In this document: positions 1 to 58,389 of the stretch, one piece after another
Layout: every line of letters starts with the position of its first letter
Position numbering within the stretch: the first letter of the stretch is position 1
Assembly (NCBI GenBank): GCA_947490615.1
Contig: CANLHK010000014.1
Coordinates: forward strand, 1 to 58,389
Source of the DNA: Planctomycetaceae bacterium
GTDB taxonomy: Bacteria; Planctomycetota; Phycisphaerae; Phycisphaerales; SM1A02
Reading direction: 5' to 3'
DNA: 58,389 nt
Position numbers and translations under genes: made by a program
Notes under the pieces: generated by a model
Told to the model about the DNA's origin: nothing
What the model saw: the letters and a program-made list of their open reading frames with translations, nothing else
Databases searched by the model: none

Positions 1-1898
1 GGGCGGCGACGGATGCGCTCGGTGAGCTGGCCACCTTCTTCGTATCCGACATATCCGGGAGGCGCGCCGACGAGGCGGCTGACATTGTGCTTCTCCATGT
101 ACTCCGACATGTCGAGGTAGAGGAGCGCGTCGGCGTCACCGAACATGAATTCAGCGAGAGCCTTGGCGAGCAGCGTCTTGCCGACGCCCGAGGGGCCGAC
201 GAAGATAAAGCAGCCCATCGGACGCTTGGGATCCTTGAGTCCCGAGCGAGCCTTGCGGATCGAACGGGCGACCACCTTGACGGCGTCGTCCTGGCTGACG
301 ACGGTCTTGTGCAGTTCGGCTTCGAGCTGCATGAGGCGCTCGGATTCCGCCTTCTCGAGACGGGTCAATGGCACGCCCGTCATCTTGGAGACGACTTCCG
401 CGATGATCTCGTCGTCGACGGTGCCGACCGACTCGCTCATGCGCTCTTTCCACTCGACCTGCAGCCGCTCGCGCTCGCGACGGTGCTTGTCCATCTGGTC
501 GCGGATTTGCGCGGCGCGCTCGTAGTCAGCGTTCTTGACCGACTCGTCCTTCTCGATGGCGAGGCGTTCGATCTTCTCTTCGATCTCCGCGAGATTCGGT
601 GGCTTGGCCATCGAGCGCAGACGAAGGCGCGCGCCTGCTTCGTCGATCACATCGATCGACTTGTCGGGCTGCACGCGGCCTGGGATGTAGCGGCCTGAGA
701 GTTCGATGGCGATGCGCAGCGCAGCGTCGGTGAACTTCACACGGTGGTGCGCTTCGTACTTTGGGCGGATGCCCTTGAGGATCTCGTAGGTCTGCTCGGC
801 GTTGGGTGGCTCGACCGAGATCGACTGGAAGCGGCGCTCAAGCGCGGCATCCTTCTCGACATACTTGCGGTACTCGTCGAAGGTCGTCGCGCCGATGCAC
901 TGGATCTCGCCACGCGCGAGCGCGGGCTTGAGCACATTGGACGCGTCGATGGCGCCTTCAGCTCCACCTGCGCCGACGAGCGTGTGCAGCTCATCGATGA
1001 ACAGAATGATGTTCTTGGCGCGGCGCACTTCGTTCATGACCGCCTTGATGCGCTCTTCGAACTGACCGCGGTACTTGGTACCTGCCACCATGGCGGCGAG
1101 ATCAAGGACAACGAGTCGCTTCTCGTGGAGCAGATCGGGAACCTCCTGGTTCACGATGCGCTGAGCAAGACCCTCGACAATCGCGGTCTTTCCAACGCCT
1201 GCTTCACCGAGGAGCACAGGGTTGTTCTTGGTGCGGCGGCAGAGGATCTGCACGAGTCGCTCGATCTCGTTCATGCGACCAATGACGGGATCGAGCTCTC
1301 CGCTCTTGGCGAGCTCGGTGAGGTCGCGGCCGAAACTGTCGAGCGCAGGAGTCTTACTCTTGGCGCCGCGGCGGCTCGAGGAATCGCTTCCCGACGGAGG
1401 CGCGCCCATCGATGGTGGCTCTTGTGGCTCGCTCGATGGAGGTGCTTCTTCGCTCTCGACACCAGCGCCGAGAAGATTGAGCACTTCCTCGCGGACCTCT
1501 TCGAGCTTGAGGCCGAGGTTCATGAGCACTTGGGCAGCGACGCCGTCGTGTTCGCGCAGCAGTCCGAGCAGCAAGTGTTCGGTGCCGACATAGTTGTGGT
1601 TGAGGCTGCGCGCTTCCTCGATGGCGTATTCAATCACCTTCTTGGCGCGCGGCGTTTGCGGGAGCTTGCCCATGGTGACCATCTCGGGGCCACTCTTGAC
1701 GAGCTTCTCCACTTCGAGTCGAACCTTGCGGAGGTCGATGTCGAGGTTCTTCAGCACATTCGCGCCGACACCTGACCCTTCCTTGACGAGACCGAGCAGG
1801 ATGTGCTCTGTGCCGATGTACTCGTGGTTCAGCCGCTGGGCTTCCTGGTTAGCCAGAGCCATCACTTTGCGGGCGCGGTCAGTCAGTCGCTCGAACAT
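1..1898 (-). CDS. clpC: ATP-dependent Clp protease ATPase subunit ClpC (3' end outside window)
   Basis: AAA+ unfoldase that feeds substrates to the ClpP peptidase in the cytoplasm. About 632 residues are visible and the reading frame runs off the left edge, so the C-terminal part of AAA domain 2 is missing. Seen in order: two N-terminal Clp repeats (each with a [17 protein letters not shown] core), the first Walker A (GEAGVGKT), the Walker B region (LFIDELH), the [13 protein letters not shown] segment, a UVR-like coiled linker that separates ClpC from ClpA, the second Walker A (GPSGVGKT) and a GYVGY segment at the edge. The ATG at 1898 has an AAGGAG Shine-Dalgarno 6 nt upstream. It is divergent from the gene at 2069, with about 170 bp between them. 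The two Clp repeats plus UVR linker make ClpC a better call than ClpA or ClpB. Confidence 0.96.
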
Positions 1899-2068
1899 GC
1901 GGGTACTCCTTGCTGGTTCATTCCGGCGGCGCCGGACTTCCTCACGACAACCATGCTATCTCCGACGCAACATGCGGACGTGGGGTTCCGTACGGGTGAT
2001 CGAGGCTTTGGGCAACTCCCATGCCTAGCCACCAACGCTTTTTTCGGTCGATGGGGTCGCGGGGGTGG

Positions 2069-3430
2069 ATGATTCGCAAGGTATTCTCCCAAACCGTCAT
2101 GACGAGATTCGCGATCGTCTTTCCGCTCACTGCCGCTCTGGCAATCTATGCAGGAGTTGCTGCGGATATTCAGCCGAGAGAGCTCGATCTTCCTCGAGCG
2201 ATCCGCCTTGAACTCGCTGACGGAACCGCACTCCCTTGCACGGTCAGGCGCTGGGATGGGGTGGGTCTGCAAGGGTCGTGCGGTTTGGTGGGTTGGGAGC
2301 GGATCAAGGCTGGACCCGCGCTGAATGCGCTTCGATCCATCGTTTCTGATCGGGACTCCGAGGGATGTTCAGACGCTGCTGCCGTCGTGGTCTCTCTTGA
2401 ACCGTCAGGACCTGCCGCGCGAACGGCGCTCGAATGGGCGCGCAAGGCGGGAGCGGATGCAGCACGACTCGAACGAGTGCGGCGCGACGCTTCCGACCTC
2501 TCCGTGGCACGAGCGGAACGCGCGCGGCTTGAGGCATCCCAGCGCCTCGCGCGCCTGACGCCAGAAGCAGGGGTCTTCGCGCCAGGACCGTGGGGTCTCC
2601 TCACCCCAGAAGAGTCCGCCATTGTTGCGTCCACGATGCTTGAAGAGGCGCGCGCGCTTCTCTCGCGAGCTGGCGGAAGCGCCACGCTTCACCAGACCGC
2701 GCACATCTCCTTTCTTGCCGAAAGCGGGGACGCCGAGCGCCTGAAAGATGCTGCACGGCTCGAGGGGTTCTACCGCGTGTGGGTCGCGCGTTTTGAGAGT
2801 GCCAGGATTGTCGTGGCCGAGCAGGGGGCGATCCCCGTGATTTTCGTGGCGGACCGCGATCGTTGGCGGCTCCTCCTTGCTGTGGCCTTTGAAGGGGAAG
2901 CTGCGCAGCATCGCGATGCCGTGACGATCTATCCACCGACGGGTGAACCTCCAACACGCCGTCCGATCGCGCTGATCACTCCCGACAGCGATCCCTCCCG
3001 TGCGCAGTACAACCAATGCGTCGGCGTCGCGCGGGCGATGCTGCATCTCGCGGGAACCGCCGAGCGCGGACCCGCATGGATGAACGAGGGACTGCCGCGG
3101 GTGATGGCAACACTCCAAGTGCCTGCTGCTGGAATGGACCTCGTCTTGCGCGAGCGCGGACTTGTCGCCGTGCGCGGCGGAAGCGGTTTCGGCGCGGTAC
3201 TCAGCGCGCCCTACAGCGACGCGATCTGGCGTGACGATTCCGCGCTGGCCTACTCGCTTTCCTACATGTTCGTCCGTTGGCTCGAGGAGAACGCTCCCGT
3301 GCAACTCCTCCGTTACGCGAAGTCTTCGAAACAGGCCGAAAGCGAAAGTGCCCGATTCCAGCGGTGCTTCGCCATGACGCTCGACGAAGCTGCCGCGAAG
3401 GCGACGAAGTGGTTTCAGACCAACGATTAG
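2069..3430 (+). CDS. Secreted protein with a degenerate MA-type metallopeptidase region
   Basis: About 453 residues. A basic start is followed by a hydrophobic stretch (residues ~11-31, IVFPLTAALAIYAGV) that looks like a signal peptide. The middle is Ala/Arg-rich and probably helical. The C-terminal third resembles peptidase MA/DUF1570-type proteins: the PAWMNEGL segment matches the second glutamate motif of that clan. The HExxH helix expected about 20-30 residues earlier reads ARAMLHLAG, so the catalytic motif is missing and activity is doubtful. Start choice: ATG 2069 follows a GGGGGTGG stretch, and ATG 2099 is an in-frame alternative that would begin directly at the signal peptide. No specific substrate or role can be named. 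Confidence 0.7.
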   Translation: MIRKVFSQTVMTRFAIVFPLTAALAIYAGVAADIQPRELDLPRAIRLELADGTALPCTVRRWDGVGLQGSCGLVGWERIKAGPALNALRSIVSDRDSEGCSDAAAVVVSLEPSGPAARTALEWARKAGADAARLERVRRDASDLSVARAERARLEASQRLARLTPEAGVFAPGPWGLLTPEESAIVASTMLEEARALLSRAGGSATLHQTAHISFLAESGDAERLKDAARLEGFYRVWVARFESARIVVAEQGAIPVIFVADRDRWRLLLAVAFEGEAAQHRDAVTIYPPTGEPPTRRPIALITPDSDPSRAQYNQCVGVARAMLHLAGTAERGPAWMNEGLPRVMATLQVPAAGMDLVLRERGLVAVRGGSGFGAVLSAPYSDAIWRDDSALAYSLSYMFVRWLEENAPVQLLRYAKSSKQAESESARFQRCFAMTLDEAAAKATKWFQTND

Positions 3431-3466
3431 GTCGAGCGCGTCGCGCAGCAAGCATCGCACGAAAGT

Positions 3467-3499
3467 GACACGACCCCGGCGCGAGGCCGGGGTCGTGTC
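3467..3499. terminator. Bidirectional hairpin terminator between convergent genes
   Basis: Perfect 14-bp inverted repeat (3467-3480 with 3486-3499) around a 5-nt loop, very GC-rich, lying between the stop codons of the convergent genes at 3430 and 3537. There is no strong T-run on either strand. Its core CCCCGGC-N5-GCCGGGG is shared with the hairpin at 39050-39070. Confidence 0.75.
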
Positions 3500-3536
3500 G
3501 ATCAGCGTGCGATGGCGCGCGCGATGTGCTTCAGAC

Positions 3537-5522
3537 TTACCAGCTGACCGCCTCGGAGGTGCCCGTGCTCACGGGCGCTGTGGGGATGCGCGGCTCGACG
3601 CCTTGCATGTAGAGCGCAATGTCGGCGGTGTCGACCCAACCGTCGCCGTTGATGTCGGCGATGGCGAGGTCACCGCGACCGCTGCGACGGAGGTCCTTGA
3701 CTCGGATCCGTGCTTGCGGTGTGCCACTCGTGAACCCGCTGCACGACTCGCCGACCTCAAAGAAGTTGATGGAGAGGTACGCGAAGTCGCCGTTGTTGAC
3801 CACGGTGTCCGAGTTGAAGTTCGAGATGGCGTCGAGCGCCTTCCCGCTGCCGCGTGCACCGACGAACACGCCGAAGTCGATGATGTCGACCACATCGTCG
3901 GCGTTCGAATCGCCTTGGAGGAGTGCGAACGACACTGCGTAACGCACGCCCGAGACGCTCGCCGCTGCAGTGTCGGTGATGGAGTGAGTCGGATCTTTCG
4001 CGCTCAGGCACGAGTAGCCGCTCGCGACGGGGACTTCGATGGAGGAAATCGAACCGCTCGCGAGTGGACTCCCCGACAACGAGACGCTGAGCAACTGGCT
4101 GCTGCTACCCGCGATGAATCGAATCGAGCGCGTCGACGCGTTCGTGAACGGTCCGTCGAGCGCGATGGCCGCGTCGAGGAGCTGGTAGTTCGCGACGGTG
4201 ATGGTGCGGGTCTCGGACGCCGAGTTTCCAGCGGCATCGGTCACGCTCCAGACCAGCGTGCTCGTGCCGATCGGGAACATGCCGTTGGAAGGCCACGCCG
4301 AGGCGGTCGAAGTGTTGGGATAGGTGATGAGCAGCGTCGCGGTGAGCGAACCGCAGTTCTCCGTGACGGTGACTCCTGGATTGGCGAAGTACGCGCCGTA
4401 GGTTGAGCCCGCGTCGGTGGCGACGGAAGAGTTGCTCGGGATGTTGTTGAGAACGGGCGCGGTGCCGTCGATGCTGATGCTCTCAAGGTCCGTCGTGACG
4501 GGCGCGATGCTCGTCGTGTCGGCGAGCGAAAACTTCGTCGTGGTGTTCGACACTGTGCCGAAGGAGACCAACGCCGCCGAGCCGCAGCTCTCGCTGCTGA
4601 GCGCTGTGAAAGACAGGGTGACGAGATCCGCCGCCGCTCCAGTAGCGCTCTGCGAATCGCTCACTCCGCAGCCGTAGCGCAGCGTGCCGTTGGCGTTACT
4701 GATCTGCTCGGCGATTTCAAGCGCGAACGGCCCGCCCGAGACGGGTGCCACGGCGTCAAGTCGCAGCTTGGTGGGATCGAAGTGCATCGCGAGTTGCACG
4801 CCCGTCAGCGCCGAGGTCGACTCATTCATCGCGACGGTCACAGTGAACGCCTGTCCTGCTTGCAGCGTCTCGTCGCTCGTGGAGAGCGAGAGCGTTGGCG
4901 TCGGACCTGGCGGTGGCGGAGCCTGAAGATTGTCGGCGATGGTCACGCAGCCGATACTGAGGCTGAACGACTGCGTGTCGAGGTTGATCATCTCGACATT
5001 GGGTCCAAAGTTCGCCTGGAGATGCCCCGACACGGTGTCGCCTGGTTGAAGGGCCGCGGGGACCTCACCAAAGAAGAAGTTCACCCAGTCGGAGTAGTTG
5101 GGATAGGTTGGATGGCATCCGACATCGACGCGGTAGCAAGCGACGCCGTTACTGGTGCAGGTGCCGACATTGGCCATGCCCCACTGACCGTCGCTTCCCG
5201 TGTTGTCCACGATCCAATCGAGCGGCGTGCAGCAGGGTCCGACGATGTCGTTGCGTCGTCCCGTCGCGCTGTCAAACCAGGTGCAGTCCTCGGTGGAGCG
5301 GGTAAGCCGCAGCGTGCCGCGGCCGTTTTCGCCAGGACCTGGGACTCCGACGGGCACGGTGCCCGAGATGTCGAACGACACCGAGTATCGCGAAATCTGG
5401 AAGTTGGTCACCGTGAGATCGGCGAACGCGCAGGGCGCTGCGACGAGCGCGATGAGTGATGGGACGATGCTGGCGAGAGCGCGAAAACGCGAACCGCTGC
5501 GTGATGTACAAAATCTGCTCAC
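3537..5522 (-). CDS. Secreted multidomain protein with cohesin-like, HYR and dockerin type I domains
   Basis: About 661 residues. The chosen start is GTG 5522, because GAGGAG lies exactly 7 nt upstream and the product opens with a signal peptide (Arg-rich start, hydrophobic IVPSLIALVAAPCAFA, residues ~19-34). ATG 5552 is an in-frame alternative with a weaker ribosome site. Residues ~36-195 are a Cys-containing beta-rich region. Residues ~208-350 look cohesin-like (LSLSTSDETLQAGQAFTVTV, then MHFDPTKLRL). Residues ~353-445 form an HYR-type Ig fold (GTSTLVWSVTDAAGN). Residues ~536-640 hold dockerin-like Ca-binding repeats (GDSNADDVVDIIDFGVF and DINGDGWVDTADIALYM) separated by an insert. Planctomycetes carry many such proteins without cellulosomes, so a role in surface or matrix assembly is more likely than cellulose degradation. 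Confidence 0.85.
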   Translation of the reverse strand: MSRFCTSRSGSRFRALASIVPSLIALVAAPCAFADLTVTNFQISRYSVSFDISGTVPVGVPGPGENGRGTLRLTRSTEDCTWFDSATGRRNDIVGPCCTPLDWIVDNTGSDGQWGMANVGTCTSNGVACYRVDVGCHPTYPNYSDWVNFFFGEVPAALQPGDTVSGHLQANFGPNVEMINLDTQSFSLSIGCVTIADNLQAPPPPGPTPTLSLSTSDETLQAGQAFTVTVAMNESTSALTGVQLAMHFDPTKLRLDAVAPVSGGPFALEIAEQISNANGTLRYGCGVSDSQSATGAAADLVTLSFTALSSESCGSAALVSFGTVSNTTTKFSLADTTSIAPVTTDLESISIDGTAPVLNNIPSNSSVATDAGSTYGAYFANPGVTVTENCGSLTATLLITYPNTSTASAWPSNGMFPIGTSTLVWSVTDAAGNSASETRTITVANYQLLDAAIALDGPFTNASTRSIRFIAGSSSQLLSVSLSGSPLASGSISSIEVPVASGYSCLSAKDPTHSITDTAAASVSGVRYAVSFALLQGDSNADDVVDIIDFGVFVGARGSGKALDAISNFNSDTVVNNGDFAYLSINFFEVGESCSGFTSGTPQARIRVKDLRRSGRGDLAIADINGDGWVDTADIALYMQGVEPRIPTAPVSTGTSEAVSW

Positions 5523-5865
5523 TGGAAAACTCCTCAGTTGTGGCGTGGACATAGTTTCGATGTGACGTATGGCCCCCAGACCACTTGCGACCACCCTCCC
5601 GCAAGCCCTGATGGCCCCGTGACAGTCTGCGTCGAGCCGGCAGCTTTGGCAGCACATCGAGGCGCGGCCTTGCGACATGGGACGGCGGTGTAGGTTGATC
5701 GTGCGACACGAAGCCGCGGTGACTCGCAGAATGTTTCTTGCGCACATGTTCTCGGTGCGGTGTGGCATCGTGTGGATCGGTAACATCCGACCCCTCGGTG
5801 CCTCTCGCGGCCGCGGTCGATCCGACCGCGAGCGGCGCGAACGCGACGCGAACCAGTCCAACGCC
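5523..5865. other. Divergent intergenic region
   Basis: 343 bp between the cohesin/dockerin gene and the LuxR-type regulator. It must hold promoters for both. I see the GAGGAG ribosome site of the left gene but no convincing -35/-10 pair, no long inverted repeat and no short gene. Confidence 0.5.
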
Positions 5866-6720
5866 ATGAGCCATGCATCGAACGCTGTTCTCGACATTCG
5901 CACTCCTGGCGCGACCGAAGCGCTGTCGGATCTCCTTGTGCTCAGCGTTTGGGAGGTGTTGCGACGGCGCGGAGCTTCGTCGACCGCTGCTGAGATCGGT
6001 CGTTCAACACACACCAGCCTTCCGCGCGTGCACGCGGCCCTCGATGCTCTTGAAAGTCTTGGCCTTGTTGCACGGAGCAGCACCAGCAGCCGAGCGCCGC
6101 GCCGTTCAAAGCAGGCTGGCTGGATGGTCACCCGTGACACCATCGCTGTGGGATTTCGTCGTGGTGACCAGCACGACCGCGCGCATATCGCCCGCATGTC
6201 CCGACTGTTCGACAAGGAGCGGCGCGCGGGGATCAAAGGGAACTCCAAGGCGCAGCCCGAGATGTTGCCGCACGAGTTCAGTTACAACGGCATGCATTCT
6301 GCGGCTCTGTCTCCAGCCGAGCACGACGAACTCCTCGGCCTCTTGACCGACTTGGGTAAGTTTTTCCAGCGCTGCAACCTCAAGTTTGACGGCACGCGGG
6401 CAGACGCGCCGCAGTACTGCAATTGCCACATGACCGTGGATGTAGAAGCACTGCGCGCTGGCGTACTTCCGCTGCCAACCATGCAGATCGTCGACATGGA
6501 CCTGGCCACCGACCTTGTCCCAACGATGGCGCAGAAGCCACTCGCAGGGCTTTCTCCTCGCGAGCGTGATGTGGCCAAACGGCTTTCTTCGGGCTCGACC
6601 ATCGCCGTGGTGGCAAAGGCGCTCTCGCTCTCGGAGCACACCGTGCGCGAACTCACGAGGCGTGTCTATCGCAAACTCGGTGTCTCAAGTCGCGCGCAGC
6701 TCGGTTCGAAACTGAAGTGA
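5866..6720 (+). CDS. Transcriptional regulator with N-terminal winged helix and C-terminal LuxR-type HTH
   Basis: 284 residues from ATG 5866. Residues ~15-70 look like a winged-helix domain of ArsR/MarR type (VWEVLRRRG, AAEIGRSTHTSLPRVHAALDALESLGLV). The middle has a small Cys/His group (RCNLKF and YCNCHM). Residues ~224-284 are a clear LuxR/GerE HTH (LSPRERDVAKRL, LSEHTVRELTRRVYRKLGV). No receiver or autoinducer domain is evident, so the input signal is unknown. It is divergent from the cohesin/dockerin gene and could control it, which is inference. It is convergent with lolD and ends 27 bp from that gene. Confidence 0.8.
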   Translation: MSHASNAVLDIRTPGATEALSDLLVLSVWEVLRRRGASSTAAEIGRSTHTSLPRVHAALDALESLGLVARSSTSSRAPRRSKQAGWMVTRDTIAVGFRRGDQHDRAHIARMSRLFDKERRAGIKGNSKAQPEMLPHEFSYNGMHSAALSPAEHDELLGLLTDLGKFFQRCNLKFDGTRADAPQYCNCHMTVDVEALRAGVLPLPTMQIVDMDLATDLVPTMAQKPLAGLSPRERDVAKRLSSGSTIAVVAKALSLSEHTVRELTRRVYRKLGVSSRAQLGSKLK

Positions 6721-6747
6721 CGGGTTCGTTCCTCCGCCGCCACGGAT

Positions 6748-7434
6748 CTACTCCACGCGTCCATCGACGATGCGCACTTGCCGTTGCGCACGCGCTGCGA
6801 CCGCTGCATCGTGTGTGACCATCACCATGGTGAGGCCTTCGGCGTGACGCGCGGCGAGGAGGTCGAGGATGCCTCCGCCGGTGTGGATGTCGAGATTTCC
6901 CGTTGGTTCATCGGCAAGCAGCACGCGCGGCTTGTTGATGAGCGCTCGCGCGATGGCGACGCGTTGACGCTCGCCACCCGAGAGTTCCGCAGGTCGATGG
7001 TTGAGTCGATGCGAGAGTCCGCAAGTCTCGAGCAACTCCGCAGCGCGGGTGCGCAACGCCAAACGCTCCGAGATCCAGCGCAGCCGCGAGAGACCGACGA
7101 GTGCGGGAAGCATGGCGTTTTCCAGCACCGTGAGCTCAGGAAGCAGGTGATAGAACTGAAAGACAAATCCGACATCGCGGTTGCGGTAGAGGTTCTCGCG
7201 TCGCGCGCGAAAGGCCCGTAGATCTTCACCCGCGAAGGAGATTGGTCCTGAGTCTTTGTCGGCGCGATCGAGTCCGCCAAGGAGGTGCAGGAGCGTGCTC
7301 TTGCCGCTTCCAGAACTGCCGACGATCGCCACCCACTCGCCCTCTCGCACCGTCAAAGAGGCGTCGTGCAGCACAGGCACGCGCACGCGGCCGAGCTCGT
7401 AGGTCTTCTTCACATGGTGGGCAGCGAGCAGCAT
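6748..7434 (-). CDS. lolD: LolD-type ABC transporter ATP-binding protein
   Basis: 228 residues. Walker A GSSGSGKST, Q-loop region FVFQFYHLLPELTVLENAMLP, signature LSGGERQRVAIARAL, Walker B VLLADEPTGNLD and the H-loop VTHD are all intact, and the length is normal for MacB/LolD ATPases. ATG 7434 lies 2 nt after the stop of the permease gene, so the two are co-transcribed and probably coupled. Known role of the family: powering release of outer-membrane lipoproteins from the inner membrane by LolCDE. No separate lolC or lolA is visible nearby. Confidence 0.9.
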   Translation of the reverse strand: MLLAAHHVKKTYELGRVRVPVLHDASLTVREGEWVAIVGSSGSGKSTLLHLLGGLDRADKDSGPISFAGEDLRAFRARRENLYRNRDVGFVFQFYHLLPELTVLENAMLPALVGLSRLRWISERLALRTRAAELLETCGLSHRLNHRPAELSGGERQRVAIARALINKPRVLLADEPTGNLDIHTGGGILDLLAARHAEGLTMVMVTHDAAVAARAQRQVRIVDGRVE

Positions 7435-7436
7435 GG

Positions 7437-9104
7437 TCACTCGTACCTCAGACTTTGCACAGGATCGGTGTCGGCCGCGCGCGCGGCAGGAATCGCTGCA
7501 CCGACCACGCTGAACACAACGCCGCCAAGCATCGTGGTCGCTGCAGTGACGAGATCGAGTTTGCTCGGGATGGTGCTGAAGTAGTAGACGCTTGGATCCC
7601 ACACAAGGAATCCTTGATGCAGGAGGAGCGCCACGCCGACGAGAAGGAATCCAATCGTCGCAAAGCTCCACAACACCACATGCAACGCCGAGGCGCGTCG
7701 CACTCCGCGCACCGTCATGCCAATCGAGAAGATCACCGCGAGCCCAGCCGCACTCTTGAGCCACAACGGCGCGGGGGCGCCGAGCATCTCGTGGATGTCG
7801 TTGATGCGTGAGACCACGATCCACGCCAGCAGCACGCCGACGAGTGAGCCAGCGATGCCGATCAGCACTCCGTAGCGCAAGAAGATCCACAGCACTCCCG
7901 TGCGAGACGCACCGACGGCGCGCAGGATGCCGATGTCGCGGGTCTTCTCCTGCACGATCGCCCAGAAGATCGCCAACACCAATCCCGCGCAGACCAAGTA
8001 GACGATGGAGAAGAGCGTGCGCATGAGTTCACGCTCTTTCTCGACGGGTCCGATGAAGTCGGCGAGTCGCTCTTCCCAGGTTGAGATGTCGACGGAGTCT
8101 GGCTCGGGTGTTTCAAAGAGCCGCTTGGGATCCATCGCGCGTTCGCGCCAGAACTCCGCGTAGACGCGACGCACGGCCTCGCGCAGCACCAGTAAGTCGA
8201 CACCATCTTCAGCGCGCACCACGATGGTGGTCGCGCGCGCGGGACTGGTGCCGATGACGAGTGGACGGCCCTCCGCATCGACTTGTTCGCGCGAAACAAT
8301 CGGCGCTTCGTTGAGGCGGAGCATCTCCTGCGCGACACCGATGGGAACCAGAATGCGATTCGCATCGATTTGGTAGAGCCCGCTCTGGAACTCGTTCACC
8401 ACCGAGAATCGGCGCTTCTTCTCGCCGCCAAGCGAACCGCCATCAGTCACGGGCACCAGTGTCAGCGTCACAGCGCCCGCGTTGGGCATGAAGTAGCCAG
8501 CGTCGTGTTGTCGCGAACCAGGATTCAGCGTGCGGTAGCTGCCATCGCGCTCACGATGGTTGAACGGCGAGAGCTCGATGCCGAGCACGACGCCGTCCTT
8601 TCCATCCGCGGTCTGTAATGACATGCCCGCTTCGTCGCGTTGGTAGAACGCGTCACGCCGCGGATCGTCCTCTGCCAGTGTCGACAACTCCGAGGCAGAT
8701 GGTGCGCACCAGTAGAGCTTGTCTCGATACTGCGCCACGCGGTCGAGTGACGCAGGATCGATACCCCAGACTTCGACCATCTCGATTTGCTTGCCGCCGT
8801 CGGAGTTTCCGTACTGCATTTGCAGCAGTCCAAAGGTCTCCACCAGAGGGCTCGCTGCCGCCGCCTCCGGTAACGCCTCGATCCGCGTGACGAGCTCGAG
8901 GTAGTCAGGGATGCCCGTGATGGGACGGCTCACGACGACATCACCCGTGAGTGACTTGCCTGAACTTCGCACCATTTCAAGGAAGCCACTCATCACGCTC
9001 ACCACGATGATGACCAACGCAACACAGAGCGCGACCGCCGCCACGGCGATGAACGGAATGATCCGCGAAGTGAGGTAGCGGTTAGCGAGGAGCGGGGCGT
9101 ACAT
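7437..9104 (-). CDS. LolC/LolE-type (FtsX family) ABC transporter permease
   Basis: 555 residues. An N-terminal membrane segment (residues ~13-40, IIPFIAVAAVALCVALVIIV) is followed by a large periplasmic region (~45-360) and then FtsX-type membrane helices. The EKTRDIGILRAVGAS cytoplasmic loop is the family signature. The length exceeds the ~400 of E. coli LolC/LolE because the periplasmic part and the spacer before the last helix are enlarged. A DPVQSLRYE-type C-terminus (MacB/LolE-like) ends 2 nt before lolD. The single permease gene suggests a LolF-like homodimer, which is inference. No Shine-Dalgarno is apparent at ATG 9104. The glycosyltransferase gene lies 35 bp upstream on the same strand. 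Confidence 0.88.
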   Translation of the reverse strand: MYAPLLANRYLTSRIIPFIAVAAVALCVALVIIVVSVMSGFLEMVRSSGKSLTGDVVVSRPITGIPDYLELVTRIEALPEAAAASPLVETFGLLQMQYGNSDGGKQIEMVEVWGIDPASLDRVAQYRDKLYWCAPSASELSTLAEDDPRRDAFYQRDEAGMSLQTADGKDGVVLGIELSPFNHRERDGSYRTLNPGSRQHDAGYFMPNAGAVTLTLVPVTDGGSLGGEKKRRFSVVNEFQSGLYQIDANRILVPIGVAQEMLRLNEAPIVSREQVDAEGRPLVIGTSPARATTIVVRAEDGVDLLVLREAVRRVYAEFWRERAMDPKRLFETPEPDSVDISTWEERLADFIGPVEKERELMRTLFSIVYLVCAGLVLAIFWAIVQEKTRDIGILRAVGASRTGVLWIFLRYGVLIGIAGSLVGVLLAWIVVSRINDIHEMLGAPAPLWLKSAAGLAVIFSIGMTVRGVRRASALHVVLWSFATIGFLLVGVALLLHQGFLVWDPSVYYFSTIPSKLDLVTAATTMLGGVVFSVVGAAIPAARAADTDPVQSLRYE

Positions 9105-9139
9105 CGACGGGTGCGAAGGGTAACAAGGACGCGCGCGAT

Positions 9140-10345
9140 CTAGATCTGCCAGAGCGTGCCGCGCGGCTCAAGCACATACTCCTTGCCACCCCACCGAATC
9201 GGCACGCGATGTCGAAGCATCCGCACGCCATCGAGGAGCCACCACGCGACATAGGCCGCTGCCGCAGGATGCAGCACGCTGCCCAGAAGCGGCGCGCGTT
9301 GCCGTTCATGGATGACGCCGATGGCGCCGACGAGGAGGACGACGGCACATCCACCCAGTGACGCGAGGGTGAGTGCGTGCGCGTCGCCGTTCACCGCGCC
9401 AATGGAGCCGAGGACCAGCGCCGCGAGTGAGCCAAGTGGACAGAAGACCGAGATCACCAAGATCTCAAACGCCGTCAGGATGAGGCGTCCAGGCTTGCGT
9501 CCGCAGGCTTCGATGAAGATGCGCGTCCAACCCGCGCGCATGGCTTTCACCGAGTCGTACATCGCGACCTCCATGCGCCGCGTTGCGTCGACGACTCCAA
9601 GCCGATACTGGCGCTGGTGCATGCGCCATGCGAAGGCGAGGTCTTCGAGCAGCGCGTCCTTGACCGCTTCGTGGCCACCAAAGGAGCGGTAGTCCTCGTG
9701 GCGAAACAAGAGGAACTGACCGTTGGCGAAGGGCCAGCGGCCTTTCTCGCGGTTGGCCTTGTCCATAGGGAAGATGCGAATGAGTGCCGTCGCCGCCACA
9801 GGCTGCAGCAGTCGCTCAAACCCATGTTGAAAGGTCAGCCGACCAATCGCCGAGAGCAGTGCGGTGCCGCGCGACTGTGCGATCGAGAGCATCGCATCGA
9901 CGAGCTCGGGCGCGAAGCGGCAATCGGCGTCGGTAAAAAGCAGCCACTCGCCCGTCGCTGCGGCCGCACCGACGCGACACGCGTTGCACTTTCCTGCCCA
10001 ATCTTCGGGGCAGGAGGTGTTCTCGATGAAGCGGATCCGCGGATCGCCTTCTGCAGCAGCGACAAGAAACTCGCGGGTGCGATCGGTGCAACGATCAAGC
10101 ACATAGATCAACTCAAAGTTGCGTCGGGTCTGGGCGCGCAGCCCGCGGACCGAGGCTTCGATCACTCGTTCTTCGTTGTGCGCGGGGATCACGATCGAGA
10201 GCAACCCAGGCGCGGGCGGCAGCGCATCGCCATCACTGACCCGCGGCGTGTTGCGGCGCGACTGCACAATGCGCAAGAGGATCATCAGCGATGCGAGGAT
10301 CGACAGAACGCTGAGGGTGCCGAGGATGGAACCGAGGGTTGCCAC
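9140..10345 (-). CDS. Membrane-anchored family 2 glycosyltransferase
   Basis: About 401 residues from GTG 10345. This start places a membrane helix at residues ~4-26, and the open frame continues upstream without Met-rich coding signal. The GT-A fold is seen in LLSIVIPAHNEERVI, the LDRCTDRT segment, FTDADCRF (DxD-type metal site) and the EDLAFAWRMH acceptor-site motif. Two or three further helices follow (residues ~290-390), as in hopene/carotenoid-linked and cell-surface GT2 enzymes. The substrate cannot be told. It lies upstream of lolE-lolD on the same strand and is divergent from surE with about 127 bp between start codons. Confidence 0.85.
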   Translation of the reverse strand: MATLGSILGTLSVLSILASLMILLRIVQSRRNTPRVSDGDALPPAPGLLSIVIPAHNEERVIEASVRGLRAQTRRNFELIYVLDRCTDRTREFLVAAAEGDPRIRFIENTSCPEDWAGKCNACRVGAAAATGEWLLFTDADCRFAPELVDAMLSIAQSRGTALLSAIGRLTFQHGFERLLQPVAATALIRIFPMDKANREKGRWPFANGQFLLFRHEDYRSFGGHEAVKDALLEDLAFAWRMHQRQYRLGVVDATRRMEVAMYDSVKAMRAGWTRIFIEACGRKPGRLILTAFEILVISVFCPLGSLAALVLGSIGAVNGDAHALTLASLGGCAVVLLVGAIGVIHERQRAPLLGSVLHPAAAAYVAWWLLDGVRMLRHRVPIRWGGKEYVLEPRGTLWQI

Positions 10346-10472
10346 AGGACAGTTGGTCGCACGCCGTACGCTTGATCTCGCCCCGTGACACACAGGCGCG
10401 GACGATTGGTCGGCGCATGGTAAGGGATGTTCGTGGCCGCGGCGCGCGCAGGCGAGCGAGTACGCTTCAGCC

Positions 10473-11273
10473 ATGCGCATCCTGCTCACCAACGACGACG
10501 GAATCCACGCACCAGGCATTGCCGCGCTTCATGGCGCCATCCGTGACATGGGCGAGGTTCTCACGATTGCGCCGAGTGATGTGCAAAGCGCGACGAGTCA
10601 CGGCATCACCTTCCACACGCCGCTCTTCGTCGAAGAGGTGACCACGAATTCGCATGTGCGCGGATACGCCGTCGATGGCCGCCCCGCCGACTGCGTGAAG
10701 CTCGGGCTGCGGCGGATCTGGCCTGACCTCTATGGCGACGGCGAGCGTCCCGATGTGGTGATCTCAGGCATGAACTCAGGCGCGAATGTCGGCATCAATG
10801 TGATCTACTCGGGCACGGTCGCTGCGGCGGTCGAGAGCGCGTTTCTTGGCGTGCCTGCGATTGCCGTGAGCCTGCACATGGGCGGCGGAGCGCCTCACTG
10901 GCGGCGCGCTGCCGAGATCGCTCGCCACGCGATCGACGAGGTGCTGCGTCATCGCATCGATCCGCACTCGGTCATCAACATCAACATCCCCCGCACGCTC
11001 ACGGCCGATGCGCCGATGCCTGCGATCCGCGTGGTGACGATGAACACCTCCGCAGGGATCGACAACTACGAACGACGCGTTTCGCCCTCAGGACAGACCT
11101 ATTTCTGGCCCAACGGTGACGGCATGCAGTTCTATCACACCAAGGAAGGCACCGATGTCGAGTCGCTCAATGAGCGCTTCATCACCGTGACGCCGCTGCA
11201 GTACGACCTCACCGATCACCATCGCTTGGTCGCATGGCGCGAGCGATTGACGGCGGCGGGGGCGCGTCACTAG
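10473..11273 (+). CDS. surE: 5'/3'-nucleotidase SurE
   Basis: 266 residues. SurE removes phosphate from nucleoside monophosphates in a metal-dependent reaction. Seen: the N-terminal metal site MRILLTNDDGIHAPG (Asp8, Asp9), Ser/Thr-rich SATSHGIT, and the phosphate/metal segment SGMNSGANVGINVIYSGTVAAA. Length and order match the family. The C-terminal half after ~residue 190 carries the usual swapped hairpin region. It is convergent with the tonB-like gene, 24 bp apart. In many bacteria surE neighbours pcm, but here it stands alone. Confidence 0.95.
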   Translation: MRILLTNDDGIHAPGIAALHGAIRDMGEVLTIAPSDVQSATSHGITFHTPLFVEEVTTNSHVRGYAVDGRPADCVKLGLRRIWPDLYGDGERPDVVISGMNSGANVGINVIYSGTVAAAVESAFLGVPAIAVSLHMGGGAPHWRRAAEIARHAIDEVLRHRIDPHSVININIPRTLTADAPMPAIRVVTMNTSAGIDNYERRVSPSGQTYFWPNGDGMQFYHTKEGTDVESLNERFITVTPLQYDLTDHHRLVAWRERLTAAGARH

Positions 11274-11297
11274 CGCGCCAAGAGCGCATCGCGTCGC

Positions 11298-12935
11298 TCA
11301 ATCACTCAGCATGATGAGCTTGAGACGAATCGTCACCGTCTGCCCAGGCTTGAGGCGCTCGATCTGCTTTCCTGTGGCGCGCCACTTGAAGAGCGAGTTC
11401 CTGATCGCATCGTTCACGCCTGGATTTCCGCTGCCGCGCGAGAGGACGACATGGCGCGGTACGCCATCGCGTCCCACCACGAGTTCGACAATCGGGTTGT
11501 AGGCGATGCCATCAATCAGGTTCAGCGTGCTGAACTTGGGGCGGAAGGTCTGCAAGGTGATTCCCTTGCGTGCGAGCGGCTTTCCGTTTTGCCAGTTCGC
11601 CATCGGGACATCGATGATCGACGACGCGTCACTCTCTCGCGTGGAGAGCGCGCCGTCTTCTGCGCGGGCATCGCCAGGCGCGCCTGCTGGCGAAGGCGGC
11701 ACGGGAGTGGTTGGCGCTCCACCTGTGGAGTTCGTGGCGTTGTCGGTGGCGGGAGTCGGTGTCGAGCCTGTTGCGGATGGATCGAGTCGAGGATCGTCGG
11801 CCTTTGGCGCATCAATCGGTGGGATCGGTGAGACTGCCGAAGGATCGGCGTTCTCGCGCGGAGGTTGGTGTTCGGCAGCGCCAGCGTTGGAAGGATCGAG
11901 TCGCTTGCTTGGATCGATGAGCGATGGATCAGGCGTTTCGAGTGGATGCGCCAGCGGATCGGCGTTGGGATCAACCGTGTTGGGATCAGGCGGCTTGGGT
12001 GCGGGCTTGAGCGCTGCGTCGGGATCAGTGCGCGGTGCGGTCGCTGGCGGGTTGTTTGGATCTTCACCTTCGTCGTCGGGTTGTGGTTGTTCAGGACCGA
12101 CGAACTCTTCGGGCTTCAGCGTTTCGTTGGGGAGCGTTGGAGACGGAGGTGTGGAGTTGGCAGGGTGCTCTGGCGGCGGCAATGGACGCGCCAATTCGGA
12201 GTCGTTGCCTTGCACACCGCTCGGAGTGGTTGCAGGATCGACGCGCGCCGACGCGGCAACGGGAGAACTCGCGACAGGAGCATTGGGAACCAGCAGCGTG
12301 GTTTCGATGGGAGCTTCGGCGCCGATCGATTCGCTCGGGGCAGGCGGTCCGACGGGCTCCATCGTGGTCGCATCGGTGTTGGCTGCGGCTGCGACGATGG
12401 CAGTCGTGGGCGGAGTCGGGTCGTTCTTCGGCGAAGCGTTGCCTTCCGCGCCGCTGGCCATTTCAAGTCGCAGCGCTGCTTGTTCCACCTCGGCGAGCGC
12501 TGCAAGGTGGGTCTCGTATTCCGCGTAGCCGATCCAGTTCATGGTGACGGCGTCGGACTCTTCGATGCCGAGTTCGACCTTCTCTTCGAAGGGATCGTCT
12601 GGAGTGATCGGCGGATCGGGGCGATCTTCGGGTCGCAGCTCGGGCGTGCGCAACGGTCGCTCGCGTGGAGCCTGCTCGATGCGGCGCATGTTGAGCTTGC
12701 GCTGCATCTGTCGCTCACGCTCGGCGCGCCGCTCGCGCTTCTTATCGAGTTCAGAATCGCGCGTCTGACCGTCGAGTCCTTCGTTCTCGCGACCAAGCGA
12801 GGTCTGCTCTGCGTCACTGTTGAAGCGACCAAGCCCCATGATCTCGATCAGCGGAAACAACACCACCGTGTGCAACAGCAGCGAAAGCGTCGCTGCGAGC
12901 ACGATGGGAAGGTTTCGGTGGATCCAGAGCGTCAT
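11298..12935 (-). CDS. TonB-like energy transducer with long Pro/Asp-rich spacer
   Basis: 545 residues. One N-terminal membrane helix (residues ~8-32, LPIVLAATLSLLLHTVVLFPLI) is followed by a charged stretch and about 330 residues rich in Pro, Asp, Ala and Thr. The TonB-type C-terminal domain (~455-545) contains NPIVELVVGRDGVPRHVVLSRGSG and SLFKWRA. The architecture matches TonB/TolA: membrane anchor, periplasm-spanning linker and outer-membrane contact domain. It is the last gene of a gyrA-exbD-tonB run and starts 13 nt after the exbD stop, inside a 17-bp tandem duplication. The long spacer is degenerate in sequence and may vary between strains. Confidence 0.83.
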   Translation of the reverse strand: MTLWIHRNLPIVLAATLSLLLHTVVLFPLIEIMGLGRFNSDAEQTSLGRENEGLDGQTRDSELDKKRERRAERERQMQRKLNMRRIEQAPRERPLRTPELRPEDRPDPPITPDDPFEEKVELGIEESDAVTMNWIGYAEYETHLAALAEVEQAALRLEMASGAEGNASPKNDPTPPTTAIVAAAANTDATTMEPVGPPAPSESIGAEAPIETTLLVPNAPVASSPVAASARVDPATTPSGVQGNDSELARPLPPPEHPANSTPPSPTLPNETLKPEEFVGPEQPQPDDEGEDPNNPPATAPRTDPDAALKPAPKPPDPNTVDPNADPLAHPLETPDPSLIDPSKRLDPSNAGAAEHQPPRENADPSAVSPIPPIDAPKADDPRLDPSATGSTPTPATDNATNSTGGAPTTPVPPSPAGAPGDARAEDGALSTRESDASSIIDVPMANWQNGKPLARKGITLQTFRPKFSTLNLIDGIAYNPIVELVVGRDGVPRHVVLSRGSGNPGVNDAIRNSLFKWRATGKQIERLKPGQTVTIRLKLIMLSD

Positions 12936-12963
12936 GAGGTCGGCACGGTCAGGAGGTCGGCAC
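12930..12963 (-). repeat. 17-bp tandem duplication at the exbD/tonB junction
   Basis: Two adjacent 17-bp units with 15 of 17 identical positions; on the minus strand each reads GTGCCGACCTC[C/A]TGAC. The first copy contains the exbD stop codon (TGA) and the second contains the tonB start codon (ATG). Confidence 0.8.
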
Positions 12964-13443
12964 GATGTTCGTGGTTGCGGCGCCGGTGTTGGAAGGGGGA
13001 ACTTCCGCAGGTGGGAGAATTTCAGGGCCGCGGTTGCGCCGCCCGACGATGCTCACGCCAAACTTCGCGGGCTGCAGCCGATCCCACACTTCAAGGAGAA
13101 GACTGGAGCGGTCGATCTTCGAATTGCCTTCTGCAAGCGCGAGGTAGACGACCAGATTTGGCGCCGCGGTGCGCATCGGCTCAAGTCGTGAGACGAGTTC
13201 ATCGAGTCCGACTGGCGAGCGATCAAGGTAGAGCAAGCCATCAAGATCAATGGAAATGGTCGCCGCGGGCGCGGGTTTCGCGGCCTGACCCGACCGATAG
13301 GTGCGCAGCTCCATCGGAACCAGATCGACGCGCTCCGTCACCATCACCGTGTAGATGAAGAAGGTGAGGAGAAAGAGCATCACATCGATCAGCGGCGCCA
13401 GCTCGATGCGCGGTTCGTGCTTGGCGCGGCGGATTCGAAACAC
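12949..13443 (-). CDS. exbD: ExbD/TolR family proton-motive-force subunit
   Basis: 164 residues from a GTG start at 13443. A short basic cytoplasmic N-terminus precedes one helix carrying the essential acid, IELAPLIDVMLFLLTFFIYTV (Asp ~20), followed by the periplasmic ExbD domain (DLDGLLYLDRSPVGLDEL). The Pro/Asn-rich C-terminal tail after ~residue 140 is not typical. It starts 2 nt after the gyrA stop codon and precedes tonB by 13 nt. The partner ExbB/TolQ, needed for a working motor, is not in this window. Confidence 0.9.
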   Translation of the reverse strand: MFRIRRAKHEPRIELAPLIDVMLFLLTFFIYTVMVTERVDLVPMELRTYRSGQAAKPAPAATISIDLDGLLYLDRSPVGLDELVSRLEPMRTAAPNLVVYLALAEGNSKIDRSSLLLEVWDRLQPAKFGVSIVGRRNRGPEILPPAEVPPSNTGAATTNIVPTS

Positions 13444-13445
13444 GA

Positions 13446-16163
13446 TCAGTTCTCCGCCGCCGAAGTTGGTGGGAGATCGTCCGTCGTGCCTTCGGCGCCG
13501 TTCTCTTCAACCACATCGCCCTCAACGGCGGGCGCACTTGCGACTCCCACGACCGCATCGCCGTCTTTCAAGCGCACCACGCGCACACCTTGCGTGTTGC
13601 GCCCAATCTCGCGGATCTGTGCCGCGGGCGTGCGCACGAGCATGCCGCTGCTACTTACGACCACCACCGAGTCCGCGGTGGCGATGGGAAGCACCGCAAC
13701 GACGATGCCGTTCTTGTCGTTGGTCTGAATATCGATGCGGCCCTTGCCGCCGCGGGATTGAGCGCGACGCGATCCATCTTCCGATTGCACGAGGTACTCG
13801 CCAAACGCGGTGCGCTTGCCAAAGCCGTTACTCGTGATGGTGAGCAGCGCGTGCAAGTGATCGGCATCGTTCTGCGGGCAACGCACGATGCCGACGACCT
13901 CATCGGTGTCGGCGAGTTCAATGCCCTTCACGCCCGCGGTATCGCGGCCCATGACGCGCGCGTCATCTTCTTCAAAGCGAATGGCCATGCCTTCCTTGGT
14001 GGCAAGAAGCACATGGTCGGTGCCCGTCGTGGAGATCACGCCGATGAGGTTGTCGCCCTCGTTGAGCGAGATCGCCTTGATGCCGCCGCGATTCACATTG
14101 CGGTAGTCCTTCAGGCTCGTGCGCTTCACGCGGCCCTGCGAAGTGCAGAAGACGAGGTAGTCCTCCTTCTTCTCAAACTCTTCGATGGGAAGGAAGGTCT
14201 TGATCTTCTCGCCTTCGCGCAGTTCGAGGAGGTTCATGATGGCGCGGCCCTTGGTGGTACGCCCCATTTCAGGGATCTGCCAGACCTTGATGCGGAAGAC
14301 GCGACCCGTGTCGGTGAAGCACAGCAGATCGTTGTGCGATCCGCAGACCATCACATGCTCGGCGTAATCATCGTCGCGCTGTTCCGCGCCCTTGATGCCC
14401 TTGCCGCCGCGTCCTTGGGTGCGGTAGGTGTCGAGTGGAAGGCGCTTCACATAGCCCGCGTGACTCACGGTCACCACGCAGACATGTTCAGGCACGAGTT
14501 CGCCGAGCTCGAAGTCTTCGGCTTCGTTGCCTTCGATCGCGGTCTTGCGGTCGTTGCCAAAGCGCTCGGCGAGATTGATGGTGTCGCTGCGCACCATCGA
14601 GAGGATGATCGCGCTGTCGGCGAGAATCGTTTCGAGGCGATCGATCTCCGCGAGCAACTCGGAGAGCTCGCGGGCGAGCTTCTCGATCTCAAGTCCAACG
14701 AGTTGGATGAGGCGGAGCGCGCCAATCGCGTCGGCCTGCACGCGGGTGAGATGCACGCCGCCCTTGCCTTGCGCGAAGAGCTCCTCGGCGCGTTCGCGCA
14801 AACGGATCGGCACGATCTCCAGCCGCGGAAACGCAGCGGGAATTCGAAAGGCGCGCGTCATGAGCCGCTCAAGCGCCTCTTCGCGGGTTCGGCTGGTGCG
14901 AATGAGTTTGATGACCTCATCGATGTCGCAGACCGCGTAGATCAGACCCTCAAGCTTGTGGGCCGCCTGCCGCGCTTGACGGAGCTCAAACTCGGTGCGT
15001 CGGCGAATGACATCGCAGCGGTGATCGATGTAGCACTGGATGAGCTGGCGCAGCGAGAGCGTGCGCGGTTGGTGATTCACCAGCGCGATGTTTTGGATCG
15101 AGTAGCTCGACTGGAGCGGAGTGAACTCGTAGAGCTGCTTCTCCACGATCGCTGCGTCCGCGCCCTTCTTGAGCACGATCTGAATGCGGGTTCGCGCATC
15201 GCGCCCCGAGTGGTTGCTGACCGCGGAGATGTCCTGGATCCGATCCTCTTTCGAGGCTTCGACGATCTTTTCGATCAGCGAACTCTGATTGACCTGGTAG
15301 GGGATCTCATCGATGATGATCGCATCGCGTCCGCCGACCTTCTCGTGACGCACGCGACCGCGCACCACGATGCGGCCACGCCCCGCGGCGTAGGCCTCGA
15401 GAATGCCGCGCCGACCCATGATGATGCCGCCCGTAGGAAAATCGGGGCCTGGCACGAACTCCATGAGGCGTTCGACGCCGATCAGTGGATCATCGATGGT
15501 TGCCACGATCGCGCCGCAAATCTCCCTGAGATTGTGGGGAGGCATCGTGCTCGACATGCCGACGGCGATACCGCTCGAGCCGTTGACGAGGAGATTGGGA
15601 AACTTCCCAGGAAGCACGCAGGGCTCCATGAGCCGCTCGTCGTAGTTGGCCTTGAAGTCGACGGTCTCCTTGTCGAGATCCTCCATCATCGTCATCGCCG
15701 CCGCGGTCATGCGCGCTTCGGTGTAACGCATCGCTGCTGGGGGATCGCCTTCGATGGAGCCGAAGTTGCCTTGCTTGTCGACGAACATGGCGCGCGCTTT
15801 CCAGTCCTGGCCCATGTTGACCAGCGTCGGATAGATCACGCTCTCGCCGTGCGGGTGGTAGTTGCCGCTGGTGTCGCCGCAGATCTTCGCGCACTTGATC
15901 TGCTTGCGACCTGGCGCGAGCTTGAGGTCGTTCATCGCGACCAGAATGCGACGCTGAGATGGCTTGAGTCCGTCGCGCACATCAGGCAACGCACGATCCA
16001 TGATCGTGCTCATCGCGTAGGTCAGGTAGCTCTCGTGGAGCTCGCGGTTGATCTCCAGGTCGATGACACGGTCGTGGACACGCTCTGTCACCTGGTCCGT
16101 GATCTGCGGGTGTGCAGCGGGGTCCTTGGGATCACTTGGTTGCGCGCCGTCGGCCATCAACAT
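13446..16163 (-). CDS. gyrA: DNA gyrase subunit A
   Basis: 905 residues. Breaks and rejoins DNA in the GyrA2B2 complex to introduce negative supercoils. The catalytic tyrosine is Tyr147 in AMRYTEARM, and the quinolone-region helix [13 protein letters not shown] is at residues 101-113. The GyrA box ([10 protein letters not shown]) in the C-terminal beta-pinwheel separates it from ParC. The pinwheel repeats continue to a short acidic tail. ATG 16163 has AAGGA 4 nt upstream; ATG 16157 is possible. Within the quinolone region Ser108 (E. coli Ser83) is kept, but the position of E. coli Asp87 is Pro112. It heads an apparent operon with exbD and tonB. Confidence 0.97.
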
Positions 16164-16239
16164 GCAGTCCTTTCGCGAGATCGAATCGAGGCGCGGACTC
16201 TAGCAGAATTGGCGCAGGCTCGCCGTGACGCGCGGCAGC

Positions 16240-16265
16240 AAAACCCCTTCGTTGCAAGGGGTTTT
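16240..16265 (-). terminator. Intrinsic terminator downstream of lpxI
   Basis: 10-bp stem (16240-16249 with 16256-16265) around a 6-nt loop, flanked by an A-run and T-run, so it can work on both strands. It sits between the lpxI stop (16293) and the gyrA start (16163) on the same strand, separating the LOG-lpxI and gyrA transcripts. Confidence 0.85.
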
Positions 16266-16292
16266 TGCGTGGTCGGAGGAACTGGCGGTGGG

Positions 16293-17168
16293 CTACTCGT
16301 CGCGCATGCCGACGATGGCGACGCCGAGCCGATCGCCAGCAGCGAGCACTGCGGGACGATCGACAAGAATCACTCGTCCAACGCCCACAGCAATGCAGGC
16401 TCCGCCCGCGGCGTGCATCGCCTCAATCGTCGAGACACCGATGGTCGGCACATCGGCGCGCATGTCATGCCCAGCGCGCGCGGACTTCAGCAGCGTCCAA
16501 CCGCGCGCGCGGCAGAGTTCGCCCGCGCGGGCAATCATGCGATCGGTTCCCTCGACGGCTTCGACGGCGATGACATCCTTGTCGCGCACTGCCATGGCTT
16601 GGCCGATGTCGAGTGCACCAAGTGAGCGCAGAAGCGGCCACGCAAAGGCGATGTCGCTCTCCTGCTGCGCATTCGGCGCTCGGCGCGTCATGAGACCTTC
16701 GGTGGCGAGATGGTCAGGAATGAAATGCGTCGAGTCGATCAAGGCGAGGCCTCTCTTGGACAGTTCGTCGGCCAGGACAGTGAGGAGCGTCGCGCTGCGG
16801 CGATCGTGACGCAAGCGGCGGTACCAGATGTCGAGCGCTCGGAGATCAGGCATCTGACGAAACCACTTGAATGGCTCATGCATCCGTGCTTTGGAAACGC
16901 GTCCGACCATGACGGCTTCGTGGGCTCCGAACCGTTTGGCCAGACGGATCCACCTGCCGAGTTGCACGATGCCTGCCTCTGCGAAATCATCGCACAGCGC
17001 AGGGAATTCCGGGGAGTATTGGTTGGCGAGCCCGATGCCCACCACGCGCCGACCCGAGGCGCGCATGCCCTGGGCAACGATGATCGGGAGCATCCCTTGA
17101 CCAGCGATCAAACCGATCGGTGCCGACGAGGCAGCGTTGGCTGTGGGAGATGGCTGCGCACCGTTCAT
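16293..17168 (-). CDS. lpxI: UDP-2,3-diacylglucosamine pyrophosphatase LpxI
   Basis: 291 residues, the usual size for LpxI (DUF1009). It cleaves UDP-2,3-diacylglucosamine to lipid X in lipid A synthesis. Seen: the N-terminal GLIAGQGMLPIIVAQGMRASG, a central helical domain, and the C-terminal catalytic domain with DIGQAMAVRDKDVIAVEAVEGTD (cut here as two motifs, DIGQAM and VEAVEGTD) and a late KSARAGHDMRADVPTIG stretch. ATG overlaps the LOG stop codon (ATGA), so the two genes are one operon. It indicates an outer membrane with lipid A. Confidence 0.92.
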   Translation of the reverse strand: MNGAQPSPTANAASSAPIGLIAGQGMLPIIVAQGMRASGRRVVGIGLANQYSPEFPALCDDFAEAGIVQLGRWIRLAKRFGAHEAVMVGRVSKARMHEPFKWFRQMPDLRALDIWYRRLRHDRRSATLLTVLADELSKRGLALIDSTHFIPDHLATEGLMTRRAPNAQQESDIAFAWPLLRSLGALDIGQAMAVRDKDVIAVEAVEGTDRMIARAGELCRARGWTLLKSARAGHDMRADVPTIGVSTIEAMHAAGGACIAVGVGRVILVDRPAVLAAGDRLGVAIVGMRDE

Positions 17169-17806
17169 CCCTTCGTGGCACCCGGCGCACGCGCGCCGTC
17201 AGCAACCGAGCCATGCATCGGAAGAAAGCGATTGGGATCGGACGCGATCGGCGCTCGCACGGAAGCCTCGAGCCAATCGACGAGCGGTTCGAGGTGCTCA
17301 CCGAAGTGCACGATCTCGCGCACCGCCTCGCGCACGAACTTCTCGCGGATCGAGTGGGCGATCAAGGATTGCAATGGCAGGTAGTAGCCGTGGTCGTCGA
17401 GCACCGCAATCGGTTTCTCGTGATCGCCGATCTGTCGGCCAACCAGCGTCTCGAAGAACTCTTCGAAGGTCCCCATGCCGCCGGGCAACACCAGAAACGC
17501 ATCACCCCGCTCGATGAGAAGTCGCTTGCGCTCGCGCATCGTCTCGACCACGACGAGCTCATCGCATCCATCCCACGCTTGCTCGAGATCGACAAACTTG
17601 CGCGTGATGATTCCCTCGACGCGGCCTCCTGCCTCGTGACAGGCGCGCGCGGCTTCGCCCATGAGTCCGAGCCCACCGCCGCCATAGACCAGCGTGATTC
17701 CGCGGCGAGCAAGCAATCGACCTGCCTCGCGCGCGGCCACAGCAAAGTGCGGATCGAGACTGCGCGAACTCGAGCAATAGAGAGTGATGGATCGTAGTTC
17801 GCGCAT
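17165..17806 (-). CDS. LOG family nucleotide phosphoribohydrolase (TIGR00730 type)
   Basis: 213 residues. Known members cleave nucleoside 5'-monophosphates to base and ribose 5-phosphate. Seen: an N-terminal strand with SITLYCSSSR, the nucleotide-binding VYGGGGLGLMG, and the family signature PGGMGTFEEFFE at the active site. ATG 17806 is only a few bases from the start of the divergent wecA-like gene (GTG 17810 or ATG 17828), leaving almost no room for a leader. A start further inside is unlikely because the first beta strand would be lost. The C-terminal ~25 residues are a poorly conserved tail. Confidence 0.9.
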   Translation of the reverse strand: MRELRSITLYCSSSRSLDPHFAVAAREAGRLLARRGITLVYGGGGLGLMGEAARACHEAGGRVEGIITRKFVDLEQAWDGCDELVVVETMRERKRLLIERGDAFLVLPGGMGTFEEFFETLVGRQIGDHEKPIAVLDDHGYYLPLQSLIAHSIREKFVREAVREIVHFGEHLEPLVDWLEASVRAPIASDPNRFLPMHGSVADGARAPGATKG

Positions 17807-17827
17807 CGGGTGTACCTTACCAAGCAC

Positions 17828-18982
17828 ATGCTTGGCATCGTCCTCGGGCTTCTCCTCATCGGATTCGCGGTCTCGGCACCGCTGACGGGCATCCTCACGC
17901 GCCTCGGTGCGCGCGTCGGCGCGCTGGACACGCCTGGTGCGCGTGGACACGAGAAGGTCGTGCGGCCGATTCCAAACATCGGCGGCGTGGCGATCTTCTG
18001 GTCGGTCATAGGACCGATCGCGCTCGCGCTGGGTGTGCTTTGGCTGTTTCCAGAGCGCGTCGTGGAGTGGGCGCCAGTCTTTGAGCCACACCTGATGCGA
18101 GCACAGGAATCCCAGGATGACTGGCTGGTCATCGTGCTTGGCTCGCTTCTGTTGCATGTGATGGGGCTCTACGACGATCGGCGCGCGCTCGGTGCGTGGC
18201 CGAAACTCTTCCTCCAAGTGGGCGTCGCGCTGGGCACGGTGCTCTTCTCGGATGTTCGTTTGTTGGCGTCGTGTCTCGGCGGCGGAGGCGGCGAACTTCT
18301 GAGCATCGCGCTGACGGTCGCCTGGATCGTGGTCGTCGTGAACGCTGTGAACTTCATCGACAACATGGATGGACTGGCTGGTGGTGTGGCTTTGATCGCT
18401 GCGCTCTGCTTTATGGTCGCGACGATTCTCAACGGACAGTGGTTTATTGCGAGCGCCTTGGCACTCCTGGCTGGAAGCCTCGCGGGATTCTTGGTGTGGA
18501 ACATTCCTCCAGCGAGCATCTTCATGGGCGATGGTGGTTCGCTCTTCGTGGGCTACATCCTCGCGTGCTTGTCGGCGCGCACGACCTTTGTCGACGCGGC
18601 GCATCCTGATTACGCACTGGGAACTGCGTGGTACGGCTTCCTGATGCCGCTCCTGGTGTTAGCGATTCCGCTCTATGACGGCGTCTATGTCACGGTGTGG
18701 CGCGTGCGGCGCGGGAAGAGCCCCTTTGTCGGCGGTCATGAGCACATCTCTCATCGCTTGGTGCAACTCGGCTTGTCCAAGCGACGCGCGGTCGCGGTGC
18801 TCTGGCTGCTCACGGCGGTGACGGCGATGAGCGGCATCGGACTCGGGCTCATGCGGCCGTGGCAAGCAGCTCTTGTGGGACTGCAACTCTTCGGGATCTT
18901 CCTCGTGATGCTGGTGCTTGAGACCAGCGTGGCGCGCATTGAGAACGGCGCATCGACGCCGCGCGAGGAGCATCCGCGGTGA
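17828..18982 (+). CDS. WecA/TagO/MraY-type undecaprenyl-phosphate sugar-1-phosphate transferase
   Basis: 384 residues from ATG 17828 (in-frame GTG 17810 would add six). Polytopic, about 10-11 helices. Family motifs: DTPGARGHEKVVRPIPNIGG near the N-terminus, LGLYDDRRALGAWPK-like segment (seen as GLYDDRRALG), NFIDNMDGLAGG (catalytic Asp-rich loop), IFMGDGGSLF and the sugar-recognition HISHRLVQLGLS. This set fits WecA/WbpL/TagO more than MraY. The substrate is likely a UDP-HexNAc and the product a lipid-linked sugar that starts surface polymer synthesis. The stop overlaps the next start (GTGA). Confidence 0.9.
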   Translation: MLGIVLGLLLIGFAVSAPLTGILTRLGARVGALDTPGARGHEKVVRPIPNIGGVAIFWSVIGPIALALGVLWLFPERVVEWAPVFEPHLMRAQESQDDWLVIVLGSLLLHVMGLYDDRRALGAWPKLFLQVGVALGTVLFSDVRLLASCLGGGGGELLSIALTVAWIVVVVNAVNFIDNMDGLAGGVALIAALCFMVATILNGQWFIASALALLAGSLAGFLVWNIPPASIFMGDGGSLFVGYILACLSARTTFVDAAHPDYALGTAWYGFLMPLLVLAIPLYDGVYVTVWRVRRGKSPFVGGHEHISHRLVQLGLSKRRAVAVLWLLTAVTAMSGIGLGLMRPWQAALVGLQLFGIFLVMLVLETSVARIENGASTPREEHPR

Positions 18983-21237
18983 ACGCGCAGGCGCTGCGTC
19001 TCGCGGGCCTGATCGGCATCCTCACCGTCGCGGCGTTGCGCGCGGGTGTACCGATCGTGCCGCAAGTTTGGTTTGATGTGGATCCCGCACTCGATGCGAT
19101 GCCGCTCCTGGCACTGGGAAGCGCTGGATCGCACGGGTTGGACTTGGTTCTCCTCGCGGCGTCGACGATCGCGCTGGTTGGTGAGGTTCGCAGCGGGCGC
19201 GTCCTGCGCGTCGGACTGGTCTTCCTCGCGCTCTTTCCCGCCCTTGTGATTGCGATGTACTCCAACACTGGCGTCGAGTCGGTGCACGGATTTCGCGGTC
19301 ACACCTGGCTCGTTGCGATGGTGGCCTTTGTGGCGCTCGCGCATCTCGTGCGTGAACGACGACTGCGCGTGATCGCGCTCTCCGTCTTCGTTTCGTTCAT
19401 GGTGTTGTTGGCGGTGCGTGGCGCGGTCCAAGTGTTGGTTGAACACCCAGCAACCGTGCACCTCTATGAAGAGACACGCGAGGCGTTCTTGGCTGAGCGC
19501 GGGTGGGCGGTCGACTCGAGCGCTGCGCGGACCTATGAGCGGCGACTCATGCAGGCCGAAGCGACGGGTTGGTTTGGACTGTCGAATCCCTTCTCCACGA
19601 TGATGGGCGTTGGCGCGGTGGCGTTGGGAGCTCTCGCGATCTTGGCGCGGCGCACGCAACAGAGTGGCAACACGCTTGCTGCGTGGCTCGGGTGTTTCGC
19701 GTGCGCGGCACTCTTGGTGATCAACGGCGGAAAGGGCGCGATCGCGGCGACACTCCTTGCCGTCGCTGCGTTGGTGTTCGCGTTGCGAAGTTCACGAGCG
19801 CCGAGTGGTCGTTGGATCCTCGTGAGTTGCGTCGCCGTGATCGGAGCTGTCGGCGCGCGGTGGGTCGTCGGCTCGCGACTCGGCGAATTGAGCCTGCTTC
19901 TGCGCGGTTACTACTTCGACGCTGCCTGGACGATGCTCAGTGAGCCAAGCGCGCTCTTGACTGGCGTTGGACCCGATGGCGTGCAAGAACTCTTCAACGC
20001 GGCCAAGGCGCCTGAGTGCCCTGAAGATGTCAAGAGTCTGCACAACATCTTCGTCGACTGGTTGGCCACACTGGGCGGGAGTGCCTTGGCGTGGATCGCG
20101 CTGATCACTTGCGCGTTGTGGAGACCGATCGTCGACGAGCCCACGCCCACGGTGAACGGCGAATCGCTCGAGAGCACGCGTGCCGATCGGATCGCGTTGT
20201 GGACGGCGCTTGTCATTGGAGTGCTCACGCTGCTTCTGCAGGCACGCGTCGAGGCGCCGACGGTGGATCTCTTCTGGTTCGTCACGCGAATCCTCGGAGT
20301 CGTCGCGATGGCGGGGACTGCGGTCGTGGTCGCGCAGGCTGCGCAGACGATCTCAGCGCGCGCACTGGGCGCGGTTGCTTTCGCGTGTGCACTCTTGGTG
20401 CTGGTGCATGCGCAGATCGAAACCGTCGCGTGGATGCCGAGTTCGTGCGTGTTGGCACTTGGCCTTGTGGCTGTGGGAAGTTCAGTTTCGGAGGGTTCAC
20501 GCGCGCGTCGATCCGTTGCGCTTTGGGTACTCGCGGTGCCACTTGGCCTGTTGGCTGCGGGCAGCATGACGCTCTCGTGGATGGGTGATCGATCACGCGA
20601 AGATCGCTTGGACACCGTCGCGCGGTTGCTGACGCCGCTGGCTCTCGAGCGTGCCGCCAATCCAATGCCCGACGCAGCGAAGATCGCACGCGAGGTCGAG
20701 TTGCGACTCACCGCTGTGCGCATGCTTTCGCAGACCGATTGGTCTTGGTCGCGTGCAACTGCGGATGCCGCAGTGCGCCAAGCGCTGACTGTGGTCGTTC
20801 TCGCACCGAACCGCGCCGAGGAAGCGCTCGCACTCGCCACGGAGCTGGCGTCGCGGCGTCAGTTGCTCAGCGCGCGGACCGACGCGTTACGGGCGGATGT
20901 GGAGATGGTCCGCCTTCGTCACGCCGCGGGAGGCGTGAAGGAGATTCGAAAGGCGGTCGAAGTGATCGAGCGTGCGGCCTTGAAGTTCCCCAACAGTCCG
21001 CGGCGATGGATTGATCTCGCCGTCGCGCGGGAGATCCTGCGCCGTGAAGCGCTGGGCGTGCGTCCTGGAGGTTGGCGCGTCGAGGATGGCGATCCAGTTG
21101 CCGACTACACGCGCGCTCTCGAGGTCAATGCGCGGATGTCGCTCGATCCACTCGCACAGTTGTCGACACGCGAAGTGCAGTTTGTCGAAGCGGCGATCCT
21201 GCGACTTCGCGAACTCTCGCCAACGGGATCGCCATGA
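18979..21237 (+). CDS. O-antigen ligase/polymerase-like membrane protein
   Basis: 752 residues from GTG 18979, overlapping the upstream stop codon. About 12 predicted helices fill residues ~5-530. A large extracytoplasmic loop (~150-210) contains the HPATVHLYEETREAFLAERG stretch (length limit reached here), followed by NPFSTMMGVGAV. The segment FDAAWTMLSEPSALLTGVGPDG followed by ECPEDVKSLHNIFVDW is like the long periplasmic loop of Wzy/WaaL proteins (key residues: GVGPDG and HN). A soluble helical tail (~560-752) may be TPR-like. Placed between a WecA-type transferase and a transglutaminase-like protein, it likely polymerises or ligates a surface glycan (inference). Confidence 0.75.
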   Translation: MNAQALRLAGLIGILTVAALRAGVPIVPQVWFDVDPALDAMPLLALGSAGSHGLDLVLLAASTIALVGEVRSGRVLRVGLVFLALFPALVIAMYSNTGVESVHGFRGHTWLVAMVAFVALAHLVRERRLRVIALSVFVSFMVLLAVRGAVQVLVEHPATVHLYEETREAFLAERGWAVDSSAARTYERRLMQAEATGWFGLSNPFSTMMGVGAVALGALAILARRTQQSGNTLAAWLGCFACAALLVINGGKGAIAATLLAVAALVFALRSSRAPSGRWILVSCVAVIGAVGARWVVGSRLGELSLLLRGYYFDAAWTMLSEPSALLTGVGPDGVQELFNAAKAPECPEDVKSLHNIFVDWLATLGGSALAWIALITCALWRPIVDEPTPTVNGESLESTRADRIALWTALVIGVLTLLLQARVEAPTVDLFWFVTRILGVVAMAGTAVVVAQAAQTISARALGAVAFACALLVLVHAQIETVAWMPSSCVLALGLVAVGSSVSEGSRARRSVALWVLAVPLGLLAAGSMTLSWMGDRSREDRLDTVARLLTPLALERAANPMPDAAKIAREVELRLTAVRMLSQTDWSWSRATADAAVRQALTVVVLAPNRAEEALALATELASRRQLLSARTDALRADVEMVRLRHAAGGVKEIRKAVEVIERAALKFPNSPRRWIDLAVAREILRREALGVRPGGWRVEDGDPVADYTRALEVNARMSLDPLAQLSTREVQFVEAAILRLRELSPTGSP

Positions 21238-22142
21238 AGCGTCTCGCGCGACTCGTCTGTTTTGTCGTCGTTGGTGCTGGCTGCGCGATGACAACAGTGA
21301 GCACACTCTGGCTCGCAGGACCGACGCTGACTCGACTCACGATCGACGCCCATCCGAGTCGTTCGACGATCCGATGGGTGAAACCGCGGGTGACCTGCAT
21401 CGACCCGCTCATCGCGATGGCGCAGCTCGAGGAGTTGAGTACAGAGCGCGGCATCGGGCGTGATGCGCTGCTCACGCGTGCGAGCGCAATCGTGGCCGCG
21501 GGCATGGTGAAATACTGGGTCGGGCCAGGCACGCGCGACAAGGATGTGGAGTGCCGGTTGCTCGAGGATCCAAGGCACTGGTGGCGCCTGAGATTCGACG
21601 AGCGGTCGGAACGCGAGCGAGGTGAGATCGACAAGCTCTGTCGGTACGAGCGCGACGACTGGCGAACCGCGTTGCGCCTTGGCGTTGGGTATTGCTCACA
21701 ACAGTCGCTCGTCCTCGCGCACTTCTTACAGGAGAACGGCGTGGAGGCGCGGGTCGCAGCACTTGGTGGACATGTCGTCGTGGCGGCGCAGCGCGAGGCG
21801 GGCGAGTGGATTCTCGATCCCGACTACGGAGTGGTCTTACCGTTTTCACTGCAGCGCGCCCGCGAGGATGCGGAGGCGGTTCGCTCGATCTATGCAGCGG
21901 GAAAATACGGCCCTGCGCAAGTCGAGATGGTGGTGGGGATCTACCGAGCGAGCAGCGACGCTACCTATGTAGGATCGACGATCGGACGGCGGCGCGGCGA
22001 AGAAAGACTCATCGTCTCGAGTGCGCTCGGTTGCGGAGTGCTGATGACGCTCGCAGGCACGATCGCACTGCGACGAGGGCGCTGCGCATCGCGCGTCACC
22101 GCGGAATCCGCAGCAGCGAGCGTGCCTGTCCGCGCGTCATGA
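21234..22142 (+). CDS. Transglutaminase-like membrane-anchored protein
   Basis: 302 residues from ATG 21234, overlapping the upstream stop codon (ATGA). An N-terminal signal anchor (MKRLARLVCFVVVGAGCAM) and a C-terminal helix (~258-280) flank a domain with a transglutaminase/papain-like triad: Cys in LGVGYCSQQSLVLAHFLQ, His in LGGHVVVAAQ and Asp in WILDPDYGV. Such proteins occur in exopolysaccharide and exosortase-like clusters, where their substrate is usually unknown. It is the third gene of the wecA-like operon. Its 3' end overlaps the convergent DUF4286 gene by 47 bp. Confidence 0.75.
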   Translation: MKRLARLVCFVVVGAGCAMTTVSTLWLAGPTLTRLTIDAHPSRSTIRWVKPRVTCIDPLIAMAQLEELSTERGIGRDALLTRASAIVAAGMVKYWVGPGTRDKDVECRLLEDPRHWWRLRFDERSERERGEIDKLCRYERDDWRTALRLGVGYCSQQSLVLAHFLQENGVEARVAALGGHVVVAAQREAGEWILDPDYGVVLPFSLQRAREDAEAVRSIYAAGKYGPAQVEMVVGIYRASSDATYVGSTIGRRRGEERLIVSSALGCGVLMTLAGTIALRRGRCASRVTAESAAASVPVRAS

Positions 22143-22479
22143 CCACCCCAGAGGTTGGTGGGAAGAGCGCTGCGCCCTGTGCGCGCAACGCGACGGCGGG
22201 GCCGTTGGCGTAGGTTTCAAATGCGGCGTGCGACGCGAAGTGGTACCGCGCTTCGATGGGTCGTAGCGCACCCGGTGGTGCGTCGGTCGCGAGCTCAAGT
22301 TCCACGAGTTCGGCGTCCAACGCCCCAGCGCGCACGACCTCAGCGAGATGTCCGCCGCGCAACCACTCCACGAACTTCGCGCGGACCGCTGCATTCGAGA
22401 AGGTCACGCGCACGAAGTACACGAACTGGTCGGCACGCTCGTCCTCGAGCTGATCGAGCTTGGCGAACTCACTCGCCAA
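22096..22479 (-). CDS. DUF4286 family small protein
   Basis: 127 residues. The pattern VYFVRVTFSN, then FVEWLRGGHLAEVV, then ARYHFASHAAFETYANG, matches DUF4286 proteins, which are ferredoxin-like-fold single-domain proteins of unknown function. TTG 22479 is the only start that covers the N-terminus, and it lies within the last codons of dsbD, so translation is probably coupled. The 3' end overlaps the convergent transglutaminase-like gene by 47 bp. Confidence 0.75.
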   Translation of the reverse strand: MASEFAKLDQLEDERADQFVYFVRVTFSNAAVRAKFVEWLRGGHLAEVVRAGALDAELVELELATDAPPGALRPIEARYHFASHAAFETYANGPAVALRAQGAALFPPTSGVVMTRGQARSLLRIPR

Positions 22480-24478
22480 CGGCGCCGCCTCCGCGACGCG
22501 CCGCCGCGATCGCCTCGAGCACCTGTGCTGCGGTGTACTCCGAGGCGTTCAGCACCAGCGTGCCATCGCGACCATAGACGAGAAGCAACGGGATCGTCAC
22601 GCGATTCGATGCCTTGAGCAGCGCGTTGCCCGCTTCGTTGTTGCCCGTGAGGTCAACCTTGATCGCAGCGACGCCGTCGGAGTTCAACACCTCCGCGACA
22701 GCACTCGTGTTGAGGACGAGCGCCTCGAGGGTCTTGCAATTGGCGCACCATTCCGCGGTGAAATCAACGACGACGACCTGGCCATCGGCTTGCGCAGCAG
22801 CGAGTCGCTCAGGCGTGTAGTAGATCCAATCGATGGGGCCCGTGGCGGTTTGCGTGACGCCGATGAGAACGCTGATCGCTGCGACGAACGCGCCGACGCC
22901 GCCAAAGACCACGCGATGACCGGTTTTCTTGGTGATTCGGACGGTGCGCACGAGGAGCCAGACTCCTGCTGCGGTGCCCAACGCTGCGACGATCCACCAA
23001 TAGATGTGACTCGGCGGTTCTGGTGGCGTCACCATCAAGCCTGACACACCAGCACCGACGAAGTACGCCGCCGCGCCAAGAAGGAGCAGGCCCATGACTT
23101 GCTTGATGAGATCACTCGCGGGACCAGTGCGCGGCATGTGATCAATGAGTTTCGGACTCGCTGAGAGCACGACAAACGGGAAGGCCATGCCGACGCCGAC
23201 CGCTCCAAACACCAGGAGAATCATGGTCGGGCCTTCGGTGGTCGCCCACGCGACGGCGGTTCCCATGAGTGGGGCGGTGCAAGGCGTCGAGAGCACTGCA
23301 GTCATGACGCCGAAGAGGGCAGAACCAAGATACGAGTCGTGCTTCGCCTCGATCGAGTGCACCCAGTTCGGCAACTGCAGCGAGAAGAAGCCAGCCATGC
23401 CGATCGCCATGATGCCGATGACGGTTCCGACGCCGATGGTGAACCACGGAGTCTGGAAGAGTTGGTTCGTGCTTGTGAACGACTTCACCGATGCGATCGC
23501 CAACCCGAGTCCCATCCAGAATCCGATCACGCCGAGCGACATGATGCAGCCGAGGAGGAAACACTTGGCGCGACTTCCTTGCGCTGCCCGCGAGAGTCCA
23601 ATGATCTTGAGCGGGATCACAGGAAGGACGCAGGGGGTGAGATTCAGAAGGAGTCCACCGACCGCAGCAACGAAGAGGAGGAGCACGATGCCGTTGCCAC
23701 TTGGGTCGAGCGTGAAGTGCAGCCAGAAGAAGCTGAACTTGACGATCTTGCTTGGTGCAGCGCCAGCGCCGATGCGCGCGTAGACCGACGGATCGAAGGT
23801 CTTGAACGCCGATCCGAGCGCGGCGCTTGGCGCGCTGCCTGCTGCGACGACTTCGAACTTCACGACGACTGTCACGCTCGCGGGAGCGCTGCAACCCTTG
23901 TCGTTACACGCTTGGAAGGAGACTTCGAGGGGGAGTTCGCGCGCGCCGACTGCGGCATCCGCGGCGATCGAGGCGGGCAGGAAGGCATAGAACTCGCCTT
24001 CGTAGACTTCATATTTTCCTAGACCTTCGCCGAGGTCCGCTTCGACGGAATGCGGAGTGGGCCACTGCAGGAAGGCCTCGTGAAAGGCGACGCCCGCGAG
24101 CGGAGCCGATTTGCCGCTTGCATCGGGATTCAGAGTGATCTCCGTCCGAATCGCCGACTCAAACTGCGCGAAGCCCGCCGCAGGAGTGCTCGGTGCGGTC
24201 CAGATGTGATAGCCCCGAGCGACCTTGAAACGCAGCGCGATGGGGAGATCCTCGCCAGGCTCGACCCGATCTCGACTCGCGGAGACGGTGACATCGACCT
24301 GATCGCGCGAATCACCGAAGACCACCGCTGGCTCCGCCGGCGGTCGGCCAAAGCCTGGGAGCCCAGGAATCTTGGGCGGTGATTGTGCGAACGCGGCCGA
24401 AGGGGCGATCCACACGCAGAGAAGCGCGATCAAGAGCGTCAAGCAGGGAAAGACCGCAGCGCGGCCGAGGGTTCTCAT
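22469..24478 (-). CDS. dsbD: Thiol:disulfide interchange protein DsbD
   Basis: 669 residues. Moves reducing power from cytoplasmic thioredoxin to periplasmic Dsb and cytochrome-maturation partners. Seen: signal peptide (residues ~1-30), DsbD alpha domain with ACNDKGC, eight-helix membrane domain with LTPCVLPVIPLK and LSTPCTAP (the redox-active membrane cysteines), and a C-terminal thioredoxin-like domain with EWCANCK (Cys578, Cys581). All six redox cysteines are present. ATG 24478 begins at the signal peptide; ATG 24487 is in frame 9 nt upstream. Neither has a strong ribosome site. It overlaps DUF4286 by 11 bp. Confidence 0.94.
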   Translation of the reverse strand: MRTLGRAAVFPCLTLLIALLCVWIAPSAAFAQSPPKIPGLPGFGRPPAEPAVVFGDSRDQVDVTVSASRDRVEPGEDLPIALRFKVARGYHIWTAPSTPAAGFAQFESAIRTEITLNPDASGKSAPLAGVAFHEAFLQWPTPHSVEADLGEGLGKYEVYEGEFYAFLPASIAADAAVGARELPLEVSFQACNDKGCSAPASVTVVVKFEVVAAGSAPSAALGSAFKTFDPSVYARIGAGAAPSKIVKFSFFWLHFTLDPSGNGIVLLLFVAAVGGLLLNLTPCVLPVIPLKIIGLSRAAQGSRAKCFLLGCIMSLGVIGFWMGLGLAIASVKSFTSTNQLFQTPWFTIGVGTVIGIMAIGMAGFFSLQLPNWVHSIEAKHDSYLGSALFGVMTAVLSTPCTAPLMGTAVAWATTEGPTMILLVFGAVGVGMAFPFVVLSASPKLIDHMPRTGPASDLIKQVMGLLLLGAAAYFVGAGVSGLMVTPPEPPSHIYWWIVAALGTAAGVWLLVRTVRITKKTGHRVVFGGVGAFVAAISVLIGVTQTATGPIDWIYYTPERLAAAQADGQVVVVDFTAEWCANCKTLEALVLNTSAVAEVLNSDGVAAIKVDLTGNNEAGNALLKASNRVTIPLLLVYGRDGTLVLNASEYTAAQVLEAIAAARRGGGAVGE

Positions 24479-24661
24479 GGCGCGCATCCTACGGGAGCAG
24501 GAAGGACAGGTTGCCTCCATCGCACGACGCGGATCGGGCATTGGGGGTGGCAATCCTTGCAGGAGTGTGCGCGTCGAGGCCGATGGAAGGCGACTGCGGT
24601 CAAGAACAAGGGCCGTCCGGTGGAACCGGAGTGAAGCGTCCAGAGCCAGCGGGATCACACG

Positions 24662-25708
24662 ATGGGCACTGAGGTACTCAACCAATCCGATATCGACGCG
24701 CTGCTCAACGCAGCCAGCGCGCCAGCTGCAGCCGTCGAGGCACCGCCGACCCAGATCTTCTCGCGCTCGCGCCGCGACCGTGAAAAGATCGAGATCGCCA
24801 AGTACGACTTCAAGCGACCTGAGCGCATTTCCAAGGACCAGATGCGCGCGTTGCAGATGCTGCACGAGACCTTCGCGCGAAACTTTGGCGCGACACTCTC
24901 GGGCAATCTCCGCACCATCGTTGAGGTCTCCATTCGCGATGCGTCGCAGAAGACCTATCAGGAATTCGTGGCTGAGAGCGAGAATCCCACGAGTTTCAAC
25001 CTCATCCGCTGTCCGCCGCTCGAGGGCCAAATCTGTCTTGAGCTCTCGCCGCTGGTCATCTTTCCGATCATTGATCGTTTGTTGGGAGGCTCCAACAAAG
25101 ACCTGTTTGTGCCGCGTCGACCGATGACCTTGATCGAAGCGCGACTCATCCAGCGCATCCTCCATCGCGCGATGGCCGCGCTGACCGAGGCGTGGGCAGG
25201 CATTCGAAAGATCGAGTTCACGCTGGGCGAAATGGAGTCCAACGCGCAGTTGGTCCAAATTGTTCCTCCCAACGAAGTCGTCGTCGTGGTCGAGTTTGAG
25301 GTCAAGCTCATGAATCGCGGCGGGCGCATGCGCCTGTGCATTCCGTACAACTCGATCGAGCCACTCGTTGAGGACCTCTCGGCGCAGAGTTGGTTTGTGT
25401 CGGGCAAGGGCGCGTCGGAATCGGACGCGGCCGAGCGCATCGCTGGTGGACTCGCCGGCGCCTCGGTAGAGCTCGAAGCGACGCTCGCCACCACCACGAT
25501 TTCAATCCGCGAACTCCGCGGACTCGAGATTGGCGACCTCATCGTGACCAATCGTCCTGCCTCAGCGCCTGCGGTTCTCGGAGTCGAGGGGAAGCCGAAG
25601 TTCCTCGCAGAACTTGGACAGCTGCGCGGGAATCGTGCGCTCAAAATCGTGCGGTCGGTCGCTGCGAGCGAGCGGCTCGATCTCGGAAGTGGGACCGCCT
25701 CAGGGTGA
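24662..25708 (+). CDS. fliM: Flagellar motor switch protein FliM
   Basis: 348 residues. Component of the cytoplasmic C-ring that binds phospho-CheY and sets rotation direction. Seen: the N-terminal CheY-binding peptide LNQSDIDALLN (residues 6-16), the CheC-like middle domain with SNKDLFVPRRPMTLIEARL and the Gly-Gly core LLGGS, and the C-terminal SpoA/FliN-like domain (~255-335) with IRELRGLEIGDLI. No other flagellar or chemotaxis gene is in the window, so fliM stands alone. There is no clear Shine-Dalgarno, and no obvious sigma-28 promoter is visible in the 180 bp upstream. Confidence 0.94.
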   Translation: MGTEVLNQSDIDALLNAASAPAAAVEAPPTQIFSRSRRDREKIEIAKYDFKRPERISKDQMRALQMLHETFARNFGATLSGNLRTIVEVSIRDASQKTYQEFVAESENPTSFNLIRCPPLEGQICLELSPLVIFPIIDRLLGGSNKDLFVPRRPMTLIEARLIQRILHRAMAALTEAWAGIRKIEFTLGEMESNAQLVQIVPPNEVVVVVEFEVKLMNRGGRMRLCIPYNSIEPLVEDLSAQSWFVSGKGASESDAAERIAGGLAGASVELEATLATTTISIRELRGLEIGDLIVTNRPASAPAVLGVEGKPKFLAELGQLRGNRALKIVRSVAASERLDLGSGTASG

Positions 25709-25902
25709 TCTTGAGGCGTTCTTGCGGCGATCTCGTGCTTGGCTAGTCCGCCTAACCAGCGATTCATGGCGGACTTGAGCGTCGTCGCCATCACGACTCC
25801 GTGAAGACTCGAGCCTTGCCAGGGCGGTGATGTTCGGTTTTTGATTGGGAGCGAAGCCGCGCCGCGGACCTCTTCTGCAGTCGCCTCTGACGCGTCGTCG
25901 CG

Positions 25903-25931
25903 TTGACCGTTGTGCTCAGGTTCGATATCTT
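25903..25931 (+). promoter_or_regulatory. Predicted sigma-70 promoter of the nusA-infB operon
   Basis: TTGACC at 25903-25908 and TATCTT at 25926-25931 with the ideal 17-bp spacer. Transcription from here would give a 5' leader of about 500 nt before nusA. Confidence 0.5.
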
Positions 25932-26305
25932 CCAAAGTTCGTCCGACGCGACCGTTGCGTGGGGCGTGTTTGTTCACCGGTCTGCGACCAAGCAGCAACC
26001 AAGTGGTGAGTCCGATGCTTCTGATCCAAGGTGTGTCACCAATGTCACAATCCCTTGATCCGTCAAGCTGCAGGACCGTTCGGGTCGGAACCAGGCGATG
26101 AGGGCGGTTCGCTCTCATCTTGGTGTTCGGTCTGAGCGTGGTGCATGTGAGCGCGCTGTGGCGCGTGTGTTGCGGCGTTGCCGCAGGGCACGCACGCAGA
26201 GCGGCTTCGCTGCAACAGAGCCTTCGGCGTTGCTGCTGGTGTTGGTCTTGAGTCGGGAGGCGCCTCTGTTGTACTGAGGCGCTTCAGGATTCTCGCGCAG
26301 GCCGG

Positions 26306-26335
26306 CCACGGAGATCTTCCGTGGTCGTTTTCGTT
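26306..26335 (+). terminator. Attenuator-like hairpin in the nusA leader
   Basis: 7-bp stem CCACGGA/TCCGTGG (26306-26312 with 26318-26324), 5-nt loop, followed by the T-rich TCGTTTTCGTTT. A second hairpin (26342-26349 with 26354-26361, loop TTCG) follows at once. The position inside the leader suggests attenuation, as NusA is known to autoregulate in other bacteria. Confidence 0.4.
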
Positions 26336-26437
26336 TCCACGCGCAGGCATTCGTGCCTGCGTCACATCCCAACGCCATGCAACGCGATGGCGACAACTCA
26401 AGCCGCACCGTCGGCATCAGTAGAAGAGGCACTGTTC

Positions 26438-27820
26438 ATGAATTCTGAAACTCTCCGCATTCTCGATTCCATCGCCCGCGATCGCAGCATCGATCGTGAG
26501 CATCTCATTCGCGACATCGAGATGGCGATGATTAGCGCTGCGCGCAAGCACTTTGACGCGCTCGATACCGAAGAGTTTGGATGCGAGATGGATCGCCTGA
26601 GCGGCAAGATCTCCATCTGGCGCAATCTCGTCGACGACGAGGGCGCGGACCTTGGCCGTGAGGCCATCCCGATCGAGAGCCTCGGTCGAATCCCCGCGCA
26701 AACCGCCAAGCAGGTGATGATTCAGAAGTTCCGCGAGGACGAGCGCAACTCGCTCATGGAAGAGTTCGCGAAGCGCCAGGGCGAGATCGCGACCGGCACG
26801 GTCATTCGCCAGGAAGGTCCCGCGCTCATCGTGCAGGTTGACCGCGCCGAGGCGTTCATGCCGAAGTCTGAGCAGATTCCCGGTGAGATGTTCAAGCCGG
26901 GCGATCGCATTCGTTGCCTTGTGCATGAAGTGCGCGAGGGCGGAAGTCAGATCAAGATCGTGCTCTCGCGTGCGAATCCTGATTTCATTCGTCGCCTCTT
27001 CGAGGCTGAGGTCCCCGAGGTCGCCGAGCGCGTCATCGAGATCAAGGCGCTCGCGCGTGAACCAGGCCAGCGTTGCAAGGTCGCCGTCGCCAGCGTTGAT
27101 TCGAAGGTCGACGCCAAGGGCGCCTGCATCGGTGTGCGCGGCAGTCGCATTCGCAACATCGTCGACGAAGTGAACGGCGAGAAGATCGACATCGTGCTCT
27201 GGAACGAGTCAAGCCAAGTGCTCATCTCCAACGCCGTGCGTCCTGCTGCGGTCGATGAAGTGAGCCTCTGCTTCGAACTCGGCCGGGCCACGATCATCGT
27301 GCGCGAGGATCAACTTTCGCTGGCCATCGGTAAGCGCGGCCAGAATGTGCGCCTCGCTGCGCGTCTGACTGGTTGGGACATCGACATCCTCACGCCGACC
27401 GAGTTTGCCAAGGGTCTCGAGATCCTCGGCGAGACGCTGCGTCCACTCGAGGGTGTGACCGACGAGATGCTCGACAAGGTTGGCGCGCTGGGCATGATCA
27501 GCGTCTTCGACATCGAAGAGATTGGGCCGCAGATCCTCGTCGAGGAACTCGGCATCTCCGACGAGGTCGCGGATGTCATGGTTGCAGCGTCGAGCAACCG
27601 CGCGCGTGAAGTGGAAGTCGATCGCGAGCGCGAGGCAGCAGAAGCTGCGGCGCGCGCCGCCGAAGATGCTGCCGCAACCGACGCCATTCTTGGCGGCGGT
27701 GGTGGTGGTGGAGAAGGAATTGGGTCTGAGGCATCGGTGAGCGCCGAGCCAGATGCAGTGGCAGAGAGCGCCGCGGATTCGATCCTCGGCTTCGGTCGTA
27801 CCGCTCGTGCGGACGGCTGA
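26438..27820 (+). CDS. nusA: Transcription termination/antitermination protein NusA
   Basis: 460 residues. Binds RNA polymerase and nascent RNA to control pausing, termination and antitermination. Seen: N-terminal polymerase-binding domain (~1-125), S1 domain (~130-200, TGTVIRQEGPALIVQVDRAEAFMP as the entry strands, key residues G-V-I and D-R-A), KH1 and KH2 with GACIGVRGSRIRNIV and LAIGKRGQNVRLAARLTGW, then one helical HhH-like repeat and a low-complexity Ala/Glu and Gly-rich tail in place of the acidic repeats of E. coli. ATG 26438 has AGAGG about 10 nt upstream; ATG 26387 is in frame but lacks one. infB follows after 74 bp. Confidence 0.96.
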   Translation: MNSETLRILDSIARDRSIDREHLIRDIEMAMISAARKHFDALDTEEFGCEMDRLSGKISIWRNLVDDEGADLGREAIPIESLGRIPAQTAKQVMIQKFREDERNSLMEEFAKRQGEIATGTVIRQEGPALIVQVDRAEAFMPKSEQIPGEMFKPGDRIRCLVHEVREGGSQIKIVLSRANPDFIRRLFEAEVPEVAERVIEIKALAREPGQRCKVAVASVDSKVDAKGACIGVRGSRIRNIVDEVNGEKIDIVLWNESSQVLISNAVRPAAVDEVSLCFELGRATIIVREDQLSLAIGKRGQNVRLAARLTGWDIDILTPTEFAKGLEILGETLRPLEGVTDEMLDKVGALGMISVFDIEEIGPQILVEELGISDEVADVMVAASSNRAREVEVDREREAAEAAARAAEDAAATDAILGGGGGGGEGIGSEASVSAEPDAVAESAADSILGFGRTARADG

Positions 27821-27894
27821 GTGGGCGGGGAGGAAGAGATCGTTGCCGCTGCGATTCCCGCAGCCGGAGCGGGTGTGTGGGTCTGGAGGATTGC

Positions 27895-30800
27895 TTGTCG
27901 AAGAAACCTGTGTCGCTGAAGGTCCATCAACTCGCCAAGGAACTCAATGTGAGTTCCAAGGAGATCGTCGCGCGTTGCCAGGTCGAGGAAATCCCCGACA
28001 TTGTCAACCACCTCTCACCTGTCTCGTTGGGTCTCGCCCTGACGGTGCGTGAGTGGTTTGCCAACGCGGCTTCGAGTGCAACGACCGCGACGGCGACGCT
28101 CGACGGACCCGATGCGTCACCAACCAAGGTTGATGCCGACAGCGGCGAAGAGGGCGGCGACGAAGCTCCGCGCGCCGTCGCCAAACGCGCGACCAAGAAG
28201 GTCGCTGCGCCAGAACCAGTGAAGGCGCCCGCCAAGCCCGCGGCAGCGAAAGCTCCCCCCGCGATCTTGACTCCTGCGACCTCCGCAGATCACGAAACGC
28301 CCGCCGCCGCCACGAGCGCCACGAGCGCCGCGAGTGCCGCGAGTGCCGCGAGTGCCACGAGCACCGCGAGTGCCGCGAGTGCCACAAGCACCGCGAGTTC
28401 ACAGCTGGTTGCCAAGCGTGCCCCAGATGTCGCGGAGTTGGAACCAGCATCCGAAGCGCCTCATGCGGCGCGCAAGCCAGTTGCCGAAGAGGCAGCCAAG
28501 GCGCCCGCCGCCCCAGCAGCTGCCGCGCACTCCGCAGCGATCGAGAAAGTAGCAGGATCGTCCGCCCCGGCAGAACCAAAGCCGGTAGCTCCAGCCGCCG
28601 TCGTTCATCACGCCCCGAGCGCACCTGCTGCTCCCTTGAAACCCGCGCTCCCGCGCATGCCCGCTGGATTGTCGGCACGCTTGGCACCGCGTGAACCCGA
28701 TCGTCGGAGCGAGGGAGGTTCGGCCTCGACCTCATCACCACGCGCTCCCATGAGCGGCGCGACGGGCAGCACGACGCGTCCACCGCTTGGTGCACCTCGC
28801 ACGGGCGCCCCGACAGCGGGCGCAGCAGGTTCAGCAGGCAGGTCGGCACCCGCAACGCCAGCGGCCCCGCGCCGCGTCATCACTTCTCCGCCGCCGCCGC
28901 CAGCGTCGATGGTGAGGCTTGGCGATGCACCACCAGTGATGAATGTCCCCACGCGCCCAACAGCGACGGGACCAGTCGGACCACAAATCGTCTCGCCGAG
29001 CAAGACCAAGTTGTCTGGCCCGCAAGTCATTCGCGTGGAGACTCCAGACAATCTCCCGACGCCACCTCCGATGCGTCGCCTCACGACGGGAACAGGCAGT
29101 GGTGGCATCGCTGGACGCACCGGCCGAACTGGCACGGGTGCAGGCGGTGGCGCAGGTCGCCCCGACGCGCGAGGTCGAGGTGGAATTGGAAGTTCGCGCA
29201 CTGGTCGCGCAGGCGACACCGCGCGCGTCGGACTCAACCCAACCGATCAGAAGGACCGGGCCGCCGCGATTGCAGGCGCGAAGGGCTGGCTTGGTCGGCA
29301 TAAGCCAGCGATGGGTCGGTCGATGGGTGGCCACGGCGGCGGCACGACGCGCGTCGACCGCAAGCCGGGCGAAGTGCAGCAGATTCATGTTGCTGAACCG
29401 CTCACCATCAAGGAGCTCTCCGCGGCAACGGGTGTGAAGGCTGTCGACATCATCAAGAAGCTCTTCCTCAACGGGAAGATGGCCACGATCAACAGCGCGA
29501 TTGAGCGCGAAGTGGCGATCGACATGATGATGGAACTCGACATCGACCTCATCGTCGATGAAGCGGTCTCGGCCGCGGACATCATCGAGGCGCGCTTCAA
29601 GGATCGCGAGAAGCTCGATGAGCGTCGTCGCGCTCCGATTGTCACCATCCTCGGGCATGTCGATCACGGTAAGACGAGTCTGCTCGATCGCATCCGCAAC
29701 ACCAACATCGCTGCGGGCGAAGCGGGCGGCATTACCCAGTCGACGCGCGCGTTTACCGTGCCGGTCAAGGCGGGCGATGTTGATCGCGTCGTGACCTTCA
29801 TCGATACCCCTGGTCACGAGGCGTTCACCGCGATGCGCGCGCGCGGCGCGCGTGTCACCGACATTGTGGTCTTGGTCATTTCGGCCGTCGACGGCGTGAT
29901 GCCGCAGACGATCGAGTCGATCAACCATGCCAAGGCCGCGGGAGTGCCCGTGGTCGTCGCGCTCAACAAGATCGACCGACCCGAAGCAAACGAAGCCACG
30001 ATTCGTCGTGTGCTCGGTCAGCTCGCCGAGCATGAGCTCAATCCCGTCGAGTGGGGCGGCACCACCGAAGTCATTCGCACCAGCGCGACGCGTGGCGACG
30101 GCATCCAGCAGCTGCTGGAAACCCTTGATTACCACTCGGAATTGCTCGGTATGAAGGCGGACTTCAAGGGCAGCGCGCGCGGAACCGTGCTCGAAGCATC
30201 GGTGGAAGAAGGACGCGGTCCAGTGGCGCGCGTGCTCATCCAAGAAGGCTGCTTGAAGAAGGGTGACTTCATCGTCATCGGACGCGGCTACGGTCGCGTG
30301 CGTGACATCGTGAACGATCGCGGCGCTCGTGTGATCGAGGCGTTGCCCTCGACACCCGTGGCGATCTCAGGCATCGACGAACTGCCCGACGCGGGCGACA
30401 AGGCGTATGTCGTCGCTTCGCTGCGCGCAGCCGAAGAGGCCGCAGAAGAGCGTCGTCGCATCGACCGCGAGCGCGAGCTCGCTGCGCCGAAGATCACGCT
30501 CGACAACATCTTCAAGCACCTCGAGAAGCAGGGCAAGAAGGAACTCGCGCTCGTCGTCAAGGGCGATGTGCAGGGCTCCGTCGAAGCACTCAAGGGCATG
30601 CTGGCAAAGCTCCCCGCCGAAGAAGTTGCGATCTCGGTCAAGAGCGCGAGCGCGGGTGGCATCAACGAAGGCGATGTCACGCTCGCGGCAGCGACCAACG
30701 CGATTGTCGTGGGCTTCAATGTCACCTCGAGTGCCAAGGCACGACAGGTCGCCGAGAGCAAGGGCGTCGAGATCCGACTCTACGAAGTCATCTACGACCT

Positions 30801-31152
30801 CATCGACGATGTGCTCAAGGCTGCGCAAGGCATGCTTGCACCCGAGCTCAAGCTCGAAGTGCTCGGACACGCCGAAGTGCGGCAGGTGTTCAAGATCTCC
30901 AAGGTTGGAGCCATCGCTGGTTGCTACGCGACCGACGGCGTGCTCGAGCGCAATGCGCAGATCCGTGTCACGCGCAACGGCATCGTCATCGAGAAGGATC
31001 GCCGACTCGAACAGCTCAAGCGCTTCAAGGACGACGCGAAGGAAGTTCGCGCTGGTCAGGAGTGCGGCATGAAGATCGTTGGCTACGACGACATCAAGGT
31101 CGGCGATGTGCTGGAGTGCTACCGAACCGTTGAAGTTCGGCGAGGCACTTGA
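27895..31152 (+). CDS. infB: Translation initiation factor IF-2
   Basis: 1085 residues from TTG 27895, chosen because GGAGG lies 5 nt upstream and the product opens [19 protein letters not shown], a typical IF2 start. GTG 27877 is in frame but lacks a ribosome site. IF2 positions initiator tRNA and joins subunits with GTP hydrolysis. Order: IF2_N subdomain (~5-55), a ~430-residue linker rich in Ala, Pro, Ser and Gly, a second IF2_N (~500-550), the GTPase domain with GHVDHGKT (587-594), DTPGHEAF and NKID, and the beta-barrel domains II-IV. The linker contains a 9-bp minisatellite. The stop overlaps the rbfA start. Confidence 0.97.
28309..28398 (+). repeat. In-frame 9-bp minisatellite in infB
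   Basis: Ten consecutive 9-bp units of the form GCCRCGAGY (a few begin ACC, one has ACA), encoding an (Ala/Thr)-(Ala/Thr)-Ser tripeptide repeat in the IF2 linker. Confidence 0.9.
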
Positions 31153-31811
31153 GCGTGGGTGTTGCATTCGACCGTTCCTTGGAGCCACAACAGCGCATGA
31201 AGCGATTCGACCAGGACTCCAATTCGCGCGAGCCAGACCAGAAGGTCCGCTCGAGTGGCCGCGTGGATAGTCGATCGGAAGGCCGCGCGGAAGGCCGCGC
31301 GGAAGGCCGCGCGGATACACCGAGCACGGGTCGCCCTACGCGATCGAAGAAGGACTCTCCGAAGGTGCGCGCTGTTGGTCCGCTTGGACCCGCGCTCACG
31401 CCATCCGATCGGCCCATGCAGATTGGCGGCGAGATTCGCCGCGCGTTGCAGGCCGAACTCGCGCGCGGCGTCAACGATCCGCGCGTGCAGGGCATGGTGT
31501 CGATCACGGAGGTTCTGCTGACGCCTGATCTCGCCGAGGCGCGGGTGCAGGTCTCGGTGATCCCCGAGGATCGAGCGTCACTCACGCTGTCAGGGCTTCG
31601 CGCTGCGGCGGGCTTTTTGCGACGCCGCGTCATGGACACGACGCGCATTGGGCGAGTGCCGCGCATCCTGTTTGAACTCGACGATCGATTGAAGCGACAG
31701 GCGAAGTTGGACGCCGCGGTCCGTGAGGGCCTCAGCGATCCAGCCGACGAACAGGCGGGTGGCGCTGTGGATGAAGGTCACGATGGAAACTCGGAGAGCC
31801 AGACCCGATGA
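31149..31811 (+). CDS. rbfA: Ribosome-binding factor RbfA with N-terminal extension
   Basis: Up to 220 residues. The RbfA KH-like fold (30S maturation, helix 1 of 16S rRNA) occupies ~88-195: GGEIRRALQAELARGVNDPRV (key residues I-R-R, L and D-P-R), then VSITEVLLTPDLAEARVQVSV and the late RVPRILFELDD. The first ~85 residues are a charged, disordered extension with a 12-bp tandem repeat. Start is uncertain: TTG 31149 overlaps the infB stop (coupled), GTG 31155 and ATG 31197 are in frame, and the last has GGAG 12 nt upstream. The stop overlaps the next start (ATGA). Confidence 0.9.
   Translation: MSVGVAFDRSLEPQQRMKRFDQDSNSREPDQKVRSSGRVDSRSEGRAEGRAEGRADTPSTGRPTRSKKDSPKVRAVGPLGPALTPSDRPMQIGGEIRRALQAELARGVNDPRVQGMVSITEVLLTPDLAEARVQVSVIPEDRASLTLSGLRAAAGFLRRRVMDTTRIGRVPRILFELDDRLKRQAKLDAAVREGLSDPADEQAGGAVDEGHDGNSESQTR
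31276..31311 (+). repeat. 12-bp tandem repeat in rbfA
   Basis: Three perfect copies of CGGAAGGCCGCG, encoding an E-G-R-A tetrapeptide repeat in the N-terminal extension of RbfA. Confidence 0.9.
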
Positions 31812-33283
31812 AGGTTGAACCCGTCCGCGGTCCCAAGTTCGCAGCCCTCGTCAAGAAGTTCGGCAAAGGCACACCGAACTTCGCCACGCCGCTCCTGCAA
31901 GGGGCTGAGCCCAACGACCCGCTCGCGATCATGCTCTCGAACTACCTTTTGTGGGAGAGCACTCCTGCATTGGCGGCGGATGCGCTTGCTCGCATCGCGC
32001 GAGTTGTCGTCGATGTGAATGATCTGCGCGTGATGCTCGAGAGCGAAGTCGTCGAGACGATCGGTGAGAAGTATCCCTTCGTGCAGGAACGCGCGCTGCG
32101 ACTGCGCGCGACGCTGAACGACATCTATCGCCGACAGCATCGCGTTTCGATTGACCACTTGCGCAATGCCTCGCGCAAGGACCAGCGCGCGTACCTCGAA
32201 GGACTCGCGGAGATTCCGCCCTTTGTCTCGGGGCGCACACTGCTTGTCGCCTTCGAACTTCCAGCATCGATCGCCGACGACACCACCGTCGAGTTGCTGC
32301 ACCAACAAGGCATCGTCGAGCCGACGGCGACGACGCAGGATGTCGTGCATTGGATTGCCAAGGCGCATCGCGCCGAAGAGCTGCCGACGATCCATCATGC
32401 GCTCTCCCAGGTCGTGGCTGAGGCGTGGGCGGCGGCGGGCAAAAACGGCAGCAAGATTCGCAGCGCGTACCTCGCGCGCCATGCGGGTTTCCGCGCCGTC
32501 GAGGCGGACCAGCGTCGACGCGCGGAGGATGAACGACTCGCCAAGGTGCGCGATGCCGAGCGCCTCGTCGAAGAGAAGCGCCTCGCGGAAGTCGCGCGCG
32601 AAGAGGCTCGCCTGCGCCAGAAGCGTGAGGACGAAGATGCACGCGTTCGCGCTCGAGCCGAGCGCGAGGCAGCGCGCATCGAAGCCATCGCCGCGAAGGA
32701 ACGACGGATTCGTGAACGCGAACTTGAGCGTGTGGCGCGCGAGAAACGGCAAGTGAAGCTCGCCGAGAAGCGCGTAGCACAGGCGAAAAAGAAGGCCGCG
32801 CGCCAAGCCATCGCCGCCAAGAAAGCGGAGATCGCCGCGCGCAAAGCCGCGATCGTCCGCGCGCGACGCGAGAAGAAGGCTGCAGCCGCAAAGAAGAAGG
32901 CCGACGCCCGAAAGGTCGCGGCTCAGCGCGCTGCCGACAAGAAGGCGGCGTTGGCGCGACGCACGAAACTCGCGAAGGTGGCACTGAAGGCCCGCAAGAG
33001 CGCGGCCGAAGCGAAGGCCAAACTCGCGAAGCTTCGCGCCGCAGAGAAGAAGAAGAAGATGAAGTCCTCGTCAGCCGCGAAGGCTGGGTCGAAATCGAAG
33101 TCCACGGCGAGGTCCACGTCGAAGTCCACGTCGAATTCCACGTCGAAACGCCCAGCTGGGAAGGCCAAGCGCAAGGCGTCCGCGCCGAAGCAGAGCACTT
33201 CCAAGGCTCGTCGCTCAAAGACCGGCGCGAAGAAAGCGACGCGCGGCGGAGGCGCAAAGACCAAGGCGCGCCACCGCAAGTGA
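31808..33283 (+). CDS. HhH-GPD-like protein with long Lys/Ala-rich coiled-coil and H1-like tail
   Basis: 491 residues; I do not recognise an exact family. Residues ~35-210 follow the layout of endonuclease III-type HhH-GPD folds: a helical start (LAIMLSNYLLWE), a helix-hairpin-helix-like stretch (~129-146, YLEGLAEIPPFVSGRTLLVAF) and an acid at the expected spot (Asp157/158 in ASIADDTTV). The catalytic Lys of bifunctional glycosylases and the Fe-S cysteines are absent. Residues ~232-400 are a highly charged Arg/Glu then Lys/Ala coiled coil, and ~400-491 are Lys/Ser/Ala/Arg-rich like histone H1 tails. It is translationally coupled to rbfA (ATGA) and followed by yebC. Nucleic-acid binding is likely, and catalysis is doubtful. 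Confidence 0.75.
   Translation: MKVEPVRGPKFAALVKKFGKGTPNFATPLLQGAEPNDPLAIMLSNYLLWESTPALAADALARIARVVVDVNDLRVMLESEVVETIGEKYPFVQERALRLRATLNDIYRRQHRVSIDHLRNASRKDQRAYLEGLAEIPPFVSGRTLLVAFELPASIADDTTVELLHQQGIVEPTATTQDVVHWIAKAHRAEELPTIHHALSQVVAEAWAAAGKNGSKIRSAYLARHAGFRAVEADQRRRAEDERLAKVRDAERLVEEKRLAEVAREEARLRQKREDEDARVRARAEREAARIEAIAAKERRIRERELERVAREKRQVKLAEKRVAQAKKKAARQAIAAKKAEIAARKAAIVRARREKKAAAAKKKADARKVAAQRAADKKAALARRTKLAKVALKARKSAAEAKAKLAKLRAAEKKKKMKSSSAAKAGSKSKSTARSTSKSTSNSTSKRPAGKAKRKASAPKQSTSKARRSKTGAKKATRGGGAKTKARHRK
33101..33148 (+). repeat. 12-bp tandem repeat in the Lys/Ser-rich tail gene
   Basis: Four 12-bp units based on TCCACGTCGAAG (the first diverged, the last two differing at the final base), encoding a Ser-Thr-Ser-Lys-like repeat in the basic tail. 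Confidence 0.85.
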
Positions 33284-33364
33284 GTCGAGCGAGACATCGG
33301 CGCGTGCATGTTCTCTGCCGCGAGCTTGCGTGATCCGAGTGTCGGATCCAAGATTGGAATCGAG

Positions 33365-34081
33365 ATGGCCGGACACAGCGCTTGGAAGAACATCAAGCAT
33401 CGGAAGGCCGCCGTCGACAAGAAGCGCGGAAAGACCTGGAGCAAGGTCTCGCGTCAGATCATCGTCGCTGCGCAGAAGGGTGGAGGCGATCCGTCGTTCA
33501 ATCCTTCGCTGCGGTTCGCCGTCGATGCGGCGCGTGCTGCGAACATGCCGCGCGACACCATTGAGAAGGCGATTCGTAAGGGAACTGGCGAAGGTGGCGA
33601 CGAGCGCTACGAACATGCGCGCTACGAGGGCTACGCCCCTGGTGGCGTCGCACTCATCATCGAGTGCCTGATCTCCAACGCCAATCGTGCCGCAGCTGAC
33701 CTTCGCGTGCTTCTCGATAAGAACGGCGGCAAGATTGGAGTGCCTGGATCGGTCGCCTTTGGTTTCGCGCAGCGCGGGCAGATCGTCGTGGAGGGCGCGA
33801 CCGAAGAGCAGCTGATGAACTGCTGCCTCGACGCAGGAGCACAGGACATCGAGGGCGATGAAGAGAGCGACATCGTTCGGGTCCTCTGCGCGGCGGGTGA
33901 TCTCATGGCAGTGCGTGCGGCCATCGAATCCGCGCGTCTGCAAGTCGAGAGCGCGGAGATCGTGTGGATTCCGCTTCAGACCGTCGGTGTCGACCCTGAG
34001 ACGCTCGCGCTTGTAGAGAAGCTCGTCGAGATCCTCGAAGACCACGATGATGTGCAGCGCGTGTACACGAGTCTTGCGTAG
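33365..34081 (+). CDS. yebC: YebC/PmpR (TACO1) family protein
   Basis: 238 residues from ATG 33365; an upstream in-frame ATG at 33308 is rejected because the family starts at MAGHSAWKNIKHRKAAVDKK. Members act as transcriptional regulators and, by recent and mitochondrial evidence, as translation factors for proline-rich or otherwise slow sequences. Seen: GGGDPSFNPSLRFAVDAA, NMPRDTIEKAIRKGTGE, the YEGYAPGG motif and LIECLISNANR, all hallmarks. Length is normal. Its place directly behind nusA-infB-rbfA fits a translation role. It is convergent with the lipoprotein gene 75 bp away. Confidence 0.95.
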   Translation: MAGHSAWKNIKHRKAAVDKKRGKTWSKVSRQIIVAAQKGGGDPSFNPSLRFAVDAARAANMPRDTIEKAIRKGTGEGGDERYEHARYEGYAPGGVALIIECLISNANRAAADLRVLLDKNGGKIGVPGSVAFGFAQRGQIVVEGATEEQLMNCCLDAGAQDIEGDEESDIVRVLCAAGDLMAVRAAIESARLQVESAEIVWIPLQTVGVDPETLALVEKLVEILEDHDDVQRVYTSLA

Positions 34082-34156
34082 CACCGCGGTCCATGTTGGA
34101 AATAGACAATCACCATCCGATGAGCGCGGTGGTGTGAACTCGTGTTGACGAGAGGG

Positions 34157-34672
34157 TTAGGGCTGCGCGGGCGTCGTCGGCTCTTGCGCTGAAGTTGATT
34201 CGATCTTCGCTGCGGGAGCTCCGAGCAGCGTGCGCATCTGAAGGAAGAAGCGATCCGACTCGCTCCACACATACGCGGGGACTGCCAGCTGTCGCGCTGT
34301 GAAGTCGATGAGCGGGGCGTTCAACTCTGGGTCGTGTGTGAGCACGACTTGAAACTTCCACTCGCGCTCTTGCTCGAGAGGCGGCGCTTCGGGATTCACG
34401 AGTGTTCGCTTGAGGACTCGGGAGATCTCAATGCGATGGGTGGTCGGATCGGAGTGCACATGGTTGTCCAGGACACGCCAATCGTCGTACACGGGCGTGG
34501 TCGCCGACGCGACCATGGCCGTCCACAGTTGATCGTCGCTGTAGCCCTCAAAGACCTGCGAGCGCGTGGTGCAGAGCGAGGAGCAGCCAATCGATGTCAA
34601 CAAGCTCGTACCCAGCAGTGCGCTGGTGAGGAGGCTGGAGGAACGGGAGGGCAGTGTGGTCGATGCGCGCAT
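34157..34672 (-). CDS. Putative lipoprotein of unknown function
   Basis: 171 residues from ATG 34672, which has GGAGG about 6 nt upstream. A signal sequence ends in SIGC (residues ~26-29), a plausible though imperfect lipobox. The mature part holds a DDWRVLDNHVHSDPTTHRIEIS stretch (key residues W-R-V and H-R-I-E) and ends in an Ala/Pro/Thr-rich tail. I do not recognise a family. Strand pattern and the repeated aromatic residues suggest a small beta-rich outer-membrane lipoprotein. It is divergent from the TVP38-type gene, 122 bp between start codons. Confidence 0.7.
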   Translation of the reverse strand: MRASTTLPSRSSSLLTSALLGTSLLTSIGCSSLCTTRSQVFEGYSDDQLWTAMVASATTPVYDDWRVLDNHVHSDPTTHRIEISRVLKRTLVNPEAPPLEQEREWKFQVVLTHDPELNAPLIDFTARQLAVPAYVWSESDRFFLQMRTLLGAPAAKIESTSAQEPTTPAQP

Positions 34673-34794
34673 AGGAATCCTCCGCTCCTTGGTGGAACCA
34701 GGAGGGTCTCCCGCTATCGGCAAATGGGGGAGTCGATGGCCAGAAGCAAGGGCTCTTGGACGGTGAAAGGTTCGATTGCGGCTAGATTGCCGCC

Positions 34795-35541
34795 ATGAGT
34801 TCCACATCGGACCTTGCACCGCCGCCCAAGAGGGACGCTCGGCTGCTCGCCAGCGGCGCGCTCGGCATCGCGTGGGTCGTGTTTCCCCCGCTCGCGGGCT
34901 TCTACATCTTCTATGACCTCGCTGATATCGCAGCGTTTCTGAGCACCGACACCAGTCGCGGCTTCTGGGCGTATGTCGCCGTGTTTGCGATCTCGGCAGG
35001 GATGGGTCTGTTGCCGACCTACTCGCAGGCGTTTCTCGGCGGGTGGGTGTTCGGCATGCAGACGGGACTCGGTGGCGCGATCCTCGGGTTCAGTGGTGGT
35101 GCGGCCATCGGCTACATGTTTGCCCGATTGGTGACGGGACGGAGCGTGGATGGATGGATCGACCGCCATTCGCGAGGCCGCGTCATTCGCGATGCGTTGG
35201 CGCGGGGATCGGTGCGGAGAACACTCGCCGTGGTCACGCTGTTGCGCCTTCCTCCGAGCTCACCGTTTGCCCTGACCAACTACGCGTTGGGAGCAACGCG
35301 GATTCCATTCTGGATCGTGATGCTCGCAACGCCGATCGGAATGCTGCCGCGGACAGCCATTGTCTGTTTCTTAGCCTCGGCGGCGCGAGAAGGTGGCGCG
35401 ACCGACATTCTCGGCGTGTACAACGACACGCCGAAGTGGGTGCTCGTGACGGGCATCGTGGTCTCGATCGCGGTCATCGCCGCGATTGGGCATCTTGCCA
35501 ATCGAGCATTGGACAGTATGGTCGGGGTTTCCACGCGATGA
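34795..35541 (+). CDS. TVP38/TMEM64 (VTT domain) membrane protein
   Basis: 248 residues, five to six helices. The SNARE-associated/DedA-like core is seen in LLPTYSQAFLGGWVFG, GFSGGAAIGYMFARLV and LLRLPPSSPFALTNYALGATRIPFW, where the Arg-Pro-Pro and the Asn-Tyr residues are typical. Proteins of this group are lipid scramblases or flippases in eukaryotes and bacterial DedA relatives, but the substrate here is unknown. The stop overlaps the start of the DUF485 gene (ATGA), so it is probably co-transcribed with the acetate permease genes. Confidence 0.85.
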   Translation: MSSTSDLAPPPKRDARLLASGALGIAWVVFPPLAGFYIFYDLADIAAFLSTDTSRGFWAYVAVFAISAGMGLLPTYSQAFLGGWVFGMQTGLGGAILGFSGGAAIGYMFARLVTGRSVDGWIDRHSRGRVIRDALARGSVRRTLAVVTLLRLPPSSPFALTNYALGATRIPFWIVMLATPIGMLPRTAIVCFLASAAREGGATDILGVYNDTPKWVLVTGIVVSIAVIAAIGHLANRALDSMVGVSTR

Positions 35542-35810
35542 GCAGCAATACAGAACCGCATCGGGGCGAGGCGCCATGGTTCGGCATGACGTTGTTCACG
35601 CTGTATTGCGTGGCATACGCCGCGTTTGTAGTCGTGGCAGCGTTCGCGACATTCCGAGAAGGAAAGCCCGCGGGCGGGTTGGCGACGGAGGCGTTTGGTG
35701 GACTCCCGTGGGGCATCGTCGCGGGCTTTGGGTTGATCGCAGGCGCGTTCGTGCTCGCCTTGATCTACGCGATTTTTGGACGGGTGTCTGACGAGGGGAT
35801 GACGCGGTGA
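35538..35810 (+). CDS. DUF485 (YjcH-like) small membrane protein
   Basis: 90 residues with two helices (~15-38 and ~57-80). The layout W-F-x-M-T-L-F-x-L-Y followed by a charged turn and GLPWGIVAGFGLIAGAFVLALIY (key residues G-L-P and A-L-I-Y) matches DUF485, which is almost always encoded next to the ActP symporter, as here. Start overlaps the upstream stop, and its own stop overlaps the actP start (GTGA), giving a tightly coupled three-gene run. Confidence 0.88.
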   Translation: MSSNTEPHRGEAPWFGMTLFTLYCVAYAAFVVVAAFATFREGKPAGGLATEAFGGLPWGIVAGFGLIAGAFVLALIYAIFGRVSDEGMTR

Positions 35811-37564
35811 TCTACGAGGCAAGTGCTCTTTCGATCACGGTGTTCGGGATCTTTGTCGTGGCGGTACTCTCGCTGAGTTTCTGGCTCGGCTCGCGCGCGA
35901 AGAGCTCGCGTGGGTACTACGCCGCGGATGGACGCGTCGGTTGGTTCGTCAACGGCATTGCATTCGCGGGCGACTATCTGTCGGCAGCGAGTTTCCTTGG
36001 CATCTGCGGGATGATCGCGTTCTATGGGTACGACGGGTTCCTGTACTCGATCGGCTATCTCGCGGGTTGGATCGTCGCGCTCTTCGTGATCGCGGAGCCG
36101 GTCAAGCGCCTCGGTCGATACACGCTCGCTGACGCGCTGAACTCGAAGTTCAACTCGCGAGGGATCAAGCTCGTTGCAGCCATCTCGACCTTGGTGATTT
36201 CGTTGTTCTATCTCGTGCCGCAGATGGTCGGTGCGGGCGCGCTCGTGAAGCCGCTGCTTGGACTGCCGCATTGGGCAGGCGTCACGATGGTCGGCGTTGC
36301 TGTGACGGTCATCGTGGCGACCGCGGGAATGGTGGGCACCACTTGGGTGCAGCTCATCAAGGGATCGCTGCTGGTGCTGGTCTGTGCCGTCCTCGTGGGG
36401 CTGATCCTCGATCGAGGACTGAGCATTCCTTCCACCGCGATTGGCTCGTCGGAGGTCCAGCGTCTCGCCAAGACTCCCGAAGGCATCGTCGTGAACGGCG
36501 CGCCTCTTTCACGAGAGAACCAGCTCGATACTCGACTCCGGGCCGAGCATGGAGTCGGCTTTGGATCGGTGGCGCAACTTCCTGCTGGCGCGCGGGCGAC
36601 GGGACCGCTGGGACCAATCGACTACCTCAAGACCTTCTCGAACTCGACCATCACGGTCTGGAAGAAGTCCGTCGAGTCCGATGGCACGACAGTGTTGACA
36701 CCAACGGAGCGCAGTGGAGCGGACCTGCTCCTGCCTGGCGCGAATCCAACATTTCGCGGCGTGCGCGACGATCGCGTTGGGTCGAAGCTCGACTTCCTCT
36801 CACTCATGCTCGCGTTGTTTCTTGGCACTGCAAGCTTGCCGCACATCCTGATTCGTTACTACACCGTGAAGGATGCAGCGTCCGCGCGCAAGAGCACGGT
36901 GGTCGGTATCGGCGCGATCGGGGCGTTCTATGTGCTGACGCTGTATCTCGGACTCGGCGCGATGACGAGCGGTGCGTTGGATCCGACCGACTCGAACATG
37001 TCGGCGCCGTTGCTGGCGAAGACCTTCGGGGATGGGATGTTTGCCGTGATCAGCGCAGTGGCGTTCACGACCGTCTTGGGCACCGTGAGCGGATTGATCC
37101 TCGCGGGAGCGGGAGCGGTCGCCCACGACCTGTGCACTGGAGTCTTCAGAATCGAGCTCTCTGATCATGAAGTAGTCCGCGTCGGAAAGCTCGCGTCGAT
37201 CGGCCTTGGACTCGTGGCGATTGTGCTCGGGATCCTGTTCGAGCAGATGAATGTCACCTTTCTCGTCGGCTGGGCGTTCAATGTCGCGGCGAGCGCCAAT
37301 CTGCCCGCGCTCGTGATGCTGCTCTTCTGGAGGCGCACCACGAAGGAAGGGATCATCGCCGCGATGGCGGTCGGACTGATCACAAGCCTCGGGTGGATCT
37401 TGAGCTCCGCCGACACGCTCGAAAAGGTGTACGGGTATTCGGCGGTTGATTCGGTGAGGCACGCACTGGTTCCCTTCAGCCAACCAGCGATTGTCACCGT
37501 TCCGATTGGCTTCTTGACTCTCATCGTGGTGTCGATAGCGACCTCACGGAAGCCCGTGCACTGA
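35807..37564 (+). CDS. actP: Sodium:solute symporter, acetate permease ActP-like
   Basis: 585 residues from GTG 35807, about 13 helices. Family motifs: a GRVGWFVNGIAFAGDYLSAASFLGICG stretch (key: A-G-D-Y-L-S-A-A-S-F-L-G), YTLADALNSKF, PQMVGAGALV and, late, the LPHILIRYYTVKDAASARKS region. A long hydrophilic loop at ~205-325 is larger than in simple SSS members but is known from ActP relatives. Predicted to import acetate or similar monocarboxylates with a cation. No acs gene is nearby. Directly after the stop is a GAGCTC-GCAA-GAGCTC hairpin, and 77 bp on begins the 9-bp array. Confidence 0.9.
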   Translation: MIYEASALSITVFGIFVVAVLSLSFWLGSRAKSSRGYYAADGRVGWFVNGIAFAGDYLSAASFLGICGMIAFYGYDGFLYSIGYLAGWIVALFVIAEPVKRLGRYTLADALNSKFNSRGIKLVAAISTLVISLFYLVPQMVGAGALVKPLLGLPHWAGVTMVGVAVTVIVATAGMVGTTWVQLIKGSLLVLVCAVLVGLILDRGLSIPSTAIGSSEVQRLAKTPEGIVVNGAPLSRENQLDTRLRAEHGVGFGSVAQLPAGARATGPLGPIDYLKTFSNSTITVWKKSVESDGTTVLTPTERSGADLLLPGANPTFRGVRDDRVGSKLDFLSLMLALFLGTASLPHILIRYYTVKDAASARKSTVVGIGAIGAFYVLTLYLGLGAMTSGALDPTDSNMSAPLLAKTFGDGMFAVISAVAFTTVLGTVSGLILAGAGAVAHDLCTGVFRIELSDHEVVRVGKLASIGLGLVAIVLGILFEQMNVTFLVGWAFNVAASANLPALVMLLFWRRTTKEGIIAAMAVGLITSLGWILSSADTLEKVYGYSAVDSVRHALVPFSQPAIVTVPIGFLTLIVVSIATSRKPVH

Positions 37565-37566
37565 GG

Positions 37567-37582
37567 GAGCTCGCAAGAGCTC
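37567..37582 (+). repeat. GAGCTC inverted pair with GCAA loop
   Basis: GAGCTC-GCAA-GAGCTC, 3 nt after the actP stop codon. The hexamer is self-complementary, so the transcript can form a 6-bp stem with a GNRA tetraloop. There is no T-run, so it is a weak terminator at most. Confidence 0.6.
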
Positions 37583-37640
37583 GCCGGCGGCAACACGAGG
37601 ACGCCCAGCGGGCGAACCCGTGGATGCGGGTAGGACTCGG

Positions 37641-37867
37641 GTGAGCTCGGATGAGTTCGGTGAGTTCGGTGAGTTCGGTGAGCTCGGTGAGCTCGGATGA
37701 GCTCGATGAGCTCGATCAGCTCGACGAGCTCGATCAGCTCGGTGAGCTCCATGAGCTCGATCGACTCGATGAGCTCGATGAGCTCGATGAGCTCGATCAG
37801 CTCGATGAGCTCGGTCAACTCGATGAGCTCGATGAGCTCGATCAGCTCGATGAGGTCGGTGAGCTCC
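37641..37867 (+). repeat. Degenerate 9-bp GAGCTC repeat array (array 1)
   Basis: 25 units of a 9-bp consensus RTGAGCTCG (GAGCTC plus GAT or GGT spacer); two units carry an extra G, and about 15 of 25 keep an exact GAGCTC. It lies between the convergent actP and efp genes. One frame reads as an E-L-D repeat and another as an S-S-M repeat, but no gene context supports translation. Neighbouring hexamers can pair into 6-bp stems with 3-nt loops. Confidence 0.9.
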
Positions 37868-38045
37868 CCTCACTCCTGCAGAGCTGCGTCTGAGCGAACC
37901 GCCGATCGGCTGCAACTCGGAGTTACTTTCGGGGAGCTCCGAGGAAGCTCACCACAAGTTCACCTCAAGCACCAGCGAATCTCATCTCAATTGCGCAGAC
38001 GTCGACGGACGCCTTCCCAGTGCGGTCGGAACGCAGACGCGGTGC

Positions 38046-38351
38046 CTAGGAGGTCGGTGAGCCTCGGCCGAGAACTCGCGAGCACATCGCTTTTCGATTT
38101 TTGGCGCAAGGCGGGACTGGCAGACTCTCGACGCACTCCGCCGCGCGCGGGAGGGAGGCGGGGTCGAAGTCGATCGGTACTGTCGAGGGGTCTCGGACAA
38201 ATCCAGCGGCGCGCGTGAGCACCGCAGATCCACGGTGCCAGAGGGTGTCGGTCCTGAGGTCGATGACGAGCTCGCCATCCACTGGCGTGACTCCGCCGCC
38301 GAGACGCAGACGACTCGCGCACCGAGCGGTTGGCCGCGGCAACTCGCGCAC
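38046..38351 (-). CDS. Possible small hypothetical protein downstream of efp
   Basis: 101 residues from GTG 38351, which directly abuts the efp stop codon (TAA at 38354-38352), so translation could be coupled. Third codon positions are GC-rich as in the neighbours, and the segment VDGELVIDLRTDTLWHRGSAVL looks strand-like (cut at the length limit). The C-terminal third is Cys/Pro/Arg-rich and unconvincing. I do not recognise it. The alternative is that this is non-coding, since other frames are open here too. Confidence 0.35.
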   Translation of the reverse strand: MRELPRPTARCASRLRLGGGVTPVDGELVIDLRTDTLWHRGSAVLTRAAGFVRDPSTVPIDFDPASLPRAAECVESLPVPPCAKNRKAMCSRVLGRGSPTS

Positions 38352-38906
38352 TTACGCGCGGCTGCGATAGGCGCCATCGCTGGTGCTCACGATGATCTTC
38401 TCACCAGTGGTGATGAAGGGTGGCACGCGCGTTTTCAGTCCAGTCTCGCAGGTCGCCTCTTTGAGCTGGTTCGTCGCTGTCGCACCCTTAATGCCGGGAG
38501 GGGTGTCGGTGACTTGAAGGACGACCGTCAGTGGGAGCTCAACCGAGATCGCCTTGCCGTCGCACCAGAGCACGATGATTTGGTTGTTCGGGAGCACGAA
38601 GAGCGCGAGCTCGCCCACGACCTCCTTCGAGAGCTCGACTTGGTCATAGCTCTCAAGATCCATGAACACCGACTTGCCAGCCTGGTCATAGAGGTATTCC
38701 ATCTGGCGTCGATCGAGGTCAACATTTTCGACATCCTCGCCCGAACGGAGCCGCTTCTCGATCAAGGAGCCAGACTTAAGGTCGCGGATCTTGATCTGAA
38801 CGAATGCCCTGAGGTTTCCCGGCGTGCGGTGCTCGGTCTCAAGGATCAGGAAGAGCTTGCCATCCATCTTGATGGCCATGCCAGGGCTCAGGTCAGTGCT
38901 ATTCAC
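38352..38906 (-). CDS. efp: Elongation factor P with Asn at the loop-tip position
   Basis: 184 residues, three-domain EF-P that rescues ribosomes stalled at proline runs. Seen: KOW-like N-domain with LSPGMAIKMDGKLFLILE, domain II with VLQVTDTPPGIKGATAT, and C-terminal GEKIIVSTSDGAYRSRA. The domain I loop that reaches the peptidyl-transferase centre reads TPGNLRAF (residues 28-35). The residue in the place of the modified Lys34 of E. coli is Asn31, and the following Gly is Leu32. So modification by EpmA, EarP or DHS-like routes at this site is impossible. The 480-bp upstream gap holds a tRNA-like inverted repeat and a hairpin. Confidence 0.93.
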   Translation of the reverse strand: MNSTDLSPGMAIKMDGKLFLILETEHRTPGNLRAFVQIKIRDLKSGSLIEKRLRSGEDVENVDLDRRQMEYLYDQAGKSVFMDLESYDQVELSKEVVGELALFVLPNNQIIVLWCDGKAISVELPLTVVLQVTDTPPGIKGATATNQLKEATCETGLKTRVPPFITTGEKIIVSTSDGAYRSRA

Positions 38907-38926
38907 GGGGTCAGTCCTCAGGGAAT

Positions 38927-38989
38927 CTAGGCGAAGTCGGAGACTGTAACAGGACTTGCAGTCCTAAACGCCCGCGCCGCTGCGCCTAG
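38927..38989. repeat. 63-nt inverted-repeat element, superficially tRNA-like
   Basis: Outer 7-bp pair CTAGGCG/CGCCTAG (38927-38933 with 38983-38989) around an inner hairpin AGGACT-TGC-AGTCCT. On the minus strand the inner arm resembles a Cys anticodon arm (loop CTGCAAG). No T-arm or D-arm consensus exists, so it is not called a tRNA. It lies 20 bp upstream of the efp start codon. Confidence 0.4.
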
Positions 38990-39049
38990 CCCGAAGGCTC
39001 TCGTGCGTGGGAATCCGCTCATGATGGATGACTTAGGCAAAATGAAAGA

Positions 39050-39070
39050 CCCCCGGCACATGGCCGGGGG
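39050..39070 (-). terminator. Intrinsic terminator on the minus strand upstream of efp
   Basis: Perfect 8-bp stem CCCCCGGC/GCCGGGGG with a 5-nt loop; on the minus strand it is followed by TCTTTCATTTT. No minus-strand gene ends here, so it must end an unannotated transcript or attenuate efp. Confidence 0.65.
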
Positions 39071-39130
39071 CGGAGGGAGGGAAAAGGGCTTGTTAGGAGG
39101 AGTCTTGCGACTCGACTCGCTCAACAAGAT
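39050..39130 (-). ncRNA. Candidate small RNA upstream of efp
   Basis: On the minus strand a stem CTTGTT/AACAAG enclosing GAGTC-GCAA-GACTC is followed by the C-rich segments CTCCTCC and CCCTCCCTCC (complementary to Shine-Dalgarno sequences) and then by the terminator at 39050-39070. This is the layout of a trans-acting small RNA. The 5' end and promoter are not resolved; an attenuator for efp is the alternative. Confidence 0.25.
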
Positions 39131-39386
39131 GCCTCCACTTCCGACTGCTGCAACTGCCTGAGTCAATTTTTCTTGGAATTGCCCGACTCATCCGCCTGAA
39201 GCCGAGAACCGTCCTAGCCCGCACGACCCGCCGCTCAGAAGTGTGCCAGGACGGAGCCATCTGCCGACGGACCGGCACCACCCGCAGTTAGACTGTTCCC
39301 CCTCTGCAAGTACCCGCGAGAGCGGGGAGTTGTCCGCAACGGAAGGTAGAGAGGAGCGTATCCAGCGCCACCTCAAAGGAACCAGA

Positions 39387-40616
39387 ATGCTCGATCACGC
39401 CGTCTCCAATCTGCGCCCCCGACTTTCCTCGATCGGCCCGTCGAAGACCTTACTGGTCTGCCTCTTGATGTCGCTCTCGATCGCCGCGTGCGACCGTGGC
39501 CCCGCAGGTGATTCCACTGGCGCAGTCACTCAGCCGCAGCGGCCCACGGAAACCGTTGGGGGTACCGCAGGCACCCAGGCGCCAAGCACTGCTCCGCCGG
39601 ATACGGGAGCCGGAGCAGGGACGGCAGCTCCAATTCCAGTGGTCGCTGCAGCTGCCGAGGATGTCGATGGACCGCCACCCATCGAGCTCCAACCCGCGCT
39701 GCTCGACTTTGGAATTCTGCCTCCCGCAGTCGTGAGAGAGGGAAGCGTCCGACTCGTCAACAAGGGATCTCGAGAGCTCGAGATCCTCACGGTCCAACCA
39801 AGTTGCAAGTGCACAACGATCGAAGACATCTCTGGGCAGAAGATCCCTGTCGGGGGGTCGATCGAGCTCAAGGCGACGATGAAGGCGCAGTCGGCGCCTG
39901 GCAAGAAGACGGCGGAGATCAAGATTCTGGTCGACGGGTACAGCCAGGTCATTCCGCTGCAGCTCAAGCAAGAGGTTTCGCTTCCTGTCCGCATCAGCCC
40001 CGCGTACATGAATGTTGTGAAGGGACAGCCAACCACTGGGCGGATCGTGGTGGAGTCGATCGACAAGCAGCCCTTCACGATTTGCGCGGTCGGGGGTAAG
40101 ACCCCCAACCTGATCGGGTTCGATCCTTCGAAGGACGCACCGCGGTCTCAGTACTTGCTCGACTGGAATTTTGAGCGGGACTTTGCGCCAGGAGAGGCAA
40201 AGCGGTACTGGTTGATCGAGACCGATCGTGCAGACTGCCCGCTCGTGGACATCTTCGTTCGGCACGAAACCACTGTGGTCCTGCCGCGCGGGCCCGCGCC
40301 AACGGAGTATCGGCATACCTTCGGTCGGCAAGAGCAAGGGGCGACCTACGACTTCGTGCTCGAGCTCTCGAAGATGGAACGAGATGAGAAAATCGTCGCC
40401 GCTGCGAGCTCCTCGAGCGCTGCGAAGGTCGAGCTGGTCGGATCCGAGGTAGAGGGTGACATCACGCGCGTCTCGCTCCGCGTGGTGCCGACGGCCGAGG
40501 CGCTCGGGCTCACCTGGGTGCCATTCACGGTCTACACCTCGGCAGGCCGACAGGCTGAGCAGGCGGTGTGGGGTCAGTACGTTCCGAAGGGTCACTCAGG
40601 CTGCTACGGTCACTGA
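39387..40616 (+). CDS. DUF1573 domain lipoprotein
   Basis: 409 residues from ATG 39387 with AAAGGA 7 nt upstream. A signal peptide ends in the lipobox IAAC (Cys ~34). A ~55-residue Pro/Thr/Gly/Ala-rich linker precedes the DUF1573 Ig-like domain (~95-200): LDFGILPPAVVREGSVRLVNK (key residues F-G, V-x-N-K-G), then LTVQPSCKCTT with the characteristic Cys pair. The rest (~200-409) is a second beta-rich region without a recognised domain. Planctomycetes and Bacteroidetes encode many DUF1573 proteins of unknown function. The stop codon is embedded in a GAGCTC (TGAGCTC). Confidence 0.85.
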   Translation: MLDHAVSNLRPRLSSIGPSKTLLVCLLMSLSIAACDRGPAGDSTGAVTQPQRPTETVGGTAGTQAPSTAPPDTGAGAGTAAPIPVVAAAAEDVDGPPPIELQPALLDFGILPPAVVREGSVRLVNKGSRELEILTVQPSCKCTTIEDISGQKIPVGGSIELKATMKAQSAPGKKTAEIKILVDGYSQVIPLQLKQEVSLPVRISPAYMNVVKGQPTTGRIVVESIDKQPFTICAVGGKTPNLIGFDPSKDAPRSQYLLDWNFERDFAPGEAKRYWLIETDRADCPLVDIFVRHETTVVLPRGPAPTEYRHTFGRQEQGATYDFVLELSKMERDEKIVAAASSSSAAKVELVGSEVEGDITRVSLRVVPTAEALGLTWVPFTVYTSAGRQAEQAVWGQYVPKGHSGCYGH

Positions 40617-40757
40617 GCTCACAGTCGGAATCAAGCTCGAAGAGAGCTCGCAAGCAACTCCAGTCTTCGCGCAGTGCTCCGCATGTACCACGAGTTCCTC
40701 GAGGTTCGCGCTTTGGCGTTCTGGCGCGATGCCGTGAGCTCGGCACCGTCTGCTGGA

Positions 40758-41609
40758 TCACTCAAATCCGACAAGGGCGCGCACTTGAATCCAGAGCTCG
40801 CCTCCGCCAGTCAAGATCATGCGCACCCCGGCGAATGCCAAGAGCATCGAGAGCACGGCTCGTATCGCAACGACAGGTAGTCGATAGACGAGCGAAGCCC
40901 CGATGGCTCCCCCGAGCATGGCGCTGGGGGAGAGCAGTGCAGCGAGATAAATGGAAGACGCGATGGAGAGCGGTGTTCCGTCCGCGTCCAAGAGATCATT
41001 GACTGACACATTTTTGGCGATCGCACCGATCGAGCAAGCCACGATCATCGCAGCGGCGGAGCTCGCAACTGCCTGCCGAATGGAGAGCTTTCCGAATCGC
41101 CTCAGGAGAGGGACCATGAGCGCTCCGCCGCCGATCCCTAACAGACCAGACGCGAACCCTCCAACCAAGCCGACGGAGACCCCAAGCGCGGTGCGCCGCC
41201 CAGCGACTGGTGGTGGTTCGGGATCTTCACGGCGGCGGACGATTCCAATGAACTCCGCGATCGAGGCGTAGCTCAGGAATAGCCCGAACACCGCGGCAAG
41301 CGGTTTTGGGGCGATTTGATTGCTCAGCCACACTCCGCAAACCGCCGAGACCGCCGCAGCCGCCGCCATCGTCGGAACGATGTCCTTGCGAATCGTGCCG
41401 CGGTGTCGATGCCGCAGAGTCGCAGCGGTCGCCACGAAGACATTCGCGACCAACGCGCCGGCTTGATACAGGTGTTGGTTTGTCCCGAACAGGAGAGTCA
41501 GCGCGGGAATGATGAATACGGAACCGCCGAGCCCGAGCAGGCCGCCGAGGGTTCCCCCGACGAGGCCGATCACCACGATGAGTTGCATCTGGGTGAAGGT
41601 CCAGTTCAT
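40758..41609 (-). CDS. TauE/SafE family permease
   Basis: 283 residues from ATG 41609, about eight helices in two homologous halves. Each half carries the family's Gly-rich motif: GGTLGGLLGLGGSVFIIPAL near the N-terminus and GGFASGLLGIGGGALMVPLL after ~residue 150. The family exports sulfite, sulfonates or other organic anions; the substrate here is unknown. The gene is convergent with the DUF1573 lipoprotein gene, across a 141-bp gap that holds three GAGCTC sites. Confidence 0.88.
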   Translation of the reverse strand: MNWTFTQMQLIVVIGLVGGTLGGLLGLGGSVFIIPALTLLFGTNQHLYQAGALVANVFVATAATLRHRHRGTIRKDIVPTMAAAAAVSAVCGVWLSNQIAPKPLAAVFGLFLSYASIAEFIGIVRRREDPEPPPVAGRRTALGVSVGLVGGFASGLLGIGGGALMVPLLRRFGKLSIRQAVASSAAAMIVACSIGAIAKNVSVNDLLDADGTPLSIASSIYLAALLSPSAMLGGAIGASLVYRLPVVAIRAVLSMLLAFAGVRMILTGGGELWIQVRALVGFE

Positions 41610-41931
41610 CTTGCCGCAGCCTATCACAGCCACGGCGCACTCGGCATGATCGCTTCCGATCCACAGCAGAGCGCGGGACACTCACGCGTCGCGCGCGCGC
41701 CCGAAGTGGCTGCGGCCCGCCGCCACGAGGCGGCCACTCCACGCGCGCGCAGGAACTGCCATCTTCGGTGTCCGGCGGAAGTTTGCCGTGAGGAGTGACG
41801 ATCAGGCGAACACGAATCTCCTGGAACTGACTGGCGCACACGCTAGCATTCGCGACGACCCGCACGGACCTGTCTGCGTCGAGCCTGGAGAGTGGATTCG
41901 GTCCGATCGTCACGATGACTGAGATGCAATC
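41610..41931. other. Divergent intergenic region
   Basis: 322 bp between the TauE/SafE permease and the 3D-domain gene. It has a short GC-rich hairpin (GCCGCC-ACGA-GGCGGC at 41719-41734) and no convincing gene. A long minus-strand frame runs through it, but I take this as a high-GC artefact. Confidence 0.4.
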
Positions 41932-42666
41932 ATGAGCCTTCGAACTTCGAACACTCTCGGTTGGCGCACTGTTGGTCGCGCCCACCTCGCGACGATCGTT
42001 GCTGCTGCTGCGGCCGCTGCTCTTGTCGGACTGGGAATCGGTACCCGGCGCGACGCAACGAGCTCCGAGTTTTCTGGACTTGCGGACCCTCTGGTCGGCG
42101 CCACGAGTAGCAGTTCGCTTGGAGCGAGCCTTGAGAGTGGTCTTTCGGGCAGCGTCAGAGAGCTTGGGGACTCCAGTGTCAGCGGACTCAGCGTCCTCTC
42201 TGCGCTCGGTCTCGCCGACAGTGGCACTTCTCGGATCGAGGATCGTCCCGCGCTTCTTTCCGACGCGCCGAACATGGCTCTTTACAACAGTCGTCCGATT
42301 CGGGTCGCTCGAACCATGCGGATGGTTGTCACCGCGTACAGCCCGGACTTTCGCAGTTGTGGTGCGAGTGCCGATGGGATCACCGCCAGCGGCTACTCGG
42401 TTCTCACCAACGGCGGGTGTCTCGTCGCTGCCGATCCGCACGTCCTTCCGCTCGGCTCCCTCGTGAGTGTCCCCGGGTACGACGGGGGCGCTGTCGTGCC
42501 TGTGCTCGACACTGGTGGCGCGATTAAGGGAAATCGCCTCGATGTGCTCTATGCGACGCACGAGGTCGCGATGCGCTGGGGAGTTCAAGAAGTCGTTGTC
42601 GAGCTTTGGGAGTATGCAGATGGGAAACCGCACGGCTTTCGGCGGCTCCGGCGCCCATCGCGGTGA
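41932..42666 (+). CDS. 3D-domain protein, likely peptidoglycan-active
   Basis: 244 residues. N-terminal membrane anchor or signal (~18-36, AHLATIVAAAAAAALVGLGI), a Ser/Leu-rich linker to ~125, then a 3D domain named for its three Asp: VVTAYSPDFRSCG, ITASG, the acid in VAADPHVLPLGS, and VLDTGGAIKGNRLDVLY. This double-psi beta-barrel occurs in MltA-type lytic transglycosylases and in Rpf/YabE-like cell-wall proteins. The second domain of MltA is absent, so it is a stand-alone 3D protein, and cleavage of glycan strands is inferred. Convergent with yifB. Confidence 0.85.
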   Translation: MSLRTSNTLGWRTVGRAHLATIVAAAAAAALVGLGIGTRRDATSSEFSGLADPLVGATSSSSLGASLESGLSGSVRELGDSSVSGLSVLSALGLADSGTSRIEDRPALLSDAPNMALYNSRPIRVARTMRMVVTAYSPDFRSCGASADGITASGYSVLTNGGCLVAADPHVLPLGSLVSVPGYDGGAVVPVLDTGGAIKGNRLDVLYATHEVAMRWGVQEVVVELWEYADGKPHGFRRLRRPSR

Positions 42667-42833
42667 CTCCATCGCTGCGCGTCCCTCGACGTCGAGCAAG
42701 ACTTGAATCGCGCGAACGAATCGATCACGCAGCGGCAGGCTCGTTCTCAACTTCTTGAGATCGACGTCCTCGCGAGAGGCCGTCACCGTCGATGCATGGG
42801 TTGCACTCTGGCCTGCTTGGGTTGGTTCAGGGT

Positions 42834-44378
42834 TCATGCTGCAGCTCCAGATCGGATGCGATCGAGAATGCGATAGTGGATGGCCTCTGCGATTTGCGCT
42901 TCGCAGACATCGTTGATCCCGTCGAAGTCGGCAATTGTGCGTGCGACACGGCGCACGCGGTCATAGGCGCGCGCGGACAGGCCGAGATCACGCATCGCCG
43001 TTTCGAGCAGCCTCTGGGCTGAACCGTCGATCGCACACCATCGATCGAGGTCACGGCCAGGAAGGCGCGCGTTGGTTCGCGCGGGTCCTTGACGCGCTTC
43101 CATCCGCCCTCGCGCATCAAGGACTTTCGTGCGCAGTTCTGCACTCGAGAGACCGACACGCGATGAACGAAGTGATGCGAAGGGCACGGCGCGAACTTCG
43201 ACATGCATGTCAATGCGATCGAGCAGCGGCCCCGAGAGCTTGCCGATGTACTTCTCTTGTGCACGAGTCTCGGTCGCGGTCTGCGCGAATCCGCCCGCGT
43301 GCGTTGGGTTCATTGCCGCGACGAGCATGACTCGCGCGGGAAAGCGCAGCGTGCCGTTGGCGCGTGAGATCGTGACGAATCCGTCCTCAAGTGGCTCGCG
43401 CAGACACTCGAGTGCGACGCGAGGAAACTCGGGAAGCTCGTCAAGGAAGAGCACGCCATGGTGCGAGAGGCTCACCTCGCCCGGCCGCGGCGTCGAGCCG
43501 CCGCCGACAATCGCAGCCGCGCTGGCCGAATGATGCGGCGCACGAAATGGGCGCTCGCGAATGAGTCCAGTCCCGCGTGGCACCGCACCGATCGACGAGT
43601 AGATACGAGTCACATCGAGCGACTCATCGAGTGTGAGTGGCGGGAGAATTCCTGGAAGCGCGCGCGCCATCATGGTCTTACCGCTTCCTGCGGGTCCGAT
43701 CAAGAGCGCGTTGTGTCCACCTGCTGCGGCGAGTGCGAGCGCGCGCTTGGCGGCTTCCTGTCCGCGGACATCGGCAAAATCCATCGCTGCGCCAAAGGGC
43801 GGCGGACACTCACTCGGCGGCGGCTCGCGCGGAATGTCATACATGCCGTTGAGAAAGCCGACAGTCTCGTCGAGTCGTGAAACTCCGTAGACCTCAATGC
43901 CTGCGACGGCCGCGGCCTCTGGTGCGTTCAGTGTTGGAAGGATGACGCCGCGCAGACCACGATCGCGCGCGAGTACGGCGAGACTCGTTGCTCCGCGGAT
44001 AGGACGCACGAGTCCGTCGAGTGCGAGTTCACCAGCGATCGCAAAGCGATCGAGTCGATCATCCGCGCGTTCACCAATGATTCCCTGCATGCGCAGAATG
44101 GCGATCGCGATAGGGAGATCGTAGACGGGACCTTCTTTGCGAAGATCAGCAGGCGCGAGGTTGATGACGCAGTCTCCGCGCGGCGATGGAAATCGACACG
44201 CCGAGAGCGCGGCACGCACGCGTTGGTGCGATTCGCGAATGCTCGCGTCTGGAAGTCCGACGACGGTGGTCCTCGGTCCACCATCGTTCGATCCTTCACG
44301 CCGCGGGCGCTCATCGCACTCGATCTCGACGGGGACGGCATCAATGCCACGCAGTGAGAAACTTTGGATTCGTTGCAT
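42834..44378 (-). CDS. YifB/ComM family Mg-chelatase-like AAA+ ATPase
   Basis: 514 residues. ComM is a hexameric helicase that promotes branch migration during natural transformation. Seen: N-terminal ChlI domain with VVGLPDASIRESHQRVRAAL (key residues G-L-P-D-A and E-S), DLPIAIAIL and FAIAGELALDG, then the AAA+ domain with DVRGQEAAKRAL, Walker A GPAGSGKTMMARALPG, Walker B GVLFLDELPEF, MLVAAMNPT, and the C-terminal lid with LSARAYDRVRRVARTIADF. Length is typical. It may be co-transcribed with putA upstream, 68 bp apart. No other competence gene is in the window. Confidence 0.94.
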   Translation of the reverse strand: MQRIQSFSLRGIDAVPVEIECDERPRREGSNDGGPRTTVVGLPDASIRESHQRVRAALSACRFPSPRGDCVINLAPADLRKEGPVYDLPIAIAILRMQGIIGERADDRLDRFAIAGELALDGLVRPIRGATSLAVLARDRGLRGVILPTLNAPEAAAVAGIEVYGVSRLDETVGFLNGMYDIPREPPPSECPPPFGAAMDFADVRGQEAAKRALALAAAGGHNALLIGPAGSGKTMMARALPGILPPLTLDESLDVTRIYSSIGAVPRGTGLIRERPFRAPHHSASAAAIVGGGSTPRPGEVSLSHHGVLFLDELPEFPRVALECLREPLEDGFVTISRANGTLRFPARVMLVAAMNPTHAGGFAQTATETRAQEKYIGKLSGPLLDRIDMHVEVRAVPFASLRSSRVGLSSAELRTKVLDARGRMEARQGPARTNARLPGRDLDRWCAIDGSAQRLLETAMRDLGLSARAYDRVRRVARTIADFDGINDVCEAQIAEAIHYRILDRIRSGAAA

Positions 44379-44446
44379 GCCGCGTTTCTACCCGCAAAAA
44401 GCGGCAGTTTTCGCGACCACGCAGAAGTTTGTCACCCCGTGGCTTC

Positions 44447-47400
44447 TCAATCGAGTCCGGGTGCGAAGCCGCGGCGCATCGTGTTCTCGCACACGGCGCG
44501 TGGTTCGACGAACTGCAACAGGTAGTCACGGCCGCCCGCTTTCGATCCGATCCCCGAGAGGCCGAACCCACCAAATGGCTGTCGTCCCACAAGAGCGCCC
44601 GTGATCGAACGGTTCAGGTAGAGGTTGCCCACTCGGAACTCGCGACGCGCGCGAAGGAGGTTTGCTGGCTTTCGGCTGTAGACACCGCCGGTCAGTTTGT
44701 ACTCCGACGCGTTGGCCATGGTCAGCGCTTCTTCAAATGTCCGTGCGTGGAGCACTGCGAGCACTGGCCCGAAGATCTCTTCGCGCGCGAGCCGATGCTC
44801 GGGCTTGATGCCGCTGAAAATCGTTGGACCCACATAGGGCTTGCCGACCTTGGCCTCGAGTCCTGCCGGCACATCGAGCGTGAGCTCGTGCTGACCTTCG
44901 CGCCGACCGATCTCGATGTAGGAGCGGATCTTGCTTGCGGCCTCCTGATCGATCACCGGACCAATGTCCGTCGAAGCGCTTGATGGGTCTCCGACGACGA
45001 GCGCACGCGTCGCGCCGATGAGACGGTGGAGGAACTGCTCATGCGCGCTGCCGACGACAATGACGCGGCTGCACGCGGAGCACTTCTGTCCGCAGAATCC
45101 AAAGGCGCTCTGTCGGACTCCGAGCACAGCTTCGTCGAGGTCCGCGGAGGTGTCGACGATGATGGCGTTTTTCCCACCCATCTCGCACACAACCTTCTTG
45201 ACGAACTCCTGGCCAGGTGCGACCTGACCCGCTGCGCCGATGATGTCGAGCCCGACCGTCTTCGATCCCGTAAACGCGATGATCGCGACGCGAGGATCCC
45301 GAACCAAGGTCGCGCCGACGGTTTCGCCGGGCCCAGCAAGGAATTGCAACGCGTCCTTTGGTGCACCAGCCTGCCAGAGCAGCTCGCACATCACGCGCGC
45401 GATTGCTGGAGTCTGTTCTGCGGGTTTCACGATGACCGTGTTGCCCGTGACGAGCGCGGCAACGGTCATGCCGCAGCAAATCGCCAGCGGGAAGTTCCAC
45501 GGAGCGATCACCGCAGCGACGCCGCGGGCTTGATACCACTGTTCGTCGAGCTCGCCGACAAAGTGTCCCAGCCGTTCCGCTTCGAACAGTCGGGCTCCTT
45601 CGCGCGCGTAGTACTCACAAAAGTCGATCGCCTCGCACACATCGGCATCTGCTTCGCGCCACACCTTGCCCGATTCACGCACGATGAGTGCTGAGAGCTC
45701 GTCACGGCGTGCGCGCATTCGGGAAGCGGCACCGACGAGCACCGCCGCACGCGCGGAGTACGCGGTGTCCCGCCACGCGGCGAATGCACGGTCGGCCACA
45801 TCGACGGCACGCTTGGCGTCGTCGGCAGTACCCGAATTCTGCACCACGGGGACGGCCGCGGCTGACATCGCACGAGCGAAACCCTGGCGTTGCGCGGCGT
45901 TGGCAAAGTCGCGCATCGGTTCGGTATAGAAAGGACGGCCAGTTGAGATCCCCGAGGGCGCTGCGCTCAAGGCGTGCCGTTCAGGCGCGCGCTCGATCCG
46001 TTCCGTTCCAGGGTCAGTGTCGAAGGCGCGATGCGGACTCGCAAGCAGCTTCTCGGTTGAAGCGTTGTCTTTGAATCCTGCTTTCAGCCAGCTCTCGTTC
46101 GAGCTGTTCTCGAGGAGTCGCCGAACCAGATACGCCATTCCGGGGATGAGCTCGCCGATCGGGGCGTACTCGCGCAGCCGAAGATCCATCGCGATCGCTG
46201 CACTCTTGAGCTGGTCGCCCATTCCGTAGAGCATCTGGAGCTCAAGGGCGGACTTCGGGAGGTTGCGCTTCTCAAGTGCCGCGAGCGCCGAGGCAATCGA
46301 ACGCGCGTTGTGGCTGCCCAGCGCGAGCTTGACGCCACCTTCTCCAGCTCTCGTCGGTGTCGCGGCGACAAACGCAGCAGCCATCCGCTCAAAGCTCGCA
46401 TCGGTGTCGACCTTGCGGCTCCACACGGGAACAGGCCAACCCTGCTGCTCAGCGTGAATGGTCTCGTAGTCCCAGTACGCGCCCTTGACGAGCCGGACGG
46501 TCACTTGGCGACCACTCTTGCGCGACCAATCAATGATGCGCTGCGCATCGGTATCACCGCTGCGGAGATACGCCTGCATCGCGAGGCCTGCGTGGAACTG
46601 GTGTTGCTCACACGCACGCATGAAGAGCTCAAGCGTGAGGTCCTTCAGCGCGAACTGCTCCATGTCGAAGTTGACGAGCACTCCGTGGCGCTCGGCAGCT
46701 TTGAGGATTGGGGCGATGCTCTCAAGGAGTCCGCGGATGGAGCCCTCGGTGTCGATCGGATCGACTCTCGCGCTGAGGGAGCTGATCTTGATCGAGACAT
46801 TGGTGCGCGGAATCGCGCCGAGGTGGTCAGTCTCGAGGCGCACATTCGAGCCCCATGACGCCACCGACTTCGGGAGATTCTCGATGAGATCGAGGTACTT
46901 TCGGCGGTACGCCGTCGCCTCTTCATCGCTCACACATGCTTCGCCCAGCAGGTCCACAGAGAAGCACAGCCCTGAATCCCAAATGGTCTTGAGCGTGGGG
47001 AGCGCCGATGCAGCATCGGTTCCTGCGATGAACTTCGATGCCATCGAGGTGATCTGCCCCGACATCGTCTTTGTGACGACGCCTTTCATCAGCGCGCCGG
47101 CCTTCAACATCGTCGCGACGAATGGTGGCGGCGTGACGCCAGGCTGCGAGAGGTAATCGGTGAGGTGGTCGTAGACCGCGTCGTTGTCCTTCAGTGTCGG
47201 AAAGCAGTCGACAAAACGAAAGAGCTGGACCTTGAACGCTTCGTCCTGCATCGCCCACTCCATCAACCCATCCGACCAAACGGCCAGCAGGTTGGAGCGG
47301 GAGCTCCGCGCGCGCGTCAGGAAGTCGGTCCCGATCGCGAGAGCTCGCGCCTCCACGGCGGGATCACGCAGAACCGCTTGGCCAGTCGGTGCTGAAGGTG

Positions 47401-47452
47401 CGGAGGGGAACGCAGCGGCAGGAGACTTTTTAGACTTGAAAAACAGCGCCAT
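44447..47452 (-). CDS. putA: Bifunctional proline dehydrogenase / P5C dehydrogenase (PutA-like)
   Basis: 1001 residues from ATG 47452; TTG 47479 is in frame. Oxidises proline to glutamate: the FAD-dependent PRODH barrel (~90-470) has NVSIKISSLSARVDP, VRLVKGAYWDYE and GSHNARSI, and the NAD-dependent aldehyde dehydrogenase (~520-985) has APWNFPL, FTGSKTVG, the general base Glu in VCEMGGKNA and the nucleophile Cys in GQKCSACS. There is no N-terminal DNA-binding ribbon-helix-helix, so it is a minimal, non-regulatory PutA. A TATACT at 47468-47463 ends only 10 nt before the ATG, which would give a nearly leaderless transcript if it is the -10 box. Confidence 0.95.
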   Translation of the reverse strand: MALFFKSKKSPAAAFPSAPSAPTGQAVLRDPAVEARALAIGTDFLTRARSSRSNLLAVWSDGLMEWAMQDEAFKVQLFRFVDCFPTLKDNDAVYDHLTDYLSQPGVTPPPFVATMLKAGALMKGVVTKTMSGQITSMASKFIAGTDAASALPTLKTIWDSGLCFSVDLLGEACVSDEEATAYRRKYLDLIENLPKSVASWGSNVRLETDHLGAIPRTNVSIKISSLSARVDPIDTEGSIRGLLESIAPILKAAERHGVLVNFDMEQFALKDLTLELFMRACEQHQFHAGLAMQAYLRSGDTDAQRIIDWSRKSGRQVTVRLVKGAYWDYETIHAEQQGWPVPVWSRKVDTDASFERMAAAFVAATPTRAGEGGVKLALGSHNARSIASALAALEKRNLPKSALELQMLYGMGDQLKSAAIAMDLRLREYAPIGELIPGMAYLVRRLLENSSNESWLKAGFKDNASTEKLLASPHRAFDTDPGTERIERAPERHALSAAPSGISTGRPFYTEPMRDFANAAQRQGFARAMSAAAVPVVQNSGTADDAKRAVDVADRAFAAWRDTAYSARAAVLVGAASRMRARRDELSALIVRESGKVWREADADVCEAIDFCEYYAREGARLFEAERLGHFVGELDEQWYQARGVAAVIAPWNFPLAICCGMTVAALVTGNTVIVKPAEQTPAIARVMCELLWQAGAPKDALQFLAGPGETVGATLVRDPRVAIIAFTGSKTVGLDIIGAAGQVAPGQEFVKKVVCEMGGKNAIIVDTSADLDEAVLGVRQSAFGFCGQKCSACSRVIVVGSAHEQFLHRLIGATRALVVGDPSSASTDIGPVIDQEAASKIRSYIEIGRREGQHELTLDVPAGLEAKVGKPYVGPTIFSGIKPEHRLAREEIFGPVLAVLHARTFEEALTMANASEYKLTGGVYSRKPANLLRARREFRVGNLYLNRSITGALVGRQPFGGFGLSGIGSKAGGRDYLLQFVEPRAVCENTMRRGFAPGLD

Positions 47453-47530
47453 GGGGGCGCGCAGTATAGATTCGGACAAGGTGTGTGCACGCGCAGCAAA
47501 GCGCGGGTTCGCGCGGCCGTGGCGGAGAGA

Positions 47531-49123
47531 TCAGAAGGCCTGGCGGGAGTGCGCCGCTGCGATGGCGCGCTCATAGACACGCGCGGTGCGCGTCGCGGCG
47601 CCATCCCAGTTGATGCCGCGGATCTCAAACGCGCCGTGCTCGACGAGTTGGCGTGAGAGCGGGGGGTAGCGCAAGACCGCAATGATCTTGTCAGCCATGT
47701 CCTCGATGTCCCAGAAATCCACTTTGAGCGCGTGCATCAGCACCTCACTCACGCCCGAAGACTTCGAGATGAGCACTGGAACATTATGGCTCAGCGCCTC
47801 GAGTGGGGCGATCCCAAATGGTTCGCTCACGCTCGGCATCACATAGAGATCCGCCATCGCGAAGACACGCGAGATGTCGCGTCCGCGCAAGAACCCGGTG
47901 AAGAGGACCTTGTTCCCGATCCCCATCTGCGCGGCCATCTCGATCATGCGTTGGGCCTGATCGCCCGAACCAGCAACGACAAACTTCACATCATCCATGT
48001 ACTCGAGCACGCGCTTCGCGGCCTGGATGAAGTACTCGGGACCCTTCTGCATGGTGATGCGGCCGAAGTAAAGGACGATCTTGTCCTTGGAGTGAATCGG
48101 TTGGACGCCCGCCTCGGAAGGATTGAGATCAACGCCGTTGTAGACGACATCGATTTTCCCAGCGCTCACGCCGTAACGGTTCACGCACACGTTTTTGGTC
48201 AGCATGCTGACGGCGATGGCGCGCGTTGCCGCGTGCATGCCGCGCCGTTCGATGTTGTAGATCTGCTGGTTCGGGTGCTCACCAGAGCGGTCGAACTCGG
48301 TGGAGTGGACATGCACGATGAGCGGCTTTCCGCTGAGCCGCGCCAATGCGATGCCCGCGGGATAGGTGAGCCAATCGTGCGCGTGGATCGCGTCAAACTG
48401 CATCCCTCGCGTCGCGTCGGCTGCAAAGCGCGCGTACCGCTCCGCCATACCCATGAGGTCACCCGAGTAGTCGGCTGCGTCGGCAGTTCGCGCGGAGGCG
48501 TGGTCTTTCGAGCGTCCAGCGGTTTCGGGGAGCGCCGTGGCAATGGCGCGTTCCACAGGGTCGCGCATCACTTCTGGAAACGCCCCCGCACGCGCGAGCG
48601 TTCGAATTCGCTCGATGCTCCATCCAGCTTCGCGCATCAGCCGCACGCCTTCAGCCACGCTCGCCGGACTCGGCGAAAACGAAGCGGTGTCGAGCGACGC
48701 GCACTGATCGTCGTAGACCGAGGGGTAGATCCCAGGGATCTCAATGAAGTTCGTCGTCGTGAATTCCTTCACGACGCTCGTCCACGCAGCGCGCTCGTCG
48801 ACCGTCATCGGTTCGGTGGGGTCGGCTTCGGGCTTCCACTCGGGCGGGTTTCGCACGGGCTCACTGACCGATGGCGAGCTGACGAGCCCTCCAGCAGAGT
48901 TCGGCGGTGCGGGGAGCCGACTGCCGGCGCGCTCGAGGACCGACCCAGGGCTTACGAGGCGGACATGTGACGCGCTATCGGGTGGAACCGACTTCGGAAG
49001 GACGAAAGTGACCTCGACATGCTGACGGTCGAGTGCACGAGTCAACCCATAGCAGGCTGTGCCCAAGCCGCCCGTGATGAACGGGGGGAACTCCCAGCCG
49101 AGCATGAGTATGCGTAGTGCCAT
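47531..49123 (-). CDS. Starch/glycogen-synthase-like family 4 glycosyltransferase
   Basis: 530 residues. GT-B fold: N-terminal GWEFPPFITGGLGTACYGL (the Gly-Gly-Leu loop of glycogen synthases), a middle domain with AIHAHDWLTYPAG, and the C-terminal nucleotide-sugar domain with VVYNGVDLNP, KIVLYFGRITMQKGPEYF (key residues F-G-R and K-G) and the EX7E region SEPFGIAPLEAL. A ~110-residue acidic insert (~95-205) separates the N-terminal parts. Acceptor unknown; glycogen, trehalose or surface glycan synthesis are possible. It follows the hypothetical gene and precedes putA on the same strand with 111 and 78 bp gaps. Confidence 0.88.
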   Translation of the reverse strand: MALRILMLGWEFPPFITGGLGTACYGLTRALDRQHVEVTFVLPKSVPPDSASHVRLVSPGSVLERAGSRLPAPPNSAGGLVSSPSVSEPVRNPPEWKPEADPTEPMTVDERAAWTSVVKEFTTTNFIEIPGIYPSVYDDQCASLDTASFSPSPASVAEGVRLMREAGWSIERIRTLARAGAFPEVMRDPVERAIATALPETAGRSKDHASARTADAADYSGDLMGMAERYARFAADATRGMQFDAIHAHDWLTYPAGIALARLSGKPLIVHVHSTEFDRSGEHPNQQIYNIERRGMHAATRAIAVSMLTKNVCVNRYGVSAGKIDVVYNGVDLNPSEAGVQPIHSKDKIVLYFGRITMQKGPEYFIQAAKRVLEYMDDVKFVVAGSGDQAQRMIEMAAQMGIGNKVLFTGFLRGRDISRVFAMADLYVMPSVSEPFGIAPLEALSHNVPVLISKSSGVSEVLMHALKVDFWDIEDMADKIIAVLRYPPLSRQLVEHGAFEIRGINWDGAATRTARVYERAIAAAHSRQAF

Positions 49124-49234
49124 CCCGATTCCGTTGATTGCCGAGCACTGCTGCTCTGGTTTGCACAGCGTGTTTCGCGTGTGCTCTCTGCCGCTCTTGC
49201 TCTCCGTCCTAGTCGGCCGAGGCGCGACCCTGTG

Positions 49235-49702
49235 TTACTCGTCCTCACCGCCGCCGACATCGCCGAGAGCTCGAAAGGCAGCTTCGTAGGCGAACAGAAA
49301 CTTCGCGGCGAGCTCTGCGCTTTCACTCGCGTCCGCGGGGAGTCGATTCTCAAAGGTGTAGAGCTTCGCGTCGTCGCGGAAGTGCTTGATGGTCGGGAGC
49401 TTTCCCTTCCATCCGAGCTCTGCGAGCTCTTCTTCGACAAGCTCTTCCAGTGGATCGCCGAAGTGCATGAGGTCGGACTCGATCGACTCACTCAGCCAGC
49501 GGTCTGGGGTCGCGAACCTCACCACGAGCTGATTGTCGGAGGACGCGAGCTCATACCAAGCGGGCTCTGGGCAGTCCTTGGCGTGGCAACGCAAACGGTC
49601 GGGCAAGACTTCCACAGAGCGGAAGACGCCGCGCGCGTTGGCGTGGGGGAGAACGGACAGCAGTACAGAGTTCAAGTCGGCGTGGCCTCGTGCGCGCTCC
49701 AC
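49235..49702 (-). CDS. Hypothetical protein upstream of the glycosyltransferase
   Basis: 155 residues from GTG 49702. I do not recognise a family. The protein is acidic; it has CHAKDCPEPAWYEL near the N-terminus (a Cys pair), a strand RFATPDRW, the acidic helix DPLEELVEEELAELGW and a C-terminal helical stretch ending in a Gly/Glu tail. GC-rich third positions and a consistent frame support coding. It is divergent from prmC and may be co-transcribed with the glycosyltransferase downstream. Confidence 0.65.
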   Translation of the reverse strand: MERARGHADLNSVLLSVLPHANARGVFRSVEVLPDRLRCHAKDCPEPAWYELASSDNQLVVRFATPDRWLSESIESDLMHFGDPLEELVEEELAELGWKGKLPTIKHFRDDAKLYTFENRLPADASESAELAAKFLFAYEAAFRALGDVGGGEDE

Positions 49703-49858
49703 GCGCGGGGCGCCATGATAGCGAGGGGCTCACGCAGAGGCGGTGCTGCGTTTGTCCGCTCAACCTTGAGCAGTCAGCCTTGGTGAAAGTGCGCGAGTGC
49801 AATTTCTGCGGCTCCGAGAACCGTACGATGCAACGTCGCGATGGACCAAGGAGACAGG

Positions 49859-50920
49859 ATGGATTCTCAAGCGCACGGTGCATCAAGTGATCTCGACGGA
49901 AACGCGGAACTCCCGAGTTCGACGGAGCGCGCGGCGTCACGCGCAGCGAGCGGCCCGTGGACGGTCAAGCGGTTGATGGCGTGGATCGCGTCGTACTTGA
50001 CCGAGCGCGAAGTGGACGACGCGCGGGTCGCGGCCGCGATTCTGTTGGCCGAGGTTCTCGAGGTCGATCGGATTCAACTCTACATGGAGCCCACTCGGGA
50101 GCTCTCGCCGAAGGAACTTGAGACGCTGCGCGCGTTAGTTTCGCGCGCGGGACAACACGAGCCCGTGCAGTATCTCGTGGGGCGGTGGCCGTTCTTTGGG
50201 CACGATTTCGTAGTTTCTCCGTGCACGATGATTCCACGGCCCTGCACTGAAACGCTGGTGACGCAGGCGCTGGATTGGTATCGCGCGCGAGAGGGCGAGA
50301 GCGCGGTGGCAGTGCTCGATCTCTGCACGGGAACGGGTTGCATCGCGGTCTCGCTCGCTCTGGGAATGCGCGCCATCGCGCGACCGAGTGGCGCGGGCTG
50401 CAGGCCGCTTTCTGGTGGAGGAGACGCAGCTGCACCAGCGAATCCACAGCACGAACCCGCGCCGATGAACACGGTCATCTCCGTGGTCGCCACTGACATC
50501 GTTCCTGAAGCAGCAGAACTCGCGCGGCAGAACGCAGCGCGCCTAGGTGCTTCGATTGAAGTGCGCGTCGGAGATCTCTGGGAACCCATTGCGCGCACCG
50601 AACGGTTTGACCTTGTCGTCGGGAATCCGCCGTACGTCACCGCAGCGGAGTACGCGGTGCTCGATCGCAATGTCCGCGACTATGAACCGCGGACGGCGTT
50701 GTTCGGCGGCGAAGATGGGCTCGATGTCGTTCGCCGTCTCATCTTGGGTGCGGTTGAACACCTTCGAGCGGGAGGGCTTCTACTCGTCGAGGTTGGATGG
50801 AAGCACGAGCAGTCGGTCCGTGGGTTGGTTTCGAATCCTCAGTGGCGCGCCGTCAACATGTTGACGGACGGTGATGGAATTCAGCGCGTGCTGTGCGCAA
50901 CGCGAACCAACGTGCCATGA
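49859..50920 (+). CDS. prmC: Peptide chain release factor glutamine methyltransferase PrmC (HemK)
   Basis: 353 residues from ATG 49859, chosen for AAGGAG 5 nt upstream over ATG 49841. Methylates the Gln of the GGQ motif in release factors RF1/RF2. Seen: N-terminal helical RF-binding domain (~32-125, LVGRWPFFGHDFVVSP), SAM motif I VLDLCTGTGCIAVSLA (152-167), a motif II ATDIVPEA and the catalytic NPPYV (256-260). A ~39-residue Gly/Ala/Pro insert (~169-207) lies between motif I and motif II, longer than in typical PrmC. An N-terminal ~30-residue extension is also present. No prfA is adjacent. Confidence 0.93.
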   Translation: MDSQAHGASSDLDGNAELPSSTERAASRAASGPWTVKRLMAWIASYLTEREVDDARVAAAILLAEVLEVDRIQLYMEPTRELSPKELETLRALVSRAGQHEPVQYLVGRWPFFGHDFVVSPCTMIPRPCTETLVTQALDWYRAREGESAVAVLDLCTGTGCIAVSLALGMRAIARPSGAGCRPLSGGGDAAAPANPQHEPAPMNTVISVVATDIVPEAAELARQNAARLGASIEVRVGDLWEPIARTERFDLVVGNPPYVTAAEYAVLDRNVRDYEPRTALFGGEDGLDVVRRLILGAVEHLRAGGLLLVEVGWKHEQSVRGLVSNPQWRAVNMLTDGDGIQRVLCATRTNVP

Positions 50921-50978
50921 CCTCGACTTGACTGCCAGCGCGCCGCCGTGCCCGATGACGGATCCTCCGCTTCGCAGG

Positions 50979-52649
50979 TCATTCCTTGCGGGAAGCGTGC
51001 TCCGTCAGCGCCTTGCGTGACTCTTCGAGCAGCTGAGAGACCTGAAACGGCTTGAACAAGAAACAGTGCAAGCCTTCTTGGCTCGACCGGACGATCGAGT
51101 GGTTTGGGTCGTATCCAAATGCGGTCATCAGCATGACAGGCGTCGCTGGATGAGCATCTTTGGTTGCGCGGAAGACCTCGTAGCCGTTGGCATCGGGCAT
51201 GCGCACATCGGAGATGACCAGATCAAACGGCTTGCCCGCATGCGCAGCCTCTCGGATCGCTGTGATTGCTGATGTGCCGTTGTCGAGCTCACTCACGACA
51301 CAGCCTTGCTGTTCGAGCACGGCGCGGACCGTGCGTCGGATGGAGTCTTCGTCGTCAGCAACCAAGACGGTTCGTCCTTCGAACACGGGATCACGGACGC
51401 CTTCGCGCAGGTAGTCATCAGCTCCGAGGATGCCACGCGGCCCAGCAGTGGAGCTTCGCAAGAGCTCATCAACCTTGGCGACATTGCCGAGCAATCGTGC
51501 CGCCATAGCTTGCGCGAGACCCTGATCTTCGAGCGATCGGAGGAGACGGGCGTCGTCAGCGATTTGCTCGAGGGGGGTCGTCGCTTCGCGGCCGAGGTTT
51601 GCCAGGAGCGTCCGGTGCGTCTCACAGCGCTCGGCGACCAGCATGTCGAGGATGTTGAGCGAAAGTGCGACATAGCGTCCAAGGAGCTCTGCGCCGATTC
51701 GATCTTCATCATCGAAACTGTCCGTCTCGGTGCTTTCGGTATTGAGCACGCCAATGACGCGATCGTGCAGTCGGAGCGGGACGGTGAGTGAGCTGTGGGC
51801 GCCAGGGAGACCTTTGATGTAGCGCGGGTCGGAATCGGTTTCCGCGCACAACACACTGTCGCCTGTCGTGGCGACGATTCCGCTAAATCCGTTGCCCTCA
51901 CCGCGGGCAAAGATGCGCTCGCCGATGCCGAGCGGGACGAGTCCGCTGCAGAAGACAAGTTCGAGCTGTCCTGTGCGGCGATCGGTGAGTCGGTATTCGA
52001 AGTGATCAAAGCCCAACACGCTTCGAGTCGCGGCAATGACTCTCCCTTCGAGCGCGCGGAGGCGTTCTGCGGCGTTGAGGGATCGGATGGCGTCGGCATC
52101 GAACTGCAAGAGCTCGACTCCGACCTGATCGATGGCGTCAAGGCGGTCCTGGAGTCGTCGCGTCGCCGTCGCATCGACTAAGAGGGCGACTGCGCCTTCG
52201 ATCGGGCCTTCGCCGTCGCGGCGCAGTGGCGTCATCACCGCCTCAAACCAGGCTCCCGCAGCACGGAAGCTCGCACGCAGAGTGGCGGCGGTTGCCTTGG
52301 ATCTACGCCATGCGGCGATGGCGTCGACGCAGCAATCGGCGAACCGCCGCATGGTCTCGGGTGCTTGCCGAGCGAGGCCTTGGTTCATCCAAACGATCTC
52401 ACCGTTGGTCTCGACGATTCCGACGCCCTGACCGAGCAGCTCAAGAGCTCGCGCAGCTCGATCAGAGCTCCGAATCTCAGCAGATGCAGACGGGTTCTCG
52501 TCCGAACGCTGGATTGGCGTGAGCTCTGCGGACCGATCGGTAATGGTGAACCGCGCAAGAGCTGCGCGTTCGCTCTCGTTGAGAGGCTGTGAGCCGCGGA
52601 GCTCGTAGCAGCGCGCGCCAGAATTGGGCTGTTGGTCTTCTGTCGGCAT
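50979..52649 (-). CDS. PAS-GAF-pseudo-HisKA-receiver signalling protein
   Basis: 556 residues. PAS-like region ~66-165 (GVGIVETNGEIVWMNQ), GAF ~185-340 (GNGFSGIVATTGDSVLCAE as the core, key residues G-I-V and T-G), then LLANLGREATTPLEQI at 348-363, which copies the HisKA motif but has Arg354 in place of the phospho-acceptor His. No HATPase domain follows. A receiver domain fills ~426-556 with ADDEDS, phospho-acceptor Asp481 in VISDVRMP, Thr509 and Lys533 in FLFKPF. So it can be phosphorylated on the receiver but cannot act as a kinase. Start ATG 52649 (52682 is in frame). Divergent from the ABC operon. Confidence 0.85.
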   Translation of the reverse strand: MPTEDQQPNSGARCYELRGSQPLNESERAALARFTITDRSAELTPIQRSDENPSASAEIRSSDRAARALELLGQGVGIVETNGEIVWMNQGLARQAPETMRRFADCCVDAIAAWRRSKATAATLRASFRAAGAWFEAVMTPLRRDGEGPIEGAVALLVDATATRRLQDRLDAIDQVGVELLQFDADAIRSLNAAERLRALEGRVIAATRSVLGFDHFEYRLTDRRTGQLELVFCSGLVPLGIGERIFARGEGNGFSGIVATTGDSVLCAETDSDPRYIKGLPGAHSSLTVPLRLHDRVIGVLNTESTETDSFDDEDRIGAELLGRYVALSLNILDMLVAERCETHRTLLANLGREATTPLEQIADDARLLRSLEDQGLAQAMAARLLGNVAKVDELLRSSTAGPRGILGADDYLREGVRDPVFEGRTVLVADDEDSIRRTVRAVLEQQGCVVSELDNGTSAITAIREAAHAGKPFDLVISDVRMPDANGYEVFRATKDAHPATPVMLMTAFGYDPNHSIVRSSQEGLHCFLFKPFQVSQLLEESRKALTEHASRKE

Positions 52650-52793
52650 GGATCCGTCCGTGCGGCGGCGGAGTGTATCCAACCCTGTGCTGCATGTCGT
52701 GTTGGGTGTAGTCCAAAGCAGTTGAGCGTCGATACACTCCGTCCCCGTGACGCGATCTTGGACGCCTCAACATGCAACGCTGGAACCCGCGCG

Positions 52794-53807
52794 ATGAGCG
52801 ATCTTGGAACGGCCCGCGCGGATGTCGGCGTGGTTGCGTGCAACATCAGCAAACGATTCGGGCGCGCCATCGCGGTTCGTGACGCATCCTTTGCCCTCCC
52901 GCGGATCGGCGTGTGTGGATTGCTCGGACCCAATGGCGCAGGAAAGACCACCACGATCCGGATGATCGCGGGGGTGCTCGCACCGGATCAGGGGGAGTTG
53001 TTCGTGGCAGGTGTCGCAGGCGCGCGCGACCCGGCAGCGCTTCGCGCCCAGGTCGGCTACCTGCCAGAGTCGGCGCCGCTCTATCCAGAACTCACGGTTC
53101 GCGAGTATCTCGAGTATCGGGCAGGGATTGCGTCGCTACCGCGTCGGGGTCGCAGCGGAGAGGTTGGGCACGCGATGGACCGTTGCGATGTCGCGCGCTT
53201 TGCCGATCGCCTGTGCGGCCTCCTCTCGAAGGGCATGCAGCAACGGGTTGGTCTCGCGGCGACCATTCTCGGCGATCCCAAGGTGATCATCTTGGACGAG
53301 CCATCGGTCGGGCTTGATCCCGCGCAAACCATCGCCTTCCGACAGCTCGTTCGTGAGCTCGGTGAGCTCAAGTTGGTGCTCCTGAGCTCTCACCTCTTGG
53401 CGGAAGTCGAAAGCGTGTGCAGCGAGCTCATGGTGATCGCGCACGGTCGGGTGGTCGCGCATGAACCGATGGAACGATTTCGCGCCCGCGGTGCGGGACA
53501 AGGCACTGTCTTTGCCGAAACGCAACAGAGCATCGCCGAGCTGGCGCTTCGGTCTCGCGCGTGCGCGAGTGCAGTCGAAACTCCGCTCTTGGACGGTTGG
53601 TTGCGCACGGACTTCCGCTGTGACGGAACTGAGGATCCGCGTGAAGCCATCGGGAGGCTACTCGCCCATGAGCGCATCGCCGTGCGCGCCATGGGGAGCG
53701 TGGATCGGTCACTTGAGCAGGTCTTCGTTGCGCTCGTCAAGGATGCGGCCGCGAGCGACGAATCTGCACGCGCGGTTGTCGAGCTCGTAGGCGGGGGATC
53801 GACATGA
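52794..53807 (+). CDS. ABC-2 type transporter ATP-binding protein (GldA-like)
   Basis: 337 residues from ATG 52794. Walker A GPNGAGKTTTIRMI, Q-loop region VGYLPESAPLYPELTVREYL, signature LSKGMQQRVGLA, Walker B VIILDEPSVGLDP, and H-loop LSSHLL. A ~90-residue C-terminal regulatory domain (~235-337) is present. The LPESxPLY and KGMQQR forms are typical for the gliding-type (GldA) and related exporters. The stop overlaps the start of the permease fusion gene (ATGA), so the ATPase is co-translated with its partner. Substrate unknown. Confidence 0.9.
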   Translation: MSDLGTARADVGVVACNISKRFGRAIAVRDASFALPRIGVCGLLGPNGAGKTTTIRMIAGVLAPDQGELFVAGVAGARDPAALRAQVGYLPESAPLYPELTVREYLEYRAGIASLPRRGRSGEVGHAMDRCDVARFADRLCGLLSKGMQQRVGLAATILGDPKVIILDEPSVGLDPAQTIAFRQLVRELGELKLVLLSSHLLAEVESVCSELMVIAHGRVVAHEPMERFRARGAGQGTVFAETQQSIAELALRSRACASAVETPLLDGWLRTDFRCDGTEDPREAIGRLLAHERIAVRAMGSVDRSLEQVFVALVKDAAASDESARAVVELVGGGST

Positions 53808-56596
53808 CCCGCCGCATGCACTCGATTCTGTGTGTCGCGGGGCGCGAGTGGCGAAGCGCTTTTGTTGCGCCGACGGGGTGGATCGTGTTGGCCATCGTTG
53901 GGATCGTTGCGGCGTCGTCGTTCTTCAGTGGACCCTTCATCGAGTCGCATCCAGCGTCACTCCGAACGGTCCTGCTTGCTTGTGGATGGGCGTTGCTGGC
54001 CACAGCCCCTGCGCTTTCCATGCGCGCATTCAGCGACGAATTCAGACTCAAGACCTGGGAGACGCTCTTCGCGAGTCCGCTCTCGACCGTGGACATGGTC
54101 GTGGGAAAGGCACTCGCATGCGGAGCCATCCTCGCGACGAGCTTGCTGCCGATTCTGTTTCTCGCGATCCCGCTCGAGGTGTATGCCTCTCCCGATTTTG
54201 GGGAGATCGGATGTGGCCTACTCGGTTTGTTTCTCGCGGGTTTCGCGGCCAGTTGCCTTGGGGTCGCTGTGTCGAGCACGACCTCGAGCCAGGCGGTTGC
54301 GTTTCTTGGCGCGTTCTTCTTGTGGCTCGGGCTCGTCGCTGGATCGCGGCTGCTGGTCTCGGTGTTGCCGCTCGAGTACGCGCCGATCGCTGCCGCAGCC
54401 GATCCGATTCGGCGACTTGAGGGATTCGCACTTGGGCTGTTTGACACAGGTGCCATCGCGTACTTCGGAGCGATTTCAATCGTGGCGCTGGCATTTGCGA
54501 CGGTGTCGCTTGAACGGATCCGGGGGAGTTCGGCTGGCTCGCTGTTCTCGCGCCTGATGACGCTGCTTGAGCGAGGCGTCTTTGTCGTCGGTGTTGTTGC
54601 GGCGTGCACTGCGGCGGTCGCGTTGCTTTCTCAGCCGGCGATGCGCCTCGAGCTCGATGCTACGAAGACTCGGGCCTACAGCCTCGCTCCCGCAACCAGC
54701 GACCTGCTTCGAGAGCTCAAGGGCGCGTGGCAGGTGCTGATCTTTGCGGATGCACGGCAGGCCGACCCCGCGGTGTTGCGACAGATCGACGAGGTGCTCG
54801 AGCGGTTCCGTGAAACGAATCCATCCGTCGACGCGCGGCGCATTGATCCATCGGATCCCGCTGCGAGTGGTGCGTTTGAGGAGGCGCTCGCGTCACTGGC
54901 TGCGAGTCGCGCAAGTGACCTCGCGACTGCAGAAGCGGCGATCGCTGATGGCGTGGCGGTGTATGACCTCTTGCGCGGTGAGAGTGCGGCACAGCCCGCA
55001 GGACTCCGCGCTGCCGCACAGCAACTTCCCTCAGACAGCGTGGTGCGCAGGACGCTCGAGCAGCTCGCGGCGCTGTTTGCGCAGATTGCCACCGATGGTG
55101 AGAAGTTCAAAGTGCAGGTCACCGAGCTCGCCCGAACAAGCGCGACACGACCACTCCCGGATATTGAGGGCGCGCGGTCCGCGCTGGCACAAGGATTCCG
55201 CGTGTGGGGAGATCAGCTCTCGTCCGCTGCGGCGTTGTTCACGCAGTGGCGCACACAGGAGTCGCTTCCACAGTCAGTGCGCAATGTGGCGGGATCTCGG
55301 ATTGAGCGATTCGAGCAATTGGCGACGCAACTACTTGCCTCGCGCCAAGTTCTCGAGGCGCTTCCAGCACTCGAGCTTGATGCGCTCGGTCGAGAGCTTG
55401 TCAATGGTGAGGCCGCGGTCGTCGCGGGTGCAGGTCGGATGGCAGTGATCCCAGCGTGGCGGATCTTCCCGCGCGACACCGTGACCGAAGGTGCCGATCG
55501 CGTCTCGTACAGTTGGAGCTTTCGTGGCGAGGAAGTTCTCTCTGGAGCAATTCGCAGTATCGCGACTGGCTCCATGCCAGAGGTGGTCTTCGTCCATTGC
55601 GAACGAGATTCACTGCTCCGAGTGCACCAAGATCACAATGACCTCGCGGCGGTTGCTGACGCGCTGAAGAGCGCGGGGTTTGGCGTGCGCGAGTGGACTC
55701 CGGGCCGTGGCGAGCGTCCGACAAAATCAAAGGAGCGCACGCAGGTTTTCGTGGTCGTTCCAGCTCTCAAGCGAGCTCAACTTGAGCTCTCGCGCGAGGA
55801 GCGACTGCTCGCGGAGGAAGCAGCACACCTTGTTGCCGATGGCGATGCGGTTCTCCTGACAGCTGGTCGCAGCATGCTCGCGGTGCTTGGCCAACCTGAC
55901 CCGTGGCAGCAGACTCTTGCGCCATTCGGAATCGCGCCATCCGCGGCAAAGATCGTGCTTGAGCTGGTCGCCAAGGAAGACGGCACGCCAGAGGTTCGGC
56001 CGTGGCAGTTGATTGAGCGTGTTCCAGCGGATTCGCCAGTGGCGTCGCGGATGCGAGGCCGCGCGATATTGATGGCTCAGGCGATGCAGATCGATGTTGC
56101 CAAGGCGCTGCCCGAGGGCGTTCGCGTCACAACCGTCGTTGAGGTGGAGCCATCGACCAACCGTTGGCTCGCGGACGACTGGCGTGGTGATGGCGACGGC
56201 GCTCGCGAAGTTCCCTCTGGCCAAGCGCTGACGACCGCCGTACCCGTTGCGGTGTTCGGAGAACGAAAAGTTGCGGGTGGTTCACAGCGCGTGGCGTTGG
56301 TCGCGAGTGGAGGATGGCTGCTCACGAGCGTGGCTGATCTTTCTGACAGCCTCGGTGGTGGTCGAACGGCGCTAGTGAATCCTGGCAATCGAGAGCTCTT
56401 GCTGTCGACCGTTTCGTGGCTCGCAGGCCGATCAGACTTGCTCGACGCAGGATTGAGCGGTCGTGAAGTCTCGCGGATCGAAGATCTCTCCGACGCGGCG
56501 CGCCGAATATGGATGGTGGGGCTCGGCGGGCTCCTCACCCTTGGCCCCATCGCGCTCGGCGGTCTCATCGTCGGGCAACGGAGGCGACGCGGATGA
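53804..56596 (+). CDS. ABC-2 permease fused to GldG-like auxiliary protein (GldF-GldG fusion)
   Basis: 930 residues. The first ~250 are a six-helix ABC-2 permease (VAGREWRSAFVAPTGWIVLA, then SDEFRLKTWETLFASPLSTVDMV, key residues E-x-x-x-T-W-E-x-L and S-P). A helix at ~262-280 starts the GldG-like part: LDATKTRAYSLAPAT, a coiled region (~330-560), RIFPRDTVTEGADRVSYSW and PEVVFVHCERDS, ending in a C-terminal helix (~900-920) and basic tail. In Flavobacteria gldF and gldG are separate genes. Overlaps both neighbours by ATGA, so it sits mid-operon with the ATPase and the DUF4340 protein. Confidence 0.85.
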   Translation: MTRRMHSILCVAGREWRSAFVAPTGWIVLAIVGIVAASSFFSGPFIESHPASLRTVLLACGWALLATAPALSMRAFSDEFRLKTWETLFASPLSTVDMVVGKALACGAILATSLLPILFLAIPLEVYASPDFGEIGCGLLGLFLAGFAASCLGVAVSSTTSSQAVAFLGAFFLWLGLVAGSRLLVSVLPLEYAPIAAAADPIRRLEGFALGLFDTGAIAYFGAISIVALAFATVSLERIRGSSAGSLFSRLMTLLERGVFVVGVVAACTAAVALLSQPAMRLELDATKTRAYSLAPATSDLLRELKGAWQVLIFADARQADPAVLRQIDEVLERFRETNPSVDARRIDPSDPAASGAFEEALASLAASRASDLATAEAAIADGVAVYDLLRGESAAQPAGLRAAAQQLPSDSVVRRTLEQLAALFAQIATDGEKFKVQVTELARTSATRPLPDIEGARSALAQGFRVWGDQLSSAAALFTQWRTQESLPQSVRNVAGSRIERFEQLATQLLASRQVLEALPALELDALGRELVNGEAAVVAGAGRMAVIPAWRIFPRDTVTEGADRVSYSWSFRGEEVLSGAIRSIATGSMPEVVFVHCERDSLLRVHQDHNDLAAVADALKSAGFGVREWTPGRGERPTKSKERTQVFVVVPALKRAQLELSREERLLAEEAAHLVADGDAVLLTAGRSMLAVLGQPDPWQQTLAPFGIAPSAAKIVLELVAKEDGTPEVRPWQLIERVPADSPVASRMRGRAILMAQAMQIDVAKALPEGVRVTTVVEVEPSTNRWLADDWRGDGDGAREVPSGQALTTAVPVAVFGERKVAGGSQRVALVASGGWLLTSVADLSDSLGGGRTALVNPGNRELLLSTVSWLAGRSDLLDAGLSGREVSRIEDLSDAARRIWMVGLGGLLTLGPIALGGLIVGQRRRRG

Positions 56597-58077
56597 CCCG
56601 AACGGTTCCTTCCACAGGCGGTGTTCGATGGCGCTGGCTGCGAAGCCTCGTCGCATTCGGCTGCGCCGCTGGATGCACCTTCGCGGCGATACGCCTTGAG
56701 GAGAAGCCCACCTCGAGCCTCGCGCAGCGCCAGCCTGTTGTCGACCCTGCTTCGATTGACATCGACCGCATCGACCTCGTGACGCTGGAGCGTGACGGGA
56801 CGCGCTATCGGTTCGAACGCCGAAACAACCTCTGGCAGCAGACTGAGCCCGTGCCGCACGCGGTCGATGGGTGGAGCATGAGGCAGCTCATTAGTCGCGT
56901 CCTCAAGCTCGAGACCGTCAGGCAGGTCGAGCTCCCGACCTCGGACGACGCGGCACGAGAGGCGTTGCTTGCGGCTGCCGGGCTCTCACCCGCGGCCGCG
57001 CGAATCGAGCTCGCCGAGTCGGGAACAAGCGGGGTTCCAGCGCGTGCCGTGACGGTTGAGCTTGGTCGCCGAAGTCTCGCCGGGCGCGCTTATGCGCGGC
57101 TTGCAGGCGACACGAACTCGTACGAGGTCGTCGATGCTGCGCTTCATGAGTTCGCACTTGGTCGCGATCCGAAGGAGTTTCGGCGGCGCGACTTGTTCGT
57201 GGAGCTCGGCGACGTTGATCGCGTCACATTCCGAACTGCGGCGGGTGAGCTCGTCCTCGCACGACAAGCTCGGGCCTATCGGCTTGAGTCGCCCGTGAAG
57301 TCGCGCGCGGACCGTGTGCAAGTGGAAGAGCTCCTCGACGCGCTTCGACGCGCGAAGAGTGCTGGTTTCGTCTCAGATCGACCCGCGGAGCTCTCCGCGT
57401 ACGGGCTCAGTCCAGCGATGGCGACGCTCGAGCTTGATTCCGCTGGAACGCGTCGAACGCTGCTGATTGGGGATGCTGTTTCAATCGGCGCGCAAGACCG
57501 ATTCGGCATGATCGACGGAACGAGCACCGTGGTCCGCCTACCTGCTGCGATGCTCGCAGTGTCGCTCCCGCGGATTGAGCGGCTGCTCGATGCCGTGGCC
57601 AGTGGCATTCGAGCACGCGATGTGGCGGGGATCGAATTGTCGATCCCTTCAGCGTCGCCATCTCCCGCGCAGGGCGAGACCCCCGCGAGCTCAACCCTGC
57701 AGCGCTTGACACTCCGACGAGAGACTTCGGGATGGTCTGCCGTGCTGTTTGGTCCTGGATCGGGGAAGGGGATTTCGGGCATGGTGGAGTCTGATGCGGT
57801 GGACCGCCTCCTGAAGGCTCTGACTGAGACACGTGCGGGGAGTGTCGAGGTTTCTGCCTATCCATCAGCTGAGTCGATCGGGACGGTGACCTTTGTTGGA
57901 TTTGCGGGGGAGCCGCTTGATTCGGTCCGTATTGCTCGTCGAGCTCTGGACTCGAAAGTGCTTCTCGAGAACGGGGATGGGGTGCTGCGAGTGCACGGCG
58001 CAATCGATCTTCCACTTTCAGCTGAGGAACTCGGGTTTCGCGCTGCCGTCTCTGCGGAGGGCGCCGCTGCGAACTAG
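56593..58077 (+). CDS. DUF4340 domain protein
   Basis: 494 residues from ATG 56593, overlapping the upstream stop codon. N-terminal signal anchor (~12-30, WLRSLVAFGCAAGCTFAA), then repeated DUF4340 modules: RIDLVTLERDGTRYRFERRNN with LWQQ (first), DVDRVTFRTAAGELVLARQ with RLESPV and ADRVQVEELLDALRRAKSAGF (second), and a third C-terminal module starting near LTLRRETSGWSAV. Proteins of this type are regularly encoded after GldF/GldG-like genes and are thought to act with the transporter outside the membrane. By eye it holds at least eight GAGCTC sites. The second 9-bp array begins 97 bp after its stop. Confidence 0.82.
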   Translation: MTRTVPSTGGVRWRWLRSLVAFGCAAGCTFAAIRLEEKPTSSLAQRQPVVDPASIDIDRIDLVTLERDGTRYRFERRNNLWQQTEPVPHAVDGWSMRQLISRVLKLETVRQVELPTSDDAAREALLAAAGLSPAAARIELAESGTSGVPARAVTVELGRRSLAGRAYARLAGDTNSYEVVDAALHEFALGRDPKEFRRRDLFVELGDVDRVTFRTAAGELVLARQARAYRLESPVKSRADRVQVEELLDALRRAKSAGFVSDRPAELSAYGLSPAMATLELDSAGTRRTLLIGDAVSIGAQDRFGMIDGTSTVVRLPAAMLAVSLPRIERLLDAVASGIRARDVAGIELSIPSASPSPAQGETPASSTLQRLTLRRETSGWSAVLFGPGSGKGISGMVESDAVDRLLKALTETRAGSVEVSAYPSAESIGTVTFVGFAGEPLDSVRIARRALDSKVLLENGDGVLRVHGAIDLPLSAEELGFRAAVSAEGAAAN

Positions 58078-58174
58078 CGATGGCCTAGCGATCACAGGGA
58101 GAGTGGGGGCGAGCGGGCGTCGTTGCGCTAGGGGGCGCGTGCGCAGCCGGGGGTTCATGCTGTGCGGTGATGCG

Positions 58175-58389
58175 GAGCTCATCGAGCTCATCGAGCTCAC
58201 CAAGCTCATCGAGCTCATCGAGCTCATCGAGCTCACCGAGCTCATCGAGCTCATCGAGCTCACCGAGCTCACCGAGCTCACCGAGCTCACCGAGCTCACC
58301 GAGCTCACCGAGCTCACCGAGCTCACCGAGCTCATCGAGCTCACCGAGCTCATCGAGCTCATCGAGCTCATCGAGCTCACGGAGCTCAC
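58175..58389 (-). repeat. 9-bp GAGCTC repeat array (array 2), continues beyond window
   Basis: 23 complete 9-bp units plus 8 nt of a 24th; on the plus strand each unit is GAGCTC followed by ATC or ACC (one ACG). On the minus strand it therefore has the same GAGCTC-GAT/GGT unit as array 1, but in opposite orientation. Only one unit departs from the exact hexamer, so this array is far more uniform than array 1. It starts 97 bp after the DUF4340 stop codon. Confidence 0.93.

Follow-up and report, generated by a model that had tools for sequence, protein, structure and literature searches.

Two tandem arrays of one 9-bp unit, GAGCTCGRT, lying about 20 kb apart in gaps between convergent genes of a planctomycete, are in our judgement likely to be non-coding minisatellites of the variable-number (VNTR) type that sit in dispensable DNA. 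The stretch that was analysed (58,389 bp, hereafter the window) corresponds to one entire contig, C14, of a draft genome of 3.26 Mb and 28 contigs; it contains the first array (array 1) between a symporter gene and efp, and ends inside the second (array 2). The coordinates of the arrays and their neighbours are given in Table 1.

Two arrays of one unit

Array 1 was recovered by Tandem Repeats Finder (TRF) with a period of 9, 24.8 copies, 84% matches and a score of 283. Twenty order-3 Markov copies of positions 1-58170 of the window held no period-9 array and reached a top TRF score of 78; array 1 is well above chance, a short unit repeated head to tail. A reading of the sequence alone had described 25 tandem 9-bp units around GAGCTC. 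The array proved real, but its regularity had been overstated, as only 15 GAGCTC hexamers are intact and two of the steps between units measure 10 bp rather than 9. The hexamer is kept in 14 of the 24 full units and changed in the other 10 (variants CAGCTC, GAGTTC, GAGGTC, CGACTC and CAACTC), and substitutions hit seven of the nine unit positions, which together with the two 10-bp steps would fit decay without constraint. Spacers between hexamers are 3-4 nt long and nearly constant; a CRISPR, which requires unique spacers between its repeats, was rejected, in agreement with the sequence-only reading. That reading had also placed the array in an actP/efp gap. The convergent pair of a symporter gene and efp stands, whereas the name ActP reflects similarity only, the symporter scoring below the cut-offs of the ActP models.

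Table 1 Features at and around the two arrays, with positions in the window.
Feature	Position	Strand	Evidence
Sodium:solute symporter gene (SSF/ActP-like), ends 77 bp before array 1	35807..37564	+	ORF; PF00474 (1.9e-72); ActP models matched below cut-off
GAGCTC-GCAA-GAGCTC, possible 6-bp stem with tetraloop, directly after the symporter stop	37567..37582	+	Sequence
Array 1, ~25 units GAGCTCGRT, 15 intact GAGCTC, two 10-bp steps	37642..37866	+	TRF, unit listing
Rest of the symporter/efp gap, 485 bp	37867..38351	.	Lag-9 identity, Pfam scan of two ORFs, sister comparison
efp (elongation factor P), facing the symporter gene	38352..38906	-	Profile matches
DUF4340 gene, stops 97 bp short of array 2	56509..58077	+	Profile match
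Array 2, C14 side, 23.9 units, reaches the contig end	58175..58389	-	TRF; C8 end at 167439-167694 beside ribD

Array 2, at the end of the window, was absent from the sequence-only reading. Another contig of the assembly, C8, likewise ends inside a GAGCTCGRT array, of 28.4 units. The outermost gene at this end of C8 is ribD, that of C14 the DUF4340 gene; since the two lie side by side and converge in 15 of 15 relatives from the genus, the two contig ends almost certainly represent one array that broke the assembly. The ends have an identical 98-bp block in common and also overlap without gaps over 197 bp at 96% identity, so that array 2 would have at least 28 units. Array 2 is cleaner than array 1; the C8 side keeps GAGCTC in 27 of 28 units and the C14 side in 22 of 23. 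On the chromosome, the two arrays are mutually inverted, and the longest identical stretch between them is 31 bp. Their flanks share at most 10 identical bp, and a copied segment with common flanks was rejected on these grounds.

A genome-wide search with a loose three-unit pattern gave 72 matches, 64 of which fall in arrays 1 and 2. The eight left over are about as many as the seven of a reversed-pattern control, and no third array was found. Both arrays lie in convergent gaps, which supports the suspected link to gene ends. REP/BIME elements, for which many dispersed copies would be required, were rejected on the same counts. GAGCTC itself occurs 339 times in 467.6 kb of the genome, compared with 337.7 expected; as the hexamer is not avoided elsewhere, a decoy for restriction sites was rejected as well.

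Clusters of GAGCTC next to both arrays were noticed post hoc. A triple within 45 bp lies at the 3' end of ribD (L119:9290-9327), beside array 2, and a pair within 16 bp follows immediately on the symporter stop, beside array 1; an 800-kb sample of the genome held no such triple and two such pairs. The last 150 bp of ribD lack GAGCTC in 14 of 15 sisters, and the remaining sister has one copy. Slippage alone leaves these clusters unexplained. Elsewhere in the window, at positions 28308-28397, a further 9-bp array with the unit CGCCGCGAG was seen, which probably lies within a coding region.

The same gaps in sister genomes

Of 15 sister genomes, 4 lack a match to the symporter; in the others, 11 of 11, the symporter gene faces efp over a gap of 44-117 bp, compared with 787 bp in the present genome. 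According to a simple, purpose-made gene caller run with repeats masked, this is the longest among 112 convergent gaps in 868 kb of the genome. The gap between ribD and the DUF4340 gene measures 10-171 bp in 11 of 15 sisters, and in 4 of 15 the two genes overlap. None of these 22 homologous gaps (11 of each kind) contains GAGCTC. Other tandem units of 5 to 20 bp do occur there at TRF scores of 50 or more, namely in 3 of 11 symporter/efp gaps and 4 of 11 ribD/DUF4340 gaps, compared with 8 and 20 of 550 shuffles, respectively. In one sister, three convergent gaps within 20 kb hold three different repeat units. Judged by these comparisons of sequence, both arrays are non-coding and missing from the same gaps of the sisters examined.

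The unit looks private to the present genome. Four-unit patterns matched none of 60 other relatives and none of 396 other genomes of the class, and a five-unit pattern with up to three mismatches matched 1 of 293 other genomes of the phylum, weakly and in a genome in which a control pattern matched too; these three samples overlap and many of their genomes are incomplete. Among viral contigs, the exact three-unit pattern matched once, in a three-unit stretch of a 298-kb contig.

Sister genomes gave matches of just 26-44 bp to the 485 bp that separate array 1 from efp, and did so in 4 of 15 cases, though the whole gap is as short as stated above in 11 sisters. Two ORFs scanned in this part had no Pfam match, and no promoter-like site was found in the gap region. 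Because neither a promoter-like site nor a gene was found, insertions may well be tolerated there. Identity at lag 9, tested as a sign of a decayed array, was 0.25 and not raised. Unit-like 9-mers number six in the 485 bp, a count matched by 3.3% of shuffles and 8.7% of genomic windows, and GAGCTC occurs twice, matched by 9.8% and 3.1%, respectively; since few shuffles or genomic windows reach these counts, some traces of a decayed array are possible.

Crowding of tandem repeats into convergent gaps was surveyed more widely. At a TRF score of 50, 12 of 39 intergenic repeats in a first sister sample lay in convergent gaps (p = 0.0009; p = 0.011 without the three focal rows), as did 19 of 64 in a held-out sister sample (p = 0.020), and both samples surveyed together gave p = 0.0004. 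Other Phycisphaerae loci yielded 7 of 23 (p = 0.073), and the present genome outside the window and the ribD locus (L119) yielded 2 of 21 (p = 0.68). When the score was set to 70, the counts were 10 of 30 for the first sister sample (p = 0.0012), 10 of 39 for the held-out sample (p = 0.17) and 1 of 6 for the other Phycisphaerae loci (p = 0.67). The crowding is a weak tendency of the sisters and is not seen in the present genome.

Folding, termination and other readings

The position of both arrays between convergent genes also suits a bidirectional transcription stopper or RNA-stabilising hairpin array, in which RNA entering from either side would fold and pause or have its 3' end protected; we regard such a role as unlikely. 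In its favour, the folding of positions 37560-37880 surpasses that of dinucleotide shuffles on both strands (z = -6.3 and -5.9). Repetition itself can yield such an effect, however: among scrambled 9-mers, each repeated 25 times, 27 of 200 equalled or surpassed the fold of a perfect GAGCTCGAT array. The optimal + strand fold of array 1 consists of long rods, with two hairpins of which the longest spans 126 nt. With the pairing span limited to 30 nt, short hairpins appear, and these local hairpins leave room for a physical effect of array 1 on RNA.

The 17 substitutions off the consensus cost about as much stability as random ones do. In a control with 24 units, from which the extra base of each 10-bp step was left out, the observed + strand units reached -123.6 kcal/mol, compared with -116.5 (sd 6.1) for random placement, where 20 of 150 arrays were as good, and with -119.2 (sd 3.1) for substitutions kept at the same unit position, where 14 of 150 were as good. 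On the - strand, 55 of 150 and 45 of 150 random arrays equalled the observed one. The shift of the + strand towards stability, although it agrees with a hairpin role, is slight, and about one random array in ten reaches it. A selected RNA hairpin array found no support, as the substitutions are not placed to keep pairing. The chain of short hairpins that the sequence-only reading had envisaged did not hold up, given the rods of the best + strand fold, the scrambled units that fold alike and substitutions that disturb the fold no less than random ones. For the 6-bp stems with 3-nt loops that it had drawn between neighbouring units, only six intact neighbouring pairs GAGCTC-NNN-GAGCTC are left.

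A terminator had been suggested as well and found no support. Positions 37400-38500 contain no intrinsic terminator, i.e. no GC-rich stem followed by a T run, where shuffles have 0.6 sites on average; moreover, the 22 sister gaps do without GAGCTC, and some of them read, by eye, as ordinary hairpin terminators. Intrinsic bidirectional terminators resemble the arrays in lying between convergent genes, but the arrays lack the stem with its T run. Rfam gave nine matches with E up to 1, all under the gathering scores, and eight of these were microRNA models on the repeat; an RNA of a known Rfam family was rejected accordingly.

Less probable than a stopper, and improbable overall, is that the two arrays are functional partners, be it as a silent inversion switch or, with the GAGCTC clusters beside both, as targets of a GAGCTC-binding protein, specific to the lineage, that would block colliding transcription. 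They flank a 20-kb block reaching from efp to the DUF4340 gene, and both end genes of this block point outward; recombination between the arrays would flip the 20 kb and leave every junction convergent. We give somewhat less weight again to an array of sites for a putative GAGCTC-recognising DNA-binding protein, e.g. a chromosome-organising or silencing factor. The occurrence of one unit at two places 20 kb apart and the extra GAGCTC clusters beside both, rare as they are in the 800-kb sample, would suit such a protein, yet the unit is missing from the other genomes searched, bar the one weak match, the hexamer is as frequent as expected, and array 1 has lost its intact form in 10 of 24 full units.

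It is very improbable that array 1 forms part of a translated repeat protein. The unit length is divisible by three and long open frames cross the array on both strands, but the two 10-bp steps shift the frame, and a coding repeat was rejected as no constant frame runs through the array. The short sister gaps leave little room for a gene, two weak Pfam matches to eukaryotic families are all that was found and stay below the cut-off, and the exact match in a viral contig is merely a three-unit stretch. In this respect the sequence-only reading, which saw no fitting gene start or ribosome site despite a unit length that is a multiple of three, was right. An assembly artefact has an equally slight chance: a draft of 28 contigs with array 2 at contig ends would allow for it, whereas array 1 lies inside its contig between unique flanks and carries unit variants unseen in array 2.

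Probable repeat turnover in convergent gaps

We favour the minisatellite reading, in which a short GAGCTC-containing seed would have been multiplied by replication slippage or unequal recombination, within surrounding DNA that presumably tolerates insertions. Ectopic copying of one array was probably the source of the other, with array 1 perhaps the older and now in decay; if transcripts of the flanking genes are affected at all, this would be a side effect. Repeats also lie at some contig ends of this assembly. Array 2 breaks it at two of them, and a tandem repeat lies no more than 20 bp from 3 of 56 ends, compared with 0 of 1000 random windows. The end of contig C11 (L233:1219-1447) and the start of C1 (L159:4-168) hold the same region of 12-bp and 11-bp repeats, distinct from arrays 1 and 2, in which the copies of the 11-bp unit differ (5.2 vs 7.2, TRF). 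The difference may go back to strain variants or to a join that the assembly left unresolved, and is as expected if repeats in the population vary. A match to SbcD (TIGR00619) was found in none of 16 genus genomes, while the control matched in 13 of 14 control genomes, 8 of them above the cut-off; the absence fits a tolerance of hairpin DNA, but does not explain arrays in one species only.

Several points speak against a minisatellite. It is unusual that the GAGCTCGRT unit is common to two sites, where the sister mentioned above has three different units in three convergent gaps. Of 69,066 gap bases in 40 stretches of the genome, 7,419 belong to convergent gaps, and two arrays both lying in such gaps would be a coincidence of about 1% if randomly placed, repeats elsewhere in this genome showing no enrichment there. 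Variation in the copy number of array 1 was not seen in the single genome at hand. The GAGCTC clusters beside the arrays are a further point, given that slippage does not account for them.

REP and BIME elements are palindromic and extragenic. The arrays share both traits and differ in being two tandem arrays only, whereas REPs occur in high copy (PMC3733652). In the accessible portion of a study on lake Planctomycetota, intergenic tandem repeats are tied to structural variants and non-coding deletions (PMC9426551); these are likewise intergenic tandem repeats of planctomycetes, but that portion characterises no single array, while here one unit fills two convergent gaps. Prokaryote satellites are described as species-specific families of short repeats at several places in one genome (PMC6749651), and resemble the present arrays in being local, species-specific and sometimes multi-site, e.g. 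Fam_1_14_23 of Chloroflexus aurantiacus. The arrays differ from them in having two sites only, both between convergent genes, and in their self-complementary core. A literature search short of full texts found no published description of a GAGCTCGRT array.

If the common unit proved functional, it would show the birth of a new regulatory or inversion array. A striking palindromic array should not be read as functional without comparing the gaps of sister genomes. As read here, the two arrays are an extreme example of repeat turnover in the convergent gaps of planctomycetes, in which non-coding DNA seems free to change and at which assemblies can break.
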